Source of the DNA: a virus
Reading direction: 5' to 3' (one strand)
IMG/VR virus record: IMGVR_UViG_3300005613_000084
Coordinates: 1 to 53,099 of that record
DNA length: 53,099 nt
Both the position numbers and the translations under genes were made by a program. The notes beneath the pieces are model-generated. The model was not told where the DNA came from. It worked only from the letters and a program-made list of their open reading frames with translations, and ran no database searches. Positions 1-53,099 of the stretch are shown here, in pieces (position 1 is the stretch's first letter; each line of letters opens with the position of its first letter).

Positions 1-123
1 ATGTTGATCCGGAGGCTTTAACTAAGGATTCTCTTCGCCAGGTAGTCAACGAGACGACGGTCCAGACCGTTATTGCCACGGCTTTTGCTGGGTCTCCCGG
101 GGTCATGCGGCAGATGAGTCGTG
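1..123. repeat. Terminal direct repeat (copy of 52977-53099)
   Basis: The first 123 bases are identical to the last 123 bases of the window, and the reading frame of the giant virion protein continues through the join without a shift. This is what an assembler leaves when a circular or circularly permuted genome is written out linearly. A true short terminal repeat of the packaged DNA cannot be excluded, but a cut inside a coding region makes an assembly overlap more likely. Confidence 0.95.
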
Positions 124-3100
124 CCAAAATCGAGCGGGTTACCCAGGAGATTATGACCTACGCCAGAGAGGGGAAAGTACCCTCTCGGAAGACATGGAAG
201 AAATGGGGGCTGGCTCCTGAGTATGGTGAGTCTCGAAAACAACGAAAAGCGTTCACAGAGCAGCTAACTGGCGCACTACAGACGCCCCTGGAGGCCCGAG
301 TGGTCCAGACGGCCCAGGAGCCAGCCGGAGCCCCGGAGGCCGTGAGCGAGCCGCAGACGGCTGCTGACAGGGCAGTAATGGACCAGGGATTGCCGGTTGG
401 TCACCCGGCGGTCCAGGAGGCTGCCGCTGCCCCCGCCAAGAAGCCAGCAGTGACCCCGCAAGAGGAGGCTGTTGAGCCTGCTGCTGAGCCAGCCAAGGTA
501 TTCCAGCAGAGGGCCCTCGGGATTGCCGGCAATTTGACGACAGAGGCCATGGAGTCTGGCGGCCCGTTGCCGGCAGATGGCATCCACGCACCAGAGACTA
601 CTAAGCCAGGAAAGAAGGGGAAGTCGCCTGTAGCCTCGAAAGCGCGAGCGGCGGCCGCTGATCTTGTTTCGATCGCGTCCCCGGTGGCGGCCGGTGGATG
701 GCAGGCCAGGCGGACAGGGCACATTATGCGAGAGGGGATGGCTCGTGCGGCGCAGTGGGACGAGGTGTCTAAGCATTCGCTGGACGCAATTGAGCGGTCG
801 TTCTATAAGATGTCGCCCGATGAGAGGCTTGAATTTATTGACCGCATGGAGTCGGGGAAAGAGCAGCCAGGCGAGTTGAATGTTGTCGCAAAGGTAATCC
901 GGAGTGAGTTGGACGCAGCGCGAAAACGTGTTCAAGAAGTCGGGAAGTTGGAGAAATTCAACGAAGACTATTTCCCGCACCTATGGAAATCCAGTCCGGA
1001 AGCAGACACAGTGCTTGGTCAAGTTTTTCAGAAGACATACAGAAAGTCGGGCTTCCTGCGTAAGCGAACGATTCCTACCGTCAAAGAGGGGCGCGAGGCT
1101 GGTCTTGAGCTTGTGACTGACAACCCGGCGGAGCTAGCGTTCATGCGAATTCACCATATGAATGAGTATGTCGCGAAAACCGAGGCAATGAGCCTCCTGA
1201 AGCAACATGGCTTGGCTGTGTTTGTTCCGGCGAGTTTAGAGAAAGACTATCTGCTGCCCGGATTTAAGTTCGTAGACGATCCGGCCTTTCTGGTGCAAAC
1301 ATCAGCAGATACGACAGTTACGGAAGTGTTTGATAAGTTGCTCGTGGATCAACTTACGTCAGTTGCAAACTCCCTTGGAGTGTCGACAAAGAGGGTAACG
1401 AAGCTGGAGTCATTCGGTGAGACCGTCACGACAAAGAAGGGGCGGCGGATCATCAAGACGCGGGTAGGGACCCCTGTGGCGACACTCGCACATGAGATCG
1501 GGCACAACATTGGCGAAATCTACGGTCTGTACGATTACATGGTCGAGAGTGGCGGCAAGGCAGTGCAGCAAGAATTAGATGCACTGTCATCCCTTCGCAC
1601 CGAAAGGTCGGTACCTGGAACGGAAGGGTTCGTTGAATACTCCAAAACTCCAGCGGAGCAAGAGGCTGTCATTCTAGAGGCGTGGCTTGTCTCGCCAGAG
1701 AAGATGCGCGAGGTTGCGCCGAAGGTGACTGGGATGTGGCAGGATTTCTTAGCTGCCAACGAGCCGCTGAGCCCACTCCTAATGCTGGACCGCTCACTCG
1801 TACTTGGGACGCAAGAGCAGACAATTGAGCAGCCTGGTGTGCGTGTGATTGGGCGATGGGCCATGCCGGAGAAGGTTGCGGGAATGATTGAGAACCAACT
1901 TTCCCCTGGTTTACGCCGAAATCCAAACACCGCAGTTCGCACACTATACAATACCGCAAGGATGTATGGTAATGCGATGAATCAGGCTAGCTTATCGTTG
2001 TCTGCGTTTCATGGAATTAACGTGACGACTGACGCTGTTGCCACACAAACTGGCGTGTCAATCCTGAAATTACTGCGCGGTGACTTGCCAAGCGCGGCGG
2101 CAGAATTCGTCACAGCCCCAATGGCTGGCTTCAAGTCGTTGTGGCGCGGAAACAAACTTATTAAAGCGATGCGCGGCGACCTCAGCAAGATAAAGAATCA
2201 GAAGTTAGCGGACACAATCGAGGACGTTATCAGGGCTGGTGGGCGGGCCAGTATGGACGCCAGGTACCATAATCAGTCGATTAGGGCCCTCAGAAACACA
2301 TTCTACAACCTGAAGTTCGGGGGGCCCATAAAAAAGGTGTCCTCGGCCATTAAGCTCCCGGTTCAGAGTGTCTTTGCGACACTGGAGGCAGCAGCAATTC
2401 CAATCATGGAGTATATGGTACCGAGGCTGAAGCTGGGGACGTTTCAGTATTTGGCAGGTGACATATACAGTAGGTCGGCTAATCTTTCCGAAGAACAGAT
2501 TACTGAACAACTAACTCAGGCATGGGATAGTGTAGATAACCGCCTTGGCCAGCTTCCGTATGACAACTTGTTCTGGAATCAGTACGTCAAGGATGTGTCT
2601 ATGTTGGCGGTACGGTCGGTTGGGTGGAATCTCGGTTCGATCCGCGAGTACGGTGGTGCAGTCACGGACATCTTTACTGCCAAGGAACGGATTGCAATGG
2701 GCGGGGAATTAGTTAGTGGCAAACAGGCTTATGTAATGGGGGCAGCCGTTTCGTATGCAACCCTCGGGGCCGTGCTGACTTACCTGTTTACTGGAGATCG
2801 ACCGAAAGAGTTGAAGGATTATTTTTTCCCGCCCACCGGCAAGCAGAATCCGGATGGAAGCGCTGAGCGGATTGGTCTACCGACCTATTCCCGTGATGTG
2901 TACTCGTGGACGCACGACCCGGCGCGAACGGCGCATCATAAAGTGCATCCGATGTGGGGCACGTTTATTGACATGTGGGCCAACGAGGACTACTACGGCA
3001 CAGAGATTCGGAATGCAGACGATCCACTAATGGCTCAACTGATTAATAGCGTGCAGCATGTTGGAGAAGCATACATACCGTTTTCGGTTCGCAATTACAT

Positions 3101-3575
3101 GAGGATGCGCGAGGCTAAAGAGCCGGCTGCCCAGGCTGCCGTTGCGAGTGGCCTCGGAATCACGTCTGCTCCCGCATATATCACGCGAAGCAAGGCGCAG
3201 AAACTCGCTATGAAGTATCTCATTGCGAAGATACCGGCCGGCTCCCGCACGCAAGAGAAAGCAGAGAAGAGCAAAAGGCGAAAGGGGCTCGTTCGCCAAC
3301 TGAGGGCCGGAGAGGAAGTTGCGCCAGAAGAGTTTGAGGGTCTCACTCTCACGGAACGGAAAGGAATCGTTGCGGAATCACGATTACAGCCGCTTGCCGC
3401 GTCAGTCAAGAGGCTGTCGTTACGTGAGGCGCTTGATGTGTACCTGCAAAGTACGCCAGAAGAGCGTAAACAACTGTGGCCAATTGTTGTGGCGAAGCGC
3501 CAGAACGCAAGAGCGATAGACCAAGAGGTAGCTAAATACTACCTTGAAGTCGCAAAACTGTCGAAGACGTTGTAA
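1..3575 (+). CDS. Giant internal virion (ejection) protein with zinc-protease motif, C-terminal part
   Basis: This is the continuation of the gene that starts at GTG 52187; joined over the terminal repeat the protein is 1454 residues. Visible parts: an Ala/Gly-rich hydrophobic N-terminal stretch (about residues 140-230), an Ala/Glu/Pro-rich linker (about 364-428), and a zincin-type motif HEIGH at 761-765, followed some 58 residues later by a Glu in EAWL that could be the third zinc ligand. The rest has no domain I recognise. Proteins above 1000 residues at the end of a podovirus virion operon are typically internal core/ejection proteins, some carrying an enzyme that opens the cell wall or cleaves proteins. 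By position and size that is the likely role here; the protease activity is inferred from the motif only. The next gene follows 25 bases after the stop, behind its own ribosome site. Confidence 0.8.
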   Translation, partial: VDPEALTKDSLRQVVNETTVQTVIATAFAGSPGVMRQMSRAKIERVTQEIMTYAREGKVPSRKTWKKWGLAPEYGESRKQRKAFTEQLTGALQTPLEARVVQTAQEPAGAPEAVSEPQTAADRAVMDQGLPVGHPAVQEAAAAPAKKPAVTPQEEAVEPAAEPAKVFQQRALGIAGNLTTEAMESGGPLPADGIHAPETTKPGKKGKSPVASKARAAAADLVSIASPVAAGGWQARRTGHIMREGMARAAQWDEVSKHSLDAIERSFYKMSPDERLEFIDRMESGKEQPGELNVVAKVIRSELDAARKRVQEVGKLEKFNEDYFPHLWKSSPEADTVLGQVFQKTYRKSGFLRKRTIPTVKEGREAGLELVTDNPAELAFMRIHHMNEYVAKTEAMSLLKQHGLAVFVPASLEKDYLLPGFKFVDDPAFLVQTSADTTVTEVFDKLLVDQLTSVANSLGVSTKRVTKLESFGETVTTKKGRRIIKTRVGTPVATLAHEIGHNIGEIYGLYDYMVESGGKAVQQELDALSSLRTERSVPGTEGFVEYSKTPAEQEAVILEAWLVSPEKMREVAPKVTGMWQDFLAANEPLSPLLMLDRSLVLGTQEQTIEQPGVRVIGRWAMPEKVAGMIENQLSPGLRRNPNTAVRTLYNTARMYGNAMNQASLSLSAFHGINVTTDAVATQTGVSILKLLRGDLPSAAAEFVTAPMAGFKSLWRGNKLIKAMRGDLSKIKNQKLADTIEDVIRAGGRASMDARYHNQSIRALRNTFYNLKFGGPIKKVSSAIKLPVQSVFATLEAAAIPIMEYMVPRLKLGTFQYLAGDIYSRSANLSEEQITEQLTQAWDSVDNRLGQLPYDNLFWNQYVKDVSMLAVRSVGWNLGSIREYGGAVTDIFTAKERIAMGGELVSGKQAYVMGAAVSYATLGAVLTYLFTGDRPKELKDYFFPPTGKQNPDGSAERIGLPTYSRDVYSWTHDPARTAHHKVHPMWGTFIDMWANEDYYGTEIRNADDPLMAQLINSVQHVGEAYIPFSVRNYMRMREAKEPAAQAAVASGLGITSAPAYITRSKAQKLAMKYLIAKIPAGSRTQEKAEKSKRRKGLVRQLRAGEEVAPEEFEGLTLTERKGIVAESRLQPLAASVKRLSLREALDVYLQSTPEERKQLWPIVVAKRQNARAIDQEVAKYYLEVAKLSKTL

Positions 3576-3600
3576 CTACTTTTTCCTAGGAGATGCATCT

Positions 3601-4026
3601 ATGGGACTGCTGCAATTGCTTTCGTTACTGAGACGTGTGCCCGTTCGTGATCTGATTGATTTCCCTGACGACCTGAGCGATAGTGAGGACGTTCGTCGTT
3701 GGACTATGGCGGCCATTGAGTTGGGCGTCGTGCTGGCTGAGCGCACCGTGATTGAGGTCGACGACACGATCTTCGATTTCGCTGCTGACCTGGTTGGTAA
3801 TGACGATTCGTGGGCTTTGATTCACGGTGTCGTGTTGGCGGTCATTGAGGGGCGATTCACGCCCGAGCAGAGCCTTCAGTGTTCGCAGGAGCTTCAGGAG
3901 GTTACCGAGTGCGCATTCAATCCGATGATGATCTTCGCAATCATCCAGGCTGTCCAGGCTGGGATTAAGATTCTGAAGGCGATCCGCGCGGCTCGTCAGC
4001 AGCGCCAAATTTCGCTTGCCGTGTAG
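3601..4026 (+). CDS. Hypothetical virion-operon protein, 141 aa
   Basis: I do not recognise this protein. Start ATG 3601 was chosen because AGGAG lies about ten bases upstream; earlier in-frame codons would run into the preceding gene. The N-terminal half is acidic (DLIDFPDDLSDSEDVRRW). The C-terminal third contains an amphipathic/hydrophobic helix (FNPMMIFAIIQAVQAGIKIL) ending in a basic tail (RAARQQRQ), compatible with membrane or DNA contact. It lies between the giant ejection protein and the lipoprotein protease, so a virion or lysis role is possible. Confidence 0.7.
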   Translation: MGLLQLLSLLRRVPVRDLIDFPDDLSDSEDVRRWTMAAIELGVVLAERTVIEVDDTIFDFAADLVGNDDSWALIHGVVLAVIEGRFTPEQSLQCSQELQEVTECAFNPMMIFAIIQAVQAGIKILKAIRAARQQRQISLAV

Positions 4027-4039
4027 AGAGGAGGCATCC

Positions 4040-5026
4040 GTGAGACGATTGCTTTTGATTCTGCTATTGGCTTTGCCGGGGTGTGTGCCTATATCAGAGG
4101 ACCAGGAAGATGCGCTGAAATCACCTCCGGTTACATTGCCGATCCCGGAACCCGGCGATCCGATTACTGAGCCGGCCCCAGAGCCCTCTGCCGACCAACT
4201 TCGCGAATACCTCGCGGCGACTTGCCGTCTGCGCGGTGGGGGCTCTGGCGGGACAGGATGTTGTTTTGCGGTTGACGATCAGTACGTCTATATCCTGACT
4301 TGTCGGCACGTCGCCGGACGGACGAAGACGTTTGAGGCTGAGTTCTGGCTGCACGGCCGGATTACTGGCAAGTACAAAGCGACGACCGTGAAGGTCCTGA
4401 CGGTCGACGCTGCGGTTCTCAAGATTCCAGTGAGCGCCTTCAAGGAAGGCGAACTACCAAACGCCATTCCAATCGGCGAGAAGTCGCCAAAGAAAGGCAG
4501 CACGATCATTTCAGTCGGCTGCCCGGGGCTCTCGTGGCAATCGCTGTTTGAGGGGCACGTTAAGGGGAGCGCGAACATGACTCCGCAGTATAACGGTGGC
4601 AGGACGAGCTTCACGTTCGTCCCGCCACCCAAGGGTGGCCGGTCGGGTTCCGCGATTCTCCAAGATGGGAAGATCGTTGGAATCCTCTGGGGCTCCGATG
4701 GCGGAATCGGCTATGCCGTGCGCGCCGAGGATTTCCGGGCCGGAGCTATGAGCGCGATCGGCTCACGAGAGGGCTCTGGTAATTTCTTCTTCCGGGCGGA
4801 CTGGTGTAGGTTCTGCCCGGAAATGAATGAGGTCGTGGTTCAGTTAGTCCAGGAAGGTGTTGATATCCGGGTGATTGACTACGATGAGAACACGACGTTC
4901 GCGGAGATGTACGATATCGGTGGGTTGCCGGCCTATGTGAACCGGCTAGGTGAGACGTTGTCTGGGGTGCAGCCGATTGGCCGGCTGCGCGAGTTCTACG
5001 GGAGGGGGTGCAAGTGCGATTCTTAG
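4040..5026 (+). CDS. Lipoprotein: trypsin-like serine protease fused to thioredoxin-like domain
   Basis: Start GTG 4040 sits behind GAGGAGG. The first 15 residues (basic RR, then LLLILLLALPGC) form a lipoprotein signal with Cys15 as the probable lipidation site. A Pro-rich linker (about 29-50) leads to a chymotrypsin-fold protease: TCRHV with His90, Asp123 in TVDAAVL, and a GRSGS motif (200-204) with the probable nucleophile Ser202. The last 80 residues resemble a thioredoxin/glutaredoxin fold with WCRFC (255-259) and a cis-Pro-like GGLPAYV. The gene lies in the late operon just before a holin-like gene, which suggests action at the host envelope during lysis or entry. The combination resembles periplasmic quality-control or envelope-processing proteins; substrate and role are unknown. 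Alternative: a lysogeny-expressed surface protein. Confidence 0.8.
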   Translation: MRRLLLILLLALPGCVPISEDQEDALKSPPVTLPIPEPGDPITEPAPEPSADQLREYLAATCRLRGGGSGGTGCCFAVDDQYVYILTCRHVAGRTKTFEAEFWLHGRITGKYKATTVKVLTVDAAVLKIPVSAFKEGELPNAIPIGEKSPKKGSTIISVGCPGLSWQSLFEGHVKGSANMTPQYNGGRTSFTFVPPPKGGRSGSAILQDGKIVGILWGSDGGIGYAVRAEDFRAGAMSAIGSREGSGNFFFRADWCRFCPEMNEVVVQLVQEGVDIRVIDYDENTTFAEMYDIGGLPAYVNRLGETLSGVQPIGRLREFYGRGCKCDS

Positions 5027-5280
5027 CCTGCTGTCCACTGTGGGGGATGGCCGCACTCTTAGCGGCCGAAGGGACGCCAGGAATCCCCCAGATCGCCCCC
5101 GAGATGCTTCAAGGCGGAGCCCTGGCGGTCCTCGGCTGGACAATATATTATGTGTTGTCACGCGTTGGCCCGGCTCACACAAAGGCCCTGACGGAGCAGA
5201 GAGACGCCTTCCTGGAGGCCCTGAAGGCTGAGCGGCAGGAAATACGTGAACTCCTCTCGGCGCTCCGGAGGCCAGACTGA
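5014..5280 (+). CDS. Small membrane protein, holin- or spanin-like
   Basis: 88 residues with a hydrophobic N-terminus (VRFLACCPLWGMAALLAAEG), one clear transmembrane helix (GGALAVLGWTIYYVLSRV) and a charged helical tail (TEQRDAFLEALKAERQEIRELLSALRR). GTG 5014 is preferred over GTG 5008 because GGAGG at 5001-5005 gives normal spacing. It overlaps the end of the protease gene and is the last gene before a strong terminator. Size, topology and position fit a holin-like protein, but no family is recognised. Confidence 0.65.
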   Translation: MRFLACCPLWGMAALLAAEGTPGIPQIAPEMLQGGALAVLGWTIYYVLSRVGPAHTKALTEQRDAFLEALKAERQEIRELLSALRRPD

Positions 5281-5300
5281 GCGTTAGGTGGGGCGGGAGC

Positions 5301-5333
5301 GAGCCGGCCGAGGTCACGGTCGGCTCTTTTTTT
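5301..5333 (+). terminator. Rho-independent terminator of the late operon
   Basis: A ten-base-pair stem (GAGCCGGCCG with CGGTCGGCTC, one G-U pair) closes a six-base loop and is followed by seven Ts. It lies 20 bases after the stop of the holin-like gene and separates the virion operon from the integrase region. Confidence 0.93.
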
Positions 5334-5337
5334 GCGC

Positions 5338-5586
5338 GGGTGTAATCACACCCAAACCTGTTCCCTATAGTCCCTATTGTCCCCAATTTGTCATATCAAA
5401 TAAGAGTTGATATTGACATAACCTATTGCGGGGTAATGGGATGCGATCCGTCGCTATTTTCTCGCTTTATGCCTCACGAGCATGCGCCACTGCCTTCTTG
5501 GCGTCACCCTAAGATGCTGGCTAGTAGCGACTTGCGAGTTGGTCGTCTTATCTGACGGAAATCCAATAACACCCGCTTTACACCCG
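5338..5586. promoter_or_regulatory. Non-coding region before the integrase; candidate attP/arm sites
   Basis: No gene is visible between the terminator and the integrase. It holds a GGGTGT/ACACCC inverted repeat (5338-5353), tandem copies of a 9-base word (TCCCTATAG, TCCCTATTG, about 5363-5380), and two more ACACCCG copies at 5569 and 5580, one helical turn apart. Repeated short words beside an integrase are what integrase arm-binding sites look like, so this is the best candidate for attP. The core crossover sequence cannot be identified without the host. Confidence 0.4.
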
Positions 5587-5631
5587 GGAGCTTTCTGGGT
5601 ATGCTGAATTAGTACAATTTGCTTTGGAAAA

Positions 5632-5640
5632 TGCTATACT
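5632..5640 (+). promoter_or_regulatory. Extended -10 promoter element for the integrase
   Basis: TGC-TATACT is an extended -10 box without an obvious -35. A transcript from here would start about 14 bases before ATG 5661 and carry the GGAGGG ribosome site. Confidence 0.5.
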
Positions 5641-5660
5641 TCCTCTGGAGGGTGGTTGAC

Positions 5661-6821
5661 ATGGCGAGACCTGAAGTTGTCACGTACCGCGATTGGAAAC
5701 GCGAGCATCCCGACTGGCCCCTGACGGTCCATCCGAGCGGCCAGTGGTCGAAGAAGGTCAGAGGGCGCGTCCACTACTTCGGTCCGCTGTCTGACCCCGA
5801 CCGGGCGTTGCGACTCTGGCTCCAGGAACGCGATCATCTATTGGCCGGGATAATCCCGCCCACGCAAGACGGCGGCTTGACGGTCCGGGAACTAGTCGCC
5901 AGGCACCTCGCCGATGTGGACGACCGGATCGCCACTGGTCGGCTTTCGCCACAGACGCGCTATGATTACGTGGCCGCCAAGCGGCTCCTAGAGGATACCC
6001 GGCTCGCTGGGATGCCAGTCGCATCTCTGGGGCCGGAGCACTTCACAGCAGTCCAGAGCGGCTTGGAGCGGTCGGGGTACAGCCGGTCGACGATGCGTAA
6101 TCGTATCACAGCCGTTAAAACCGTCTTTCGCTGGGGTCGCGAGATGGGGCTGTACGACCGAGAGATTCGTTACGGCCCGAGGTTCCGTCCCCCTGGGCTT
6201 CATGCAATCGAGATTGAGCGAGAGGATCGCGGTAAGACTAGATTCCTGGATCGGGAGATGATTCTGACGGCACTTGGGACCGCGGCCCCCGACATGCAGA
6301 TCGCGATCCTATTGGGGATCAACTGCGGGTTCTATCAGGGTGATTCGGTTGTAATCACGCTTGACCACCTTCATCTGGATGGCGAGATACCGTATCACGA
6401 CTTCCGCCGCGTGAAAAACGGACGTGAACGCCGGGCGGCTCTCTGGCCTGAGACGGTCAAAGCGATCCGGGATTATCGGTACAACTATCGCAAACCGATC
6501 GACCAGACTGAACGCCGCCTCCTGTTGACTAGGCGGCGGCGCGCACATAGCGGACGAGGGGCATTAGAGCGATCGTGGTGTAAGTTGCTGCCGAATGCTC
6601 CCCTGGGCGCCTCCCTCGGTTCTCTCCGTCACACCTACGCTACTGTTGTAGACCTCGTGCCCGACCAAGCCATGATCGACCTTACGATGGGGCACGCCCC
6701 GCGTTCGCTGCAAAAACGGATCTATTCGCAACTCAATCTACATGAGCTAGGGAGGCTACGGAAAATAGCGCATACTGTACGCGAATGGTTATTTGATGGA
6801 TCGGTGCAGGATTCGCCTTGA
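5661..6821 (+). CDS. int: Tyrosine recombinase / integrase (Planctomycetes type)
   Basis: Site-specific recombinase of 386 residues that would insert and, with an excisionase, remove the prophage. ATG 5661 follows GGAGGGTGG; an earlier TTG at 5619 lacks a ribosome site. An N-terminal arm/SAM-like domain (about 70-180) precedes the catalytic domain. Recognisable catalytic residues: Arg323-His324 in SLRHTYAT, His345 in MGHAPRS and the nucleophile Tyr355 in RIYSQ. The usual Arg-containing GLR motif is replaced by GINCGFYQGD (219-228), and the first His of HxxR is Gly. That variant is what I know from integrase-like proteins of Planctomycetes. It is followed by a separate promoter for the HTH gene, so it is probably a single-gene transcript. 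Confidence 0.92.
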   Translation: MARPEVVTYRDWKREHPDWPLTVHPSGQWSKKVRGRVHYFGPLSDPDRALRLWLQERDHLLAGIIPPTQDGGLTVRELVARHLADVDDRIATGRLSPQTRYDYVAAKRLLEDTRLAGMPVASLGPEHFTAVQSGLERSGYSRSTMRNRITAVKTVFRWGREMGLYDREIRYGPRFRPPGLHAIEIEREDRGKTRFLDREMILTALGTAAPDMQIAILLGINCGFYQGDSVVITLDHLHLDGEIPYHDFRRVKNGRERRAALWPETVKAIRDYRYNYRKPIDQTERRLLLTRRRRAHSGRGALERSWCKLLPNAPLGASLGSLRHTYATVVDLVPDQAMIDLTMGHAPRSLQKRIYSQLNLHELGRLRKIAHTVREWLFDGSVQDSP

Positions 6822-6846
6822 CAAGATGTTTCACCCGAGTCATACT
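6818..6846 (+). promoter_or_regulatory. Sigma-70-like promoter for the Cro/C1-like gene
   Basis: A perfect TTGACA (6818-6823) is followed after 17 bases by CATACT (6841-6846, four of six matches to TATAAT). It overlaps the last codons of int and points at the HTH gene that starts 26 bases downstream. Confidence 0.7.
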
Positions 6847-6871
6847 ACACTAGGCGCAGGGGGACACAGGC

Positions 6872-7114
6872 ATGGTGATTGCGAGCACTAGAATGCCTCT
6901 CGACCCGAAACTAAAACGACAGATGCGACGGGCCTTGTTTGAGTCGAACCTATCGCAAAGGGAATTAGCTGAGCGAACCGGCTTGGCTCCTAGCACGGTC
7001 TCTCTCGTCCTTGGTAACCGACCGTGCGATGTGAAACTCTCCACGCTTGAAGCTATCGCTCGCGCTCTTTCCTGCGAACTTGAAATTAAATTCCGCGAGC
7101 TACCGCGCGACTGA
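6872..7114 (+). CDS. Cro/C1-family helix-turn-helix regulator
   Basis: 80 residues; residues about 20-70 form a typical XRE helix-turn-helix (SQRELAERTGLAPSTVSLVLGN as helix-turn-recognition helix, then LSTLEAIARAL). A single-domain protein of this size fits a Cro-like or antitoxin-type repressor. It has its own promoter and lies between int and the winged-helix gene, so it is a good candidate for binding the palindromes at 7583-7620 and setting the lysis-lysogeny choice; that pairing is inferred. Confidence 0.85.
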   Translation: MVIASTRMPLDPKLKRQMRRALFESNLSQRELAERTGLAPSTVSLVLGNRPCDVKLSTLEAIARALSCELEIKFRELPRD

Positions 7115-7181
7115 CCCCACCTCTCGCCGCCCTCGCTGTCTTTATGTCTCTGCATTCCCGGTACTCTTCTGCGCGAGCGGT

Positions 7182-7580
7182 ATGCAATTCCTCCTCTCGG
7201 ATACCGAAGCCGTCGATATGATGCGCGCGGCAGTACGGCGCACTGACGGAAGGCTGCTGATTGACCTCCCGGATACTTCGCTGGCCAGTGTGAGGATTAA
7301 TAAGCCACACCTGCAATTCTCTGCCCTTTCGCGTATAGTCCGCTATGGACAGCAGGGCCTTCGGCTGTCCAGTATCGACTTCTCTTTACTGCGACACCTG
7401 CATGAGCACGGTCGAGTAACTTTCGAGGAAGCTCAAGACGCTGTATGGGGTAAAAATGTGAGCGATGGCGCGATTCGTAAAGCGTGCTCTCGCCTTTCTG
7501 AACGCCTCCTGGACGCCGATATCCCACTCGCGATTCTCACGCGACACGGCGCCATTCTCCTGGAGGAAGTCGCGGTCTGA
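7182..7580 (+). CDS. Winged-helix DNA-binding protein (OmpR C-terminal type)
   Basis: 132 residues from ATG 7182. An in-frame ATG at 7047 would overlap the HTH gene by 68 bases and add an uncharacteristic Ser/Arg-rich stretch, so it was rejected; the ribosome site of 7182 is weak. The C-terminal half (LSSIDFSLLRHLHEHGRVTF ... AIRKACSRLSERL ... ILTRHGAILLE) follows the pattern of the OmpR/PhoB winged helix: helix-loop-recognition helix-beta hairpin. There is no receiver domain. Its stop is three bases before the operator cluster at 7583, so it is probably a regulator of the switch. Confidence 0.7.
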   Translation: MQFLLSDTEAVDMMRAAVRRTDGRLLIDLPDTSLASVRINKPHLQFSALSRIVRYGQQGLRLSSIDFSLLRHLHEHGRVTFEEAQDAVWGKNVSDGAIRKACSRLSERLLDADIPLAILTRHGAILLEEVAV

Positions 7581-7582
7581 TT

Positions 7583-7620
7583 TGTGACAGAAACCTGTCA
7601 CAGTTGTGACAAGCTGTCTG
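7583..7620. promoter_or_regulatory. Palindromic operator cluster (TGTGACA half-sites)
   Basis: TGTGACAG and CTGTCACA form a perfect inverted repeat around AAAC (7583-7602). A second TGTGACA at 7604-7610 with an imperfect partner CTGTC (7614-7618) follows. It lies between the winged-helix gene and the excisionase-like gene and looks like a repressor binding region for the early operon. Confidence 0.75.
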
Positions 7621-7626
7621 GATAGA

Positions 7627-7653
7627 GTTGAAGTATCAGCATTGAGCTTCAAC
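7627..7653 (+). promoter_or_regulatory. Inverted repeat abutting the excisionase start
   Basis: GTTGAAG (7627-7633) and CTTCAAC (7647-7653) are perfect inverted copies ending one base before ATG 7655. It may be an operator, or a hairpin limiting translation, since no Shine-Dalgarno sequence is visible before this start. Confidence 0.5.
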
Positions 7654-7654
7654 C

Positions 7655-7909
7655 ATGTTCGGCACGGCAATCATGCGACTTTTGACCTTCAAGGAAGCTG
7701 CCAGGCAACTCTCCGTCTCGGTGCGCACCATCCAACGTCTCATTGAGCGAGGCGATTTGGTATGTGTAAACGTCTCTCCGTCCGGCGCTACTAAACGACC
7801 GCGACGACGTATCCGCGAGGAAGACCTGACAGCCTTCATTCTCGTCCGCCAAGAGGAGCCCCGCCAGGATCGCCTTGCACGCCGGCGGAGGCGAAGGGCG
7901 TTTACATGA
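7655..7909 (+). CDS. Excisionase-like helix-turn-helix protein
   Basis: 84 residues. The core LTFKEAARQLSVSVRTIQRLIERGDLVCVNV is a MerR/excisionase-type HTH (HTH_17), followed by an Arg-rich segment and a basic C-terminus (RLARRRRRRAF). Such proteins bend att DNA and direct integrase to excise. The start may instead be ATG 7673 (MRLLTF); neither has a good ribosome site. The stop overlaps the next start in ATGA, so the two are translationally coupled. Confidence 0.8.
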   Translation: MFGTAIMRLLTFKEAARQLSVSVRTIQRLIERGDLVCVNVSPSGATKRPRRRIREEDLTAFILVRQEEPRQDRLARRRRRRAFT

Positions 7910-8043
7910 CAGAGGAAGAGATGGCCGATTGGAACCAGCGACTAGAAGACGGCTGGAGAATGCTAGCCGACGACTACGGGACAGAAGACACCGACGGATT
8001 AACGATCTGGAACCCGAAAGAACCTATCACAGACGAGGAATAG
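7906..8043 (+). CDS. Small acidic protein, 45 aa
   Basis: Begins in the ATGA overlap with the excisionase gene behind GGAGGCGAAGGG and ends two bases before the ATPase start. Very acidic and Trp-containing (MTEEEMADWNQRLEDGW), no known family. The tight coupling on both sides supports it as a real gene; a small adaptor or inhibitor is possible. Confidence 0.6.
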   Translation: MTEEEMADWNQRLEDGWRMLADDYGTEDTDGLTIWNPKEPITDEE

Positions 8044-8045
8044 TT

Positions 8046-8831
8046 GTGGCCTACGATCTGAGTCAGATTTCATCCGGCAAGTGTGTCCGTGCACCGCGCA
8101 TCATTCTGTTGGGCGTCGAGAAGATCGGTAAGAGTACCTTTGCGGCCGGCGCGAATCAGCCGGTATTCCTCCCCATTAAAGGCGAGGAAGGAATTGACGA
8201 CCTGGACGTAAATAGGGTGCCGGTCTGTCAAACAGTTGCAGATGTTTTTGGTTGGCTGAAATTCCTGCACGAGGGCCAGCATGAATTTCAGTCGGTCGTA
8301 ATCGACTCAGTGAGTACGCTCGCGCTGATGATGCACGCGGAAATCTGCGCGAGAGGTAACGTCAAGTCAATTAACGACGTTGGCGGCGGGTATGGAAAAG
8401 GCACCGATGAAGCCGTTGGAATCTGGCAGGACATTACTGTCTGGCTGGATGCGATCCGGCGAGACCGCAATATGGCTTCAATCCTGGTTGGCCACGTCAA
8501 AATTAAGCGGTTCGACGATCCTGGCGGCGATTCCTACGACCAGTACCAAATGGATGTGCATGAGAAAGTCAGTAATCTTCTCTTCCGCTGGGCCGACTCG
8601 ATTCTGTTCTGCAATAACAAGGTCGTTGTCAAGGAAGAACAACTCGGCTTCCATAAAGATAACGTGAAGAAGCGCGGAATCGAAATCCAGGCCGGAAGCA
8701 GATGGCTCTACACACAAAAACGTCCCGCGCATCCAGGCGGAGGACGGGGTGTCTATGGCCGCCTTCCATACGAACTGCCGTTGTCTTGGGAGGCATTCAC
8801 GGCGGCCGTGTCTGCTGCAATGCAGCAATGA
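8046..8831 (+). CDS. RecA-like ATPase, Sak4-type single-strand annealing/recombination protein
   Basis: 261 residues from GTG 8046 (GAGG upstream). Walker A is GVEKIGKST (23-31); a Walker-B-like stretch SVVIDSVSTLAL follows near residue 85, and GHVK/HEKVSNLLFRWAD/RPAHPGGGR match the layout of phage AAA/RecA-like Sak4 proteins. In phages these are found with an ssDNA-binding protein and a nuclease and act in annealing recombination. The same neighbours are present here (ssDNA-binding-like gene at 9169, RecB-like nuclease at 11443). Confidence 0.82.
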   Translation: MAYDLSQISSGKCVRAPRIILLGVEKIGKSTFAAGANQPVFLPIKGEEGIDDLDVNRVPVCQTVADVFGWLKFLHEGQHEFQSVVIDSVSTLALMMHAEICARGNVKSINDVGGGYGKGTDEAVGIWQDITVWLDAIRRDRNMASILVGHVKIKRFDDPGGDSYDQYQMDVHEKVSNLLFRWADSILFCNNKVVVKEEQLGFHKDNVKKRGIEIQAGSRWLYTQKRPAHPGGGRGVYGRLPYELPLSWEAFTAAVSAAMQQ

Positions 8832-8837
8832 ATCACA

Positions 8838-8861
8838 GCGGCCCGGCGGAGCGCGGGCCGC
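8838..8861 (+). other. GC-rich hairpin between ATPase and zinc-finger genes
   Basis: GCGGCCCG and CGGGCCGC form a perfect eight-base-pair stem with an eight-base loop. There is no T run, so it is more likely an mRNA-stabilising or processing hairpin than a terminator. Confidence 0.5.
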
Positions 8862-8873
8862 CCGGAAACAGCT

Positions 8874-9284
8874 ATGTCGGAAATGAAAACTTGCAACCGA
8901 TGTGGCCAGAGGAAACCACTGACCGCATTCCCAATGTACTCCGGCTACCGAAAAGACGGCAGTCGGAAACGGCGAGGATATTGTAGAGAATGCTTTAACG
9001 CACAGAAACGTTGGCGGTACAAAATGGAAATGCACACGCACCTCTCTGAATGCGAGCGCTGCCCGACGTGTGGCGGTAAAGTCCACCCTGTACAACTGTC
9101 TGAAACTTTAATTGTGCCGTGCCTTCTGTGTTTTACGCTCGGCCTGCGCGATCCCCTGGAGAACTCTAATGCAACTACCCCAGCCGATGCCTGCTCCTCA
9201 GCCGATGCCTGCCGTAAATCAGCCGATGCCTATTTCTCAGCCGATACCCATGGTGCCTGCGATGGCGACGGATCAGTACGGTGA
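8874..9284 (+). CDS. Zinc-finger protein with long overlap into the next gene
   Basis: 136 residues. The N-terminal 70 residues hold CNRCGQRKP ... CRECFNAQKRW and CERCPTCGG, i.e. three Cys pairs typical of a treble-clef or zinc ribbon. This part resembles the N-terminal zinc module of the HNH nuclease at 38044 and the minus-strand protein at 22692. The last 38 residues overlap the next gene by 116 bases in another frame and are low-complexity (ADAC/SADA repeats). The folded part is convincing; the exact C-terminus is not. Confidence 0.6.
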   Translation: MSEMKTCNRCGQRKPLTAFPMYSGYRKDGSRKRRGYCRECFNAQKRWRYKMEMHTHLSECERCPTCGGKVHPVQLSETLIVPCLLCFTLGLRDPLENSNATTPADACSSADACRKSADAYFSADTHGACDGDGSVR

Positions 9285-9846
9285 CTTACAGCAAGTTCTG
9301 GGTCAGCCGATCGACCCGAACACGATTGAGCCGCAAGATGATTTTGACGCTCTGCCGCCTGGTGAGTACCCCGCACTGATTGAGTCTGCTGAGATTAAGC
9401 AGACCAAGGCAGGAGACGGCTACTATATCAAAATCATCATGCAGGTCTTGGACGGCCAGTATAAGGGCCAGAAGATTTTCGATAACATCAACATCCGGAA
9501 TCCGAATCCAAAGTGTATGCGGATCGGTATGCAGGCCCTCGGGGCGCTCGGTCGCGCAGTTGGGGCTCAGCGGCTTTCCGACATGTCACAGCTTATCAAC
9601 CAGGTTGTGGTCGTGAAGTTGCGCGTCAAGAAAGACAAGACCTATGGCGAGCAAAATATCGTCCAGAAGTACCTGCCCCCTGGTGAGGCGCAGCCTCAGG
9701 TTGGTGATGCTGGACTGCCGAGACCTGCTGTAACTCCTGGGTCGCCTGCCGCTGTACCCGCGGCCACCGCCCCACAGGCCGTTGGTCCCGCTCCGGCACC
9801 GACACAACCGGCAGCAGGGCAGTCGAGGCCGTGGGACTCTCGATAG
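9169..9846 (+). CDS. Phage ssDNA-binding-like protein (DUF669 type)
   Basis: 225 residues from ATG 9169 (GGAG ten bases upstream). Starts with four Pro/Met repeats (QPMPAPQPMP...), followed by a compact beta-rich domain (DALPPGEYPALIESAEIKQT to NQVVVVKLRVKKD) with the layout of DUF669-family proteins that accompany annealing proteins, and a Pro/Ala-rich flexible tail. Domain plus disordered tail is typical of SSB-like proteins. Expected to coat single strands and work with the Sak4-like ATPase upstream. Confidence 0.7.
   Translation: MQLPQPMPAPQPMPAVNQPMPISQPIPMVPAMATDQYGDLQQVLGQPIDPNTIEPQDDFDALPPGEYPALIESAEIKQTKAGDGYYIKIIMQVLDGQYKGQKIFDNINIRNPNPKCMRIGMQALGALGRAVGAQRLSDMSQLINQVVVVKLRVKKDKTYGEQNIVQKYLPPGEAQPQVGDAGLPRPAVTPGSPAAVPAATAPQAVGPAPAPTQPAAGQSRPWDSR
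9181..9252 (+). repeat. Short tandem repeat, CAGCCGATGCC core
   Basis: Four near-identical copies of CAGCCGATGCC start at 9181, 9199, 9220 and about 9239. They encode QPMP repeats in the ssDNA-binding-like gene and ADAC/SADA repeats in the overlapping zinc-finger frame. Confidence 0.8.
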
Positions 9847-9864
9847 CTGGCTCGATGTTGGTTC

Positions 9865-9886
9865 CGGTGGCCACGGATGGCCACCG
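9865..9886 (+). other. Hairpin after the ssDNA-binding-like gene
   Basis: CGGTGGCCA and TGGCCACCG form a perfect nine-base-pair stem around CGGA. Not followed by a T run. The 79-base gap it sits in contains no other feature. Confidence 0.55.
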
Positions 9887-9925
9887 CTCTCTTCCCTCTC
9901 CGAAAAAGACCGAGATCGAAGACTG

Positions 9926-10129
9926 ATGGGATGGCTCGGGAGCGCCCTGATTATCGCTGGCCACTGGCGGCTCGGTGCACGGTCGCGAGTCGGATTCCTA
10001 CTCGGGATCGCTGGTGGCTGTTGCTGGATCACAGAGGGTGTTCGTATTGGGAAAACGGATTTGATTTTCATTGAGTGCGTGCTTGCGACAATTGCAATCA
10101 GAAACTTCTGGAGATGGGGACATGACTGA
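9926..10129 (+). CDS. Small membrane protein, 67 aa
   Basis: MGWLGSALIIAGHW ... VGFLLGIAGGCCWITEGV ... LIFIECVLATIAIRNFW suggests two to three short transmembrane helices. Only the part from ATG 9926 is membrane-like; the frame extends upstream in unlikely sequence. It ends eight bases inside the next gene. Spacing of Gly and aromatic residues recalls a minimal PnuC-like helix bundle, but the family is not certain. Confidence 0.6.
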   Translation: MGWLGSALIIAGHWRLGARSRVGFLLGIAGGCCWITEGVRIGKTDLIFIECVLATIAIRNFWRWGHD

Positions 10130-10535
10130 AGAAATTGAACAGCTAAGGAAACTCGCAAAGCAACTTTCTGACGCGAAAGACGCAGAGGAAATCGCGCGAG
10201 AACTCCGAATCGGTATCGAGCAGCAGATCGCTGAACTCGTACCGACTGACGAGGAAGGGCAGCGAACCATTTCGCTTGGTAGCAGGTTGAAGCTGACTGT
10301 AAAGCGTGGCCTCATCTACAAGGCCGACACCGACGAAATTGCACGGACACTCAATCAACTGGGGCTCAAGGATGGCAACAAGTACCCGGTGCCTGTCAAA
10401 ACGACCACAAAGGTGACCCTGGATACTGCTGGCTATCGCCAGTATCGCGAGGAATTGCCAGAGGTATGGAAGGCGATTTCCCAACACGTCACCGCCAAGC
10501 CGGCGAAGGTTGCCGTGACCCTAAAGGGAGAGTAA
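10122..10535 (+). CDS. Recombination-module protein of unknown function, 137 aa
   Basis: ATG 10122 follows GGAGATGGGG. The N-terminal 45 residues form a charged helix (MTEEIEQLRKLAKQLSDAKDAEEIARELRIGIEQQ), then a compact alpha-beta domain ending KVAVTLKGE. Similar-length coiled-coil plus beta proteins occur beside annealing proteins in phages; I cannot name the family. It overlaps both neighbours, so it belongs to the recombination operon. Confidence 0.7.
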   Translation: MTEEIEQLRKLAKQLSDAKDAEEIARELRIGIEQQIAELVPTDEEGQRTISLGSRLKLTVKRGLIYKADTDEIARTLNQLGLKDGNKYPVPVKTTTKVTLDTAGYRQYREELPEVWKAISQHVTAKPAKVAVTLKGE

Positions 10536-10753
10536 TGAACCTGAAGCGATTGGTAACCAAGGAAGAGCGGATGCGCGCCTACGCAGAGCGGCATAAAAGA
10601 CACGAAAGACGACCTGAGTTTAGCCCTTGCCGCGAGTCGCGCACATCACGCTTACCGATTTGCGTGGGCTTACAAGCACTCGCTGATGTATGGGGCGCAA
10701 CTGCAAGGGAGAAGCACAATGAAAGTGTGGCTGTCCAATATCCGGCTCGTTGA
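10535..10753 (+). CDS. Small basic protein, 72 aa
   Basis: Begins at the TAATG junction after GGGAGAG, which supports translation. N-terminus is highly basic (MNLKRLVTKEERMRAYAERHKRHERRPEF). The last 35 bases overlap the next gene. No family recognised. The far end could also be coding in the frame of the next gene, so the C-terminus is doubtful. Confidence 0.45.
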   Translation: MNLKRLVTKEERMRAYAERHKRHERRPEFSPCRESRTSRLPICVGLQALADVWGATAREKHNESVAVQYPAR

Positions 10754-10919
10754 AGCCGACAGAATCATGTCCGCCTTTCCTGGCGTTACTCCAGGGACGC
10801 CACACGCTGCCGGTGGAATGTCGGCCAGGGAACTCTGTAAGGCCAATATTATCGGCCTTTATGCTCCCGAGGCGCAAGCTGCCGAATTGACGTTCCGACT
10901 AGGAGATCGAAATGAGTGA
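10719..10919 (+). CDS. Small protein, 66 aa
   Basis: ATG 10719 lies behind AGGGAGAA. Sequence MKVWLSNIRLVEADRIMSAF ... GGMSARELCKANIIGLY; no known family, no membrane segment. Its stop overlaps the next start by eight bases in the usual pattern of this operon. Confidence 0.6.
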   Translation: MKVWLSNIRLVEADRIMSAFPGVTPGTPHAAGGMSARELCKANIIGLYAPEAQAAELTFRLGDRNE

Positions 10920-11331
10920 TACAGTAGTTACGAAAGAGTTTCGCAAGAGTGGCAACGGAGAGTTTTACTCGATAGTAAGGAAGGATACAACGGGCTTACG
11001 TTCTCAACTAGAGACCATAATACAACTCGGCTGGCTGCCTCGGGACATTGAAATCCCCGAAACCGCCAAGAGTCTGTGGTTTGAATTCTCGCGCAAAAAG
11101 AGGGCCGGTTCAATTCCAGTTGAGCTTCGCGCCTACGATATGACGCTTGAGGTGGAGAATCCTCTTGCACCCCCAGAGTGGAAGGATGGGAGGGGATGGA
11201 AACCACAATATACTTCATTGTACTCATCTGAGATCGTAGGTGGCCTCGCAAAGGCGCTGAAAATCCTGGGTCTAAAGTGTCTCTTGACAGGGAACAGTAA
11301 GCGCTTTATGCGAGTTCTCTACACCGAATAG
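10912..11331 (+). CDS. Hypothetical protein, paralogue of 14459-14809
   Basis: 139 residues behind AGGAG. A central block WLPRDIEIPETAKSLWFEF ... SIPVE recurs in the protein at 14459 as WLKDLEIPDTAKTLWFEL ... SIPVE, and both go on to a SLY-s-E/SLYHNEL motif and a basic C-terminus. The two are clearly related and lie 3 kb apart in the same operon on either side of the nuclease-helicase pair. Function unknown. Confidence 0.72.
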   Translation: MSDTVVTKEFRKSGNGEFYSIVRKDTTGLRSQLETIIQLGWLPRDIEIPETAKSLWFEFSRKKRAGSIPVELRAYDMTLEVENPLAPPEWKDGRGWKPQYTSLYSSEIVGGLAKALKILGLKCLLTGNSKRFMRVLYTE

Positions 11332-11342
11332 GAGGTAACATC

Positions 11343-11453
11343 GTGAACACTATCACCTCTGAATTCGGTGCTCTTATGGTGTTATTTGGAATACTCGAAT
11401 TCGCGATTGGCGCAATCGCTGGCTGGTGTTTGAGAGGACTTCATGGGCGGTGA
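11343..11453 (+). CDS. Tiny membrane protein, 36 aa
   Basis: GTG 11343 has a near-perfect TAGGAGGT ribosome site, and the stop overlaps the next start by eleven bases. The protein is one transmembrane helix (FGALMVLFGILEFAIGAIAGW) with a short basic tail (RGLHGR). No family recognised; it was identified from ribosome site and coupling. Confidence 0.6.
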   Translation: MNTITSEFGALMVLFGILEFAIGAIAGWCLRGLHGR

Positions 11454-12756
11454 TATCGCAGACGTACAGGGTGATTCGCAGACCGTTCAGGCGATTTTCG
11501 CCCACTACAAACAACAGGGCGATAACGGCTACATGAGCCGTACAGTCCCCGCGTCGATGCTCGGGCATCCGTGCGAACGATACCTCTGGTATTGCTATCG
11601 GCAGTGCTGTAAACCGGACTTTGACGGTCGGATGTACCGCTTGTTCGAGACTGGCCAGCGGGAAGAGGAACGGATCGCCGCGGACCTTCGCGCGATTGGG
11701 TGTACGGTCCACGTTGAGGATGAGCAGACCAAGAGGCAATTCTTGGTGACTGAGTTCGGCGGGCACCTGAAAGGCTACCTGGACGGCTGTGTCCTCGGGC
11801 TCCCGGAGGCACCGAAGACCTGGCATGTCCTGGAAATGAAAACACACAACGCCAAGTCGTTCCGGGATCTGTGCCGGCAGGGCGTCCGGAAATCACAGCC
11901 GAAGCACGCTGCGCAATGTGCTATTTACATGCACCTAACCGGCATGAAGCGAGCCTTGTATTTTGCGACCTGCAAGGATAACGACGCGATCTACATAGAG
12001 AGGCTTCGATACGACAAAAGCGAGGCGAAGGTTTTAATGGCTAAGGCGCAAGGGGTCATTGAATCAGTAACCCCGCCTTTCCGGCTTTCCGACCGGCCCG
12101 ACTACTATGAATGCCGTTGGTGTGATGCGCACGATATCTGCCATGGCACTGGCGAATTTGCGCTGCCCGTTCCGAAACTCTCTTGCCGGCACTGTTGCCA
12201 CGCTACGCCAGTAGTAACTGGCGACGGCGGGCAATGGGAGTGTGAACGGCATCACGTGCGCATCAACACCGATAGCCCATGTAGCGACCATTTGACGCTC
12301 CCCGTACTCCTCCCTTTCGCGGAGCCGGGAATCTATGACGAAGACGAGCGGGAACGAGAGTCGATTGAATTCCGAAACGCAGACGGAACCACTTGGAAGC
12401 ACGGCAATGCCTCGGGCTGTATCACAAGCCACGCCCTTATGGGAATGCCGGCCAGTCTGACTGGTAATGAGACCGTCAGTGCTGCTGGTGACCTCTTCGG
12501 TGCTCGGATTACCGGCTACGTTGCCGACGATATTCTCGCTCGTTATCCAGAGGGAGACTCACGGGTTATTTGGAAGGGGCGGGCCGGTGAATTCATGGAT
12601 GCCTGGAATGGAATCTACCAAGAGAAGTTCGCTGAACTGAAACCGATCGCCAGATGCGACCTCGCGGAGGCGACTGTCTGTGAGTACGAGGGCGGACGGA
12701 TCGCAATCCTTTGGGAAGGTGGAAAGCTGGCTGAGATTCGCGAGGGGGTTGAGTGA
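11443..12756 (+). CDS. PD-(D/E)XK nuclease, RecB/Cas4-like
   Basis: 437 residues. GHPCERYLWY near residue 43, then GYLDG (Asp of the nuclease motif, about 108) and HVLEMKTHN (E-x-K, about 125-131) give the PD-(D/E)XK core; QCAIYMHLTGMKRALYF is the following helix-strand. Downstream Cys pairs (CRWCDAHDIC, SCRHCCHA) could hold an iron-sulphur or zinc cluster as in Cas4/AddB-type nucleases. The C-terminal 150 residues are not recognised. Likely an exonuclease producing single strands for the annealing protein. Stops directly before the helicase start. Confidence 0.82.
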   Translation: MGGDIADVQGDSQTVQAIFAHYKQQGDNGYMSRTVPASMLGHPCERYLWYCYRQCCKPDFDGRMYRLFETGQREEERIAADLRAIGCTVHVEDEQTKRQFLVTEFGGHLKGYLDGCVLGLPEAPKTWHVLEMKTHNAKSFRDLCRQGVRKSQPKHAAQCAIYMHLTGMKRALYFATCKDNDAIYIERLRYDKSEAKVLMAKAQGVIESVTPPFRLSDRPDYYECRWCDAHDICHGTGEFALPVPKLSCRHCCHATPVVTGDGGQWECERHHVRINTDSPCSDHLTLPVLLPFAEPGIYDEDERERESIEFRNADGTTWKHGNASGCITSHALMGMPASLTGNETVSAAGDLFGARITGYVADDILARYPEGDSRVIWKGRAGEFMDAWNGIYQEKFAELKPIARCDLAEATVCEYEGGRIAILWEGGKLAEIREGVE

Positions 12757-14370
12757 GTGGAGCCTCGCCCCTACCAGAACGAATGCCTCGCGGCGCTGGA
12801 CAATCACATCTGCACGGCTGAGACGAACCCGTGTGTTGTGATGCCGACTGGCTCCGGTAAGTCCCCATGTATCGCGTGGATCATCCAGAAATGGAAAACG
12901 GAGTCACCGTGGTTCCGTTGCGTGATTCTCGCGCATCGGAAAGAGCTAATCGAGCAGAACGCCAAGGCGCTGGAGGCGATTGCCCCCGAGCTTAATGTGG
13001 GTATTTTCTCGGCAGCACTAAAACGTCGAGATTGGGAGGCTTCCGTTCTTTATGCCTCTATTGATTCCATCTTTTGGCGGGCAGGCGATTTTACGCCCTG
13101 GGACGTAATCATGGTCGACGAAGCCCACAGAATACCATTGAAAGGCGAGGGGAAGTACCGGCGATTCATTCAGGAGAGCCGGCAATGGAACGATAGGCTC
13201 CGCGTTGTCGGTTGGACTGCAACGCCCTTTCGTCTTGACGGCGGGCGGATTTGCCATCGCGATCATATCCTGAATGAAGTGTGCTATGAAGCCAAGGTGA
13301 CGGACCTCATTAAACAAGGCTTCCTCTGTAATTTGCGGTCCAAGGTAGGGGAGGCACAGCCGGACTTATCGAGCGCCAAGAAAGCCTGCGGAGACTACAC
13401 GATCAAGAGTCTCGCGGAGATTACGAATCGCGATCAGATCGTTACCGAGGCCGTGACGGAAGCTGTACGGCTCATCGGAGCCGAGAACCGTAAGGCCGTG
13501 ATTTTCTTCTGTGTCGATGTCGCGCATTGCGAGCGGGTGAGCGCTGAGCTTCAAAAACACAGAATCTACGCGCCTGTTGTGACTGCTAAAACGAAACAAC
13601 GCGATCGCGACAGAATCGTCAGAGATTTTAAGGCCCGGAAAATCAACGCCCTGTGTAATGTCAATGTTTATACAGAAGGATTCGATGCGCGGCACGTCGA
13701 CTGCATTGTGCTCCTGCGCCCGACTCTCTCGGCGGGGCTTTACTCACAGATGGTAGGTCGCGGGCTGCGAATTCACGACGACAAGACGGATTGTCTTGTG
13801 CTGGACTTCGGAGGCTGTATTGAGCAACACGGCCCGATAGATCTCCTGGACGGCGAGCCCGTGGTGATGGCAACATGCGGCAACTGCCGTGAGTCGTTCT
13901 CTCGTGCCGCGCGAGTCTGCCCGCAGTGCGGTTGGGAAATTCCGAAACAAGAGATCGAACGTCTAGAGGGCGAGGAACGGGAACGGCGCTTACACGGCAA
14001 GCAGGCATCGGGTGAGTCTATCATCTCGACACAGCCAAAGACGCGCAAGGTCGACGCTGTATTCGTTAATCGGCATGTCAAAGCTGGCTCTCCTGATTCG
14101 ATCCGCGTGCAGTACCGCTGCGAACTGTCGATGTACCGCGAATGGATTTGCCTGGACCATGATGGGTACGCTGGCAAGAAGGCGCAACAGTGGTGGATAC
14201 AGCGCTTCGGGCGACCGAAGAACGGAATAATTACCGTCAACGAAGCCCTCGAAAACCTCTTCCTTTCGCAGGAAATCCTGGAGTGGACAAAGACTATCAC
14301 CGTTCGGTACGGCAAAAGGTATTGGGAGATCGTTGCATACAATAAACCTCTGGAAATGGAGGCTGCATAA
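12757..14370 (+). CDS. Superfamily 2 DEAD/DEAH-type helicase with zinc ribbon
   Basis: 537 residues, GTG start right after the nuclease stop. Motif I PTGSGKS (30-36), motif II VDEAH (120-124), motif III WTATPF (153-158), motif VI QMVGRGLR (331-338), then a zinc ribbon (CGNCRESFSRAARVCPQCGWE). This is the SSL2/UvsW-like layout of phage DNA helicases involved in fork remodelling and recombination. A 60-base stretch around motif VI (13732-13791) recurs in the small gene at 24912-25082. Confidence 0.92.
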   Translation: MEPRPYQNECLAALDNHICTAETNPCVVMPTGSGKSPCIAWIIQKWKTESPWFRCVILAHRKELIEQNAKALEAIAPELNVGIFSAALKRRDWEASVLYASIDSIFWRAGDFTPWDVIMVDEAHRIPLKGEGKYRRFIQESRQWNDRLRVVGWTATPFRLDGGRICHRDHILNEVCYEAKVTDLIKQGFLCNLRSKVGEAQPDLSSAKKACGDYTIKSLAEITNRDQIVTEAVTEAVRLIGAENRKAVIFFCVDVAHCERVSAELQKHRIYAPVVTAKTKQRDRDRIVRDFKARKINALCNVNVYTEGFDARHVDCIVLLRPTLSAGLYSQMVGRGLRIHDDKTDCLVLDFGGCIEQHGPIDLLDGEPVVMATCGNCRESFSRAARVCPQCGWEIPKQEIERLEGEERERRLHGKQASGESIISTQPKTRKVDAVFVNRHVKAGSPDSIRVQYRCELSMYREWICLDHDGYAGKKAQQWWIQRFGRPKNGIITVNEALENLFLSQEILEWTKTITVRYGKRYWEIVAYNKPLEMEAA

Positions 14371-14462
14371 TGATTGACAACATGATTGATAACCCGTTCG
14401 TTTGCGAAATGCTCCGAATCATCAGAATCAGGCCCCCAGTTAAAGAGGAGACTGCACAATGA
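14370..14462 (+). CDS. Micro-protein, 30 aa
   Basis: Begins in the TAATG overlap with the helicase stop (GGAGG 13 bases upstream) and ends in an ATGA overlap with the next gene. Sequence MIDNMIDNPFVCEMLRIIRI; no family. It may be a genuine tiny gene or a coupling leader that carries ribosomes from the helicase to the next gene. Confidence 0.45.
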   Translation: MIDNMIDNPFVCEMLRIIRIRPPVKEETAQ

Positions 14463-14809
14463 AAGTTATGTCCAAAGCGTTCCATAGAGATGGAAAAGTT
14501 TTCTACTTGCCGGACGCGAACCACTTCGATCCAGAGCCAATGAACATTGATTGGCTCAAAGACTTGGAAATCCCAGACACCGCCAAGACGCTGTGGTTTG
14601 AGTTGCTTGACAAGCCGACCGATAACTCAATCCCCGTGGAAGCAAGCTCTTGCGGTCTATGCATTGACCTCTCAACTGACGAAGATCAATCGTCCCTCTA
14701 TCATAATGAGTTAATTGGCAGGGGCGGCAAGAGGCTGGATAGTTTCATTGGGAAAAGTGCGTTTGGCCACAGAAACATGCACTTGCAGGTTCATTATCGT
14801 GAAGAATGA
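14459..14809 (+). CDS. Hypothetical protein, paralogue of 10912-11331
   Basis: 116 residues behind GAGGAG. Shares the WL-DLEIPDTAKTLWFEL ... SIPVE block with the protein at 10912 but has a shorter middle. Both copies look intact, which argues for selected, divergent roles rather than a relic. Function unknown. Confidence 0.7.
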   Translation: MKVMSKAFHRDGKVFYLPDANHFDPEPMNIDWLKDLEIPDTAKTLWFELLDKPTDNSIPVEASSCGLCIDLSTDEDQSSLYHNELIGRGGKRLDSFIGKSAFGHRNMHLQVHYREE

Positions 14810-14984
14810 AATCACACGAATAACGATTGTGCGACATAACTCAATCTCAGCCAGGCATTGGTACGTGATCCCTTTTCCGCGAGGTAACCACCGCAATAGG
14901 AAATTTAATCACTTCGATGACGCGGAGGAATATGCGGAATCCCTTTCTCCGCACGCGGAAATAAAAGTTGAGGCTTACGACTAA
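14799..14984 (+). CDS. Small protein, 61 aa
   Basis: GTG 14799 overlaps the end of the preceding gene by eleven bases, with AGGT upstream. Sequence has a basic, aromatic-rich first half (ITIVRHNSISARHWYVIPFPRG) and an acidic helix (DDAEEYAESLSP). No family recognised. Confidence 0.5.
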   Translation: MKNEITRITIVRHNSISARHWYVIPFPRGNHRNRKFNHFDDAEEYAESLSPHAEIKVEAYD

Positions 14985-14996
14985 AGGGGATGCATA

Positions 14997-15167
14997 ATGT
15001 CGATTGAAAATCCAAAAACGCACGCGGAATTTATTGCGCGGTGGCGCAGGATACTCGGGTGCGAGAGTTGTAAGGCCCCAGAGGCACCAATGGTATGCTG
15101 GTGTCGTGTATGCGTTCAACTGGAGAGTATGCGGAGAGAAATGCGTGCAATCATGGGTAAGCAATGA
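14997..15167 (+). CDS. Small zinc-binding-like protein, 56 aa
   Basis: ATG 14997 follows AAGGGGATGC; the stop overlaps the primase start in ATGA. CESC at about residue 22-25 and CWCRVC at about 36-41 could bind zinc; the C-terminus is a helix (LESMRREMRAIMGKQ). Translational coupling suggests a partner of the primase-polymerase. No family recognised. Confidence 0.6.
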   Translation: MSIENPKTHAEFIARWRRILGCESCKAPEAPMVCWCRVCVQLESMRREMRAIMGKQ

Positions 15168-17416
15168 ACCACTTCCTTGAAGCAGCCTTACGATATGCCG
15201 AGTTTGGTTGGCACGTCTTCCCGTGTGTGCCGAACCAAAAGGTACCCATCACAAAGCACGGCGTCAAAGACGCCACGCGAGATGCCGACCAGATTCAAGC
15301 ATGGTGGACACAGTGGCCGGCTGCGAATGTGGCTGTTGCGTGTGGCGCGGAAAGCGGCGTCTATGTGATAGATGTGGATGTGACCGCGGCCGGGAACGTG
15401 AACGGCTATGAGTCACTGAAGGAGTTTCCGGAACTCCCGGATACTGTTATCCAGAAGACGCCACGAGGTGGCTTCCACGCTTTCTATCGCACAGACAACC
15501 CGCCGGCCAACAAGAACGGCTTCCGGCCGGGGATCGACCTTCGGGGCGATGGGTACTACGTCGTGATTGCGCCGAGTATCCATCCGAATGGTGGACAGTA
15601 CGTCTGGGCTCCGGGTTGCGCTCCGGGCGAGATCGCGATCGCCAAGTACCCGGACTTCATACGCCCGCCGGCCCGTCAGCCGTCCACTAAGCCGGCCGCA
15701 CCGCTCCCGCTCCCCGTCCCAACAGGCGACAGCGCTGCGAGGATGCGCGTTGCCGAGGCGTACATCCCAACGTGCGACATAGCCGTCCAAGGGCAGGCTG
15801 GGCACAACAAGCTGTTTTGGGCGGCGCAATGTGCGGTCAACGGGATCGGGCTCTCGGATTCCGAAGCCTACGACGTTCTCACACGGCTCTTCAACCCCTT
15901 CTGTCAGCCCCCTTGGGACCTGAGTATCCCGAAAGACGAAAAGGATTTCCGCCGGAAGATCAGCGAGGCCCAGAGGAACCCGCCGGGTGACTTGCCGCAT
16001 CTCTGGGTACTCAACAATCCTGACTACGAACATCTCCGCGAGGATGCGCCCCAAGAGGCGTATGACTGGGCTGAGGCGATGCTGGCTAATCACCTGGCCG
16101 GGCAGCAGGCCGTCGAGCAGCCTCTCGTAATCACGGCTCCTGAATTCAGGCTCGACAACCCGCCTGGACTGATCGGCGAGATATGTGAATGGATCGACGC
16201 TACGTCGCTCATCAAACAACCGCTTCTCACATTGGCCTGCGCGCTGACGTTTGGTGGGGCTTTATTTGGACGAAAGATCAAGGATACACTCGGCACGCGA
16301 ACTAACCTGTACTGCATGGGGGTTGCGAATTCCTCAAGCGGCAAGAACCATGCACCTTCTCAAATTCGCAATCTCTGCACGCACTCCGGCTGCCTCGATT
16401 TACTCGGCGGGGAGTCTACTGCGTCCGACTCTGCAATCGAGGAGCGCGTTGCTTGTTCGCCTTCCACACTTTTCCTGTGGGACGAGATTGGGTTTATGCT
16501 TAAGGATATCAAGCGGGGACTTTCTCCACATCGGGCGGCTATTGTGTCGCTACTGATGCGACTCTACTCACTGTCTGGTTCAGTCTACACTGGTCGAGAG
16601 TATGCAGAAAGCGATAAGCGACGGAAGATCATCCAGCCTTGTTGCTGCCTGTATGGAAGTTCTACGCCGATCCGCTTTGCGGAGGGTATTTCTGTTGGTG
16701 AGTTAGAGGATGGCTGGCTCGCCAGATGCCTTTGCTTCAGAGCTTCCGATGATATACCGCGCAAGGTTCGCAGCACTTCAGACCAGCCGCCACCGCCGGG
16801 GCTCTGCGAGAAGGTGGCGCAATGGTTCGCGCGGCAGCCGCAGGCCACAGACGGGCATACTATCGGCGAGTTCGCAAGGTTCGATCCTATCCTTGCGTCG
16901 GCAACGGACCTACCGCCTACGCAGATCGTAGTGCCACGGACTGGCGCGGCGGAGCGGCTGTTTATTATGCTGGACGACGAAGCGCACAGCCCTGAAATTC
17001 AGGAAAGCAGGATGGGGGCACTCTGGCGCAAAGCGGAAGAAAACGCGCGGAAGGTAGCGCTGATTATCGCGGCCGGCGCGAACTACGATGCGCCAGAAAT
17101 CACAGAAGCCGTTGCGGAGTATGCCTGCCAGCTTATAAGGCACCTACTGTTGCAATTCACTGAACGCACAGCGCCCGAGATTGTTGATAATCAAATTGAA
17201 TTTGACAAACAAAAAATCTTCAGGATTATCGCAAGGCACGGCACTAGAGGGTGCGTACATCGCACAATCACAAAACAGACACAGCGCATGAATCGAAAGG
17301 GCAGGGATGCCCTGATTGCGGACATGATCGAAGCTGAGCGTATCTTGCGTGAACCAGAAGGTCGAACATTCCGATATTGGTCAGCGGAGCATTCTCCATG
17401 GACGCAGAAACCGTAA
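15164..17416 (+). CDS. Primase-polymerase (AEP) with C-terminal helicase-like domain
   Basis: 750 residues. The N-terminal 200 residues are a bifunctional DNA primase/polymerase domain: VIDVDV with Asp70 and Asp72, PRGGFHAFYR with His105, and GIDLRGDGYYVVIAPS near 125-140. The remainder (about 335-700) resembles the DUF3987/replicative-helicase-like ATPase half, with a P-loop-like GVANSSSGKNHA (386-397) and an acidic LFLWDEIGFML strand. Together it would prime and unwind at the phage origin. The GKN in place of GKS/T is a deviation. RusA follows in overlap. Confidence 0.87.
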   Translation: MNHFLEAALRYAEFGWHVFPCVPNQKVPITKHGVKDATRDADQIQAWWTQWPAANVAVACGAESGVYVIDVDVTAAGNVNGYESLKEFPELPDTVIQKTPRGGFHAFYRTDNPPANKNGFRPGIDLRGDGYYVVIAPSIHPNGGQYVWAPGCAPGEIAIAKYPDFIRPPARQPSTKPAAPLPLPVPTGDSAARMRVAEAYIPTCDIAVQGQAGHNKLFWAAQCAVNGIGLSDSEAYDVLTRLFNPFCQPPWDLSIPKDEKDFRRKISEAQRNPPGDLPHLWVLNNPDYEHLREDAPQEAYDWAEAMLANHLAGQQAVEQPLVITAPEFRLDNPPGLIGEICEWIDATSLIKQPLLTLACALTFGGALFGRKIKDTLGTRTNLYCMGVANSSSGKNHAPSQIRNLCTHSGCLDLLGGESTASDSAIEERVACSPSTLFLWDEIGFMLKDIKRGLSPHRAAIVSLLMRLYSLSGSVYTGREYAESDKRRKIIQPCCCLYGSSTPIRFAEGISVGELEDGWLARCLCFRASDDIPRKVRSTSDQPPPPGLCEKVAQWFARQPQATDGHTIGEFARFDPILASATDLPPTQIVVPRTGAAERLFIMLDDEAHSPEIQESRMGALWRKAEENARKVALIIAAGANYDAPEITEAVAEYACQLIRHLLLQFTERTAPEIVDNQIEFDKQKIFRIIARHGTRGCVHRTITKQTQRMNRKGRDALIADMIEAERILREPEGRTFRYWSAEHSPWTQKP

Positions 17417-17778
17417 CGATCGTTCTTCCGTTGCCAGTGAAGGTGTTATCGCCAAACTGCGCTATTGCTACGCCAGGCGGGCGTTTTATGAAGGCTCGGG
17501 CGACGAAACGCTACCGTAAATTAGCCCGCGAAGCTGTCCAGGCGGAAAGCCTGGTCGGCTGGGAAAAGGCGTCTGTAGCCGCAACGTTCTACTGGCCCAA
17601 CCAACGGAAGAGAGACACCGACAACGCAATCGCGAGTCTGAAGGCAGCCTACGACGGGCTCGTGGACGCTGGACTGCTGCCCGACGACGACTACGAACAC
17701 ATGCAGCGAGAGCGCCCCGTATTCGAGATCGACCGTAACCACCCCAGGGTGGAGTTGCTAGTAACGAGACTCCAATGA
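17398..17778 (+). CDS. rusA: RusA-family Holliday junction resolvase
   Basis: 126 residues. The signature RDTDNAIASLKAAYDGLVDAGLLPDDDY carries the metal-binding Asp residues of RusA, and the size fits the family. ATG 17398 lies behind GGAG and overlaps the primase gene by 19 bases. It would cut four-way junctions and branched replication intermediates before packaging. Confidence 0.9.
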   Translation: MDAETVTIVLPLPVKVLSPNCAIATPGGRFMKARATKRYRKLAREAVQAESLVGWEKASVAATFYWPNQRKRDTDNAIASLKAAYDGLVDAGLLPDDDYEHMQRERPVFEIDRNHPRVELLVTRLQ

Positions 17779-17786
17779 GGAACACC

Positions 17787-18050
17787 ATGGCGAAAAGCAA
17801 ACGCAAACCAGCCGCAGAGCTTGTGGCGCATTCCATTTCGCGACAGCAACCATCTTCATGGTACGACAGTCTTTCGGCAGACGACAGACAGTACGTCCAA
17901 GAAGTCGTGCAAGAAATCGTTCTCCAACCTGGGATCGCACTGCTTCCGGTAGCGAAAAAGCTCATTGCAGAGCTTCAGTTGGAACGCAGCGCGGAGACAG
18001 TTGCCAAGAAACTTAGAAGCCTCGTTATAATAGAGGAGTGCCGTGTCTGA
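17787..18050 (+). CDS. Hypothetical protein, 87 aa
   Basis: ATG 17787 follows GAGGAA; ATG 17775, overlapping the rusA stop in ATGA, is an alternative that would add four residues. Basic N-terminus (MAKSKRKPAAE), helical body (DDRQYVQEVVQEIVLQPGIALLPVAKKLIAEL) ending in a possible HTH-like SAETVAKKLRSL. Could be a small DNA-binding protein; not recognised. Confidence 0.65.
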   Translation: MAKSKRKPAAELVAHSISRQQPSSWYDSLSADDRQYVQEVVQEIVLQPGIALLPVAKKLIAELQLERSAETVAKKLRSLVIIEECRV

Positions 18051-19137
18051 AAAACCGCGTAACGCGAAAGACCTGCTTAACAGAGCAGAGAAATCCGGCC
18101 TGGAATTTGAGCTAAGCAGGGTTCGTGCTGATGCAGCGAAATGGCGACGGAAACATGCAGACGCCATGGCTGCCGCCAAGACTTTCGAGGCGCAGGTCAA
18201 CGCGCTTCTTGCAATCGAAGATAATCCAATCATCCAGAATTTCGAGCGACAGAAGCGGCAGAAGGGCAAATCAGAGGGCGTTGCTGCTATCGTGCCGGCC
18301 ACAGATTGGCATGTCGAGGAACGGATTGAGCCAGATCAAGTGAACTTCAAGAACGCCCACAACCTCACGCTAGCAGAGAAGAAGATCAAGCGTTTCTATG
18401 CCAAGATTTTGCGGCTACTGGATTGGCAAAACAGCTTCGCTCCAGTGACGGAGCTTTGGCACCCGCTGTTAGGCGATTTGCTCTCTGGTTACATCCACGA
18501 GGAACTTGAAGAATCGAACGAACTGAGCCCAACCGAAGCCAGTGTGTTTCTCCAGGAGATGCTTTGTTCGGGAATTGACCTGTTGTTGCGCGAGACAAAG
18601 TTGCCAATCTTCATACCGACATGCCAGGGGAACCACGGGCGCACCACTCCGCGTAAACGCATCAAGACCAGTTACAAGAACAGCTACGAATGGCTGTTGT
18701 ACATGACGCTGGCTAGATTCTACCGGCGCAATAATCGCGTCCATCTTGATGTTGGGCGAGGGTATCACAATACCCAGACAATTATGGGGCGAAAGGTTCG
18801 ATTTCATCATGGAGACGGTCTGCGTTACCAGGGTGGTGTAGGCGGAATTACGATCCCGGTAAACAAGGCGATTGCCCAATGGAATAAGGCCGGGGAAGTC
18901 GACTTTGATATCTTCGGACATTGGCACACGCACCTCGTGAACTATCCAACCTGGATTTCATGTGGATCGCTGATGGGTTACTCGGAATACTCTGTGGAGA
19001 TCAAGGCAGATTTCCAGCACCCGACGCAAACGTGGATTGTGATTGATCGCAACTACGGCCTGACGGCAGCCTTGCCTATTTTCGTAACGCAAGCCGGCAT
19101 TAACTACAAACTGAAGAAGTACAGGAGAGCATCGTGA
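18043..19137 (+). CDS. Calcineurin-like metallophosphoesterase
   Basis: 364 residues from GTG 18043 behind GAGGAG. After a coiled-coil N-terminus, metal-binding motifs appear in order: TDWHVEE, LLGDLLSG, GNHGR, FHHGDG and FGHWHTH, the DxH-GD-GNH-GDx-GHxH series of the family. Phage members are usually nucleases or phosphatases of the DNA-processing module; substrate unknown. Confidence 0.87.
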   Translation: MSEKPRNAKDLLNRAEKSGLEFELSRVRADAAKWRRKHADAMAAAKTFEAQVNALLAIEDNPIIQNFERQKRQKGKSEGVAAIVPATDWHVEERIEPDQVNFKNAHNLTLAEKKIKRFYAKILRLLDWQNSFAPVTELWHPLLGDLLSGYIHEELEESNELSPTEASVFLQEMLCSGIDLLLRETKLPIFIPTCQGNHGRTTPRKRIKTSYKNSYEWLLYMTLARFYRRNNRVHLDVGRGYHNTQTIMGRKVRFHHGDGLRYQGGVGGITIPVNKAIAQWNKAGEVDFDIFGHWHTHLVNYPTWISCGSLMGYSEYSVEIKADFQHPTQTWIVIDRNYGLTAALPIFVTQAGINYKLKKYRRAS

Positions 19138-19619
19138 GAGAATTCGACACTGGCGCTACCCGCGACGACGACGACGACAAATTGGATTTCGAGGGTTTCC
19201 TTTCGCCGGTTGCCCTAGAGGAATACGCGAGATACCTACACAAGCATCGCCAGCAGGCCGATGGCCAGATGCGAGCGAGCGATAACTGGCAGAATGGGAT
19301 CGCGAATGACGTATATATGAAGTCAGCCTTCCGACACTTCATGGATTGGTGGAAAAGTCACCGAGGCTATGACGTTTACGACACAAAGGATGGCCATCAC
19401 GTTCACGAGGGAGAAGCTATCTGCGCGCTGATCTTCAATGCGTTTGGTTATTTGCATGAACTGCTTGTGCGAGGATATACAGAAACGAGCGAGCAGAAGG
19501 TGCTGCGGCGCAAGACTAGGACCACAGAGGAAGCACACTCCGCGAACATACTTGCGGCTTGCGACACCTGCGCTAGTGCTGGACCCTGTAACGAATGCAT
19601 CCAAGAGGAATCCCGATGA
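19134..19619 (+). CDS. dATP/dGTP diphosphohydrolase-type protein
   Basis: 161 residues, GTG 19134 behind AGGAGAG. The opening EFDTGATRD ... KLDFEGFLSPVALEEYARYLHKHRQQADGQMRASDNWQNG matches the phage family annotated as dATP/dGTP diphosphohydrolase N-terminal domain (formerly DUF5664). A Cys-rich tail (CDTCASAGPCNEC) is unusual. It probably adjusts the purine dNTP pool and is coupled to the nucleotidase downstream. Confidence 0.65.
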   Translation: MREFDTGATRDDDDDKLDFEGFLSPVALEEYARYLHKHRQQADGQMRASDNWQNGIANDVYMKSAFRHFMDWWKSHRGYDVYDTKDGHHVHEGEAICALIFNAFGYLHELLVRGYTETSEQKVLRRKTRTTEEAHSANILAACDTCASAGPCNECIQEESR

Positions 19620-20263
19620 GCAAAATCAACCGTATTTTTCTCGACCTAGATGATGTGTGTAACATGTTCACGATGCACGCATTGAAACGACTCGGCTGCC
19701 CCGTAGAGGCCGACCAGCTAGAAGCTTTCGATCCCGCGTGGGGTTTCGATCTAGCGAGGGCCGCGAGTGCCCTACACCCAGAGCGTGAGTTCACGCCGCA
19801 AGAGTTATGGGCACAACTGAAAGGCCCATCAGTCTGGGCCGACGCGCCAGAGTCGCCAGAGTTCCGGCCGCTTTTGGCAATATGCAAGGCGATAGTTGGA
19901 CTGGAGAACACCTACTTTCTGACAACCCCCGTTGATGATCCACACTGTTCACAAGGCAAGCATCAATGGATTCTGGAGCATGCGCCAGAGGAGATGCACC
20001 GGAACTTTTTCATCACCCCCAATAAGCAGCTTCTCGCGCGCCCGGAATGCCTCCTAATTGACGATAGCGACAGTAATATCGAGGCTTTTCGTGGATGTGA
20101 CGGAGAGGCTATCACGCTACCGCGGCCGTGGAATAGCAAACACGAGTTCTTCGGGGCGCCCCTGGAGCATGTATATAGTGCAATAAGCCGTGTTCCCGAC
20201 CATTATCAGCAAAGGTCTCTCATTCAGCACCTAGTCAAGGGCATAGATACGAGGGCCGTATGA
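19616..20263 (+). CDS. HAD-superfamily 5'-nucleotidase
   Basis: 215 residues from ATG 19616, overlapping the upstream stop. DLDDV near residue 10 is the HAD nucleophile motif (DxDxV type), YFLTTPVDD motif II, and LLIDDSDSNIEAF the acidic motif IV. This matches phage and bacterial deoxyribonucleotidases that dephosphorylate dNMPs. Together with the upstream enzyme it could take dNTPs down to nucleosides. Confidence 0.8.
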   Translation: MSKINRIFLDLDDVCNMFTMHALKRLGCPVEADQLEAFDPAWGFDLARAASALHPEREFTPQELWAQLKGPSVWADAPESPEFRPLLAICKAIVGLENTYFLTTPVDDPHCSQGKHQWILEHAPEEMHRNFFITPNKQLLARPECLLIDDSDSNIEAFRGCDGEAITLPRPWNSKHEFFGAPLEHVYSAISRVPDHYQQRSLIQHLVKGIDTRAV

Positions 20264-20829
20264 CCGGGGCTTTTGCGTGGATTGGCCGGCTGGCCGAATG
20301 GATCGGGCAATGGATTCCGCAAGTGAAGCACCTGGAATGTACAGACATTGCCGTGACGATCACCCGGGGCTCTGTAGTGAGAGTGCGGAGCCCCGGGTTG
20401 GTGGTTCTCTGGCCGTTCTGGACCTCGTATTACTGCCGGCCAGGGAATATCCAAACATGCATCCCACCGACCAAGACACTCACGACCGCAGACGGGCGAA
20501 CCGTAGTGGCCGGCGTGATGGTACGATACGAGTTCGACCGAAGCGAGGAATCCGTGGTCCGGGCCCTGATCGAAACGGATAGTGTTGAAGACTCGCTCGC
20601 TGATGAGGTGTGCGCTGTGCTTTGCGCGCTCATAACAAGTAAGACGTTCAGTGAGCTAATGGAAGACCGCACGGCAATCAACCGCTCACTAACTGGCCGG
20701 ATTAGTACCCAACTTTCACAGTATGGGGTGCGCGTGCTCCGGGCGCAGTTGGCCGACCTAGGGCAGTGCATCAACCTGAACCACACCGGGGGTCGCCCTG
20801 GCGTCAATTACGAGGAGGATGAGGAGTGA
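20260..20829 (+). CDS. SPFH/band-7 domain protein
   Basis: 189 residues. TRGSVVRVRSPGLVVLWPFW, TTADGRTVVAGVMVRYEFD and RTAINRSLTGRISTQLSQYGVRVLRAQLADL follow the stomatin/prohibitin fold, in which the long helix drives ring assembly at membranes. The N-terminal LAEWIGQWI could be a membrane anchor. ATGA overlap with the nucleotidase. Why an early phage operon carries it is unclear; related phage copies are rare in my knowledge. Possible roles: protecting the host membrane, superinfection control or a replication scaffold. Confidence 0.75.
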   Translation: MTGAFAWIGRLAEWIGQWIPQVKHLECTDIAVTITRGSVVRVRSPGLVVLWPFWTSYYCRPGNIQTCIPPTKTLTTADGRTVVAGVMVRYEFDRSEESVVRALIETDSVEDSLADEVCAVLCALITSKTFSELMEDRTAINRSLTGRISTQLSQYGVRVLRAQLADLGQCINLNHTGGRPGVNYEEDEE

Positions 20830-21044
20830 TTTCAGAAGAGGCAATTAAGCGTCTTGCGTGCGAGCAGCTAGGCGAAGAGGGGGTAGATTGGCGCTTCGAG
20901 AAAAATGGGACGCGATATAGGATCGTTGCCCCTTGTTTCCTATACCAATTCGTCTCAATCGATCCGCATAGACATGATGAGCAAGAAATCAAGAGACAAA
21001 TCCAATCGCTTACAGACCGAGAAATGAAACAATTGCCATTTTAG
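20826..21044 (+). CDS. Small protein, related to 21057-21299
   Basis: 72 residues; GTG 20826 overlaps the previous stop, with GAGGATGAGGA upstream. N-terminal EEAIKRLACEQLGEEGVDWRF matches VEALARKLANKELGVEGTDWFM in the next gene, so the two are tandem paralogues. Ends with a charged helix. No known family. Confidence 0.65.
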   Translation: MISEEAIKRLACEQLGEEGVDWRFEKNGTRYRIVAPCFLYQFVSIDPHRHDEQEIKRQIQSLTDREMKQLPF

Positions 21045-21056
21045 GGAGAATGAGGA

Positions 21057-21299
21057 ATGAGCGTTGAAGCACTCGCCAGAAAGCTAGCCAATAAAGAGCT
21101 TGGCGTCGAGGGGACAGACTGGTTTATGGCCCCAGAAAGAGGGCACGAAAAAGTCATGTTCCGAATCACAACGCCAACTAACCAGCACGGAGCGCTATTT
21201 GACCTACGCGAAACACACGACAGCAGGAGTAAGCTGGGATTCTTTAATTTCCAACTTCGCTTACGCAGCCTCAAGGAACATAAATGCAACATCGACTAA
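21057..21299 (+). CDS. Small protein, tandem paralogue of 20826-21044
   Basis: 80 residues behind GGAGAATGAGGA. Shares the LG-EG-DW motif with its neighbour; the rest (RITTPTNQHGALFDL) is distinct. Ends inside the methyltransferase gene. Function unknown. Confidence 0.65.
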   Translation: MSVEALARKLANKELGVEGTDWFMAPERGHEKVMFRITTPTNQHGALFDLRETHDSRSKLGFFNFQLRLRSLKEHKCNID

Positions 21300-22042
21300 T
21301 CGAAGGCGACTGTCTAAAAGTTCTGGCAACCCTCCCAAGAGCCACTTGCCTTTTCGCAGACCCGCCGGACAACATTGGTCTGAAATACGCAGAAGGAAAC
21401 GACAAGCTACCTGACCGTAAGTACCTAGCTCAATTCGAGCGCTGGCTATATCAGTTCATTCGCTTAGCAGATATCGTATGGGTGAGCTATAATGCGAAAT
21501 GGTTCATACAAGTCGGTGCGATACTTGACCAAATGTTGAACCTTTTCCGCTGGCTCAAGGCTCGGCAATGCGTTCAGACCTTCACCTTTGGACAACACCA
21601 ACAAACGACGCTCAGCAACAACTACCGCCCCTTGCTTTTACTGCATCGCGAAGACGCGCAATTTTACCCCGACCAAATTCGCATTCAATCCCAGAGACAA
21701 AAGAATGGCGACAAGCGAGCCGACCCGAGAGGCCGAGTGCCCGGTGATGTGTTCGATTTCCCCCGAGTGGTGGGCAACTCTAAGCAGCGCCGATCTTGGT
21801 GCCCTACACAGCTTAACGAGGGCCTTATCGAGAGATGCATTCGGTTCTCTACGGCCGATTCCAAAACAGACACCGTTATTGATCCTTTCGCTGGAACAGG
21901 GACCACTTTACGTGTATGCCAGAGAAGAAATCGTGAATGCATCCTGATAGAGAAGAGCAGCGCCTATTGTTCAGAGATCGCAAAAGAACACGCCCTAGAG
22001 ATCGAAAGACCCCTAGGACGTGCAGGGAATGCAGTAGTATGA
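21284..22042 (+). CDS. DNA methyltransferase (N4/N6, beta-type order)
   Basis: 252 residues. Catalytic motif IV is DPPDNIG (26-32), a DPPD variant seen in phage methyltransferases instead of DPPY, and the AdoMet-binding motif DPFAGTGTT lies near residue 203, so motif IV precedes motif I. GDVFDFPRVVGNSKQRRSWCPTQLNEGLIERCI is the typical connecting region. As no restriction nuclease is nearby it probably protects phage DNA from host restriction or regulates replication. Starts 16 bases before the previous stop. Confidence 0.88.
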   Translation: MQHRLIEGDCLKVLATLPRATCLFADPPDNIGLKYAEGNDKLPDRKYLAQFERWLYQFIRLADIVWVSYNAKWFIQVGAILDQMLNLFRWLKARQCVQTFTFGQHQQTTLSNNYRPLLLLHREDAQFYPDQIRIQSQRQKNGDKRADPRGRVPGDVFDFPRVVGNSKQRRSWCPTQLNEGLIERCIRFSTADSKTDTVIDPFAGTGTTLRVCQRRNRECILIEKSSAYCSEIAKEHALEIERPLGRAGNAVV

Positions 22043-22128
22043 TGGTGCGCGTTGGGCAGTTCTTGATCTGTCCTAACGCTGATTGGGCTGGGCGGTGTGG
22101 GAAACTATTCCCCCTCCGGTTCCTCTAG
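21937..22128 (+). CDS. Small zinc-ribbon protein overlapping the methyltransferase
   Basis: 63 residues. The C-terminal half (CRECSSMMVRVGQFLICPNADWAGRCGKLFPL) follows the topoisomerase-type zinc-ribbon pattern. It overlaps the methyltransferase by 106 bases in another frame and its stop lies inside the convergent SprT-like gene. The start is uncertain (ATG 21937, weak site). The zinc ribbon is the part I trust. Confidence 0.45.
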   Translation: MHPDREEQRLLFRDRKRTRPRDRKTPRTCRECSSMMVRVGQFLICPNADWAGRCGKLFPLRFL

Positions 22129-22695
22129 GTCCGGCGGATTCAACGTGGTGCCACACGGACACACCGGCAGGCCAACCTCCAACCACTTCTGCGTTGTGCG
22201 CACCGTATATCCACAGTCTGCACACTCCAATTTCTTCATGCGAGTTGTCTGTGTCTTCGGCGCGTTGCTGTAGTCTAGCTGGGCGTGCGGATACTTGCCG
22301 ATCCCTTTCGTGATTCCCTTGAGCGTGGCTTTCAGTTCGTCACTTGCTGTTGTGTCAGTCATTCTGCCCTTTAACCCCACTGCCCTGGCCAGCGCGCCGA
22401 AGCGTTTACCATGCTTCTGGTCGATCCCGACCGCGCAGTGAACCAACTCGTGAACAAGCACAGCCGCTACTTCGATTGGATCATCAAGCAGGGGGGAGAT
22501 GAAGACCTCAAAGCTCCCATCCGCACTTTGCTTACTGCACCACGCCTCCCCGATTCGTTTGCGATGCTTCGCTAAGGCTGACTTAGACGGCCAGGAGCAC
22601 GAGGCCCGGACCTTCCTGGGGACCGGCTGTCCAGCTTCACGGAATACCGGGCGAAGGGCACTAATACACTCTGATAGCCATTTCTCTCGGTTCAT
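22105..22695 (-). CDS. SprT-like zinc metalloprotease
   Basis: 196 residues. HELVH (82-86) with a third His at 95 (DQKHG) is the SprT/Spartan active site; the C-terminal zinc ribbon CADCGYTVRTTQKWLEVGLPVCPCG fits the family. Such enzymes digest DNA-protein crosslinks in cells; phage copies may clear proteins from DNA. It is the last gene of the minus-strand operon and converges on the early operon with a 24-base overlap. Start at ATG 22695 lies in the ATGA overlap with the preceding gene behind GAGAAAGG. Confidence 0.85.
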   Translation of the reverse strand: MNREKWLSECISALRPVFREAGQPVPRKVRASCSWPSKSALAKHRKRIGEAWCSKQSADGSFEVFISPLLDDPIEVAAVLVHELVHCAVGIDQKHGKRFGALARAVGLKGRMTDTTASDELKATLKGITKGIGKYPHAQLDYSNAPKTQTTRMKKLECADCGYTVRTTQKWLEVGLPVCPCGTTLNPPDLEEPEGE

Positions 22696-23123
22696 CGCTT
22701 GCCTTTCTCTGTTACTTCACGTTTCCTCTTAACCCAGCGCCGGCCACACACTGACGCTAGACACCGTTCGTTTCGCTGCGCGATACTCCTAAATAGCGGG
22801 TGATTGATTGTATCTAGCAAATACAACTCGTGCAGTTCAATCGCGATAGCGAGCAACTTCTTGCTTTCGCGCTGGGCCCGAAGCTCATACAGCAACGGCC
22901 CGCGGGTGTGAGTCGGCAGTTGGGTGTTACCACACACTGGACAGCGCTTCTCAAGCCTTCTCCGCCGCGCTTCGGCTCGCCCCTCCGCTTGCTTGGCGTT
23001 GAAACAGCGTTTACACACCGCCGCTATTCGCCGTGCACCTCCAGGCCGCGCCGGGCCCTTGAATGCAAAACACTCAATCGGCCTGGCCTCAAAACAGTTA
23101 GAGCAGATTTTGCGCTCAACCAT
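22692..23123 (-). CDS. Zinc-finger protein, 143 aa
   Basis: CSNCFEARP ... CKRCFNAKQ and CPVCGN give three Cys pairs in the same layout as the protein at 8874 (CNRCGQRKP ... CRECFNAQK ... CPTCGG), so the two are distant paralogues. The C-terminus is helical and basic (RRWVKRKREVTEKGKR). It could bind DNA or RNA. Start behind GGGGAG, overlapping the previous stop by eight bases. Confidence 0.7.
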   Translation of the reverse strand: MVERKICSNCFEARPIECFAFKGPARPGGARRIAAVCKRCFNAKQAEGRAEARRRRLEKRCPVCGNTQLPTHTRGPLLYELRAQRESKKLLAIAIELHELYLLDTINHPLFRSIAQRNERCLASVCGRRWVKRKREVTEKGKR

Positions 23124-23337
23124 TGGCTAACTCCCCGAAGGTTCTCAGCACGATTTCCCTGCGCTCTGGCGGACCATCGGCCAGGTAGAGCAAGATGCCG
23201 GCCAGTAGGTGGGCCGTCATTGGGGTGAAGTCGATCGCCTCCAGCCGCTTTTTGTAGCGGTTGTAGCGCTGTGCCGCGGGATTACCGCGGGGACGCTTAG
23301 CTTTGCGACTCGGGAGTGGGTTGGTTGGGATTTTCAT
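23116..23337 (-). CDS. Small basic protein, 73 aa
   Basis: Strongly basic N-terminal half (PSRKAKRPRGNPAAQRYNRYKKRLEAID) and a helical C-terminal half (AHLLAGILLYLADGPPERREIVLRTFGEL). Starts in an ATGA overlap with the gene before it. No family recognised; a small nucleic-acid-binding protein is plausible. Confidence 0.65.
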   Translation of the reverse strand: MKIPTNPLPSRKAKRPRGNPAAQRYNRYKKRLEAIDFTPMTAHLLAGILLYLADGPPERREIVLRTFGELANG

Positions 23338-23504
23338 ACAATCACCCCCCCTACCTGAAGGCGAAACGGCTCGCCTTCATGCGGGCCGCTCGTGATTACC
23401 CCACACATGAATAGTCTCCCATCTTCCTCGATAACGTCCATAATTTGCAGGGCGTAATCACCCGGGGGCATACTGTCGATGGTGTGTACTACAGGTTTAG
23501 TCAT
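23334..23504 (-). CDS. Small protein, 56 aa
   Basis: Found by reading the minus strand: ATG at 23504 follows a GAGAAAGG ribosome site in the junction repeat, and the stop overlaps the next start in ATGA. Sequence MTKPVVHTIDSMPPGDYALQ ... GRLFMCGVITSGPHEGEPFRLQV looks like a small beta-rich domain. No family recognised. Confidence 0.65.
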   Translation of the reverse strand: MTKPVVHTIDSMPPGDYALQIMDVIEEDGRLFMCGVITSGPHEGEPFRLQVGGVIV

Positions 23505-23713
23505 TGCTTGCCTTTCTCTGGTGCTTCAAGTTTCGCTAATACCCTCCGACAGCGGCTACACGTTGGTCTGCGCAGTCGTGTTTCACGTGGATTCAGAATG
23601 AAAGTTCCGCAGAGTGTGTCCAGCAGGTTTCCGTCTGCGCTCCTGTCTTGGTCGAGGGCGCAGCACCAGTCCTTTTTGCCCACTTTACGGGCGCACCACA
23701 CTTTATTACTCAT
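23501..23713 (-). CDS. Small Cys-rich protein, 70 aa
   Basis: MSNKVWCARKVGKKDWCCALD ... DTLCGTF ... TCSRCRRVL ends in EAPEKGKQ. CSRCRR and the upstream Cys residues may bind zinc. Start ATG 23713 lies in a copy of the junction repeat; the frame also extends far upstream but that stretch overlaps the previous gene and is unlikely. No family recognised. Confidence 0.65.
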   Translation of the reverse strand: MSNKVWCARKVGKKDWCCALDQDRSADGNLLDTLCGTFILNPRETRLRRPTCSRCRRVLAKLEAPEKGKQ

Positions 23714-24044
23714 TGCTTGTCTTTCTCTGGTGCTTATACTGTCTGATTCTGGCACAATTACCCGATGATTTACAATAGGTACCGTGGTAGCGCAGACCGT
23801 TGATTGCGTGAACGTCAATCGGCACGCGCACTCCGCCAAAGTTATCCCGGTACTCGCGACCGAAACATACGCTCCCTAGCCGCTCTCCAGTCCAGGTAGT
23901 TGCCCTTTGGTTCTCTTTGTCGATATAGAGAGAGTATCGGTCTGGTTTGTCGCGCAGAAACTCGTACACTTCTACGGCGCTGATTTCATCATTCGACTGG
24001 CGATCAATTCGTGCGCGAATTGCCTTATACTCGGTCTCAGTCAT
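23706..24044 (-). CDS. Hypothetical protein, 112 aa
   Basis: MTETEYKAIRARIDRQSNDEISAVEVYEFLRDKPDRYSLY ... YKSSGNCARI. Start ATG 24044 is in a junction-repeat copy. Its own 3' end lies in another copy, read in a different frame from its siblings (KHQRKTSNE instead of EAPEKGKQ). No family recognised. Confidence 0.7.
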   Translation of the reverse strand: MTETEYKAIRARIDRQSNDEISAVEVYEFLRDKPDRYSLYIDKENQRATTWTGERLGSVCFGREYRDNFGGVRVPIDVHAINGLRYHGTYCKSSGNCARIRQYKHQRKTSNE

Positions 24045-24226
24045 TGCTTGCCTTTCTCTGGTGCTTCACAGGTGACGAACCCGGCGCGGTCCTCATATTT
24101 CAGGGTGCGCTCCATTCCGCGCCGGTCACTCTCTGCTTCAGCCTGAGTGTGATACGGCCCGCAAGGCTCGACACCCTGTAAGCCGACCACCCACCAGCCG
24201 TCCGCACGTTGTTCGGCCCTGGACAT
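24041..24226 (-). CDS. Small protein, 61 aa
   Basis: GWWVVGLQGVEPCGPYHTQAEAESDRRGMERT resembles small phage proteins with a WxV...GPY-T-AEAE pattern of unknown function, a beta hairpin plus helix. Starts in the TAATG overlap with the upstream gene and ends EAPEKGKQ in a junction-repeat copy. Confidence 0.7.
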   Translation of the reverse strand: MSRAEQRADGWWVVGLQGVEPCGPYHTQAEAESDRRGMERTLKYEDRAGFVTCEAPEKGKQ

Positions 24227-24477
24227 TAGACTGCTGCCTTTGCTTTTTCCTTCTGGCCACTAATCGAGCCATCATACAGAATCCGATTCGTGCCAAAGCC
24301 GCCCCATCGAATTAAAGCGACTTCAACGCAATCCACGCCGTCCTGGTCGACGTAGGCTGTACAGCGAACCGCGCCCGACCACGAGGCGCACTGCGTCACC
24401 ATGCCGGAGTTTTTTGACCCCAGTCGGGTTGCTCGTGTCCTTGCCTTGCCCGTTGCGGTACCATAAAAACGTGCCAT
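24226..24477 (-). CDS. Hypothetical protein, 83 aa
   Basis: MARFYGTATGKARTRATRLGSKNSGMVTQCASWSGAVRCTAYVDQDGVDCVEVALIRWGG has the look of a recurrent small phage protein with a beta-rich fold. The ribosome site GGAGAATG lies just upstream of ATG 24477. Function unknown. Confidence 0.7.
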   Translation of the reverse strand: MARFYGTATGKARTRATRLGSKNSGMVTQCASWSGAVRCTAYVDQDGVDCVEVALIRWGGFGTNRILYDGSISGQKEKAKAAV

Positions 24478-24507
24478 CGGTGCATTCTCCAGGGTGTGAA
24501 ACAGAAA

Positions 24508-24915
24508 TCAGCCAATGTGCAGCCGGCCATCATCGCCAACCACAACCCAACACTCGCCGAACGCCTTGCAGGCTTCCGTAAGCTTGTCGCCCACTTCACC
24601 CAACTCCCGATCCCAGAAACCGGCCCCATGGCTATGTCGCGTCAACCAGAAATCATGCCCAGCCATTTCGTCGTCTGAGAATTCGTCATTGTTGTAGTGT
24701 GCCTTTTGCAGAAGCGCTGCATTCTCGGCTTGGAACTTCCGGCAATCCGTGATTGCCCTCTTAATCGCTTCTGGCGTGAAGTCGTCAAGCCCGTAGTTGC
24801 TGTCAAGCGGTACTCCGCCTGATTCGTCTGCGTTGTCGGTCTCTGCCCATAACGCACACTCCAGGTACGCAATTGTGAATGCGCCGAGGTCAGTGGGTGT
24901 AAGGGTGTCGTTCAT
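24508..24915 (-). CDS. Hypothetical phage protein, 135 aa
   Basis: Acidic protein; the C-terminal motif DFWLTRHSHGAGFWDRELGEVGDKLTEACKAFGE ... DDGRLHI belongs to a widespread phage family of unknown function (FWLTR-GHGAGFWDR). Start ATG 24915 overlaps the upstream stop (CAATGA) in a degenerate copy of the junction repeat. Confidence 0.8.
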   Translation of the reverse strand: MNDTLTPTDLGAFTIAYLECALWAETDNADESGGVPLDSNYGLDDFTPEAIKRAITDCRKFQAENAALLQKAHYNNDEFSDDEMAGHDFWLTRHSHGAGFWDRELGEVGDKLTEACKAFGECWVVVGDDGRLHIG

Positions 24916-25082
24916 TGTTGCTTGCCTTCTGTCTTATTGTCGTGGGTTCGCAGTCCACGGCCTACCATCTGTGAGTAGAGCCCAGCACACGCACGGCAAT
25001 AATAGGTGCGCTCGCCCGACTTCCGGTTGACTACAGTGTGCCGCACGCGCGGTCGACCACAATTCACACAAACCTTTGCCAT
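24912..25082 (-). CDS. Small zinc-ribbon protein carrying a copy of helicase motif VI
   Basis: 56 residues. CVNCGRPRVRH ... YYCRAC is a zinc ribbon (Cys5, Cys8, Cys29, Cys32). From residue 33 the sequence turns into AGLYSQMVGRGLR and continues to residue 52 with 17 of 20 residues identical to helicase residues 326-345; about 50 of 60 bases agree (24927-24986 against 13732-13791). The ribosome site is the junction-repeat copy at 25080-25105. Either a fragment of the helicase gene was captured, or both descend from a helicase with an attached ribbon. Function unknown. Confidence 0.75.
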   Translation of the reverse strand: MAKVCVNCGRPRVRHTVVNRKSGERTYYCRACAGLYSQMVGRGLRTHDNKTEGKQQ

Positions 25083-25183
25083 CGTTACTTGCCTTTCTCT
25101 GGTGCTTAACGGAAACGAGTAAAATCGAGCCCCCGCCCGGGAGGCGAACCCCGGTTACGCAATTGCGGGTGAGGGGGGGCTAG

Positions 25184-25459
25184 TCAGAATGCAGTTGTGC
25201 CCCAACTGCGCAGCCGGAACGGGATACGCTTAGCTGTGGCCTTGATATGACTGTGCCTGCTGTTATCAATGCCACATTTTGCCTGCGCGATTGCCTCATT
25301 GTGGTCTGCGGCAAGGACGAACACGCGCGATTTCACGCCCTCATATCGCAAGGTGACGCGCCACAAGTGCATCTCGCGTCCCTCGCGAGTAAGGGCGTAG
25401 GTGTAATCGTCGCGCTCTGTGACATGTAGCGTGGCTTCCGGTGTGGTCAAGGTCTTCAT
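25184..25459 (-). CDS. Hypothetical protein, 91 aa
   Basis: MKTLTTPEATLHVTERDDYTYALTREGREMHLWRVTLRYEGVKSRVFVLAADHNEAIAQAK looks like a small beta-sheet domain with a final helix. ATG 25459 is two bases after the upstream stop behind GGAGAA. About 100 bases without a gene follow (25083-25183), GC-rich with a Pro/Gly-like hairpin, then a junction-repeat copy. Confidence 0.65.
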   Translation of the reverse strand: MKTLTTPEATLHVTERDDYTYALTREGREMHLWRVTLRYEGVKSRVFVLAADHNEAIAQAKCGIDNSRHSHIKATAKRIPFRLRSWGTTAF

Positions 25460-25461
25460 AG

Positions 25462-25596
25462 TCAGTTCTCCAATCCACAAGGGCGGTAGTCCGGGCGCTG
25501 CATGGCGCGCCAGATGATGCGCTTCATGCGTGCTTGTTCTCGTGCTTGGCTGTCCATGGTGAGCACCTTACGTAGCCGACGGAGTAGCTTGCTCAT
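25462..25596 (-). CDS. Small basic protein, 44 aa
   Basis: MSKLLRRLRKVLTMDSQAREQARMKRIIWRAMQRPDYRP, a basic amphipathic helix with a Cys near the end. ATG 25596 lies behind GAGAGGGGA. Could bind nucleic acid; not recognised. Confidence 0.55.
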   Translation of the reverse strand: MSKLLRRLRKVLTMDSQAREQARMKRIIWRAMQRPDYRPCGLEN

Positions 25597-25608
25597 TGCG
25601 ATCCCCTC

Positions 25609-25836
25609 TCAGAGTGAGTTGTACTTGGATGGGGAGAATTCGAGTGAGAAGCAAAGCCAGTGCACATACAGCGAAGCTGGCCAGCGAGACGTAACAACTG
25701 GCAGCCACAGCACGCGCGATTTCTGCCAGAAGTACAGCCAGACGCAACGCACTCGTCCCCGGCGCCCGCGCCACTCGATAGACCATTCATGTAGGCCACT
25801 ATCGTAAGCAGTGAAGTGAGAATGGTGGAATCTCAT
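25609..25836 (-). CDS. Small Trp-rich protein, 75 aa
   Basis: Starts in a CAATGA overlap with the upstream gene, the pattern used throughout this operon. Rich in Trp and Arg (LHEWSIEWRGRRGRVRCVWLYFWQKSRVLWLP). An overlapping frame (25568-25786) would encode a more typical Ala/Leu membrane segment but has no ribosome site. I prefer the coupled frame with modest confidence. Confidence 0.45.
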   Translation of the reverse strand: MRFHHSHFTAYDSGLHEWSIEWRGRRGRVRCVWLYFWQKSRVLWLPVVTSRWPASLYVHWLCFSLEFSPSKYNSL

Positions 25837-26012
25837 TGCGTCACCCCCAGGAAAGAGACGATGGCCAGACCGTCTGGCCGGAGATAGACAGCCGGCTGCG
25901 ATCCACCGCGGGTGAATCGCCGGTAGACTTCGCTGATTGTCAATGGTTCGGCCGGTCGGGCGACCAGCACGCGTCGACCAAGCTCGACTCGGATAGTGTG
26001 GGCGAGGTCCAT
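25833..26012 (-). CDS. Small protein, first gene of the minus-strand operon, 59 aa
   Basis: ATG 26012 has GGAGG upstream. MDLAHTIRVELGRRVLVARPAEPLTISEVYRRFTRGGSQPAVYLRPDGLAIVSFLGV suggests a compact alpha-beta fold. The promoter at 26061-26089 lies about 50 bases upstream. No family recognised. Confidence 0.65.
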   Translation of the reverse strand: MDLAHTIRVELGRRVLVARPAEPLTISEVYRRFTRGGSQPAVYLRPDGLAIVSFLGVTQ

Positions 26013-26060
26013 GGTTAGTCCTCCGGTCGTGTGTGTGCCCCGATTGATCGGTCTACATGA

Positions 26061-26089
26061 AGTGTAAACGCGCACATATATACTGTCAA
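26061..26089 (-). promoter_or_regulatory. Near-consensus sigma-70 promoter of the minus-strand operon
   Basis: On the minus strand TTGACA (26089-26084) is followed after exactly 17 bases by TACACT (26066-26061). An AT-rich spacer (TATATAT) lies next to the -35 box. It would transcribe all genes from 26012 down to 22105. Confidence 0.85.
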
Positions 26090-26379
26090 CCAGAAATCCC
26101 GACTACTCCACCCGCATTCTCACCCGACGTATCGGAGTGTGATGGTTGTAGTAGTTGTGAGGGTTTGGTGGGAATTAGGGTGGATTAGGTGAGATGAGAA
26201 GGGAGATGAGAGGCAGAACAAGGCCCACACGTTAATTCTGAGAGGGTTTGGAGTGTGGGAAGGTAGTTTGGGTCGGATTCGTGAGGAGGGCGTGAGAAGG
26301 CCGCACAGGGCTTCTGAGGTGAGGTGTGGTCAATGTGATGGCGCTTCCTATTTCGCCCTTGTCGTCACATTAATGGCGC

Positions 26380-26433
26380 AACCATTGCAGAATTGCAACG
26401 TTCACCCCTTAACCATTGCAATATTGCAATGGT
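26380..26433. promoter_or_regulatory. Pair of palindromes with ATTGCAA-type half-sites
   Basis: 26412-26433 is a perfect 22-base palindrome with half-site ACCATTGCAA. 26380-26402 is an imperfect version (AACCATTGCAG / AATTGCAACGTT). Their centres are about 32 bases, three helical turns, apart, as expected for cooperative dimer binding. Confidence 0.7.
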
Positions 26434-26435
26434 AT

Positions 26436-26464
26436 CACATGCCAGCCGTCCAATATGGCATGTG
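26436..26464. repeat. Inverted repeat CACATGCCA / TGGCATGTG
   Basis: A nine-base perfect inverted repeat around an 11-base spacer, directly beside the ATTGCAA palindromes. Could be an operator or a hairpin. Confidence 0.6.
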
Positions 26465-26521
26465 CTCACACGTGGCTACACCACACACGTTGTAGTGCCA
26501 TGATGTGTAAGCCCTTGCTAC

Positions 26522-26571
26522 GTCTAGGCTTAGACAGCGCTACGCTCATGGTGTTGTACCATGTGTACAAC
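26522..26571. repeat. Overlapping dyads, including two mutually exclusive hairpins
   Basis: GTCTA/TAGAC (26522-26535) is followed by CATGGT/ACCATG (26547-26563) and GTTGTAC/GTACAAC (26553-26571). The last two share bases, so in RNA only one can form at a time. Confidence 0.6.
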
Positions 26572-26827
26572 GAAGCGCGCTCTCAGGGGGGCCCCATGAC
26601 CGTCAAAATCTGAACCACTCCCCCCCCTGTTTACCTTCTTCCGGTTACAGTTAGGTCCGCTCTCCCGACACCCCAAAATTCAACAGAAATCGAAGAACGG
26701 CCCCCTATAGGGACCCATTACTCTTTACGAATTACACCCCTATTTATGTGCATTGTGCTGTTAGCTACCCCCCCGTTGACACTTAATTGGTCGTTTATAC
26801 GCCCGGAAAAAGGGGAATAGGAAGCTC

Positions 26828-26870
26828 TAAGTAAAGTAGTAGTAAGTAGTAGTAGTAACTACTTAGTAGT
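26828..26870. repeat. AGTAGT iteron-like run
   Basis: Repeated AGTAGT/AGTA words with an internal inverted repeat AAGTAGT (26844-26850) and ACTACTT (26858-26864). Short iterated AT-containing words are typical of initiator-binding sites, but also of simple sequence. Confidence 0.5.
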
Positions 26871-26917
26871 TCCTCCGCTCTACTGTCCCCGGTGTCCTTG
26901 GTGTCACGGGTAGTGGG

Positions 26918-26965
26918 CTGAGAGGATATTGAACTTATATTCTATATCCTTTCATATCCGCTCAG
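26918..26965. repeat. Imperfect inverted repeat CTGAGAGGATAT / ATATCCGCTCAG
   Basis: Eleven of twelve bases pair. Inside it a second arrangement, AGGATAT (26923-26929) with ATATCCT (26944-26950), is possible. The enclosed sequence is AT-rich. Confidence 0.55.
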
Positions 26966-27015
26966 ATTTTAATTCCGGAGAAACCGGGGCCACCAATAGT
27001 GACTTTATACCTAAT

Positions 27016-27079
27016 TCCTTACTACATAAGGACTTGAACTGTCAAATAAGTGTCATCACTGGTGTCCACCATTATGACA
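27016..27079. repeat. Two dyads: TCCTTA/TAAGGA and nested TGTCAT-TGGTG
   Basis: TCCTTA (27016-27021) pairs with TAAGGA (27027-27032). TGTCAT/ATGACA (27051-27056 and 27074-27079) encloses TGGTG/CACCA (27060-27064 and 27067-27071), a two-step hairpin. Confidence 0.55.
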
Positions 27080-27200
27080 GGATGACCAAGCCCCTCATGG
27101 GACGTAGCTGAACATACAAAAACCAACCGGGGGGGAGATTTCCGGGTCGAGCGGCCTGATTACCAATCATTGGACAGCAGGTCCTCGTGTACGCGCACGT

Positions 27201-27267
27201 GGCTCCATGGAGCCTCCATGGAGAGAGGCGATTTCACAATCGTCCTACTCCGGGGTTCTCCATAGAG
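27201..27267. promoter_or_regulatory. Three CTCCATGGAG-type operator sites before the XRE genes
   Basis: GGCTCCATGGAGCC (27201-27214) is a perfect palindrome, CTCCATGGAG repeats at 27214-27223, and CTCCATAGAG lies at 27258-27267. They lie 120-190 bases before the first XRE gene, where autorepressor sites are expected. An ATCGTCCT/AGGACGAT inverted repeat (27239-27246, 27269-27276) surrounds the third copy. Confidence 0.6.
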
Positions 27268-27333
27268 AAGGACGATCGGTCAGAAAAAATCAGAGATTTT
27301 CCGGGACTGTACCGAGACGGATCGAAATTCCCT

Positions 27334-27363
27334 GGGTAACGTGAAAGGGACGATAGGTTACCC
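27334..27363 (+). promoter_or_regulatory. Leader hairpin before the first XRE gene
   Basis: GGGTAAC (27334-27340) and GTTACCC (27357-27363) can pair in the 5' leader, ending 25 bases before ATG 27389. It may influence translation or be an operator. Confidence 0.45.
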
Positions 27364-27388
27364 GTCCTGTTTCAGAGGGAGGAATCGT

Positions 27389-27763
27389 ATGAATGACGAG
27401 AAGAGTGATGCCCAGATGCTTGCTGAGATCATCACGAATGTCAATCCTGGACCGCTGACCTTCGGCGACGTGGTTCGGGCTGCCCGCATCGCAGCTAAGC
27501 TCTCGCAAGAGGAGTGTGCGAAGCGAGCCGGCCTCTCGCAGGTCTACTGGTGCAAGGTGGAGTGCGACAGAAGCGATCCGTCGAAGTGCTACCTGAAGTA
27601 CCGGAAGAAGTTATTGGAGTATGCCCGCGGCGGCGGGAGCCCGACGAAGTACATACGGAGACTGTTCCAGGAGAGCAATGAGCGCATGAAGCGCTTCGCC
27701 GATGCCCTGGGCGTAAGCGTCGAGCAACTGGTCGCTCCGCTGGTCGACAGGGAGGAGAATTGA
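27389..27763 (+). CDS. XRE-family regulator (first of a tandem pair)
   Basis: 124 residues; ATG 27389 behind GAGGGAGGA. FGDVVRAARIAAKLSQEECAKRAGLSQVYWCKVECD is an XRE helix-turn-helix (about 25-60); the C-terminus RFADALGVSVEQLVAPL is the usual continuing helix split from the HTH by an insert (residues 62-98). The next gene has the same unusual layout. It probably controls the virion operon or lysogeny through the sites at 27201-27267. Confidence 0.82.
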   Translation: MNDEKSDAQMLAEIITNVNPGPLTFGDVVRAARIAAKLSQEECAKRAGLSQVYWCKVECDRSDPSKCYLKYRKKLLEYARGGGSPTKYIRRLFQESNERMKRFADALGVSVEQLVAPLVDREEN

Positions 27764-27764
27764 G

Positions 27765-28118
27765 ATGTCGTATATGACGCTTGAAGAAAAGCTAATCCAT
27801 TGGTGTCAGACTGATTTCGGACGACGCTTATTGGTGCTCCGCGAGAAGGCTGGGCTAAGTAAAGCGGCTGCTGCGCGTGCGGTCGGTATTTCGCAGGGTT
27901 ATTGGTGGAATATCGAGCGAGGCAACACTGATCCATCTAGGCGCCTCAGAAGGGTTCACCAAGAGATGCTGAAAGTCCTTCGGAACGGCGAAATTCCGAC
28001 CCGAAAATTGAAGCATAAATACCTGTTTTACTATAAGCGTATTAGGAAATATGCTGACGCCATTGGCGTGTCCGTTGTCGAGTTAATGGCCCCGCTTTTT
28101 AGGCTGGACGCGGCCTGA
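27765..28118 (+). CDS. XRE-family regulator (second of a tandem pair)
   Basis: 117 residues, starting one base after the previous stop behind GGAGGAG. RRLLVLREKAGLSKAAAARAVGISQGYWWNIERGNTDPSRR is the HTH, then an insert and KYADAIGVSVVELMAPLF, paralleling VSVEQLVAPL in its neighbour. Likely a duplicated regulator that can form homo- or heterodimers. A terminator follows. Confidence 0.82.
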   Translation: MSYMTLEEKLIHWCQTDFGRRLLVLREKAGLSKAAAARAVGISQGYWWNIERGNTDPSRRLRRVHQEMLKVLRNGEIPTRKLKHKYLFYYKRIRKYADAIGVSVVELMAPLFRLDAA

Positions 28119-28137
28119 TCCGCCCTTGGACGGCCCA

Positions 28138-28165
28138 GGCCCGCTATGGCGGGTCTTTTTCTATT
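28138..28165 (+). terminator. Terminator after the XRE pair
   Basis: A seven-pair stem (GGCCCGC with GCGGGTC, one G-U) around TATG followed by CTTTTTCTATTTCTT. It shows that the XRE pair is its own transcription unit. Confidence 0.85.
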
Positions 28166-28200
28166 TCTTGGGAGGGGGTACCGAGAAAAGAGGTGAGTTC

Positions 28201-28216
28201 CTTGTTAGCGTGGAGA
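28201..28216 (+). repeat. 16-base repeat CTTGTTAGCGTGGAGA, copy 1
   Basis: Identical to 34580-34595. Both lie 15-30 bases before the start of a virion-operon gene. A shared promoter or processing element is possible; no -10 box is evident. Confidence 0.55.
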
Positions 28217-28245
28217 ATGATACTGCATTTCAGAAGGGAGAATTC

Positions 28246-29787
28246 ATGGGTGTGATTAATGAGTCGAATATGGATGATTACATCAACAGCGTACCGAGCA
28301 CAATAAAGGGGAGAACCTATAAAGCTTGGATCATAGATGAGAAGGATCAGATGAAGCCAGAAGAGAAAATCGAGAAAGCCTATTGCGAGTATCAGGCGTG
28401 GCCCGATCCACCGCGGCGTCGGTTCCAGCCGATCCGGCGAGTGCTCCGCTTCTTGATTAACCGTCTTCCTACTGTCCGGCAATTAAAGGATGAGTTGGCG
28501 CATACGACAGAGGAATTGGCATGTGAACGACGGGCAGTCATTGGGGCTATCGAGAACTCCGATCAGCTTCATACTACCATCGAGCAATTGCGTGAGGAGC
28601 GCGATCAAGCCCGGTGTCAAGAAGTTAAGGCGCATGGCGTCGAAGTAAAGCGTTTGCTTGCGCAACTTGGAAAGCTTCGCACTAAGAACCATGAGCAAGA
28701 GAGTCGCGAGAAAGAGCTTCGGGACTTGCTTTATTGTCGCACTGTTGATCTTCGGCAGGCAACTGCCGATCGTGATGGTGCTTGGAATAGTCTCCAGCAA
28801 GTAAAGGATCAGCGCGATAAGACCTGGCGTTGGCTTGAGGAAATAACAGAAGCTCGCGATGAAATGGTCGATAGAGCCGTTCAGATACTCCAGGAGTGCG
28901 ACGAAGCAAAGCAGAATCACACAGATGCGCTTGCGTGGAATGCCCTGGTTGTTCAGGAGCGCGATGCCTTACGAGTAGAGCGGGATCAAGCCATTAAGGA
29001 TCGCGACAAGCTCCAGGAGACACTTAGTAGCTCTCTCTATCGGCCTGTCGTTGATGCCGAAAAGTACGACGCAGTCGTTGCTGAGCGCGATCACCTTATT
29101 GAAGAGAGTCGCCTGGCGACGATCGCGTATAACTTGCTGGTCAAGAAATTCCAGGATGCTTGCGACAAGAGAGACTACTTCGCCCGGGATGTTAAAATCC
29201 TAGAGGGGCAACGCAATGAGGCTTTGGAATGTGCGAGGGATTTCGATAAGCAGTGTAACGTCCTTGATGGATACAATAAGCAGGCCAACAGCGAGATGGA
29301 TCGCATGAAGAAGATGATTGCTGACCTGGAGGGGGAGCGTGATAAACTCAAGCACGAGGACATCCCGTATCTGAGGAAAGCGCGCGATAGTCGGATTATT
29401 GAACTGAAGAAAGCTCGGGCCGCTGAAACTAAGTTCCATGATGATCTGCGAAAGGCAGTTGGTGTATTGGAGCATTCTATTGGGATTTCTCCCCGTGTAG
29501 TTGAGGGGCCACTTGGCTTCAAGAATCAAGTAGGTCTGATTACTCGATTGCATGATGTTGCCGGTGTATTGAGAACTTTGAGCGAAGCCGGTAAGTGTGT
29601 GGAGGGGAAGTCGGAGCAAGAGAAGCGCTTTGCTATCGCGCTGGAAAACTGCCGGCACTATGCCCAGCAGTCGTTAGGGATTTCTGGGCAGAGTAGCTTC
29701 CATCGTCAGCAGTGCCGCAACATCATCAGGGAGGTCAACGACCAATACCCGTTCGTGTCGGTGAATCAGCAGGAGGACGAGTTGTAA
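28246..29787 (+). CDS. Long coiled-coil protein, 513 aa
   Basis: ATG 28246 behind GGGAG; upstream in-frame codons run through the terminator. After 75 residues without clear domain comes a Pro/Arg-rich segment (PPRRRFQPIRRVLRFLINRL) and then about 350 residues of heptad-rich coiled coil (ELACERRAVIG ... EERDQARCQEVKAHGVEVKRLLAQLGKL). No enzyme motif. It precedes the terminase genes, a place where structural or packaging accessories occur; role unknown. Confidence 0.75.
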   Translation: MGVINESNMDDYINSVPSTIKGRTYKAWIIDEKDQMKPEEKIEKAYCEYQAWPDPPRRRFQPIRRVLRFLINRLPTVRQLKDELAHTTEELACERRAVIGAIENSDQLHTTIEQLREERDQARCQEVKAHGVEVKRLLAQLGKLRTKNHEQESREKELRDLLYCRTVDLRQATADRDGAWNSLQQVKDQRDKTWRWLEEITEARDEMVDRAVQILQECDEAKQNHTDALAWNALVVQERDALRVERDQAIKDRDKLQETLSSSLYRPVVDAEKYDAVVAERDHLIEESRLATIAYNLLVKKFQDACDKRDYFARDVKILEGQRNEALECARDFDKQCNVLDGYNKQANSEMDRMKKMIADLEGERDKLKHEDIPYLRKARDSRIIELKKARAAETKFHDDLRKAVGVLEHSIGISPRVVEGPLGFKNQVGLITRLHDVAGVLRTLSEAGKCVEGKSEQEKRFAIALENCRHYAQQSLGISGQSSFHRQQCRNIIREVNDQYPFVSVNQQEDEL

Positions 29788-30432
29788 GTGGGCAGTATCA
29801 ATGACGCATCGCCAGACAGGATGTCACCGCAGGTCTCGATGCGAGAGTTCCGTAAGCGCTGCCACTCTATCCTCTGGCGGCAAGAGGCAGGCGGGAAGAA
29901 GGACAAGCTCACCTACGACCGTTTTAAGCGGCTCGTAGGTGAGTTTCAGCGGGACGGCGGCATGACGGCCGATCAGGCTGTCGTTGAGGCGGCGAAGGAT
30001 TTTCAGTGCCTCAAGCCGCTTTTCCGGACGTATAACATCTCCGACTACGACCCGCACCCCGAGTCGCACGCGGACACGCCAAGGGTAGATAAGCGGCCGC
30101 GGACGGTCCGGTGTGACGGCAAGTCGCTCTCGTATCGAGAGCAGTTGGCGTGGGCCATGGATGCCGCGGGGAAGTTCCTTCGCGTCGGTGTTGAGCCGGC
30201 GACCTGCCCGAATGATCGGGCTTTTTTTCTTTACATCCAAGCAAAAGAGCAACCCAAAGAGTTTATGCAGCGCCTTGGCCAGGTCGAGGCAAAGGGTGAC
30301 ACAGAAGAGGAAGAGCGTCGTCTATCGAAACGAGCCGGCCAGCGAAGCGTGGAGGAAATTGACGCCATGCTGGCAGAACTAGGAGAGAAACATGAAGAAG
30401 CGTCTTCAGAGAGTGATATGGTGGCTGGATGA
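29788..30432 (+). CDS. Candidate small terminase subunit
   Basis: 214 residues; GTG 29788 has GGAGG 13 bases upstream. Helical, charged, with an HTH-like N-terminal region (REFRKRCHSILWRQ ... YDRFKRLVGEFQRDGGMTADQAV) and a C-terminal acidic helix (EEIDAMLAELGEKHEEASSES). Position upstream of TerL suggests TerS, the DNA-recognition subunit, but sequence alone does not prove it. Confidence 0.55.
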   Translation: MGSINDASPDRMSPQVSMREFRKRCHSILWRQEAGGKKDKLTYDRFKRLVGEFQRDGGMTADQAVVEAAKDFQCLKPLFRTYNISDYDPHPESHADTPRVDKRPRTVRCDGKSLSYREQLAWAMDAAGKFLRVGVEPATCPNDRAFFLYIQAKEQPKEFMQRLGQVEAKGDTEEEERRLSKRAGQRSVEEIDAMLAELGEKHEEASSESDMVAG

Positions 30433-30535
30433 TCTGACTGATTGGGCGAGCAGGATTGGCGAAGTGTTCTCCATAGGTCTGGTGGTTGCGATGTTCGCAT
30501 TTGGGTTCTTGGTGATGCGCATGTTAGCGCCCTAA
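30392..30535 (+). CDS. Small membrane protein, 47 aa
   Basis: AGGAGAG precedes ATG 30392. MKKRLQRVIWWLDDLTDWASRIGEVFSIGLVVAMFAFGFLVMRML contains one transmembrane helix after an amphipathic segment. Overlaps the end of the preceding gene. Function unknown; a small inner-membrane or lysis protein is possible. Confidence 0.6.
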   Translation: MKKRLQRVIWWLDDLTDWASRIGEVFSIGLVVAMFAFGFLVMRMLAP

Positions 30536-30550
30536 TGGGGAGGGAGAGAA

Positions 30551-30676
30551 ATGAAGAGTTATCTATCGGGCCTCCTGTTCGGTTGTGGTGTGGTTGTCTT
30601 TCTGATCGTTTATGCCCTCTGGTGTCTTGCTGTCGTGGAAGCGGCTGTGTGGTACGCAGAGAGATTCATACTTTAA
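30551..30676 (+). CDS. Small membrane protein, 41 aa
   Basis: GGGGAGGGAGAG precedes ATG 30551. SYLSGLLFGCGVVVFLIVYALWCLAVV is one strong transmembrane helix, followed by EAAVWYAERFIL. Paired with the membrane protein just upstream. No family recognised. Confidence 0.6.
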   Translation: MKSYLSGLLFGCGVVVFLIVYALWCLAVVEAAVWYAERFIL

Positions 30677-30690
30677 GAGGGGAGAGTTAC

Positions 30691-30975
30691 ATGCCAGTAT
30701 ATGGCGCTATCTGCCGTGGTCCGTTAGCGTTCGCTGAAGATTTTTACGTCGACCGGATGCATCGGCGCATTCATTGGGGCGACCTGGCGGATACGAAGAA
30801 GATTGAGCTTCTTCGCAGCTTTACCCGTAAGGTGAACATACTAGAGAGGGCCGTCTGGATGGCAGCTTTGGAACTCAGTTGTGGCAATCAGCGCGACACC
30901 TTGGATAGGTTTGGGAAGTTGATTGATGCCGCAACTGAGTATGATGAGCAACGACGGCAAGAACTGACTGAATGA
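30691..30975 (+). CDS. Hypothetical protein before TerL, 94 aa
   Basis: ATG 30691 follows GAGGGGAGAG. MPVYGAICRGPLAFAEDFYVDRMHRRIHWGDLADTKKIELLRSF then a helix-rich, charged remainder. The stop overlaps TerL in ATGA. A packaging accessory by position; no family recognised. Confidence 0.65.
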   Translation: MPVYGAICRGPLAFAEDFYVDRMHRRIHWGDLADTKKIELLRSFTRKVNILERAVWMAALELSCGNQRDTLDRFGKLIDAATEYDEQRRQELTE

Positions 30976-32789
30976 AAGTCTCCACCTCTTTTGCACATCA
31001 TGTTCCGACTGACATAAGGGAGAACCTTCGGTGGAAGGCCAAAATCCATCGAAGAGTCATGGACGACCCTGCGTATGCAGAAGTGATTTGGGACGCCTGT
31101 AAGCAGGACCCGATTTTCTATGTGAATGGGTTTGTGTACACTTACGACCCGCGCCGAGAGCCGTTTCCTAAGGTGCCGATGATCCTGTTTCCGTTCCAGG
31201 TGGACGGCCTGTCACAGATCATCCGTGCGCTCAATGCGCACGATATTTTTGTTGAGAAATCGCGAGACATGGGGGCCTCGTGGCTCTGTATCCTTGCGCT
31301 TGAATGGGCATGGCACTTCCATGACGACCTGGCGTTTCTGATGGGGTCTCGGGTCGAGGACTACGTAGACAAGACGGACAACCCGAAGGCGCTCTTTTGG
31401 AAGATCGACTTCCTCCATCGCCATCTACCGAAATGGTTAATGCCCCCTGGCTACACCAGCGCGTATCGCAGTAAGCTGCATATTTTCAACCCGTACACCG
31501 GGTCGGTGATTGATGGCGAATCGACCACAGAGAACTTCGCTCGTGGCGCCCGGTTGACGGCAATCCTGCTGGATGAGTTTGCAGCGGTCGATCAGGGGCA
31601 CCAAATCTTGGGCGCGACCCGCGATGCCACGAACTGCCGGATATTCAACTCGACTCCCGCCGGGATCGCCAATGCCTATTATGACGTACGGCAGACCGGA
31701 ATCCGGAAGCTCCGTTTCCATTGGTCGGAACATCCGCTGAAGAATCCCGGGCTCTACACTACGGCCAAAGATGGCACCTTGAAGGTGCTCGACAAGGAAG
31801 GTTATCCCGACCGTTATCGCCCAACACTGGACGGCAAGCTCCGCTCGCCCTGGTATGACATACAATTCGATCGGGCCGCGTCACCCCGCGAGATTGCGGA
31901 ACAACTGGATATCGACTACCTCGGCTCCGGTTATCAGTATTTCTCGGCAGAGGCCATTCAGAGGGCAATTCGTCGATTCGCTTGCGATCCGATCCTCGTG
32001 GGTGACCTGGAATATGATTCCGTCACTGCGGAGCCGATTCGCTTCAGGGAGCATCAGGAGGGCCGGCTGAAGCTCTGGTGCCTGCTGAATAGGGATGGCA
32101 GCCTGACGATCGATCACCCGGTGGTTATCGGTGGGGACGTGTCGGCCGGTACGGGTAGCAGTAACTCCTGTTTGTGTGCCTATGATGCCACAACAAATGA
32201 GAAGCTTGCCGAGTATGCCAATCCGTATATCCGCCCCGAGGAATTCGCCAGGCAGGCCGTGGCGCTGGCGCAATGGCTGAACAAGGCATATCTGATATGG
32301 GAGAACAACGGCGTTGGTCGGCAGTTTGGTTCTCGTGTGGTTGAGCTTGGCTATGGCAATATCCATTACCGCCGGCGTGAAGAGGCGATCAGCAAGAAAG
32401 TATCGGACGTGCCGGGTTGGGCCAGCACGATCGAGACGAAGCTTGTTCTAATGGGGAGCTATCGCGCCGGGGTTGAGAATTCCAAGATCGTCAACCGGTC
32501 GAAGATCGCGCTGGAGGAGACGTTGGAGTATATCTTTGACGCCAAGGGCGGTGTAGCGCACTCGCGAGAAAACAGCAAAACCGATCCGACCGGCGCAAAG
32601 AAGAATCACGGTGACCGGGTAATGGCCGATGCGTTGGCCCAGCATGGCCTCACGGCGCGCCGCACGGCTCCACCGAAATTAGAGAAGCAGAAGGCACCAT
32701 ACGGCTCTCTTGCGTGGCGCATGGAGCAACGGAGACAGGCAGAACAATCTCCAGGGAGGGAGCTATTACATTCGGAAGGCTGGGGGTAA
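30972..32789 (+). CDS. terL: Terminase large subunit
   Basis: 605 residues. ATPase: deviant Walker A KSRDMGAS (96-103) and Walker B ILLDEF (198-203). Nuclease (RNase H fold): GGDVSAGTG with Asp389, and Asp548 in HGDRVMADAL as a likely third acidic ligand. It packages DNA into the prohead and cuts it. The SRDMGAS motif lacks the invariant Lys at the usual place; Arg or an upstream Lys takes that role in some TerL families. Confidence 0.88.
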   Translation: MKVSTSFAHHVPTDIRENLRWKAKIHRRVMDDPAYAEVIWDACKQDPIFYVNGFVYTYDPRREPFPKVPMILFPFQVDGLSQIIRALNAHDIFVEKSRDMGASWLCILALEWAWHFHDDLAFLMGSRVEDYVDKTDNPKALFWKIDFLHRHLPKWLMPPGYTSAYRSKLHIFNPYTGSVIDGESTTENFARGARLTAILLDEFAAVDQGHQILGATRDATNCRIFNSTPAGIANAYYDVRQTGIRKLRFHWSEHPLKNPGLYTTAKDGTLKVLDKEGYPDRYRPTLDGKLRSPWYDIQFDRAASPREIAEQLDIDYLGSGYQYFSAEAIQRAIRRFACDPILVGDLEYDSVTAEPIRFREHQEGRLKLWCLLNRDGSLTIDHPVVIGGDVSAGTGSSNSCLCAYDATTNEKLAEYANPYIRPEEFARQAVALAQWLNKAYLIWENNGVGRQFGSRVVELGYGNIHYRRREEAISKKVSDVPGWASTIETKLVLMGSYRAGVENSKIVNRSKIALEETLEYIFDAKGGVAHSRENSKTDPTGAKKNHGDRVMADALAQHGLTARRTAPPKLEKQKAPYGSLAWRMEQRRQAEQSPGRELLHSEGWG

Positions 32790-32791
32790 CG

Positions 32792-34537
32792 ATGGCGAAA
32801 ATGACAAATCCGCTGAATATGGTGCAGTTTCGGCGACTGCGTCAGAGTATTGAGTGGTCGGAAAAGCAACTGGAGTTTCCGCGCAGGAAGCGCATCGAGG
32901 GGATTAAGCAGTTTGTCGGCACGCACTATTTTGATGGCGGTGCAGAGAAGCGCGTCCCGGCTCCATTCTTGAAACTGGCCGTGACGATCCTTGTGCGTAT
33001 GCTGGCCCCTCGTGTGCCACGAGTTATGATCGACACGAAAGAGGCCGGGTATGAGCCAGTGGCCGCGAATCTGGAACTGGCAGTGAATCAGATACCGGCG
33101 GAGATCGGGCTGCAAGATACGATGCGCCGGCTCGTTACTGAGGCGCTTTTCTCGTCTGGCTGGCTCAAGATCGGGTTGCATAAGGTAGGAGAGGTTCTTG
33201 GGCACGACTATGGCGAGTCGTTCGTCGACCTGGTGACGTTAGACGACCTCGTACTCGACATGGGGGCAAAGCACTTCGATCAAATCCAGTATATCGGCAA
33301 CGACTACTGGCTGAATCTTGAAGATGTGATGGAGAACGACTGGTTCCCGAAGAAATGGAAAAACGGCCTGACGCACGATGAGTACACGACGATCGGCGAG
33401 GGGGGGGAAGAGCGAGCCGAGGGTATATCGCAAGGTTCGACCCCCGAGTTGTTCCGGCGGAAGGTCTTCCTGCGGGACGTGTGGCTGCCGCGGGAGAAGG
33501 CCGTCGTCACGTATGCACCGCGAAAAGAACGTCGGTTGAATGTGGTGGACTGGGCCGGCCCGGAGACTGGCCCGTATCTCAAGCTCGGTTTCGAGGACGT
33601 ACCCGGAAACGTGCTGCCTTTACCGCCGATCGCGGCATGGCGCGACCTGCATGAGTTGTCGAATGTCCTGTTCAGGAAGCTCGGCGACCAGGCAGACGCG
33701 CAGAAAACGGTAGTCGGATTCCATGGAGATGATGAGGCCGCGCAGAATTTCCGTAATGCGAAAGATGGCGAAGGTATTACACTCGTTGGCCAGGAACCGA
33801 CGAACATGAAGGTAGGCGGTGTCGAGCAACCGACCCTCGCGTTCTTCCTGCAATGTCGCGACCTCTATAGCTATTTCGCGTACAACATGGATTCCCTTGG
33901 CGGGCTCGCGCCACAGGCAGAAACGCTTGGGCAGGATAAGCTGATTGCCGAGGCATCCAATGCGCAAATTCGCAGCATGGCTGACCAGGTGGTTGACTTA
34001 TCGAAGGAAGTCTTCCGTTCGCTGGCCTTCTATGAGTGGCACGATCCGATTCGCCGCCGGCAACTGCGTAAGACAGTCCCGGGCACGAATCTCTCGATTG
34101 TCGTGCCGTGGGACCGCTCGTCCCGCGTCGGCTCGTTCGGTATCTACGACCTGGATATTGACGTGTTCTCACTCCAGGACGACTCGCCGGCCACAAAGCT
34201 GCAAAAGCTCAGGCTGATCCTCGCTGAGTTCATAATGCCGTTCATGCCTGCGGTCGAGCAGGCCGGCGGGATGCTGGACGTGCAGGAAATCTTCGCGCTG
34301 ATCGCCAAATACGCCGATTTCGATGAGTTGAATCGGCTGATCGTCTGGGCCGACCAGGCGATGGGCGGCGGTGGTGGAGAGAAGCCAGGAATGCCGGCCA
34401 ACACGACCCGGACGTATGAGCGAGTCAACCGCCCCGGGGCCACGGATCGCGGCAAGAGCCAAATCCTCCAGCAGGCCCTTCTCGGCGGACGGCCCCAGGA
34501 GAGCGAGACCGCTGCCCTGGGTCGGCAGAGTGGGTAG
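32792..34537 (+). CDS. Portal protein
   Basis: 581 residues from ATG 32792 directly after TerL. QFRRLRQSIEWSEKQLEFPRRKRIEGIKQFVG opening, LKIGLHKVG ... LDDLVLDMGAK and a long helical C-terminal segment (NAQIRSMADQVVDLSKEVFRSLAFYEW) are typical of podovirus/siphovirus portals. Forms the dodecameric DNA entry channel. Order TerL-portal-scaffold-capsid supports the call. Confidence 0.82.
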   Translation: MAKMTNPLNMVQFRRLRQSIEWSEKQLEFPRRKRIEGIKQFVGTHYFDGGAEKRVPAPFLKLAVTILVRMLAPRVPRVMIDTKEAGYEPVAANLELAVNQIPAEIGLQDTMRRLVTEALFSSGWLKIGLHKVGEVLGHDYGESFVDLVTLDDLVLDMGAKHFDQIQYIGNDYWLNLEDVMENDWFPKKWKNGLTHDEYTTIGEGGEERAEGISQGSTPELFRRKVFLRDVWLPREKAVVTYAPRKERRLNVVDWAGPETGPYLKLGFEDVPGNVLPLPPIAAWRDLHELSNVLFRKLGDQADAQKTVVGFHGDDEAAQNFRNAKDGEGITLVGQEPTNMKVGGVEQPTLAFFLQCRDLYSYFAYNMDSLGGLAPQAETLGQDKLIAEASNAQIRSMADQVVDLSKEVFRSLAFYEWHDPIRRRQLRKTVPGTNLSIVVPWDRSSRVGSFGIYDLDIDVFSLQDDSPATKLQKLRLILAEFIMPFMPAVEQAGGMLDVQEIFALIAKYADFDELNRLIVWADQAMGGGGGEKPGMPANTTRTYERVNRPGATDRGKSQILQQALLGGRPQESETAALGRQSG

Positions 34538-34579
34538 TGGTAGTTCTTGTTGGCGGGTACTGAGACGTTTTCTCATTCT

Positions 34580-34595
34580 CTTGTTAGCGTGGAGA
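34580..34595 (+). repeat. 16-base repeat CTTGTTAGCGTGGAGA, copy 2
   Basis: Exact copy of 28201-28216, 15 bases before the start of the small gene at 34611, after a TGAGA/TCTCA inverted repeat (34561-34575). Confidence 0.55.
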
Positions 34596-34610
34596 TAGTG
34601 AAGGGGAGAT

Positions 34611-34979
34611 ATGCCTACGTACTGCTACAGCAGCCCGGACGAGCCCGGGAAGATTTATGAGTTCGTTTTTCCGATGGGCCAGGCCCCGCGGCAGATCGAG
34701 CTTTTGGTCGGCAAGGTGACAGTGGAGCGCGACTACAGGGCTGAGTTGGCTGGAGCCACGATTTCAGTCCGTGGCGGCAGCGACACTCGGTCGAAGGCGT
34801 GGCCACGAACTTGTTATGCCAGCGGTGTGAATGCCGCCCAGGCCGGCGAGCTTCGGCAGCATCTTCGCGATCGCGGAGTGCCCACTGAAGTCACGGCCGG
34901 TGGAGACCCCGTTTATACGTCCGCAGCGCATGAGCGGAAGGCCCTGAAAGTGCGCGGAATGTACAACAAGAAAGGTTAG
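34611..34979 (+). CDS. Head-module protein, FmdB-like N-terminus, 122 aa
   Basis: MPTYCYSSPDEPGKIYEFVFPMGQAPRQIEL resembles the beta hairpin of FmdB-type zinc-ribbon proteins but without the Cys pairs. GEGGAGAT-type site GGGGAGAT precedes ATG 34611. Sits between portal and scaffold. Function unknown. Confidence 0.7.
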   Translation: MPTYCYSSPDEPGKIYEFVFPMGQAPRQIELLVGKVTVERDYRAELAGATISVRGGSDTRSKAWPRTCYASGVNAAQAGELRQHLRDRGVPTEVTAGGDPVYTSAAHERKALKVRGMYNKKG

Positions 34980-34988
34980 GAGAGAGCT

Positions 34989-36002
34989 ATGCCAAGTGAA
35001 GAACTGGTCAAAGAAATCGAAGAGGCAGCCGAGCAGGTTTCGGCGGAGCATGAGCAAGAGCTTGCTGAGGCGAGAGAAGATGGCGAACAGAAGGTTGCTT
35101 TCGGAGGAGTTGAGGTTGAGTATAAGGAGGGCTTTAATCACCTAGACGAATCTCAGCAGGAAGCCGACGACACTGGCGAAGAGGATTCGGAAGCGGACGA
35201 TACCGCGACTGAGTCTGACTCGAAAGAGGACGACGATACTGAAGCGAGCGAGGATACCGAGGGCGAGACTGAACGGCAAGAAGACCTGCCGGCCACGCCT
35301 GATCTTAGCGATGAAGTTCTCGCACGTGCAATCAAAGCCGGTATGTCGTTAGGGGATGCACTGACGTTTCCTAACGAAGCTGCCTTGGATCGTGTCGTGT
35401 CTGCTGTCGAGAATGCTGCAAAACCGGCAGACCAGAAACGCGACGAAGACGACACTGATCCGTTCGCCGCGCTGAAGCTCGACCCGGAGAAGTTTGAGCC
35501 GGAAGTAGTCGAGATGTTCGACAGTATGCGCAAGGCGCTCCAGTCGCAACAGGAACAAATCCAGGAATTCAGGCAGCAGCAGGAACATATCGTGCAGTCG
35601 GGCCAGATGGCGGCTGCGCGTGAGGTAGAGCAGTGGTTTGACGGGCAAGTCGAATCACTCGGCGAAGATTTCGTTGATGCCCTCGGCACTGGCGGGCATA
35701 GCTCGCTGGATCGGGGAAGTCCGCAGTATGCGAAGCGTGAGCAGATTGCGGAACACATGTCTGTTCTTTTGGCCGGCTATCAAGCCCAGGGGCAGAATGC
35801 GCCGCCGCGTGAAGACGTATTCAACATGGCGGCAAGGTTTGTCTTGGCGGACAAATACCAGGAGGTACACGAAAAACGTCTGGCTGGCGATCTGGCGAAG
35901 CGTAAGGGAGCACACCTCCAGCGCGTGAATCGCTCGAAAGCTAAGCCGAGTAGGTCAGTGGAAGAGGAGACGGCGGCGATGCTTGATGAGCGATTCGGCT
36001 GA
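34989..36002 (+). CDS. Scaffolding protein
   Basis: 337 residues. The first 100 are extremely acidic and Thr/Ser-rich (DDTGEEDSEADDTATESDSKEDDD), then helical (DSMRKALQSQQEQIQEFRQQQEHI). Acidic disordered N-terminus, coiled coil and basic C-terminus immediately before the capsid gene is characteristic of phage scaffolds, which guide capsid assembly and leave the shell. Confidence 0.75.
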   Translation: MPSEELVKEIEEAAEQVSAEHEQELAEAREDGEQKVAFGGVEVEYKEGFNHLDESQQEADDTGEEDSEADDTATESDSKEDDDTEASEDTEGETERQEDLPATPDLSDEVLARAIKAGMSLGDALTFPNEAALDRVVSAVENAAKPADQKRDEDDTDPFAALKLDPEKFEPEVVEMFDSMRKALQSQQEQIQEFRQQQEHIVQSGQMAAAREVEQWFDGQVESLGEDFVDALGTGGHSSLDRGSPQYAKREQIAEHMSVLLAGYQAQGQNAPPREDVFNMAARFVLADKYQEVHEKRLAGDLAKRKGAHLQRVNRSKAKPSRSVEEETAAMLDERFG

Positions 36003-36030
36003 CGTTCTCCGTAGTAATTAAGGGGCAGAA

Positions 36031-37068
36031 ATGGGGCTTCCGTATTCGGATATTGACGATGCGGTTCTCTTGACGCAAGAGAATCTTGTCAAAAAGGGCG
36101 CGTTCGTGGATATGCAAACTGATTTGCAGGACCACGTCGCGGTTCGTGAGCTTTGGAAGAAGCATGTTAAGACGTTCGAGGGTGGTGATGATTGGCGCTG
36201 GGATGCGCAGATGGATCACAACCACTCGGCGCGTGCGGTCCAGTTGTTTGAGACGGACGGGTCGTCCCTGACGGACACGATGAAGCAGGGCACAGTGAGC
36301 CCTCGTCACGTCAACGCACACTATATTTACGATCAGCGAGAGAAGGATTTCCAGCGCGGCGGTCATGCGATCGTCAATCTGATTAAGACTCGTTACGTCG
36401 GGATGATGGTCTCGTTTTACGAGACGTTGGAAGGATTTTTGTGGGGCAAGCCCGACGACTCGTCGGATGAGCGCACGCCCTATGGTCTTCAGTATTGGAT
36501 CGTCAGAAATGCGACCGAGGGCTTCAATGCCGAGAACCCGACTGGGTTCACTGATGGCCGTGGCAATATCGACTCGACCGTCTACGAACGCTGGGCGAAT
36601 TGGTCGAACGACTACCTCGCGATTTCCAAAGAGGATCTGATTCGTTCGATGCGTCGGGGGCACCGTAAGACGCGGTTCCGCTCGCCGGTCTCGCATGCCG
36701 TGCCGAGCCTCGCCAAGACCGGAAATGGAATCTACACGAACGATGCCGTGCTTGGGATCATGGAGGAACTGCTTGAGCAGCAGAACATGAACCTTGGCAA
36801 TGACCTGGCCAGTAAAGATGGCCGGGTGACGTTTAAGTCGACCCCGGTGATATATGCACCGTACCTCGACAACGACAGCGAGAATCCGGTCTACATGCTG
36901 GATTGGAAGTGGCTGGCAATCGGTGTGATGGCTGGATGGCAGAACCAACTGACTAAGCCATATATGGTCAAAGACAAACACTTGGTCCGCCGAGTCGACT
37001 TGGACGCTACGCTGCAAATGGTCTGTACGGACTTGCGTAAGCAGAGCATTTACTACAAGGCTGCGTAA
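36031..37068 (+). CDS. Major capsid protein
   Basis: 345 residues; AAGGGGCAG before ATG 36031. LLTQENLVKKGAFVDMQTDLQDHVAVRELWKKH, the beta-rich ARAVQLFETDGSS ... RYVGMMVSFYETLE, and a C-terminal WKWLAIGVMAGWQNQLTKPYMV are consistent with an HK97-fold capsid subunit. Size and place after the scaffold fit. Identity rests mainly on gene order. Confidence 0.75.
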   Translation: MGLPYSDIDDAVLLTQENLVKKGAFVDMQTDLQDHVAVRELWKKHVKTFEGGDDWRWDAQMDHNHSARAVQLFETDGSSLTDTMKQGTVSPRHVNAHYIYDQREKDFQRGGHAIVNLIKTRYVGMMVSFYETLEGFLWGKPDDSSDERTPYGLQYWIVRNATEGFNAENPTGFTDGRGNIDSTVYERWANWSNDYLAISKEDLIRSMRRGHRKTRFRSPVSHAVPSLAKTGNGIYTNDAVLGIMEELLEQQNMNLGNDLASKDGRVTFKSTPVIYAPYLDNDSENPVYMLDWKWLAIGVMAGWQNQLTKPYMVKDKHLVRRVDLDATLQMVCTDLRKQSIYYKAA

Positions 37069-37100
37069 GCACGCACGAATCCCAATAAAAGGAAAGCGAT

Positions 37101-37901
37101 ATGGTCTCTTTTGCGATCGATGGCCACGAAAAGTTGGCTCCTAGCCGGAGCGCTTGGGTGTGGTTTGGCGGCTCGACGGCCCTGAAGGAGGGCCAGGCTG
37201 TCTGTTATAACTGGGACTACGGAACCGCGACCGCCTTTGATGGCCGGCGGTTTAACCGGGTCGAGCTTCCGAGTACGACCAACGCGCAGTATTTCGCTGG
37301 CGTTGCGGCTCGGAAATACTCCGCTGTGAGCGGCGGGCAACTGATTGAGATTTTTCTGCCGGGCAGTGTGTGTAACATCTACGCGAAGGCGACCTGTGTG
37401 ATTGGCACGGGGCTCTTGACGTTCGATGTGACCGAGGATTACGAGGGCTATTTCCGGTACGAGGGGCTTGATGGCGAAGGATCAGCGGTACCAATGCAGA
37501 CCGTTGATCGCGGGACTACTGCCGGTCTCGTTATGGCGAAGCTCCAGCAGGGGCCCCCGAGTGGCGGCTTAGAAGTCGTGCAGCTTGTCGACGACACCGC
37601 TTGGGTAGCTATGGTTGGCGGAACTACTCTGTGTATCGGCGTTGCTGCGGGTTCTGGAGATTGTGAAGAGGAAATCCTTGACGGGACGATTGAAGGTCTT
37701 CGGAAGAAGATTGAAATCATCACGACCGAGGTTGGAACCAATAACGCCAAGATCCACATCGAAAACGATGATGGTCGCCAGTCGGACGGTAGCTATGATC
37801 TGGCCAGTGTGAGCTTGGATGCTGTTGGGGATCAGGTCGTTTTCCAGTGGGTCGGTGGCTGCTGGACGATCCTTGGTGGTAGTGGTATGGAAGAGGCATA
37901 G
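37101..37901 (+). CDS. Capsid decoration/head protein, DUF2190-like
   Basis: 266 residues behind AAGGAAAG. Gly/Val-rich beta protein; KEGQAVCYNWDYGTATA and AGVAARKYSAVSGGQLIEIFLPG resemble the small DUF2190 decoration fold, followed by an extra C-terminal beta domain. It lies right after the capsid. Likely a surface protein of the head. Confidence 0.6.
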   Translation: MVSFAIDGHEKLAPSRSAWVWFGGSTALKEGQAVCYNWDYGTATAFDGRRFNRVELPSTTNAQYFAGVAARKYSAVSGGQLIEIFLPGSVCNIYAKATCVIGTGLLTFDVTEDYEGYFRYEGLDGEGSAVPMQTVDRGTTAGLVMAKLQQGPPSGGLEVVQLVDDTAWVAMVGGTTLCIGVAAGSGDCEEEILDGTIEGLRKKIEIITTEVGTNNAKIHIENDDGRQSDGSYDLASVSLDAVGDQVVFQWVGGCWTILGGSGMEEA

Positions 37902-37924
37902 GTGGGGCAGGATCGGGGCTGGGT

Positions 37925-37958
37925 CGCCGGGCGGGTTTCTCTCTTCGCCCGCCCGGCG
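37925..37958 (+). terminator. Strong hairpin after the head genes, possible terminator
   Basis: CGCCGGGCGGG and CCCGCCCGGCG form an 11-base-pair stem around a 12-base loop. There is no T run, so termination is not certain. It ends 14 bases before the tRNA-like element. Confidence 0.6.
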
Positions 37959-37971
37959 GCTGACAGTCTTC

Positions 37972-38040
37972 ACCCTGGTCGTCTAAGTAAGACAATCTCA
38001 CAAACGAGAGGCAATCTGGGTTCAAATCCCAGCCAGGGAG
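37972..38040 (+). tRNA. Degenerate tRNA-like element
   Basis: Seven-base acceptor arms ACCCTGG/CCAGGGA (six pairs, A-A mismatch at 1:72), a GTCT/AGAC D-stem with a five-base loop lacking the GG pair, a four-pair TCTC/GAGA anticodon stem with a six-base loop (ACAAAC) lacking T33, and a perfect T arm: CTGGG-TTCAAAT-CCCAG, then discriminator G. No CCA is encoded. The D arm and discriminator recall tRNA-Gln/Glu-type molecules. No anticodon can be assigned, so it is probably a decayed tRNA or a tRNA mimic. Confidence 0.5.
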
Positions 38041-38043
38041 CTT

Positions 38044-38544
38044 ATGGCGGAAGACAGGAAGGAATGCACGCGATGTGGCGAGTGGAAGCTAATATGTGAA
38101 TTCCCTAAAGACAAAAAGGGTAGGAACGGGTACGCCTCTATTTGTAAGGCATGTGTTCTGACTAGGAGGCAGAAGGGGTACGAGTACCAGAAGGAATATT
38201 GGGATAAGCCGGGGAATAAAGCGAGAAAGAAAGAGAACGCGAGAAAGTCGTATCTCAGGAATCGTGAGAAAATTCTTGAGAGAAACAGGACGCGGAATAT
38301 CTCTAGAAGGTACGGGTTGCCTGTTGGCGCTTTCGAGGAAATGCTAGCAAGACAGGGTGGGCGGTGTCGGATTTGTGGGATGAAGCCGAAAAAGCGTAGG
38401 TTGCACATAGATCACGATCACGATAGTGGGGCCGTTCGCGGATTACTTTGTCAACGGTGCAATCATATGCTAGGTAATGCAAAAGATAATCCGGCCATAT
38501 TAAGGATGGGTGCACTTTACCTAGAGGAGAGTAGCTTTGAGTGA
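38044..38544 (+). CDS. HNH / recombination endonuclease VII-like nuclease
   Basis: 166 residues. N-terminal CTRCGEWKLICEFPKDKKGRNGYASICKAC zinc module, basic linker, then GGRCRICGMKPKKRRLHIDHDHDSGAVRGLLCQRCNHMLGNAKDN, the HNH/endonuclease VII core. Sequence around it is more AT-rich than the flanking virion genes, and no other virion gene is needed here, so it looks like an inserted homing-type nuclease. It starts three bases after the tRNA-like element and overlaps the next gene. Confidence 0.88.
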   Translation: MAEDRKECTRCGEWKLICEFPKDKKGRNGYASICKACVLTRRQKGYEYQKEYWDKPGNKARKKENARKSYLRNREKILERNRTRNISRRYGLPVGAFEEMLARQGGRCRICGMKPKKRRLHIDHDHDSGAVRGLLCQRCNHMLGNAKDNPAILRMGALYLEESSFE

Positions 38545-39322
38545 GTCCGGGCTGAGTATCGGCTGGACAGAACTGCAACAGCGCGTCGGCTTCTTCCTCG
38601 GGTACGGTCGGACGATCGCTGATTGGACGGCTGACCAGACGGCAGAGGTTGCTGAGTATGTCCAGTCGGGTGTCCGCCGGGTCTATTTCCCGATCAGCGA
38701 TAACCCGATGGTGCTCGGCTATGAGTGGTCATGGATCAAGCCGTCCACCACAATGGACATTGAAGACGATGATGGCGACTACGATTTTCCGGATGATTTC
38801 CATCGCCTAATCGGCAAGATGTATTTTGCGGCTGATTCATGTTATGCGCCAATCAAGTCAGTCGGGGTCGGTGACATCCTGGCGATGCGCTCCGCCCATG
38901 ATCGCACTGGACCGCCCCAGTACGTGGCGGTTCGTCGCAAGACGGAAGACCGGGAGTCTGGACAGCGATGGGAGGCTCTGTTTTGGCCGGAGCCGGACGC
39001 AGACTACACGTTGACTTACAAATACGAAGCATACTCCGGAGCACTCTCGGATTCGTACCCGTATACGCTCGGCGGTATGGCACTTGGTGAGTTGTTCATC
39101 GAGAGTTGCCTGGCCGTGGCCGAACAACAGGCGACCGATGAAGCCTCAATTCATACGGCGCTGTACGATCGGCTGTTACTGAGTGAGGTGATGCGCGATC
39201 GGAAGCGCGGTGCTGCGACGTACGGGCGAGTCGGCAATCGGGAGATTGACGAGAAGGGTCGGATTCGACACGGTGACACGGGGTCGACGTACCCCATCAC
39301 GTATAAGGGGGAGTCGATTTAG
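38537..39322 (+). CDS. Head-tail adaptor protein
   Basis: 261 residues, GTG 38537 behind GAGGAGAG inside the end of the HNH gene. An opening helix (WTELQQRVGFFLGYG ... TAEVAEYVQSGVRRVYFP), then beta-rich DDDGDYDFPDDFHRLIGKMYF and a helical end match the podovirus adaptor/connector family. It links the portal to the tail. Confidence 0.7.
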   Translation: MSESGLSIGWTELQQRVGFFLGYGRTIADWTADQTAEVAEYVQSGVRRVYFPISDNPMVLGYEWSWIKPSTTMDIEDDDGDYDFPDDFHRLIGKMYFAADSCYAPIKSVGVGDILAMRSAHDRTGPPQYVAVRRKTEDRESGQRWEALFWPEPDADYTLTYKYEAYSGALSDSYPYTLGGMALGELFIESCLAVAEQQATDEASIHTALYDRLLLSEVMRDRKRGAATYGRVGNREIDEKGRIRHGDTGSTYPITYKGESI

Positions 39323-39477
39323 TGGAGCCTTCTGAAGGGATGGTTGAAGATGCGATGTCGCACTACCTTCACTGTGCACGACATGAGACAGTAGTTAGTA
39401 AATGGCTCCTGGAACAAACAACGCCCTGTCGGTTCGTTGTTCGGATGGATGGGGATATTGAGGAAGTAAATGGCTAA
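39322..39477 (+). CDS. Small protein, 51 aa
   Basis: GTG 39322 follows GGGGGAG and overlaps the previous stop; the end overlaps the next gene. MEPSEGMVEDAMSHYLHCARHETVVSKWLLEQ then CRFVVRMDGDIEEV. No family recognised. Confidence 0.55.
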   Translation: MEPSEGMVEDAMSHYLHCARHETVVSKWLLEQTTPCRFVVRMDGDIEEVNG

Positions 39478-39739
39478 GAGAAAGACACTGGCTGAGATGC
39501 AAGCTGAGGCCCGTAAGGCGCGCGAGGCAGAGAAATCGCTTAACGATGCACTGGCGAAGCGACGGGGAGCGCGGGCGGCAGCGGAAGCGAAGAAGCCGCC
39601 AAAACGGAAGACGCCACAACAGATTCGCAGGGAACAAAATGAGGCGACTCGTGGTAAGTTAATGCCGAAGACTGGCTTAGATAAGCTGACTGAGGCGCTG
39701 ACGCCGAAGAAACCACCGAAGAAGAAAAAGAGGCGATAA
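39470..39739 (+). CDS. Small very basic protein, 89 aa
   Basis: MAKRKTLAEMQAEARKAREAEKSLNDALAKRRGARAAAEAKKPPKRKTPQQ ... TPKKPPKKKKRR: Lys/Arg-rich helices that suggest DNA binding inside the head or tail. Ends TAATGG overlap with the next gene. No family recognised. Confidence 0.65.
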   Translation: MAKRKTLAEMQAEARKAREAEKSLNDALAKRRGARAAAEAKKPPKRKTPQQIRREQNEATRGKLMPKTGLDKLTEALTPKKPPKKKKRR

Positions 39740-40041
39740 TGGCAGCAGCCACGCATACGTTCACTACTACGGACAGCGAGCAAATCATTGCTGCTGATGA
39801 ACTCCGCGACCATATCACGATTCAGTTGCAGTCTGCGAATACTCCGGTATATCTTGCCTTCGGGGAAGATGGGGTAGACGCAACTGGCATTTGTCTGCTT
39901 TACCCCGGTTGCTCGGTGAGAGTGCGCGGGGCCAAGGCGCGGGGGGCAGTGAATGGGATTGATGCGACGGGAACGGCCGTGGTTGGCATCGAGACCTGCG
40001 AAGACGTGGAATACCGCCCTGGCTCTTATATTTGGTTGTAG
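39739..40041 (+). CDS. Small virion protein, tandem paralogue A
   Basis: 100 residues. TTTDSEQIIAADELRDHITIQLQSANTPVYLAFGEDGVDATGICLLYPGCSVRVRGAKARGAVN is repeated in the next gene as ASKQILAADEHRDHVTVQLHAQ ... YLGFGEDAVSGEGLFLGQKGCSVRVLGPKARLAIN. A compact beta sandwich, likely a structural protein. Confidence 0.7.
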   Translation: MAAATHTFTTTDSEQIIAADELRDHITIQLQSANTPVYLAFGEDGVDATGICLLYPGCSVRVRGAKARGAVNGIDATGTAVVGIETCEDVEYRPGSYIWL

Positions 40042-40044
40042 ATT

Positions 40045-40389
40045 ATGGCCGCGACAGCCTGGAGTATTGGGGCGCTTGAGGTAGATGCTTCCAAGCAGAT
40101 TCTTGCTGCTGACGAGCATCGGGACCATGTAACAGTGCAGTTGCATGCCCAGACGAATTCCGGACAGGATATTGTCTATCTTGGTTTTGGAGAGGATGCT
40201 GTTTCTGGTGAAGGGTTATTTCTTGGGCAAAAGGGTTGCTCAGTAAGGGTGCTTGGGCCTAAGGCCAGATTGGCGATAAACGCGATTTGTGATGCTGTGG
40301 TTTCTGGTGGGACGGAAACGATGGAAGATATCGAGTATCGTCATGTGAGAGATCATCCATCGTGGCAAAACGATAAGCCACAGTCATAG
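40045..40389 (+). CDS. Small virion protein, tandem paralogue B
   Basis: 114 residues, paralogous to the preceding protein over its whole middle but with a longer C-terminus (EDIEYRHVRDHPSWQNDKPQS). The tandem pair suggests a duplicated decoration or tail-tube subunit. Role unknown. Confidence 0.7.
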   Translation: MAATAWSIGALEVDASKQILAADEHRDHVTVQLHAQTNSGQDIVYLGFGEDAVSGEGLFLGQKGCSVRVLGPKARLAINAICDAVVSGGTETMEDIEYRHVRDHPSWQNDKPQS

Positions 40390-40454
40390 GTGAGGCATGG
40401 AGGGAAACGTGTGGAGCAGGATTTTGGAACTTTCTTAACTGAGGGGCAGAGACG

Positions 40455-42209
40455 ATGATTCAGAGGGTATGTGCGCTACTGCGGATGCAACCGCCGATTG
40501 TTGATAATCGGGGTCTGCTGAGTCTTTCTGGAGCGACGGTTCCGACTGATGGGACAGACGGCTACCAGACTGGGTGTATTTTTCAACATACGGACGGCGG
40601 TGGCGGAACCGCCCTCTATATCAACGAGGGGTCGGTAACGAGTTGCGATTTCAATCCAGTCGAAGCCGGGAATATCACCACGTCACTTGATGTGGGTGCG
40701 TTCTCTTCGCTTACGGCCGGGAGTGGGATTGCGCTTTCTTCAGATAATCGCTCTGCTGCTGCTATTTTCGGTGACGACAATGGGTTGTCCATTGCATCCA
40801 ATGTCTATAACCTGCGGACACGACTCCTCCTGACAGTCGATCAGGCCGGCGCTTCGATTCGCGCCCTGATGGCGCAGTTGAAGTGTGCTGATGGTGTGGA
40901 CGTAGAAACCGGAATCTACACGGCGAGCCAGGGCTATCTCGAATTGGCCGGCACGCACATTGCCAAGAATGGCGCTACCCTCTCGTGCATCGACGCCAGT
41001 ATGGAGATCGGGACGAAGCTAACGACTAATGTCGGTGGAGAAGCTTGTGGCATTCACGTCGAGACGACTGGCGCTGGTACGATCACCAACGACGGCACTT
41101 GTGCTGGCATTCTAATTGACAAGGCCGCGGGAGCGGCTAGCTGGCCTGTTGGGTTGCTGATTGATGGGGCATCCGCCCATCAGGCAATCAAGGTTGGTGT
41201 CCAGGACACGGGTGTTGATCTGACGACCACGTATCCATTTGCAGTCGAAGTGCACTGTGAAGCAAACGCGAATATCGTTGCCGGCGACACTGGTTCGACT
41301 GCTGGTATTTATGCTCGGTATGCAATCGAAGTGGCGCAGATTACCAACACTTCGCATATTGGCATCTTTGGCAAGTTGCGGGTCAAGGCCGATCTGGACG
41401 ATGGCAATCATGCCGGCTTGATGGGCTGGGTTGAGATTTCAGGAACTACGGAAATCGGCGGAATTGCTTCCACGACTACTGCCGCTGGCAACTTTTCTGT
41501 CATTGCGCCGTCTACACTCAATCTTTCCACTGGCCACCTGAACGGTATTTGCGTTGATTGCAGTGTCGATGATGAGGCGACTATTGGTGGGACGTTATCT
41601 GGTATTCGCCTCAAGAAGAGCACCGGCTGTTATGCCTGGCCGACTGGTATTGCGATTGATGCTGGCGCTGCGGTTATCGGTATCAATCTATCGGTAACTA
41701 CGCAAGCTTCCGTAATGACGGTTACGGCGCTTCCGGCTGATGCTCGTGCGTCTCGCTTTGCGTACACGTGCGCTACTCCTGCAATGTCAGATGGCTACGG
41801 TGCCCATGAAATTGACCTGACGATTAGCGGAGTTGGTACAGGCGGTATCCAGGCTGCCTCAACTTGGGTCAACTTGACTGCCACTGCAACTGCGCCGAGT
41901 TACACGTTCTGTCATAATGACGGAATTTGGCAAGATGCCAGTGCAACGATCAGCGCCGCCTATATCTCTTGGGCTAAGTATCAGTGTCTCCTGTCTGATA
42001 ATCCGGCGTGGTGCAGTCTGTGGGAGTTGAATTTCTCTGGTGCCAATTCGGAGATTGACGCGATCTTCAATTGCAATGACGCTACCTTGGCACTTGGGTA
42101 TCAGGAAGGCACCCCGACGAAAGCTGCTGTTGGTAGTATTCCGTTTTTCTCGGTTGCCGGAGGTGGAATCAGGTACATTTACCTGTACGATCATCCTGAC
42201 TCCGATTAG
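40455..42209 (+). CDS. Beta-rich virion protein, possible fibre or tail protein
   Basis: 584 residues, no Cys-His motif or enzyme signature. Gly/Thr/Ala-rich strands (SLSGATVPTDGTDGYQTG, GSGIALSSDNRSAAA, GNITTSLDVGAF) are typical of phage structural fibres and tail caps. ATG 40455 follows GAGGGGCAGAGACG. A terminator follows directly. Confidence 0.6.
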   Translation: MIQRVCALLRMQPPIVDNRGLLSLSGATVPTDGTDGYQTGCIFQHTDGGGGTALYINEGSVTSCDFNPVEAGNITTSLDVGAFSSLTAGSGIALSSDNRSAAAIFGDDNGLSIASNVYNLRTRLLLTVDQAGASIRALMAQLKCADGVDVETGIYTASQGYLELAGTHIAKNGATLSCIDASMEIGTKLTTNVGGEACGIHVETTGAGTITNDGTCAGILIDKAAGAASWPVGLLIDGASAHQAIKVGVQDTGVDLTTTYPFAVEVHCEANANIVAGDTGSTAGIYARYAIEVAQITNTSHIGIFGKLRVKADLDDGNHAGLMGWVEISGTTEIGGIASTTTAAGNFSVIAPSTLNLSTGHLNGICVDCSVDDEATIGGTLSGIRLKKSTGCYAWPTGIAIDAGAAVIGINLSVTTQASVMTVTALPADARASRFAYTCATPAMSDGYGAHEIDLTISGVGTGGIQAASTWVNLTATATAPSYTFCHNDGIWQDASATISAAYISWAKYQCLLSDNPAWCSLWELNFSGANSEIDAIFNCNDATLALGYQEGTPTKAAVGSIPFFSVAGGGIRYIYLYDHPDSD

Positions 42210-42222
42210 TGTGTAGTTGTTC

Positions 42223-42270
42223 ACCCGGTGCCTTGTGTCGAATACAGGGCACCGGGTCCCTTTTCTTGTT
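42223..42270 (+). terminator. Terminator within the virion operon
   Basis: Ten-pair stem (ACCCGGTGCC with GGCACCGGGT) around a 15-base loop, followed by CCCTTTTCTTGTTTT. It separates the 584-residue protein from the next gene. Confidence 0.85.
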
Positions 42271-42284
42271 TTGAGGAGAGACGT

Positions 42285-42725
42285 ATGAAGATGAATTTTG
42301 GTGTGCTCAGCAACTCGTTGGATTCGTGGCGTCTGCTGGTGGCGTTGCGTATGAAGCCGGCTATTGCGTACATGGTCGCGAAGTATGCGAAACAAATCGG
42401 TGAGGAATGCGATCTGATTAACCAGCAGCGTGAGACGTTGATCCGCGACCTTACGGGCACTAAGCCCGGCCAGGCGGCTAAGATCGAAGAGGGCACTGAG
42501 ATGCACGCTGAATTCATGCGGCAGTACGCCGAGATCATGGGGACAGAGTGCAACGTGACTATGGTGCCGATGAAGCTCATGGAAGTTATCGACAGCATAG
42601 TCGAGTCTGAGGCGGCTGCACTTACGCCGCAGGACATGCTCATACTGGATCAGTTTTTCGTGCAGGAGTCGCCAGAGGAGGAGTTCCGGAATGACGACGG
42701 CACTCCGAAGGAAGCGATCGACTGA
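42285..42725 (+). CDS. Hypothetical protein, 146 aa
   Basis: ATG 42285 follows TTGAGGAGAG. Helical (SWRLLVALRMKPAIAYMVAKYAKQIGEECDLINQQRETL ... EMHAEFMRQYAEIMG) with an acidic C-terminus. The layout resembles small phage proteins that count DNA or form head-tail plugs. No family is certain. Confidence 0.65.
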   Translation: MKMNFGVLSNSLDSWRLLVALRMKPAIAYMVAKYAKQIGEECDLINQQRETLIRDLTGTKPGQAAKIEEGTEMHAEFMRQYAEIMGTECNVTMVPMKLMEVIDSIVESEAAALTPQDMLILDQFFVQESPEEEFRNDDGTPKEAID

Positions 42726-42747
42726 CACCTTGACTGATAAATACTCC

Positions 42748-42785
42748 CCGGCGGTCCAGCGTTGCGCGGGGCCGCCGGTTCTTTT
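42748..42785 (+). terminator. Terminator within the virion operon
   Basis: CCGGCGG (42748-42754) pairs with CCGCCGG (42772-42778), extended by partial pairing of TCC/GGG, and TTCTTTTT follows. A second internal terminator 500 bases after the first. Confidence 0.85.
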
Positions 42786-42802
42786 TGGGTAAGAGGAGAG
42801 AG

Positions 42803-43081
42803 ATGAAGTTTTATCGTGAACCTTGCCCGGACACAAGATGGCCCCTTGTCCTTACATGCAAGCTACTTGGTGTTCGATGGGGAATCCGGGAGTGCGTTTG
42901 GCGCTATTTCAATTATTGGTTTCATAGGTTGTGGTACAGATATTGGTGTACTCACCCTGATTTGCCTAATAAAGAGTGGAAAGAGGGGGACGTGGTATCT
43001 TTCGATAGAACTGCTTGGTGGCAAGGCACGCCTGGCCGGCTGGGACCCCGATATGAGATAGGGCCTCGATACTGGCGATAG
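42803..43081 (+). CDS. Small Trp/Arg-rich protein, 92 aa
   Basis: GAGGAGAG precedes ATG 42803. CKLLGVRWGIRECVWRYFNYWFHRLWYRYWCTHPDLPNKEW is unusually aromatic; hydrophobic but also Arg-rich, so membrane-surface rather than membrane-spanning. No family recognised. Confidence 0.55.
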   Translation: MKFYREPCPDTRWPLVLTCKLLGVRWGIRECVWRYFNYWFHRLWYRYWCTHPDLPNKEWKEGDVVSFDRTAWWQGTPGRLGPRYEIGPRYWR

Positions 43082-43092
43082 AAGGGGGAGAG

Positions 43093-43392
43093 ATGCACTT
43101 AAATAGCAAAATGGTTGCAAGAATCAAACACTTCGCAGAACAGTTGTTCGGAAGGGAAGCCGAAATCAACTTTATAGCCGGAAAGCGTATTGACGGAAAT
43201 GGAGACTGCTGGCAATTAAAGCGAGCCAAGCCTAGTCTGCTGACATACAGGCTGGATGCGACAAAAGGAAGGATTCATGGCTATGCTTTGTTCGATACGA
43301 ATCGCATGAAGTCCGATAGGGATATTGAGAGAACCCTTATTGGGTTGGATGTGTCAATGGCAGCCCAGTTAGGGAAACTGGCTAATGGCTAA
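43093..43392 (+). CDS. Hypothetical protein, 99 aa
   Basis: GGGGGAGAG precedes ATG 43093. A basic alpha-beta domain (RIKHFAEQLFGREAEINFIAGKRIDGNGDCWQLKRAKP ... IHGYALFDTNRM) ending in a helix; overlaps the next gene by eight bases. No family recognised. Confidence 0.55.
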   Translation: MHLNSKMVARIKHFAEQLFGREAEINFIAGKRIDGNGDCWQLKRAKPSLLTYRLDATKGRIHGYALFDTNRMKSDRDIERTLIGLDVSMAAQLGKLANG

Positions 43393-45724
43393 AAAGAGAC
43401 GCCTCAGAGTACCGTTCCCACTGGCTGGCTTGAATCGTCGGGCCGCCTTTCGGCAACAGCCGCCGTACACGTCGCCAGACATGAGTAACGTCTGGCCGAT
43501 CGGTACATTCGAGGAGCGTATGCGCGGCGGTAGCCGGCCAGGGTTAATCACATCGCACATTACGGACCTCGGAACGAACGTGCGGATGCTGTATAACATG
43601 ACTCTCGCGCTGGGCGACGACTTCACGGCGTGGTCTGATAATTTCGCTGGCTCCTCACTGGCGGCTGCCTGGGCCCAGGCGTCGTGGGCATCAGATACGC
43701 CGGACATCCTGCCATCTGCGATGGCCTCTATCGACTATTCGACCAGCGAAGGTGAGGTAGTTCGTGATGCCCTGTCGATCGACACGACGCAGGCATACAC
43801 GGTCGAGATGTTCATCGTGCCGTGGAGCGCTGAGTTTCACGGGCAATACAGGCTCTACCTCCGCCTGGACGACACGACACCGGCTTATGCGACGGATGGA
43901 GTGCAAGTTGAACTGACTATGACAGGCTCGGATGGCTCGTGGTCGGGAACATTGAAGTCGTACACGGGTTCGGTGGCCACAACGACTGACTCGGATACCG
44001 GCACCATCACCACGCCGGCCCCGGGTTGGCTCTCGGCTGTCGTGAGCGGTAATGACGTGGACGTGTATTGGCACGGCACAAAAATCCTCTCAGGAACCGT
44101 GGATGCCCATACTGGCGCTCGTGTCGGATTCGGAATGGAGTGTACGGAGAGTGGCGGTATCTGTCTGGTTAACACGTTCAGGGTCCAGTATTTCTCGACC
44201 AGCACGATCAGCGGCTCACGCACGATGCTTGTAGCCTCGGCGGGCGGTAACCTGTATTACGAGGACACCTACGGCACTATGACGCAGGTTGTTACGGACT
44301 TGACACTGCGGAGCGATGTGGGCTTGCAATGCGTCCAGAGCGGGCAGAAGTTATACATCGCAGACTACGGGCTGCGGGTGACGGGCACTGACGGGACGGT
44401 CTCGGGGAGCGATCTGGACGCGGCTGGTGTGGCTGATTGGACGGCTCACTCCATCGACCCGCACGACGACGTGGTTGTAATCTCAAATGTAGGTGGAGAC
44501 ACTACGGCCGGTACGTACACGATTGATTCAGTTGCGGCCGGGGCACTGACGCTCACGGCAGCACCAGGCGACGGAACCTGCACGTATCGAGTGGAGCGTG
44601 CGCCGAAGGTGTACGACCCAAGTGCAGGTACACTGTCAATCCTCACAGCCGAAGGCGCACCAACTCTGCAAGTGCCGACCGGCTGTCCACTGATTGCACG
44701 GTTTTTAGATCGGATTGTCCTCGGTGGCGCAGACACAGCACCGCACGTCTGGTATATGGCTCGTCAAAGTGACGAAGATGATTGGGATTATTCGCAGACC
44801 GACAGCCAACGGGCTGTGGCCGGCACCGCTTCTGAGGCCGGGACGCCTGGCGACCCGCTGACCTCACTTATCGCGCATAGTGACGACTACCTAATTCTGG
44901 GTTGTCGTACTGAGGTTTGGATGATGCGCGGCGATCCGGTCTACGCGCCGGACCTGGATTCGGTCAGCCACACGGTCGGGATTATTGGCCCGGAGGCTCG
45001 GTGTATCGGCCCGGCCGGCGAGTTGATCTTCCTGACTTTAGACGGCTTGTATGCCCTTCCACCCGGTGGCAATTCGGAGCCGATCCCGCTGTCGCGCGAA
45101 GTGCTGCCGGAAGAGTTTGCGAACCTGCACCCCGAGACAACCACTGTACTCCTAGAATTTGATACGGAGAACCATGGTGTCCATATCTTCCTGTCGCCGG
45201 ATTCATCGAATGCTAGGACGCACTGGTGGTTTGATTGGACGAATAAAACGTTTTGGCCCATCACGCTTTCATCTAACCACGAACCTCTGGCGGCCTGCGC
45301 GGTCCAAGGCACGAATGTCGAAGATTCGGCGGTTGTATTGGGTTGTCGAGACGGCTATCTTCGACGGTTCTCTGGGCTTGCGGAAAATGACTGCGGGACG
45401 GCGTATGCGACATACGTTGAGATCGGCCCGATACCATTGGCGGCAGATGGCAAATTCGGGACGATTCTATCCCTGGACGGGGTGCTTGCCGCCGATAGTG
45501 CTGACGCAACGTGGTCGATCCATCCGGCGCAGACTTTCGAGGAGTCGACCACGGCCGCGTCAGTAGCCTCAGGGACGTGGAGCGGTGGCCTGAACGCTTC
45601 AGTACACCGGCTGGGCCGCGGGCAGGCCGCGATTCTGAAGATCACAGGGACCTCAGGCCGGGCTTGGGCGTACGAGCAGTCCACGATGGACGTGGTTGAC
45701 TCTGGCCGGCGGAGGATCGCCTGA
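43385..45724 (+). CDS. Tail tubular/nozzle-type protein, 779 aa
   Basis: N-terminal LRVPFPLAGLNRRAAFRQQPPYTSPDMSNVWP and the middle GLQCVQSGQKLYIADYG, TAEGAPTLQVPTGCPLIARFLDRIVLGGA, AVQGTNVEDSAVVLGCRDGYLRRF follow the seven-bladed/beta-rich nozzle protein of podoviruses. Residues about 70-260 look like an inserted concanavalin-type (laminin-G-like) domain. Probably forms the lower tail and receptor platform. Confidence 0.65.
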   Translation: MAKKRRLRVPFPLAGLNRRAAFRQQPPYTSPDMSNVWPIGTFEERMRGGSRPGLITSHITDLGTNVRMLYNMTLALGDDFTAWSDNFAGSSLAAAWAQASWASDTPDILPSAMASIDYSTSEGEVVRDALSIDTTQAYTVEMFIVPWSAEFHGQYRLYLRLDDTTPAYATDGVQVELTMTGSDGSWSGTLKSYTGSVATTTDSDTGTITTPAPGWLSAVVSGNDVDVYWHGTKILSGTVDAHTGARVGFGMECTESGGICLVNTFRVQYFSTSTISGSRTMLVASAGGNLYYEDTYGTMTQVVTDLTLRSDVGLQCVQSGQKLYIADYGLRVTGTDGTVSGSDLDAAGVADWTAHSIDPHDDVVVISNVGGDTTAGTYTIDSVAAGALTLTAAPGDGTCTYRVERAPKVYDPSAGTLSILTAEGAPTLQVPTGCPLIARFLDRIVLGGADTAPHVWYMARQSDEDDWDYSQTDSQRAVAGTASEAGTPGDPLTSLIAHSDDYLILGCRTEVWMMRGDPVYAPDLDSVSHTVGIIGPEARCIGPAGELIFLTLDGLYALPPGGNSEPIPLSREVLPEEFANLHPETTTVLLEFDTENHGVHIFLSPDSSNARTHWWFDWTNKTFWPITLSSNHEPLAACAVQGTNVEDSAVVLGCRDGYLRRFSGLAENDCGTAYATYVEIGPIPLAADGKFGTILSLDGVLAADSADATWSIHPAQTFEESTTAASVASGTWSGGLNASVHRLGRGQAAILKITGTSGRAWAYEQSTMDVVDSGRRRIA

Positions 45725-48700
45725 TGGTGCGTCGTCGCATTCCACATCCGAACGTACCGACTGAGGTACGCCAGGCGTTTCAGCGAGCCACAGAGGATAC
45801 TAGTATCCTCACGGACGGCGCGGCTGGCGAGGTGCTGGTTGGGGTCGGGGTCGGATCGACTCCGGCCTGGGGTACGAGCCTGACGGCCTTGACGCTGTTG
45901 ACGTGCGACAACATCACGATCAATGGCGCAGCTATCACGAGCGACACCGGGGCGATCAGTTTCGGTAATGAGAATCTGTCGACGACTGGGACGATTGGTG
46001 GTGTAAACGTCACGAGCGGGGCGGACCCTGGGCACACCCATACTGGCGCGAGTCTCAGCGGGATTGACATCTCAGCCGATACGAACCTCGCGGTTACGGC
46101 TCCGATCGTACTGACGGACGATACGCTAAGTCTGAATCAAGCGGGCATTGACCACGGTTCCTTGGGGGGACTGATGGACGACGACCACACGCAATATCTG
46201 CTTGCAGACGGCTCTCGCGACCTGACGGGCGACTTATCTGTCGATGCTGGGATTACGATCGACGGCCGTGACATTTCCGCTGACGGTGCGTTATTGGATG
46301 AGGCATACGGCTGGGGTGACCACGGGAGCGAGCCGTACTTGTGGTCGAGCGACACGGGGACGGCATGGACCGACCTCGGTACGATGTTCAGCCAGACGAA
46401 AATTTGGTGCCTGGAATACGTCGGTAGCGGAGTCGCGCTAGCTGGGACATATAACGGCGGGAAGGTGCTTCGGTCGACAGACTATGGAGCCAATTGGTCG
46501 GATCTCGGGCAGCAGGCCAGCGAGCAAAGCATCCGAAGTTTATGTAATCTCGGAAGCGGGATTGTTATTGGCGGGACCGGAGCTAACGGTAAGATTATCC
46601 GTTCGACAGACTACGGCGCAACGTGGAGCGATCTCGGGCAGCAACATAGCTGTGCGTGGATTTATTGCCTCGCGGATTGTGGTAGTGGGATTGTAATTGC
46701 GGGTACGTCGGCTAGCGGCAAGATTTTACGATCCACTGATTCTGGCGCGACGTGGAGCGATCTTGGCTCGCCGGACGGCGGCACTTCGACGCAAGTATAC
46801 TCAATCATCTATCTCGGGAGCGGAATCGCCCTAGCCGGGACGACAGGCACGGGTAAGGTCTTTCGGTCTACGGACTACGGCGCAACGTGGTCCGACCTTG
46901 GGCAGCAACACAGCGTGGATGGCGTGCGCTGCTTTGTTCACCTCGGTAGTGGCACGGTGCTGGCGGGAACTGGTAACGGCGGCAAGTTACTGAAGTCGAC
47001 GGACTGGGGAGCGAACTGGACAGACGAGGGGCAGGTTGGAGCGGAGACGAAGTTTGGCTACTTCGCTTATACGGGGACCGTGTTGATTGCCGGATTCAAC
47101 GACAGCGGGCGCGTTTACGTCTCGACTGACGATGGTGATACCTGGACGAACTTGGGAGTACAAGGCAGCGCGGCTGGTATCCTTAGCGCAGCCTACCTGG
47201 AAAATGACATTTCCGTTATCGGCACCAGAGATAATGGGAAGATTTTGCGGTCCACGGGATATTCCACTACGTCAGTAACGCCCGCGAATTGGGACGCGGC
47301 TTACGACGCGATCGGAAAGGCGGCGGTTGATTCGAGCGCGACGGCCGACTACCTGGGGGCCGCGTCGAACGATGGCGTACTGCGGACAGGCAGCGGGCTT
47401 AGTTACTACGATGGTGGGGACTACGTTACGCTGGCCCTCGACATTAATGGGCTGGCGGCGGTTTCTCCGGTGGTTGCTGCCGACGCAATACCAGTCTATG
47501 ACGAGACGGCCGGGGCTTCTCGAAAGGTTACGTTTGCGAACCTGGAGAGTTCACTCAGCCACGACTCGCTTGGTGGTTTCGTTGCGGCGGAGCATGTCTC
47601 GCTACCGAATACGATAGCTAATGTCCTCACGGACCATACTCTCGCGGCTCACACGGCGCTGGGGCTCCAGGAAGTAGTCACGGACGACACGACATACTAT
47701 ATCTCTACGACTGGGAACGATTCGACTGGTGACGGGTCAAGTGGCAGTCCGTGGGCAACGCTCGACAAGGCGCTAACTACCATTGAGTCTAAGCTTATTG
47801 CTGGTGATTCGACAGTGACGATCATCTTCAAGGATGGTACCTATACTATCGGTTCTGCCGACACACTGAACCATGTGAACGGCGACCAAATTGAAATCGA
47901 GGGCGAGAACAGCTACGACATTACACTGTCGTCAATTCAGAGTTCTGGCGGCGCAGCCGGCGCATGGTCGATCGTCCTGAATGTTAGCGATGTGTCGAAT
48001 TGCGCTGTGAATGATTATGTCCTCATTCCGTATAGCGCGGCAGGTGGTACCCGCCCTGAGACGCTGTGCGGCTGCCATAAGATCACGAATGTCGATGTTC
48101 CGAATACACGAATTACCGTAACGTCCAAGAGTCTTCATACTGCCGCGCCAAGCGGGGCCGTTGCCGGGACGATCACAGTTATCAAAACGATGCTCTCCTA
48201 TTCGGCGGCTGGCTGCGATGGGATCATTATTGACTACGGGAAATCACTCGGGAACCTGGATAAGCTCGTACTTGTTGGTGGCGCAGCGAATAACGGCATT
48301 ACAGTTCGTGCTCGTGCGTTTTTCCAAGGTGGTACGCAACTTGGAATTGATGGCTTCAGTTATGGCTTAGAAGCCCTGAATTCAACCATTGTACAAGCCG
48401 GATACCTCATTGTCTCCGGGGCAGCTTCTCGCGGCGTGAATGCCTATTGGACAGATACTACCTATCTCTCTTATGGGGTCTTCTCGGGATGTGGCGCATA
48501 CGGTGTGGTCGTCGAATCATGCAGGGCGTTGCTGTATGCTGCTGTTGCGAGTGGTAATGTGAACGGAGTCTATGGACAGATTAGCGCTACGATTTCAATG
48601 AGGACCCCAGCAAAGATCACATACAACACAACGACAGGTCTAAAAGCGTGGCTTAATTCTATCGTAGATGCCGCAACAGCAACCTGCGCCAATAATGGTA

Positions 48701-48759
48701 CGGATTTCTCTCCGGCAGCAAATACTCTTGGTAGTGTCGAGAGTTACATCAGGAACTAG
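45724..48759 (+). CDS. Tail spike with BNR-like repeats and beta-helix
   Basis: 1011 residues. About residues 210-520 carry at least six repeats of ILRSTDYGATWSDLGQQ type, the Asp-box (S-x-D-x-G-x-x-W) of sialidase/BNR propellers. From about 656 (YYISTTGNDSTGDGSSGSPWATLDKAL) a right-handed beta-helix-like region follows, as in pectate-lyase-type spikes. Suits a host-surface polysaccharide binding or cleaving spike. Overlaps the nozzle stop by one base. Confidence 0.8.
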   Translation: MVRRRIPHPNVPTEVRQAFQRATEDTSILTDGAAGEVLVGVGVGSTPAWGTSLTALTLLTCDNITINGAAITSDTGAISFGNENLSTTGTIGGVNVTSGADPGHTHTGASLSGIDISADTNLAVTAPIVLTDDTLSLNQAGIDHGSLGGLMDDDHTQYLLADGSRDLTGDLSVDAGITIDGRDISADGALLDEAYGWGDHGSEPYLWSSDTGTAWTDLGTMFSQTKIWCLEYVGSGVALAGTYNGGKVLRSTDYGANWSDLGQQASEQSIRSLCNLGSGIVIGGTGANGKIIRSTDYGATWSDLGQQHSCAWIYCLADCGSGIVIAGTSASGKILRSTDSGATWSDLGSPDGGTSTQVYSIIYLGSGIALAGTTGTGKVFRSTDYGATWSDLGQQHSVDGVRCFVHLGSGTVLAGTGNGGKLLKSTDWGANWTDEGQVGAETKFGYFAYTGTVLIAGFNDSGRVYVSTDDGDTWTNLGVQGSAAGILSAAYLENDISVIGTRDNGKILRSTGYSTTSVTPANWDAAYDAIGKAAVDSSATADYLGAASNDGVLRTGSGLSYYDGGDYVTLALDINGLAAVSPVVAADAIPVYDETAGASRKVTFANLESSLSHDSLGGFVAAEHVSLPNTIANVLTDHTLAAHTALGLQEVVTDDTTYYISTTGNDSTGDGSSGSPWATLDKALTTIESKLIAGDSTVTIIFKDGTYTIGSADTLNHVNGDQIEIEGENSYDITLSSIQSSGGAAGAWSIVLNVSDVSNCAVNDYVLIPYSAAGGTRPETLCGCHKITNVDVPNTRITVTSKSLHTAAPSGAVAGTITVIKTMLSYSAAGCDGIIIDYGKSLGNLDKLVLVGGAANNGITVRARAFFQGGTQLGIDGFSYGLEALNSTIVQAGYLIVSGAASRGVNAYWTDTTYLSYGVFSGCGAYGVVVESCRALLYAAVASGNVNGVYGQISATISMRTPAKITYNTTTGLKAWLNSIVDAATATCANNGTDFSPAANTLGSVESYIRN

Positions 48760-48761
48760 CC

Positions 48762-50135
48762 ATGTCCGGTGCATACGTAGCAAAAGCTGCCGAGACTTCC
48801 TCGCTGAGCGTCCCGCCCGGTTGGGATATAGATTGGCCATTTCCGGGACCGTACCCGCCGGGGTATGAGCCAGATTTCGACCTTACCATGACAGCGCCAA
48901 CAAGTATGTTTCCTGGTGGCGTGACGGTTGATATTGATTCTGAACTTGTTGACAACGAATCATACGAGACAAACGAACCAGACAATGGCCTGACGTGGAC
49001 AGCGGCATGGGGCGATACTGAAGAGGCCGTTGAGATTAGGTCGCCGGGTGGCGAATGGATGGCGAGCGTTAGTGAGTCGTATGCAAACATAGACGATTAC
49101 TGGGGCACTGCTACGGAGTTGCAATTCAATACCGAAGAGAGCGATATTGGGCGAACCGTCGTAGTGAGCGTGTCGAGCACTCCGTTCACTGGGTACGATG
49201 TTTCGGACGTTGCAAGCATTGTAGTTATGATAGATGTTCCGTCTGAAAGTTGTGAAGAAGATTGCGATCGCCCGGAAGCAACTGGATGCATAGATGATTG
49301 CAGTAACGCGGTCGCTGCCGCGGCGAATCCGGCAACTACAGCAATCGGGTCCTACAACGCTAATGCGTGCCAAAAGAATCCAGCAGCGGCATGTACTGAA
49401 GCCCAGCGAACCGCAGCAACGGACGCCGGAGACGCCGCAAGTTTACTGCGCGCAGAGTGGGTTACACTGTGGAGTAGTTATTGCACTGCCGTAGAGCTTG
49501 TGGCGCAGCTTACTTGCGAACTTGATGAGCTTACTTGCACGCTCAATGAAGCGGAAGGCTCTTCGCAGGCAATCATTGACGAAATAGAGGCAGATATAGC
49601 GGCGAAGGAGGCCGAGATTACAGCCGCCGAAAGTGACAGGGACGCCAAGCTAGTGCTTGCTGATAGTAAGAGTGACGAGGCAGACACTAAGGCTGACGAG
49701 TCGATGGCTCTTGCTGACCTCGCTGCGCCGCATAGTTGTCAATATTTGTTTTCTAGTGCTCCTGGGACGGAGGCGCTAGTTGATTACGCTTGTGCGAGCC
49801 TTGGGCCAACGTGCGGCGGCAGGGAGCCACTACGATGCTATGTAAGGTGGTATGTTCAGCAGAAAACTAATCAGACCATTTGCGCCGGCGGCTCACACAT
49901 TGGCGATTGGTCGACTCGAATGTCTGGCCAATATACGGCGGCAGGTAAGCCATTTGTTACATATCTACCCGGATGCAGCGGGGTTCCGTACTATGCGTGC
50001 TCGTGCTATGGCGCTTGCGGGAGTTGCGTAGATGGGGGTGCTTGTGCTAGCGGTTGTACAAGCTCGTATGTGTACGATGTTAGGCTTCTAAAATACTACC
50101 CAGAAACGACCGACGAGGGAGAGACGTGCTGCTGA
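48762..50135 (+). CDS. Cys-rich virion protein, possible fibre tip
   Basis: 457 residues, about 30 Cys. N-terminal Pro/Asp-rich beta region, coiled-coil middle (IIDEIEADIAAKEAEITAAESDRDAKLVLADSKSDEADTKADES) and a Cys-dense C-terminus (YYACSCYGACGSCVDGGACASGC). Cys pairs suggest disulphide-stabilised, externally exposed repeats. Follows the spike by two bases, so probably a second fibre or adhesin. Confidence 0.6.
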   Translation: MSGAYVAKAAETSSLSVPPGWDIDWPFPGPYPPGYEPDFDLTMTAPTSMFPGGVTVDIDSELVDNESYETNEPDNGLTWTAAWGDTEEAVEIRSPGGEWMASVSESYANIDDYWGTATELQFNTEESDIGRTVVVSVSSTPFTGYDVSDVASIVVMIDVPSESCEEDCDRPEATGCIDDCSNAVAAAANPATTAIGSYNANACQKNPAAACTEAQRTAATDAGDAASLLRAEWVTLWSSYCTAVELVAQLTCELDELTCTLNEAEGSSQAIIDEIEADIAAKEAEITAAESDRDAKLVLADSKSDEADTKADESMALADLAAPHSCQYLFSSAPGTEALVDYACASLGPTCGGREPLRCYVRWYVQQKTNQTICAGGSHIGDWSTRMSGQYTAAGKPFVTYLPGCSGVPYYACSCYGACGSCVDGGACASGCTSSYVYDVRLLKYYPETTDEGETCC

Positions 50136-50440
50136 TGGATTGGCCTGAATGTAAATACCGCAATGACGGACGGCCCGCCTCCATTCGAGCTTGCTTCAAG
50201 AAGCGGGTTACTTGTACGGCAGCCCAATGCGTAGAGTGTGACGCCAGAAAAGCAGGAAAGTCTTCTTGGCTGCCCAGCGAACCGTCGCGTGGGTTCGGAG
50301 ATGTAGTGGCTAAGATAACGCACGCTACGGGGATCGACAGGGTAGTCACAATGGTTACGAGTGCTATCGGCATGAAAGATTGTGGATGCAAAAAGCGGCA
50401 AGAACGACTGAACCAGATATTTCCATTCAATAAGGGGTAG
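50135..50440 (+). CDS. Small Cys-containing protein, 101 aa
   Basis: ATG 50135 overlaps the previous stop, with GGGAGAG at normal spacing; GTG 50126 is too close to it. KVTCTAAQCVECDARK and the C-terminal motif DCGCKKRQERLNQIFPF recall a small phage family beside virion fibre genes. Zinc or disulphide binding is possible. Confidence 0.65.
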   Translation: MDWPECKYRNDGRPASIRACFKKRVTCTAAQCVECDARKAGKSSWLPSEPSRGFGDVVAKITHATGIDRVVTMVTSAIGMKDCGCKKRQERLNQIFPFNKG

Positions 50441-50443
50441 GCG

Positions 50444-51070
50444 ATGCTTGGGAGTTACGGCGGCAGGAGTGCGAGCATACTAGGGGGCGGTGGGTTTGGC
50501 GTATCAACAACCACTGACCCCTGGGGGCGCACGTCGTCAAATTATGATGCTGGCGCAGCTATGCAACAGCGCCTTGCGCAGGAGCAATGGGATTTCGAGA
50601 GGCAGAAATATCAGAACGAGCTACAGCAGTCCAAGGCGGCTGGGACTAGCCTCAGTAAGCTCATCAATCAGTATAACCAGGGTTGGGGTGAGGCGAAGGC
50701 TGCGAACGAAGCCCGCTATCAGCAGGGACTCGGGATCATCGACCAGACCACTGGCCAGCGTGAGGCGGATATCCGGAGCGATTACGCCGGGCAGCGGTCG
50801 GACATGATGCAACAGCTTGCTAGGACCGGCATGGGGAATACTACTATTTCCCCGACACTCGGTCTCGGTGTCGAGCGCGAGAAGCAATCGGCACTAAACC
50901 GCCTGGCTGATAGCCTGCAAGGTACCAAGCTTGGGTGGATCGAACGTCGCGAGGATGAGTATCCCGAAAGTGACATGATTATCTCACTCATCAACCAACT
51001 CGGAAAGGGTTCCGGTGGGCAGAGTGGTTCGCAGGCTTATAGCGCTATTGGAAATATGAGGATCGCCTAA
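50444..51070 (+). CDS. Internal virion protein, 208 aa
   Basis: Gly/Ser-rich N-terminus (MLGSYGGRSASILGGGGFG), then helices (MQQRLAQEQWDFERQKYQNELQQSKAA), a flexible Gln-rich middle and an extended end. Composition fits a small internal core protein. Overlaps the next gene by one base. Confidence 0.6.
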   Translation: MLGSYGGRSASILGGGGFGVSTTTDPWGRTSSNYDAGAAMQQRLAQEQWDFERQKYQNELQQSKAAGTSLSKLINQYNQGWGEAKAANEARYQQGLGIIDQTTGQREADIRSDYAGQRSDMMQQLARTGMGNTTISPTLGLGVEREKQSALNRLADSLQGTKLGWIERREDEYPESDMIISLINQLGKGSGGQSGSQAYSAIGNMRIA

Positions 51071-52197
51071 TGGGAATTCGAGTCAAACATGGAGAAGGCG
51101 ACATTTCGGCCCTGGCCGGGCTTGCTGCGTTGGCTGGAGCTACTGAGGCCCGGACGCCACAAGCGCCGCAAGTATCGCCGCAAGGGGCGCCGCGAGGTGG
51201 TGGCGGTGGTGGCGACAGGCGGTCTGGGGTGAGCCGCGGCCCGACGCTGGCTGACTATGGACAGCTTCATTACCCAAGCGATCGCGAACGGGCTGCCGAG
51301 GCGAAGACTCGGGAGATGGAGTATCAGCAGCGGTTGATTAAGCAGGAAGAAGCCCAAAAGCGAGCGATCCCGGTCGACTTCAAGTATACGCCGAAGCAGC
51401 GCGCGAAGATTGCGCATCTCCAGAACAGCAAGCAACAAATGCAGGCTAGTGAGAGATTTTCGCCACAAGAAAAAGAAATGTTATCGCATAAATATGATGC
51501 GGAAATCGACGCGATCAAGCCGACTGGAATCCCTCGCGACCCCAACGCTCCACAGTACCCGGAGGGCCGCGGGCCTGGTGATACGTTCCAAGAAGCAGAT
51601 GGTGCGTGGTATACGATCGACGAAAAAGGTGTGAAGAAACTTCTGTCGCGTTATGACCAAACGCGCGAAGGGATTGAGCAGAAGGCAGCCGCAGCGCATG
51701 ACCTCAAACTTCTTGATCTGCGCCATAAGCTGGCCACTGAGCAAATTGAAGCTGGCATAGGGAAGGATGGATTGCCAATCAAGCGCTATCGCACTAGCGA
51801 AGAGATTGACGAGAGAATGGCGATCATTTCTAACGAGCAGCCAGAGGTTGAGTACCGTGAAGACCTGGAGCCTGTATTACGCAAGATGGTGGCGGACCGC
51901 AAGAAGGGAGAGGAATCAGAGAAACCCAAGGGTCCTGATTACGTTAGTCGAGACAAATCAGGGAAGCCAAAGGGTCGCAAATATCTCTCCCGCGCAAGAA
52001 GCATGGGTATAAAAACGACAGAAGCCGAAGAGGGAATGCCGCGAGACGTTGGGATTGCCCAGGCATTCCTGCGTACGATTCAGGGGCGATTGCTCGCCGG
52101 GTATGAGCCCTCAGGACGAATAGCAGATGCGATTGATGAGGCAACCGCTATCGTCGAATGGTATGCCATCACACAGGGAGAGCAAGGTGCCGATTGA
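51070..52197 (+). CDS. Internal virion / ejection protein, 375 aa
   Basis: Ala/Gly/Pro-rich start (LAGLAALAGATEARTPQAPQ), then highly charged helical sequence (AKTREMEYQQRLIKQEEAQKRAIPVDFKYTPKQRAK, RKKGEESEKPKGPDYVSRDK). No enzyme motif. It overlaps the giant ejection gene by 11 bases and is likely its partner in the internal core. Confidence 0.65.
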   Translation: MGIRVKHGEGDISALAGLAALAGATEARTPQAPQVSPQGAPRGGGGGGDRRSGVSRGPTLADYGQLHYPSDRERAAEAKTREMEYQQRLIKQEEAQKRAIPVDFKYTPKQRAKIAHLQNSKQQMQASERFSPQEKEMLSHKYDAEIDAIKPTGIPRDPNAPQYPEGRGPGDTFQEADGAWYTIDEKGVKKLLSRYDQTREGIEQKAAAAHDLKLLDLRHKLATEQIEAGIGKDGLPIKRYRTSEEIDERMAIISNEQPEVEYREDLEPVLRKMVADRKKGEESEKPKGPDYVSRDKSGKPKGRKYLSRARSMGIKTTEAEEGMPRDVGIAQAFLRTIQGRLLAGYEPSGRIADAIDEATAIVEWYAITQGEQGAD

Positions 52198-53099
52198 CCT
52201 TGATGTTCTGAAGTTCGCTCGTCAATATCGCGATGAAGCGCCCGCGGTACGCAGGGGTGGCCAGGTCGATCCTAGCTTAATTGAGTTTGGTCGTAATCTG
52301 AGTACGCAACTTCATCAAAAGCAACCGCAACCGGAGCGCCAAGAGTTGACGGAAGCGGAGCGCCGTCAGTCGATGCAAATCATCGAGCGCGAGAGACTGC
52401 TGGCGCAGGCCAGTAAGACGCTTGGCGAATCGAATCTACCTGGAGTCAAGGCGTATGCGATCCAGGCCGGCGGTGACCTTACTGCGCTAGGTGCTCGGCT
52501 GATCGGTAAAGATGAGTATGCCGATCGGATGAATCGCTTCACTGACGCTATCGAGGAAGTACAGCGTAAGCGTGAGCGCGGCGGAATCGTTCCTGACGTG
52601 ATTCAGAGTGGTGTGCGTGGGGCTGGGCGTTCGCTTACGACAATGGGGGCAGCCGGAATGGTTGGTGGTCCAGCCGCAGCGATCGCAGCCGCTTCCACTC
52701 AAGAGGCGAACCGAGCCATCACTGAGGGGCGGGACGCCGGACTGAAGGGCACTAAACTGGCCAGCTATGCGGTCGGCCAGGGCGTCATTGAGGGGGTTCC
52801 GGCTGCTGTTATGCAGCGAATGGGCCTTGGTGGCGTGGAGTCTATGGTTGCCGGCAAGCAGGCCGTGGCGAGTGGCGTTCGTGAAGGGCTGAAGCGGATA
52901 GGGATGGCAATCGCGCAGGAAGTCCCAGAAGAGCTTGTGACTGAGATCAGTCATAGCGTAGCTGCGAAGGTGGCTGATGTTGATCCGGAGGCTTTAACTA
53001 AGGATTCTCTTCGCCAGGTAGTCAACGAGACGACGGTCCAGACCGTTATTGCCACGGCTTTTGCTGGGTCTCCCGGGGTCATGCGGCAGATGAGTCGTG
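52187..53099 (+). CDS. Giant internal virion protein, N-terminal part (continues at base 1)
   Basis: GTG 52187 overlaps the end of the preceding gene by 11 bases. Reads on into base 1 of the window and ends at 3575; 1454 residues in all. This part has a charged N-terminus (DVLKFARQYRDEAPAVRRGG), a helical region, and a Gly/Ala stretch with membrane-active character (GAAGMVGGPAAAIAAAS). The start is weak (GTG), the closest Shine-Dalgarno being GGGAGAGCAAG, so translation probably depends on coupling. Confidence 0.8.
   Translation, partial: MPIDLDVLKFARQYRDEAPAVRRGGQVDPSLIEFGRNLSTQLHQKQPQPERQELTEAERRQSMQIIERERLLAQASKTLGESNLPGVKAYAIQAGGDLTALGARLIGKDEYADRMNRFTDAIEEVQRKRERGGIVPDVIQSGVRGAGRSLTTMGAAGMVGGPAAAIAAASTQEANRAITEGRDAGLKGTKLASYAVGQGVIEGVPAAVMQRMGLGGVESMVAGKQAVASGVREGLKRIGMAIAQEVPEELVTEISHSVAAKVADVDPEALTKDSLRQVVNETTVQTVIATAFAGSPGVMRQMSR
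52977..53099. repeat. Terminal direct repeat (copy of 1-123)
   Basis: Identical to the first 123 bases; lies inside the giant virion gene, so it marks circular closure of the assembly rather than a gene boundary. Confidence 0.95.

Follow-up and report, generated by a model that had tools for sequence, protein, structure and literature searches.

In superfamily 2 (SF2) helicases, motif VI acts in cis within RecA-like domain 2. In RadD (YejH) of Escherichia coli, a member of this superfamily, motif VI corresponds to residues 336-343, with Arg343 serving as its arginine finger (PMC9821108). Free copies of an SF2 motif VI have been described for NS3 helicases, where, as summarized in a passage of PMC3825274 (citing Borowski 2008; its reference 55), they block unwinding in vitro and leave the NTPase unaffected. 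The inhibitors described in that passage are synthetic 14-aa peptides and not natural fusions, and the inhibition concerns NS3-type viral helicases only. As for repeated sequences at gene starts, Cluster K mycobacteriophages carry a short repeat (SAS/ESAS) by the starts of many of their genes, and some of these copies are preceded by an inverted repeat (PMC3203893). Among small phage proteins, phrog_21340 comprises proteins of 50 aa whose function is unassigned.

The window (the whole stretch of DNA analysed, 53,099 nucleotides) carries at 24912-25082 on the minus strand a small, apparently chimeric gene. Its 56-residue product (MAKVCVNCGRPRVRHTVVNRKSGERTYYCRACAGLYSQMVGRGLRTHDNKTEGKQQ, pI 10.2) consists of a putative zinc-ribbon or treble-clef-like half with CxxC-x20-CxxC spacing (residues 1-32, 24987-25082) and of a segment matching a helicase in both DNA and protein (AGLYSQMVGRGLRTHDNKTE, residues 33-52, 24927-24986). 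This segment aligned without gaps to residues 326-345 (AGLYSQMVGRGLRIHDDKTD, 13732-13791) of the RadD-like SF2 DNA helicase encoded at 12757-14370 on the plus strand, with 17 of 20 residues and 49 of 60 bases identical. The open reading frame, its translation, its coordinates and the residue match were all as reported in the initial annotation, whose 'about 50 of 60 bases' comes to 49 by alignment, and the coordinates bear out its statement that the copy lies on the opposite strand, 11 kb from the helicase.

When the genome was searched against itself by BLAST, the two genes gave a match of 59 bp with 83% identity (E 4e-10). Among all gap-free 60-mers of the genome on both strands, this was the only inverted pair with at least 45 of 60 identities, and the direct pairs at that threshold were confined to the internal repeats of one long gene at 46.4-46.9 kb. 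The edges of the match are sharp on both sides, and the segment alone was recognised by the RadD model NF053632 at the equivalent positions (329-348, E 0.005). The similarity is real and far above chance. The copied segment contains the complete motif VI (QMVGRGLR in the helicase), including the arginine-finger position that the initial annotation had assigned to it: Arg343 of E. coli RadD corresponds by alignment to R338 of the helicase and R45 of the small protein. All seven motif residues that are invariant in 44 distinct helicase relatives (Q, V, G, R, G, L, R) are kept in the small protein, and its three amino-acid differences (T46, N49 and E52) fall at positions variable among helicases, with T and N seen at positions 46 and 49, respectively, in other helicases. 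A template/variable repeat pair of a diversity-generating retroelement was rejected as an explanation of the match, since the copy differs at G, T and C positions and not at template adenines only.

The helicase (537 aa) was assigned to phrog_16 (DNA helicase) and carries, in this order, Walker A, DEAH and motif VI; it is homologous to RadD across both RecA-like domains. PDB 6jde was aligned to its residues 4-354 (E 5.5e-52), including GSGKS, VDEAH, TATPFR and QMVGRGLR. Because its match to NF053632 (E 1.5e-79) scored 268 bits against an equivalog cut-off of 720, the helicase is, as judged from profiles, a phage relative of RadD (phrog_16) and not RadD itself. The RadD family represents the same gene type and segment as the donor, whereas the small protein has no helicase domain; it was rejected as a helicase, since ATPase motifs I and II are absent from its 56 residues and the motif VI segment is its sole helicase part. 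The helicase ends in a CxxC...CxxC ribbon of its own (CGNC-x10-CPQC), and homology of the small ribbon to it was also rejected, because the spacing is different and self-comparison gave no match. Immediately upstream of the helicase gene lies a Cas4-domain exonuclease (phrog_1990, 11443-12756), and a Prim-Pol type primase follows both at 15164-17416; a pair of paralogous genes (10912-11331/14459-14809) flanks the exonuclease and helicase genes.

The ribbon half of the small protein is orthologous to MAKTCDKCGGPRVRYTVVNQKTGYRTRYCRAC of G004, a syntenic relative (52,362-bp contig) whose helicase is 69% identical. Both CxxC pairs, 20 residues apart, are kept in this orthologue, and the fused protein and the unfused G004 form are alike strongly basic (pI ~10.2). 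The comparison of the two ribbon halves gave dN 0.20 and dS 1.88 (33 codons), which marks the ribbon half as a genuine gene on which purifying selection acts. In an AF2 model of the small protein, built on a two-sequence alignment (mean pLDDT 73), strands were predicted at residues 13-18 and 25-29 and a helix at residues 30-40, which crosses the junction, reaching from the second pair of cysteines into the graft. Foldseek with this model gave no matches at E<0.001, Pfam and family-model searches of the small protein gave none above cut-off, and its GATA-finger matches were weak (E 0.004). The profile of phrog_21340 matched the fused protein weakly (E 0.21) and the unfused G004 orthologue at E 3e-4, the latter over residues 1-20 only, less than half of the protein. 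The term 'zinc ribbon', used in the initial annotation, suits the CxxC-x20-CxxC half reasonably well, zinc binding there being putative, although all family models remained below cut-off.

The GATA-finger matches could be taken to mean that the likeness to motif VI arose by chance or convergence, from a basic helix following the last CxxC as in the Gly-Leu-Tyr helix of GATA-type fingers, and a Tyr indeed stands at the equivalent place after the last CxxC in the unfused orthologue. However, the identity of 49/60 bases includes silent positions, and no inverted match elsewhere in the genome is better (E 4e-10), which contradicts chance and convergence alike and makes this origin extremely improbable.

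The ribbon gene of G004 (MAKTCDKCGGPRVRYTVVNQKTGYRTRYCRACARQYKASMKGK and stop, 43 aa) ends in CRACARQYKASMKGK and has no motif VI segment. It shares with the window gene the CxxC...CxxC half, the start and the downstream gene, and its leader is recognisably similar (loci L069/L094). The downstream gene in the window (24508-24915, minus strand, 135 aa, phrog_1915, function unassigned), whose start overlaps the small-gene stop, is 72% identical in G004 and stands next to the ribbon gene there too. Neither the ribbon gene nor its downstream gene was detected in G010 and G003, whose helicases are both 84% identical to that of the window and which gave equal identities throughout the compared region. 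When viral_contigs was searched with a protein scan, an alignment scan and a pair of DNA patterns, ribbon homologues were found in G004 only; a second match, in G017 (L087), was rejected because it was weak and lay in a frame overlapping a long ORF, and L092, flagged by one of these searches, has no listed ORF of ribbon type.

A fusion of ribbon and motif VI was found in none of 17 and 20 contigs (overlapping sets) bearing the helicase or neighbour genes, where all confident motif VI matches lay in frames of more than 500 codons, and every motif VI match in the fetched helicase loci was within a long helicase ORF. A DNA pattern combining CxxC, the same spacing and QMVGRG had no match in viral_contigs and 8 matches in 84,980 species genomes (genome_contigs), none of them a small gene with QMVGRGLR behind a ribbon; these collections may omit records very near the window, such that identical sister phages could escape detection. 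A tblastn search of phages and plasmids yielded nothing apart from helicases and weakly matching CxxC proteins from haloviruses. Small proteins combining a zinc ribbon with QMVGRGLR, which the initial annotation had proposed to look for in other phages, were accordingly not found in this set, and the sole homologue, that of G004, lacks the motif VI segment, an observation that the same annotation had named as one that would refute its reading. A literature search of partial coverage returned no described ribbon/motif VI fusion or phage gene-fragment capture of such design.

By aligning the window and G004 loci with MAFFT, the difference between them was located to about 46 extra bases in the window gene, between TAY and AAGGCAAGC. 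The latter is the core of a ribosome-binding-site (RBS) cassette, AAGCACCAGAGAAAGGCAAGCAATGA, of 26-34 bases, which is present at five gene starts of the operon (all on the minus strand: 25082-25115 upstream of the small gene, as AAGCACCAGAGAAAGGCAAGTAACG, and 24041-24074, 23710-23743, 23501-23534 and 22692-22725) and which has two roles, as the RBS for the following gene and as coding sequence for the last codons (EKGKQ and stop) of several genes before it. A variant cassette, AAGGCAAGCAACAATGA (24912-24928, minus strand), forms the tail codons of the small gene and the right edge of the inserted piece, and the TGA stop within it overlaps the ATG of the next gene (ATGA). Since the extra bases end at the cassette core, the insertion abuts a repeated, apparently shuffled sequence. 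The helicase match consists of the extra bases and of GCTGGGCTCTAC just before them, a stretch of partial agreement (GGC..TA) between G004 and the helicase, and therefore the left crossover has short homology. The insert of 46 also shifts the cassette reading frame relative to G004. We infer from these junctions that the cassette is the seat of recombination. Comparable cassette repetition was not found in G004 and G010, which contained scattered degenerate forms only. The cassette resembles SAS/ESAS in being a short repeat at gene starts and in having an inverted repeat ahead of its copy at the small gene, but it differs in its sequence, in having 5 copies only, all in one operon, and in also coding for the tail of the upstream gene.

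Since the record is a contig of an uncultured virus, a metagenome assembly artefact joining two sequences has to be considered as a source of the junction. However, 11 of the 60 positions in the inserted piece are unlike the own helicase, the frame around the insert is intact and both flanks can still be aligned with G004, and we regard such an artefact as very unlikely.

The leader of the small gene contains a G+C-rich inverted repeat (GCCCCC...CCGGGGTTCGCCTCCCGGG...GGGGGC, 25126-25181, minus strand), which is partly kept in G004; compared with shuffled sequences, this leader hairpin had no extra stability (z -0.8). A G+C-rich inverted repeat GCCCCG..AACCGGG-TTCGC-CCGG..CGGGGC, often followed by CTTGTTTCC and a candidate terminator, attenuator or recombination site, was observed in three related phages, where it lies in the leaders of several genes of the operon (25126-25181, minus, in the window; ~3137-3185 and ~3590-3638, minus, in L094; ~530-580 in L097). 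The accessory operon of the small gene also encodes an SprT-like protein (HELVH, own zinc ribbon, phrog_6361) at 22105-22695 (minus strand).

With regard to the donor, the copy shares 49 of 60 nt with the own helicase, 47 with each of the G010 and G001 helicases and 45 with that of G004. The codon GTA and the residues HD..KT are common to the copy and the own helicase only and do not occur in the G010 and G004 helicases, and because of these shared features the donor would lie in or near the own lineage after its split from G010 and G004; it may have been the helicase of the own lineage at an earlier time, or that of an unsampled close relative. These features also bear on an alternative history, in which the fusion is ancestral, the copy having been kept since the common ancestor, and the segment was lost in G004. 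The divergence between the copy and the own helicase (49/60) is about that between sister helicases (52/60 for own and G010, 49/60 for own and G001), and the core shows five synonymous and no amino-acid differences, both of which fit an ancestral fusion. On the other hand, GTA and HD..KT point to a donor after the split, and in G004 the ribbon tail is directly continued by the cassette, as expected of a plain unfused gene, such that an ancestral fusion seems unlikely to us. As the syntenic orthologue has no motif VI segment, addition of the segment is the probable direction and loss in G004 the less likely one, a direction weakened by the number of known unfused orthologues, which is one.

The five synonymous differences lie within 13-residue cores, and if all of them had arisen on an unconstrained copy, zero amino-acid change would be expected about 0.6% of the time. 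Four of the five synonymous copy bases are also present in a sister helicase, perhaps leaving only one that arose on the copy, and the argument for selection from the unchanged core lapses for this reason; the motif VI core could be under selection in the copy.

We consider it likely that the small gene is a lineage-specific chimera made by illegitimate recombination at the cassette edge, probably in a one-off event, and that no action on the helicase is required to account for it. Its ancestor would have been a gene for a short basic zinc-finger protein (43 aa in G004), into which ~46-60 bp of a RadD-type helicase gene, of the own helicase lineage or a close relative's, were inserted by short-homology (illegitimate) recombination at the edge of the repeated RBS cassette. 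Where the ancestor had a short basic tail behind its last pair of cysteines, the graft would have put a helix containing arginines, the open frame being maintained through the graft and ending in the ATGA overlap with the next gene. The fused protein most likely keeps the role of the unfused one, as an accessory zinc-finger protein binding nucleic acid or a partner via its finger, and the graft may be either tolerated or a mild modification of its C-terminal helix. Events of this kind, in which illegitimate recombination creates small chimeric genes within the mosaic operons of phages, are known; the combination of ribbon and motif VI itself appears new.

The initial annotation had offered two readings of the copy, gene capture and inhibition or regulation of the helicase; the unfused syntenic orthologue supports the former well, and the latter is not borne out by a single unconserved fusion in another operon. 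In the regulatory reading, the ribbon would display motif VI as a free helix, and the phage RadD-like helicase (or a host RadD, or its DNA) would be bound by this helix and thereby inhibited or modulated. All invariant residues of motif VI are present, R45 aligns with the RadD arginine finger, the core residues are unaltered despite synonymous changes, and the NS3 peptides described in the passage introduced above give a precedent for inhibition of unwinding. Nevertheless, the fusion is not conserved, being absent from the G004 orthologue and without a second instance among the contigs searched, motif VI of SF2 helicases has its role in cis, as a part of RecA-like domain 2, and the small gene lies in an accessory operon 11 kb from the helicase on the opposite strand. 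On this comparison, a regulatory action on the helicase is conceivable but unsupported, and we hold such a decoy to be improbable; that the tiny zinc-finger protein has turned into a dedicated modulator of the RadD-like helicase or host RadD via a working motif VI is, in our estimate, quite improbable. If true, such a modulator would parallel, in nature, the synthetic inhibitor peptides that copy motif VI, and if the small protein binds the helicase, it would be, to our knowledge, the first natural motif VI decoy. As a recombination graft, the locus would be a clear example, unfused counterpart included, of phages building chimeric small proteins, in which a few dozen bases of a conserved enzyme can land beside a repeated ribosome-binding cassette with the frame left open. 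It also suggests caution, as a famous enzyme motif within a tiny protein can be a recombination scar and not a regulator.

Rfam and tRNA scans of the whole window gave no matches. Besides the pair around the exonuclease and helicase genes, paralogous pairs were seen at 39739-40041/40045-40389, 27341-27763/27765-28118 and 8874-9284/22692-23123, the identities of all these pairs being 31-55%. The internal direct repeats of the long gene (protein at 45724-48759) lie at 46421-46915 and are ~100 bases long and 74% alike. Finally, positions 1-123 and 52977-53099 are identical, and this 123-base terminal identity, equal in length to that in G010, most likely reflects the k-mer overlap left by the assembler when a genome is circular or terminally redundant, and not a biological repeat.
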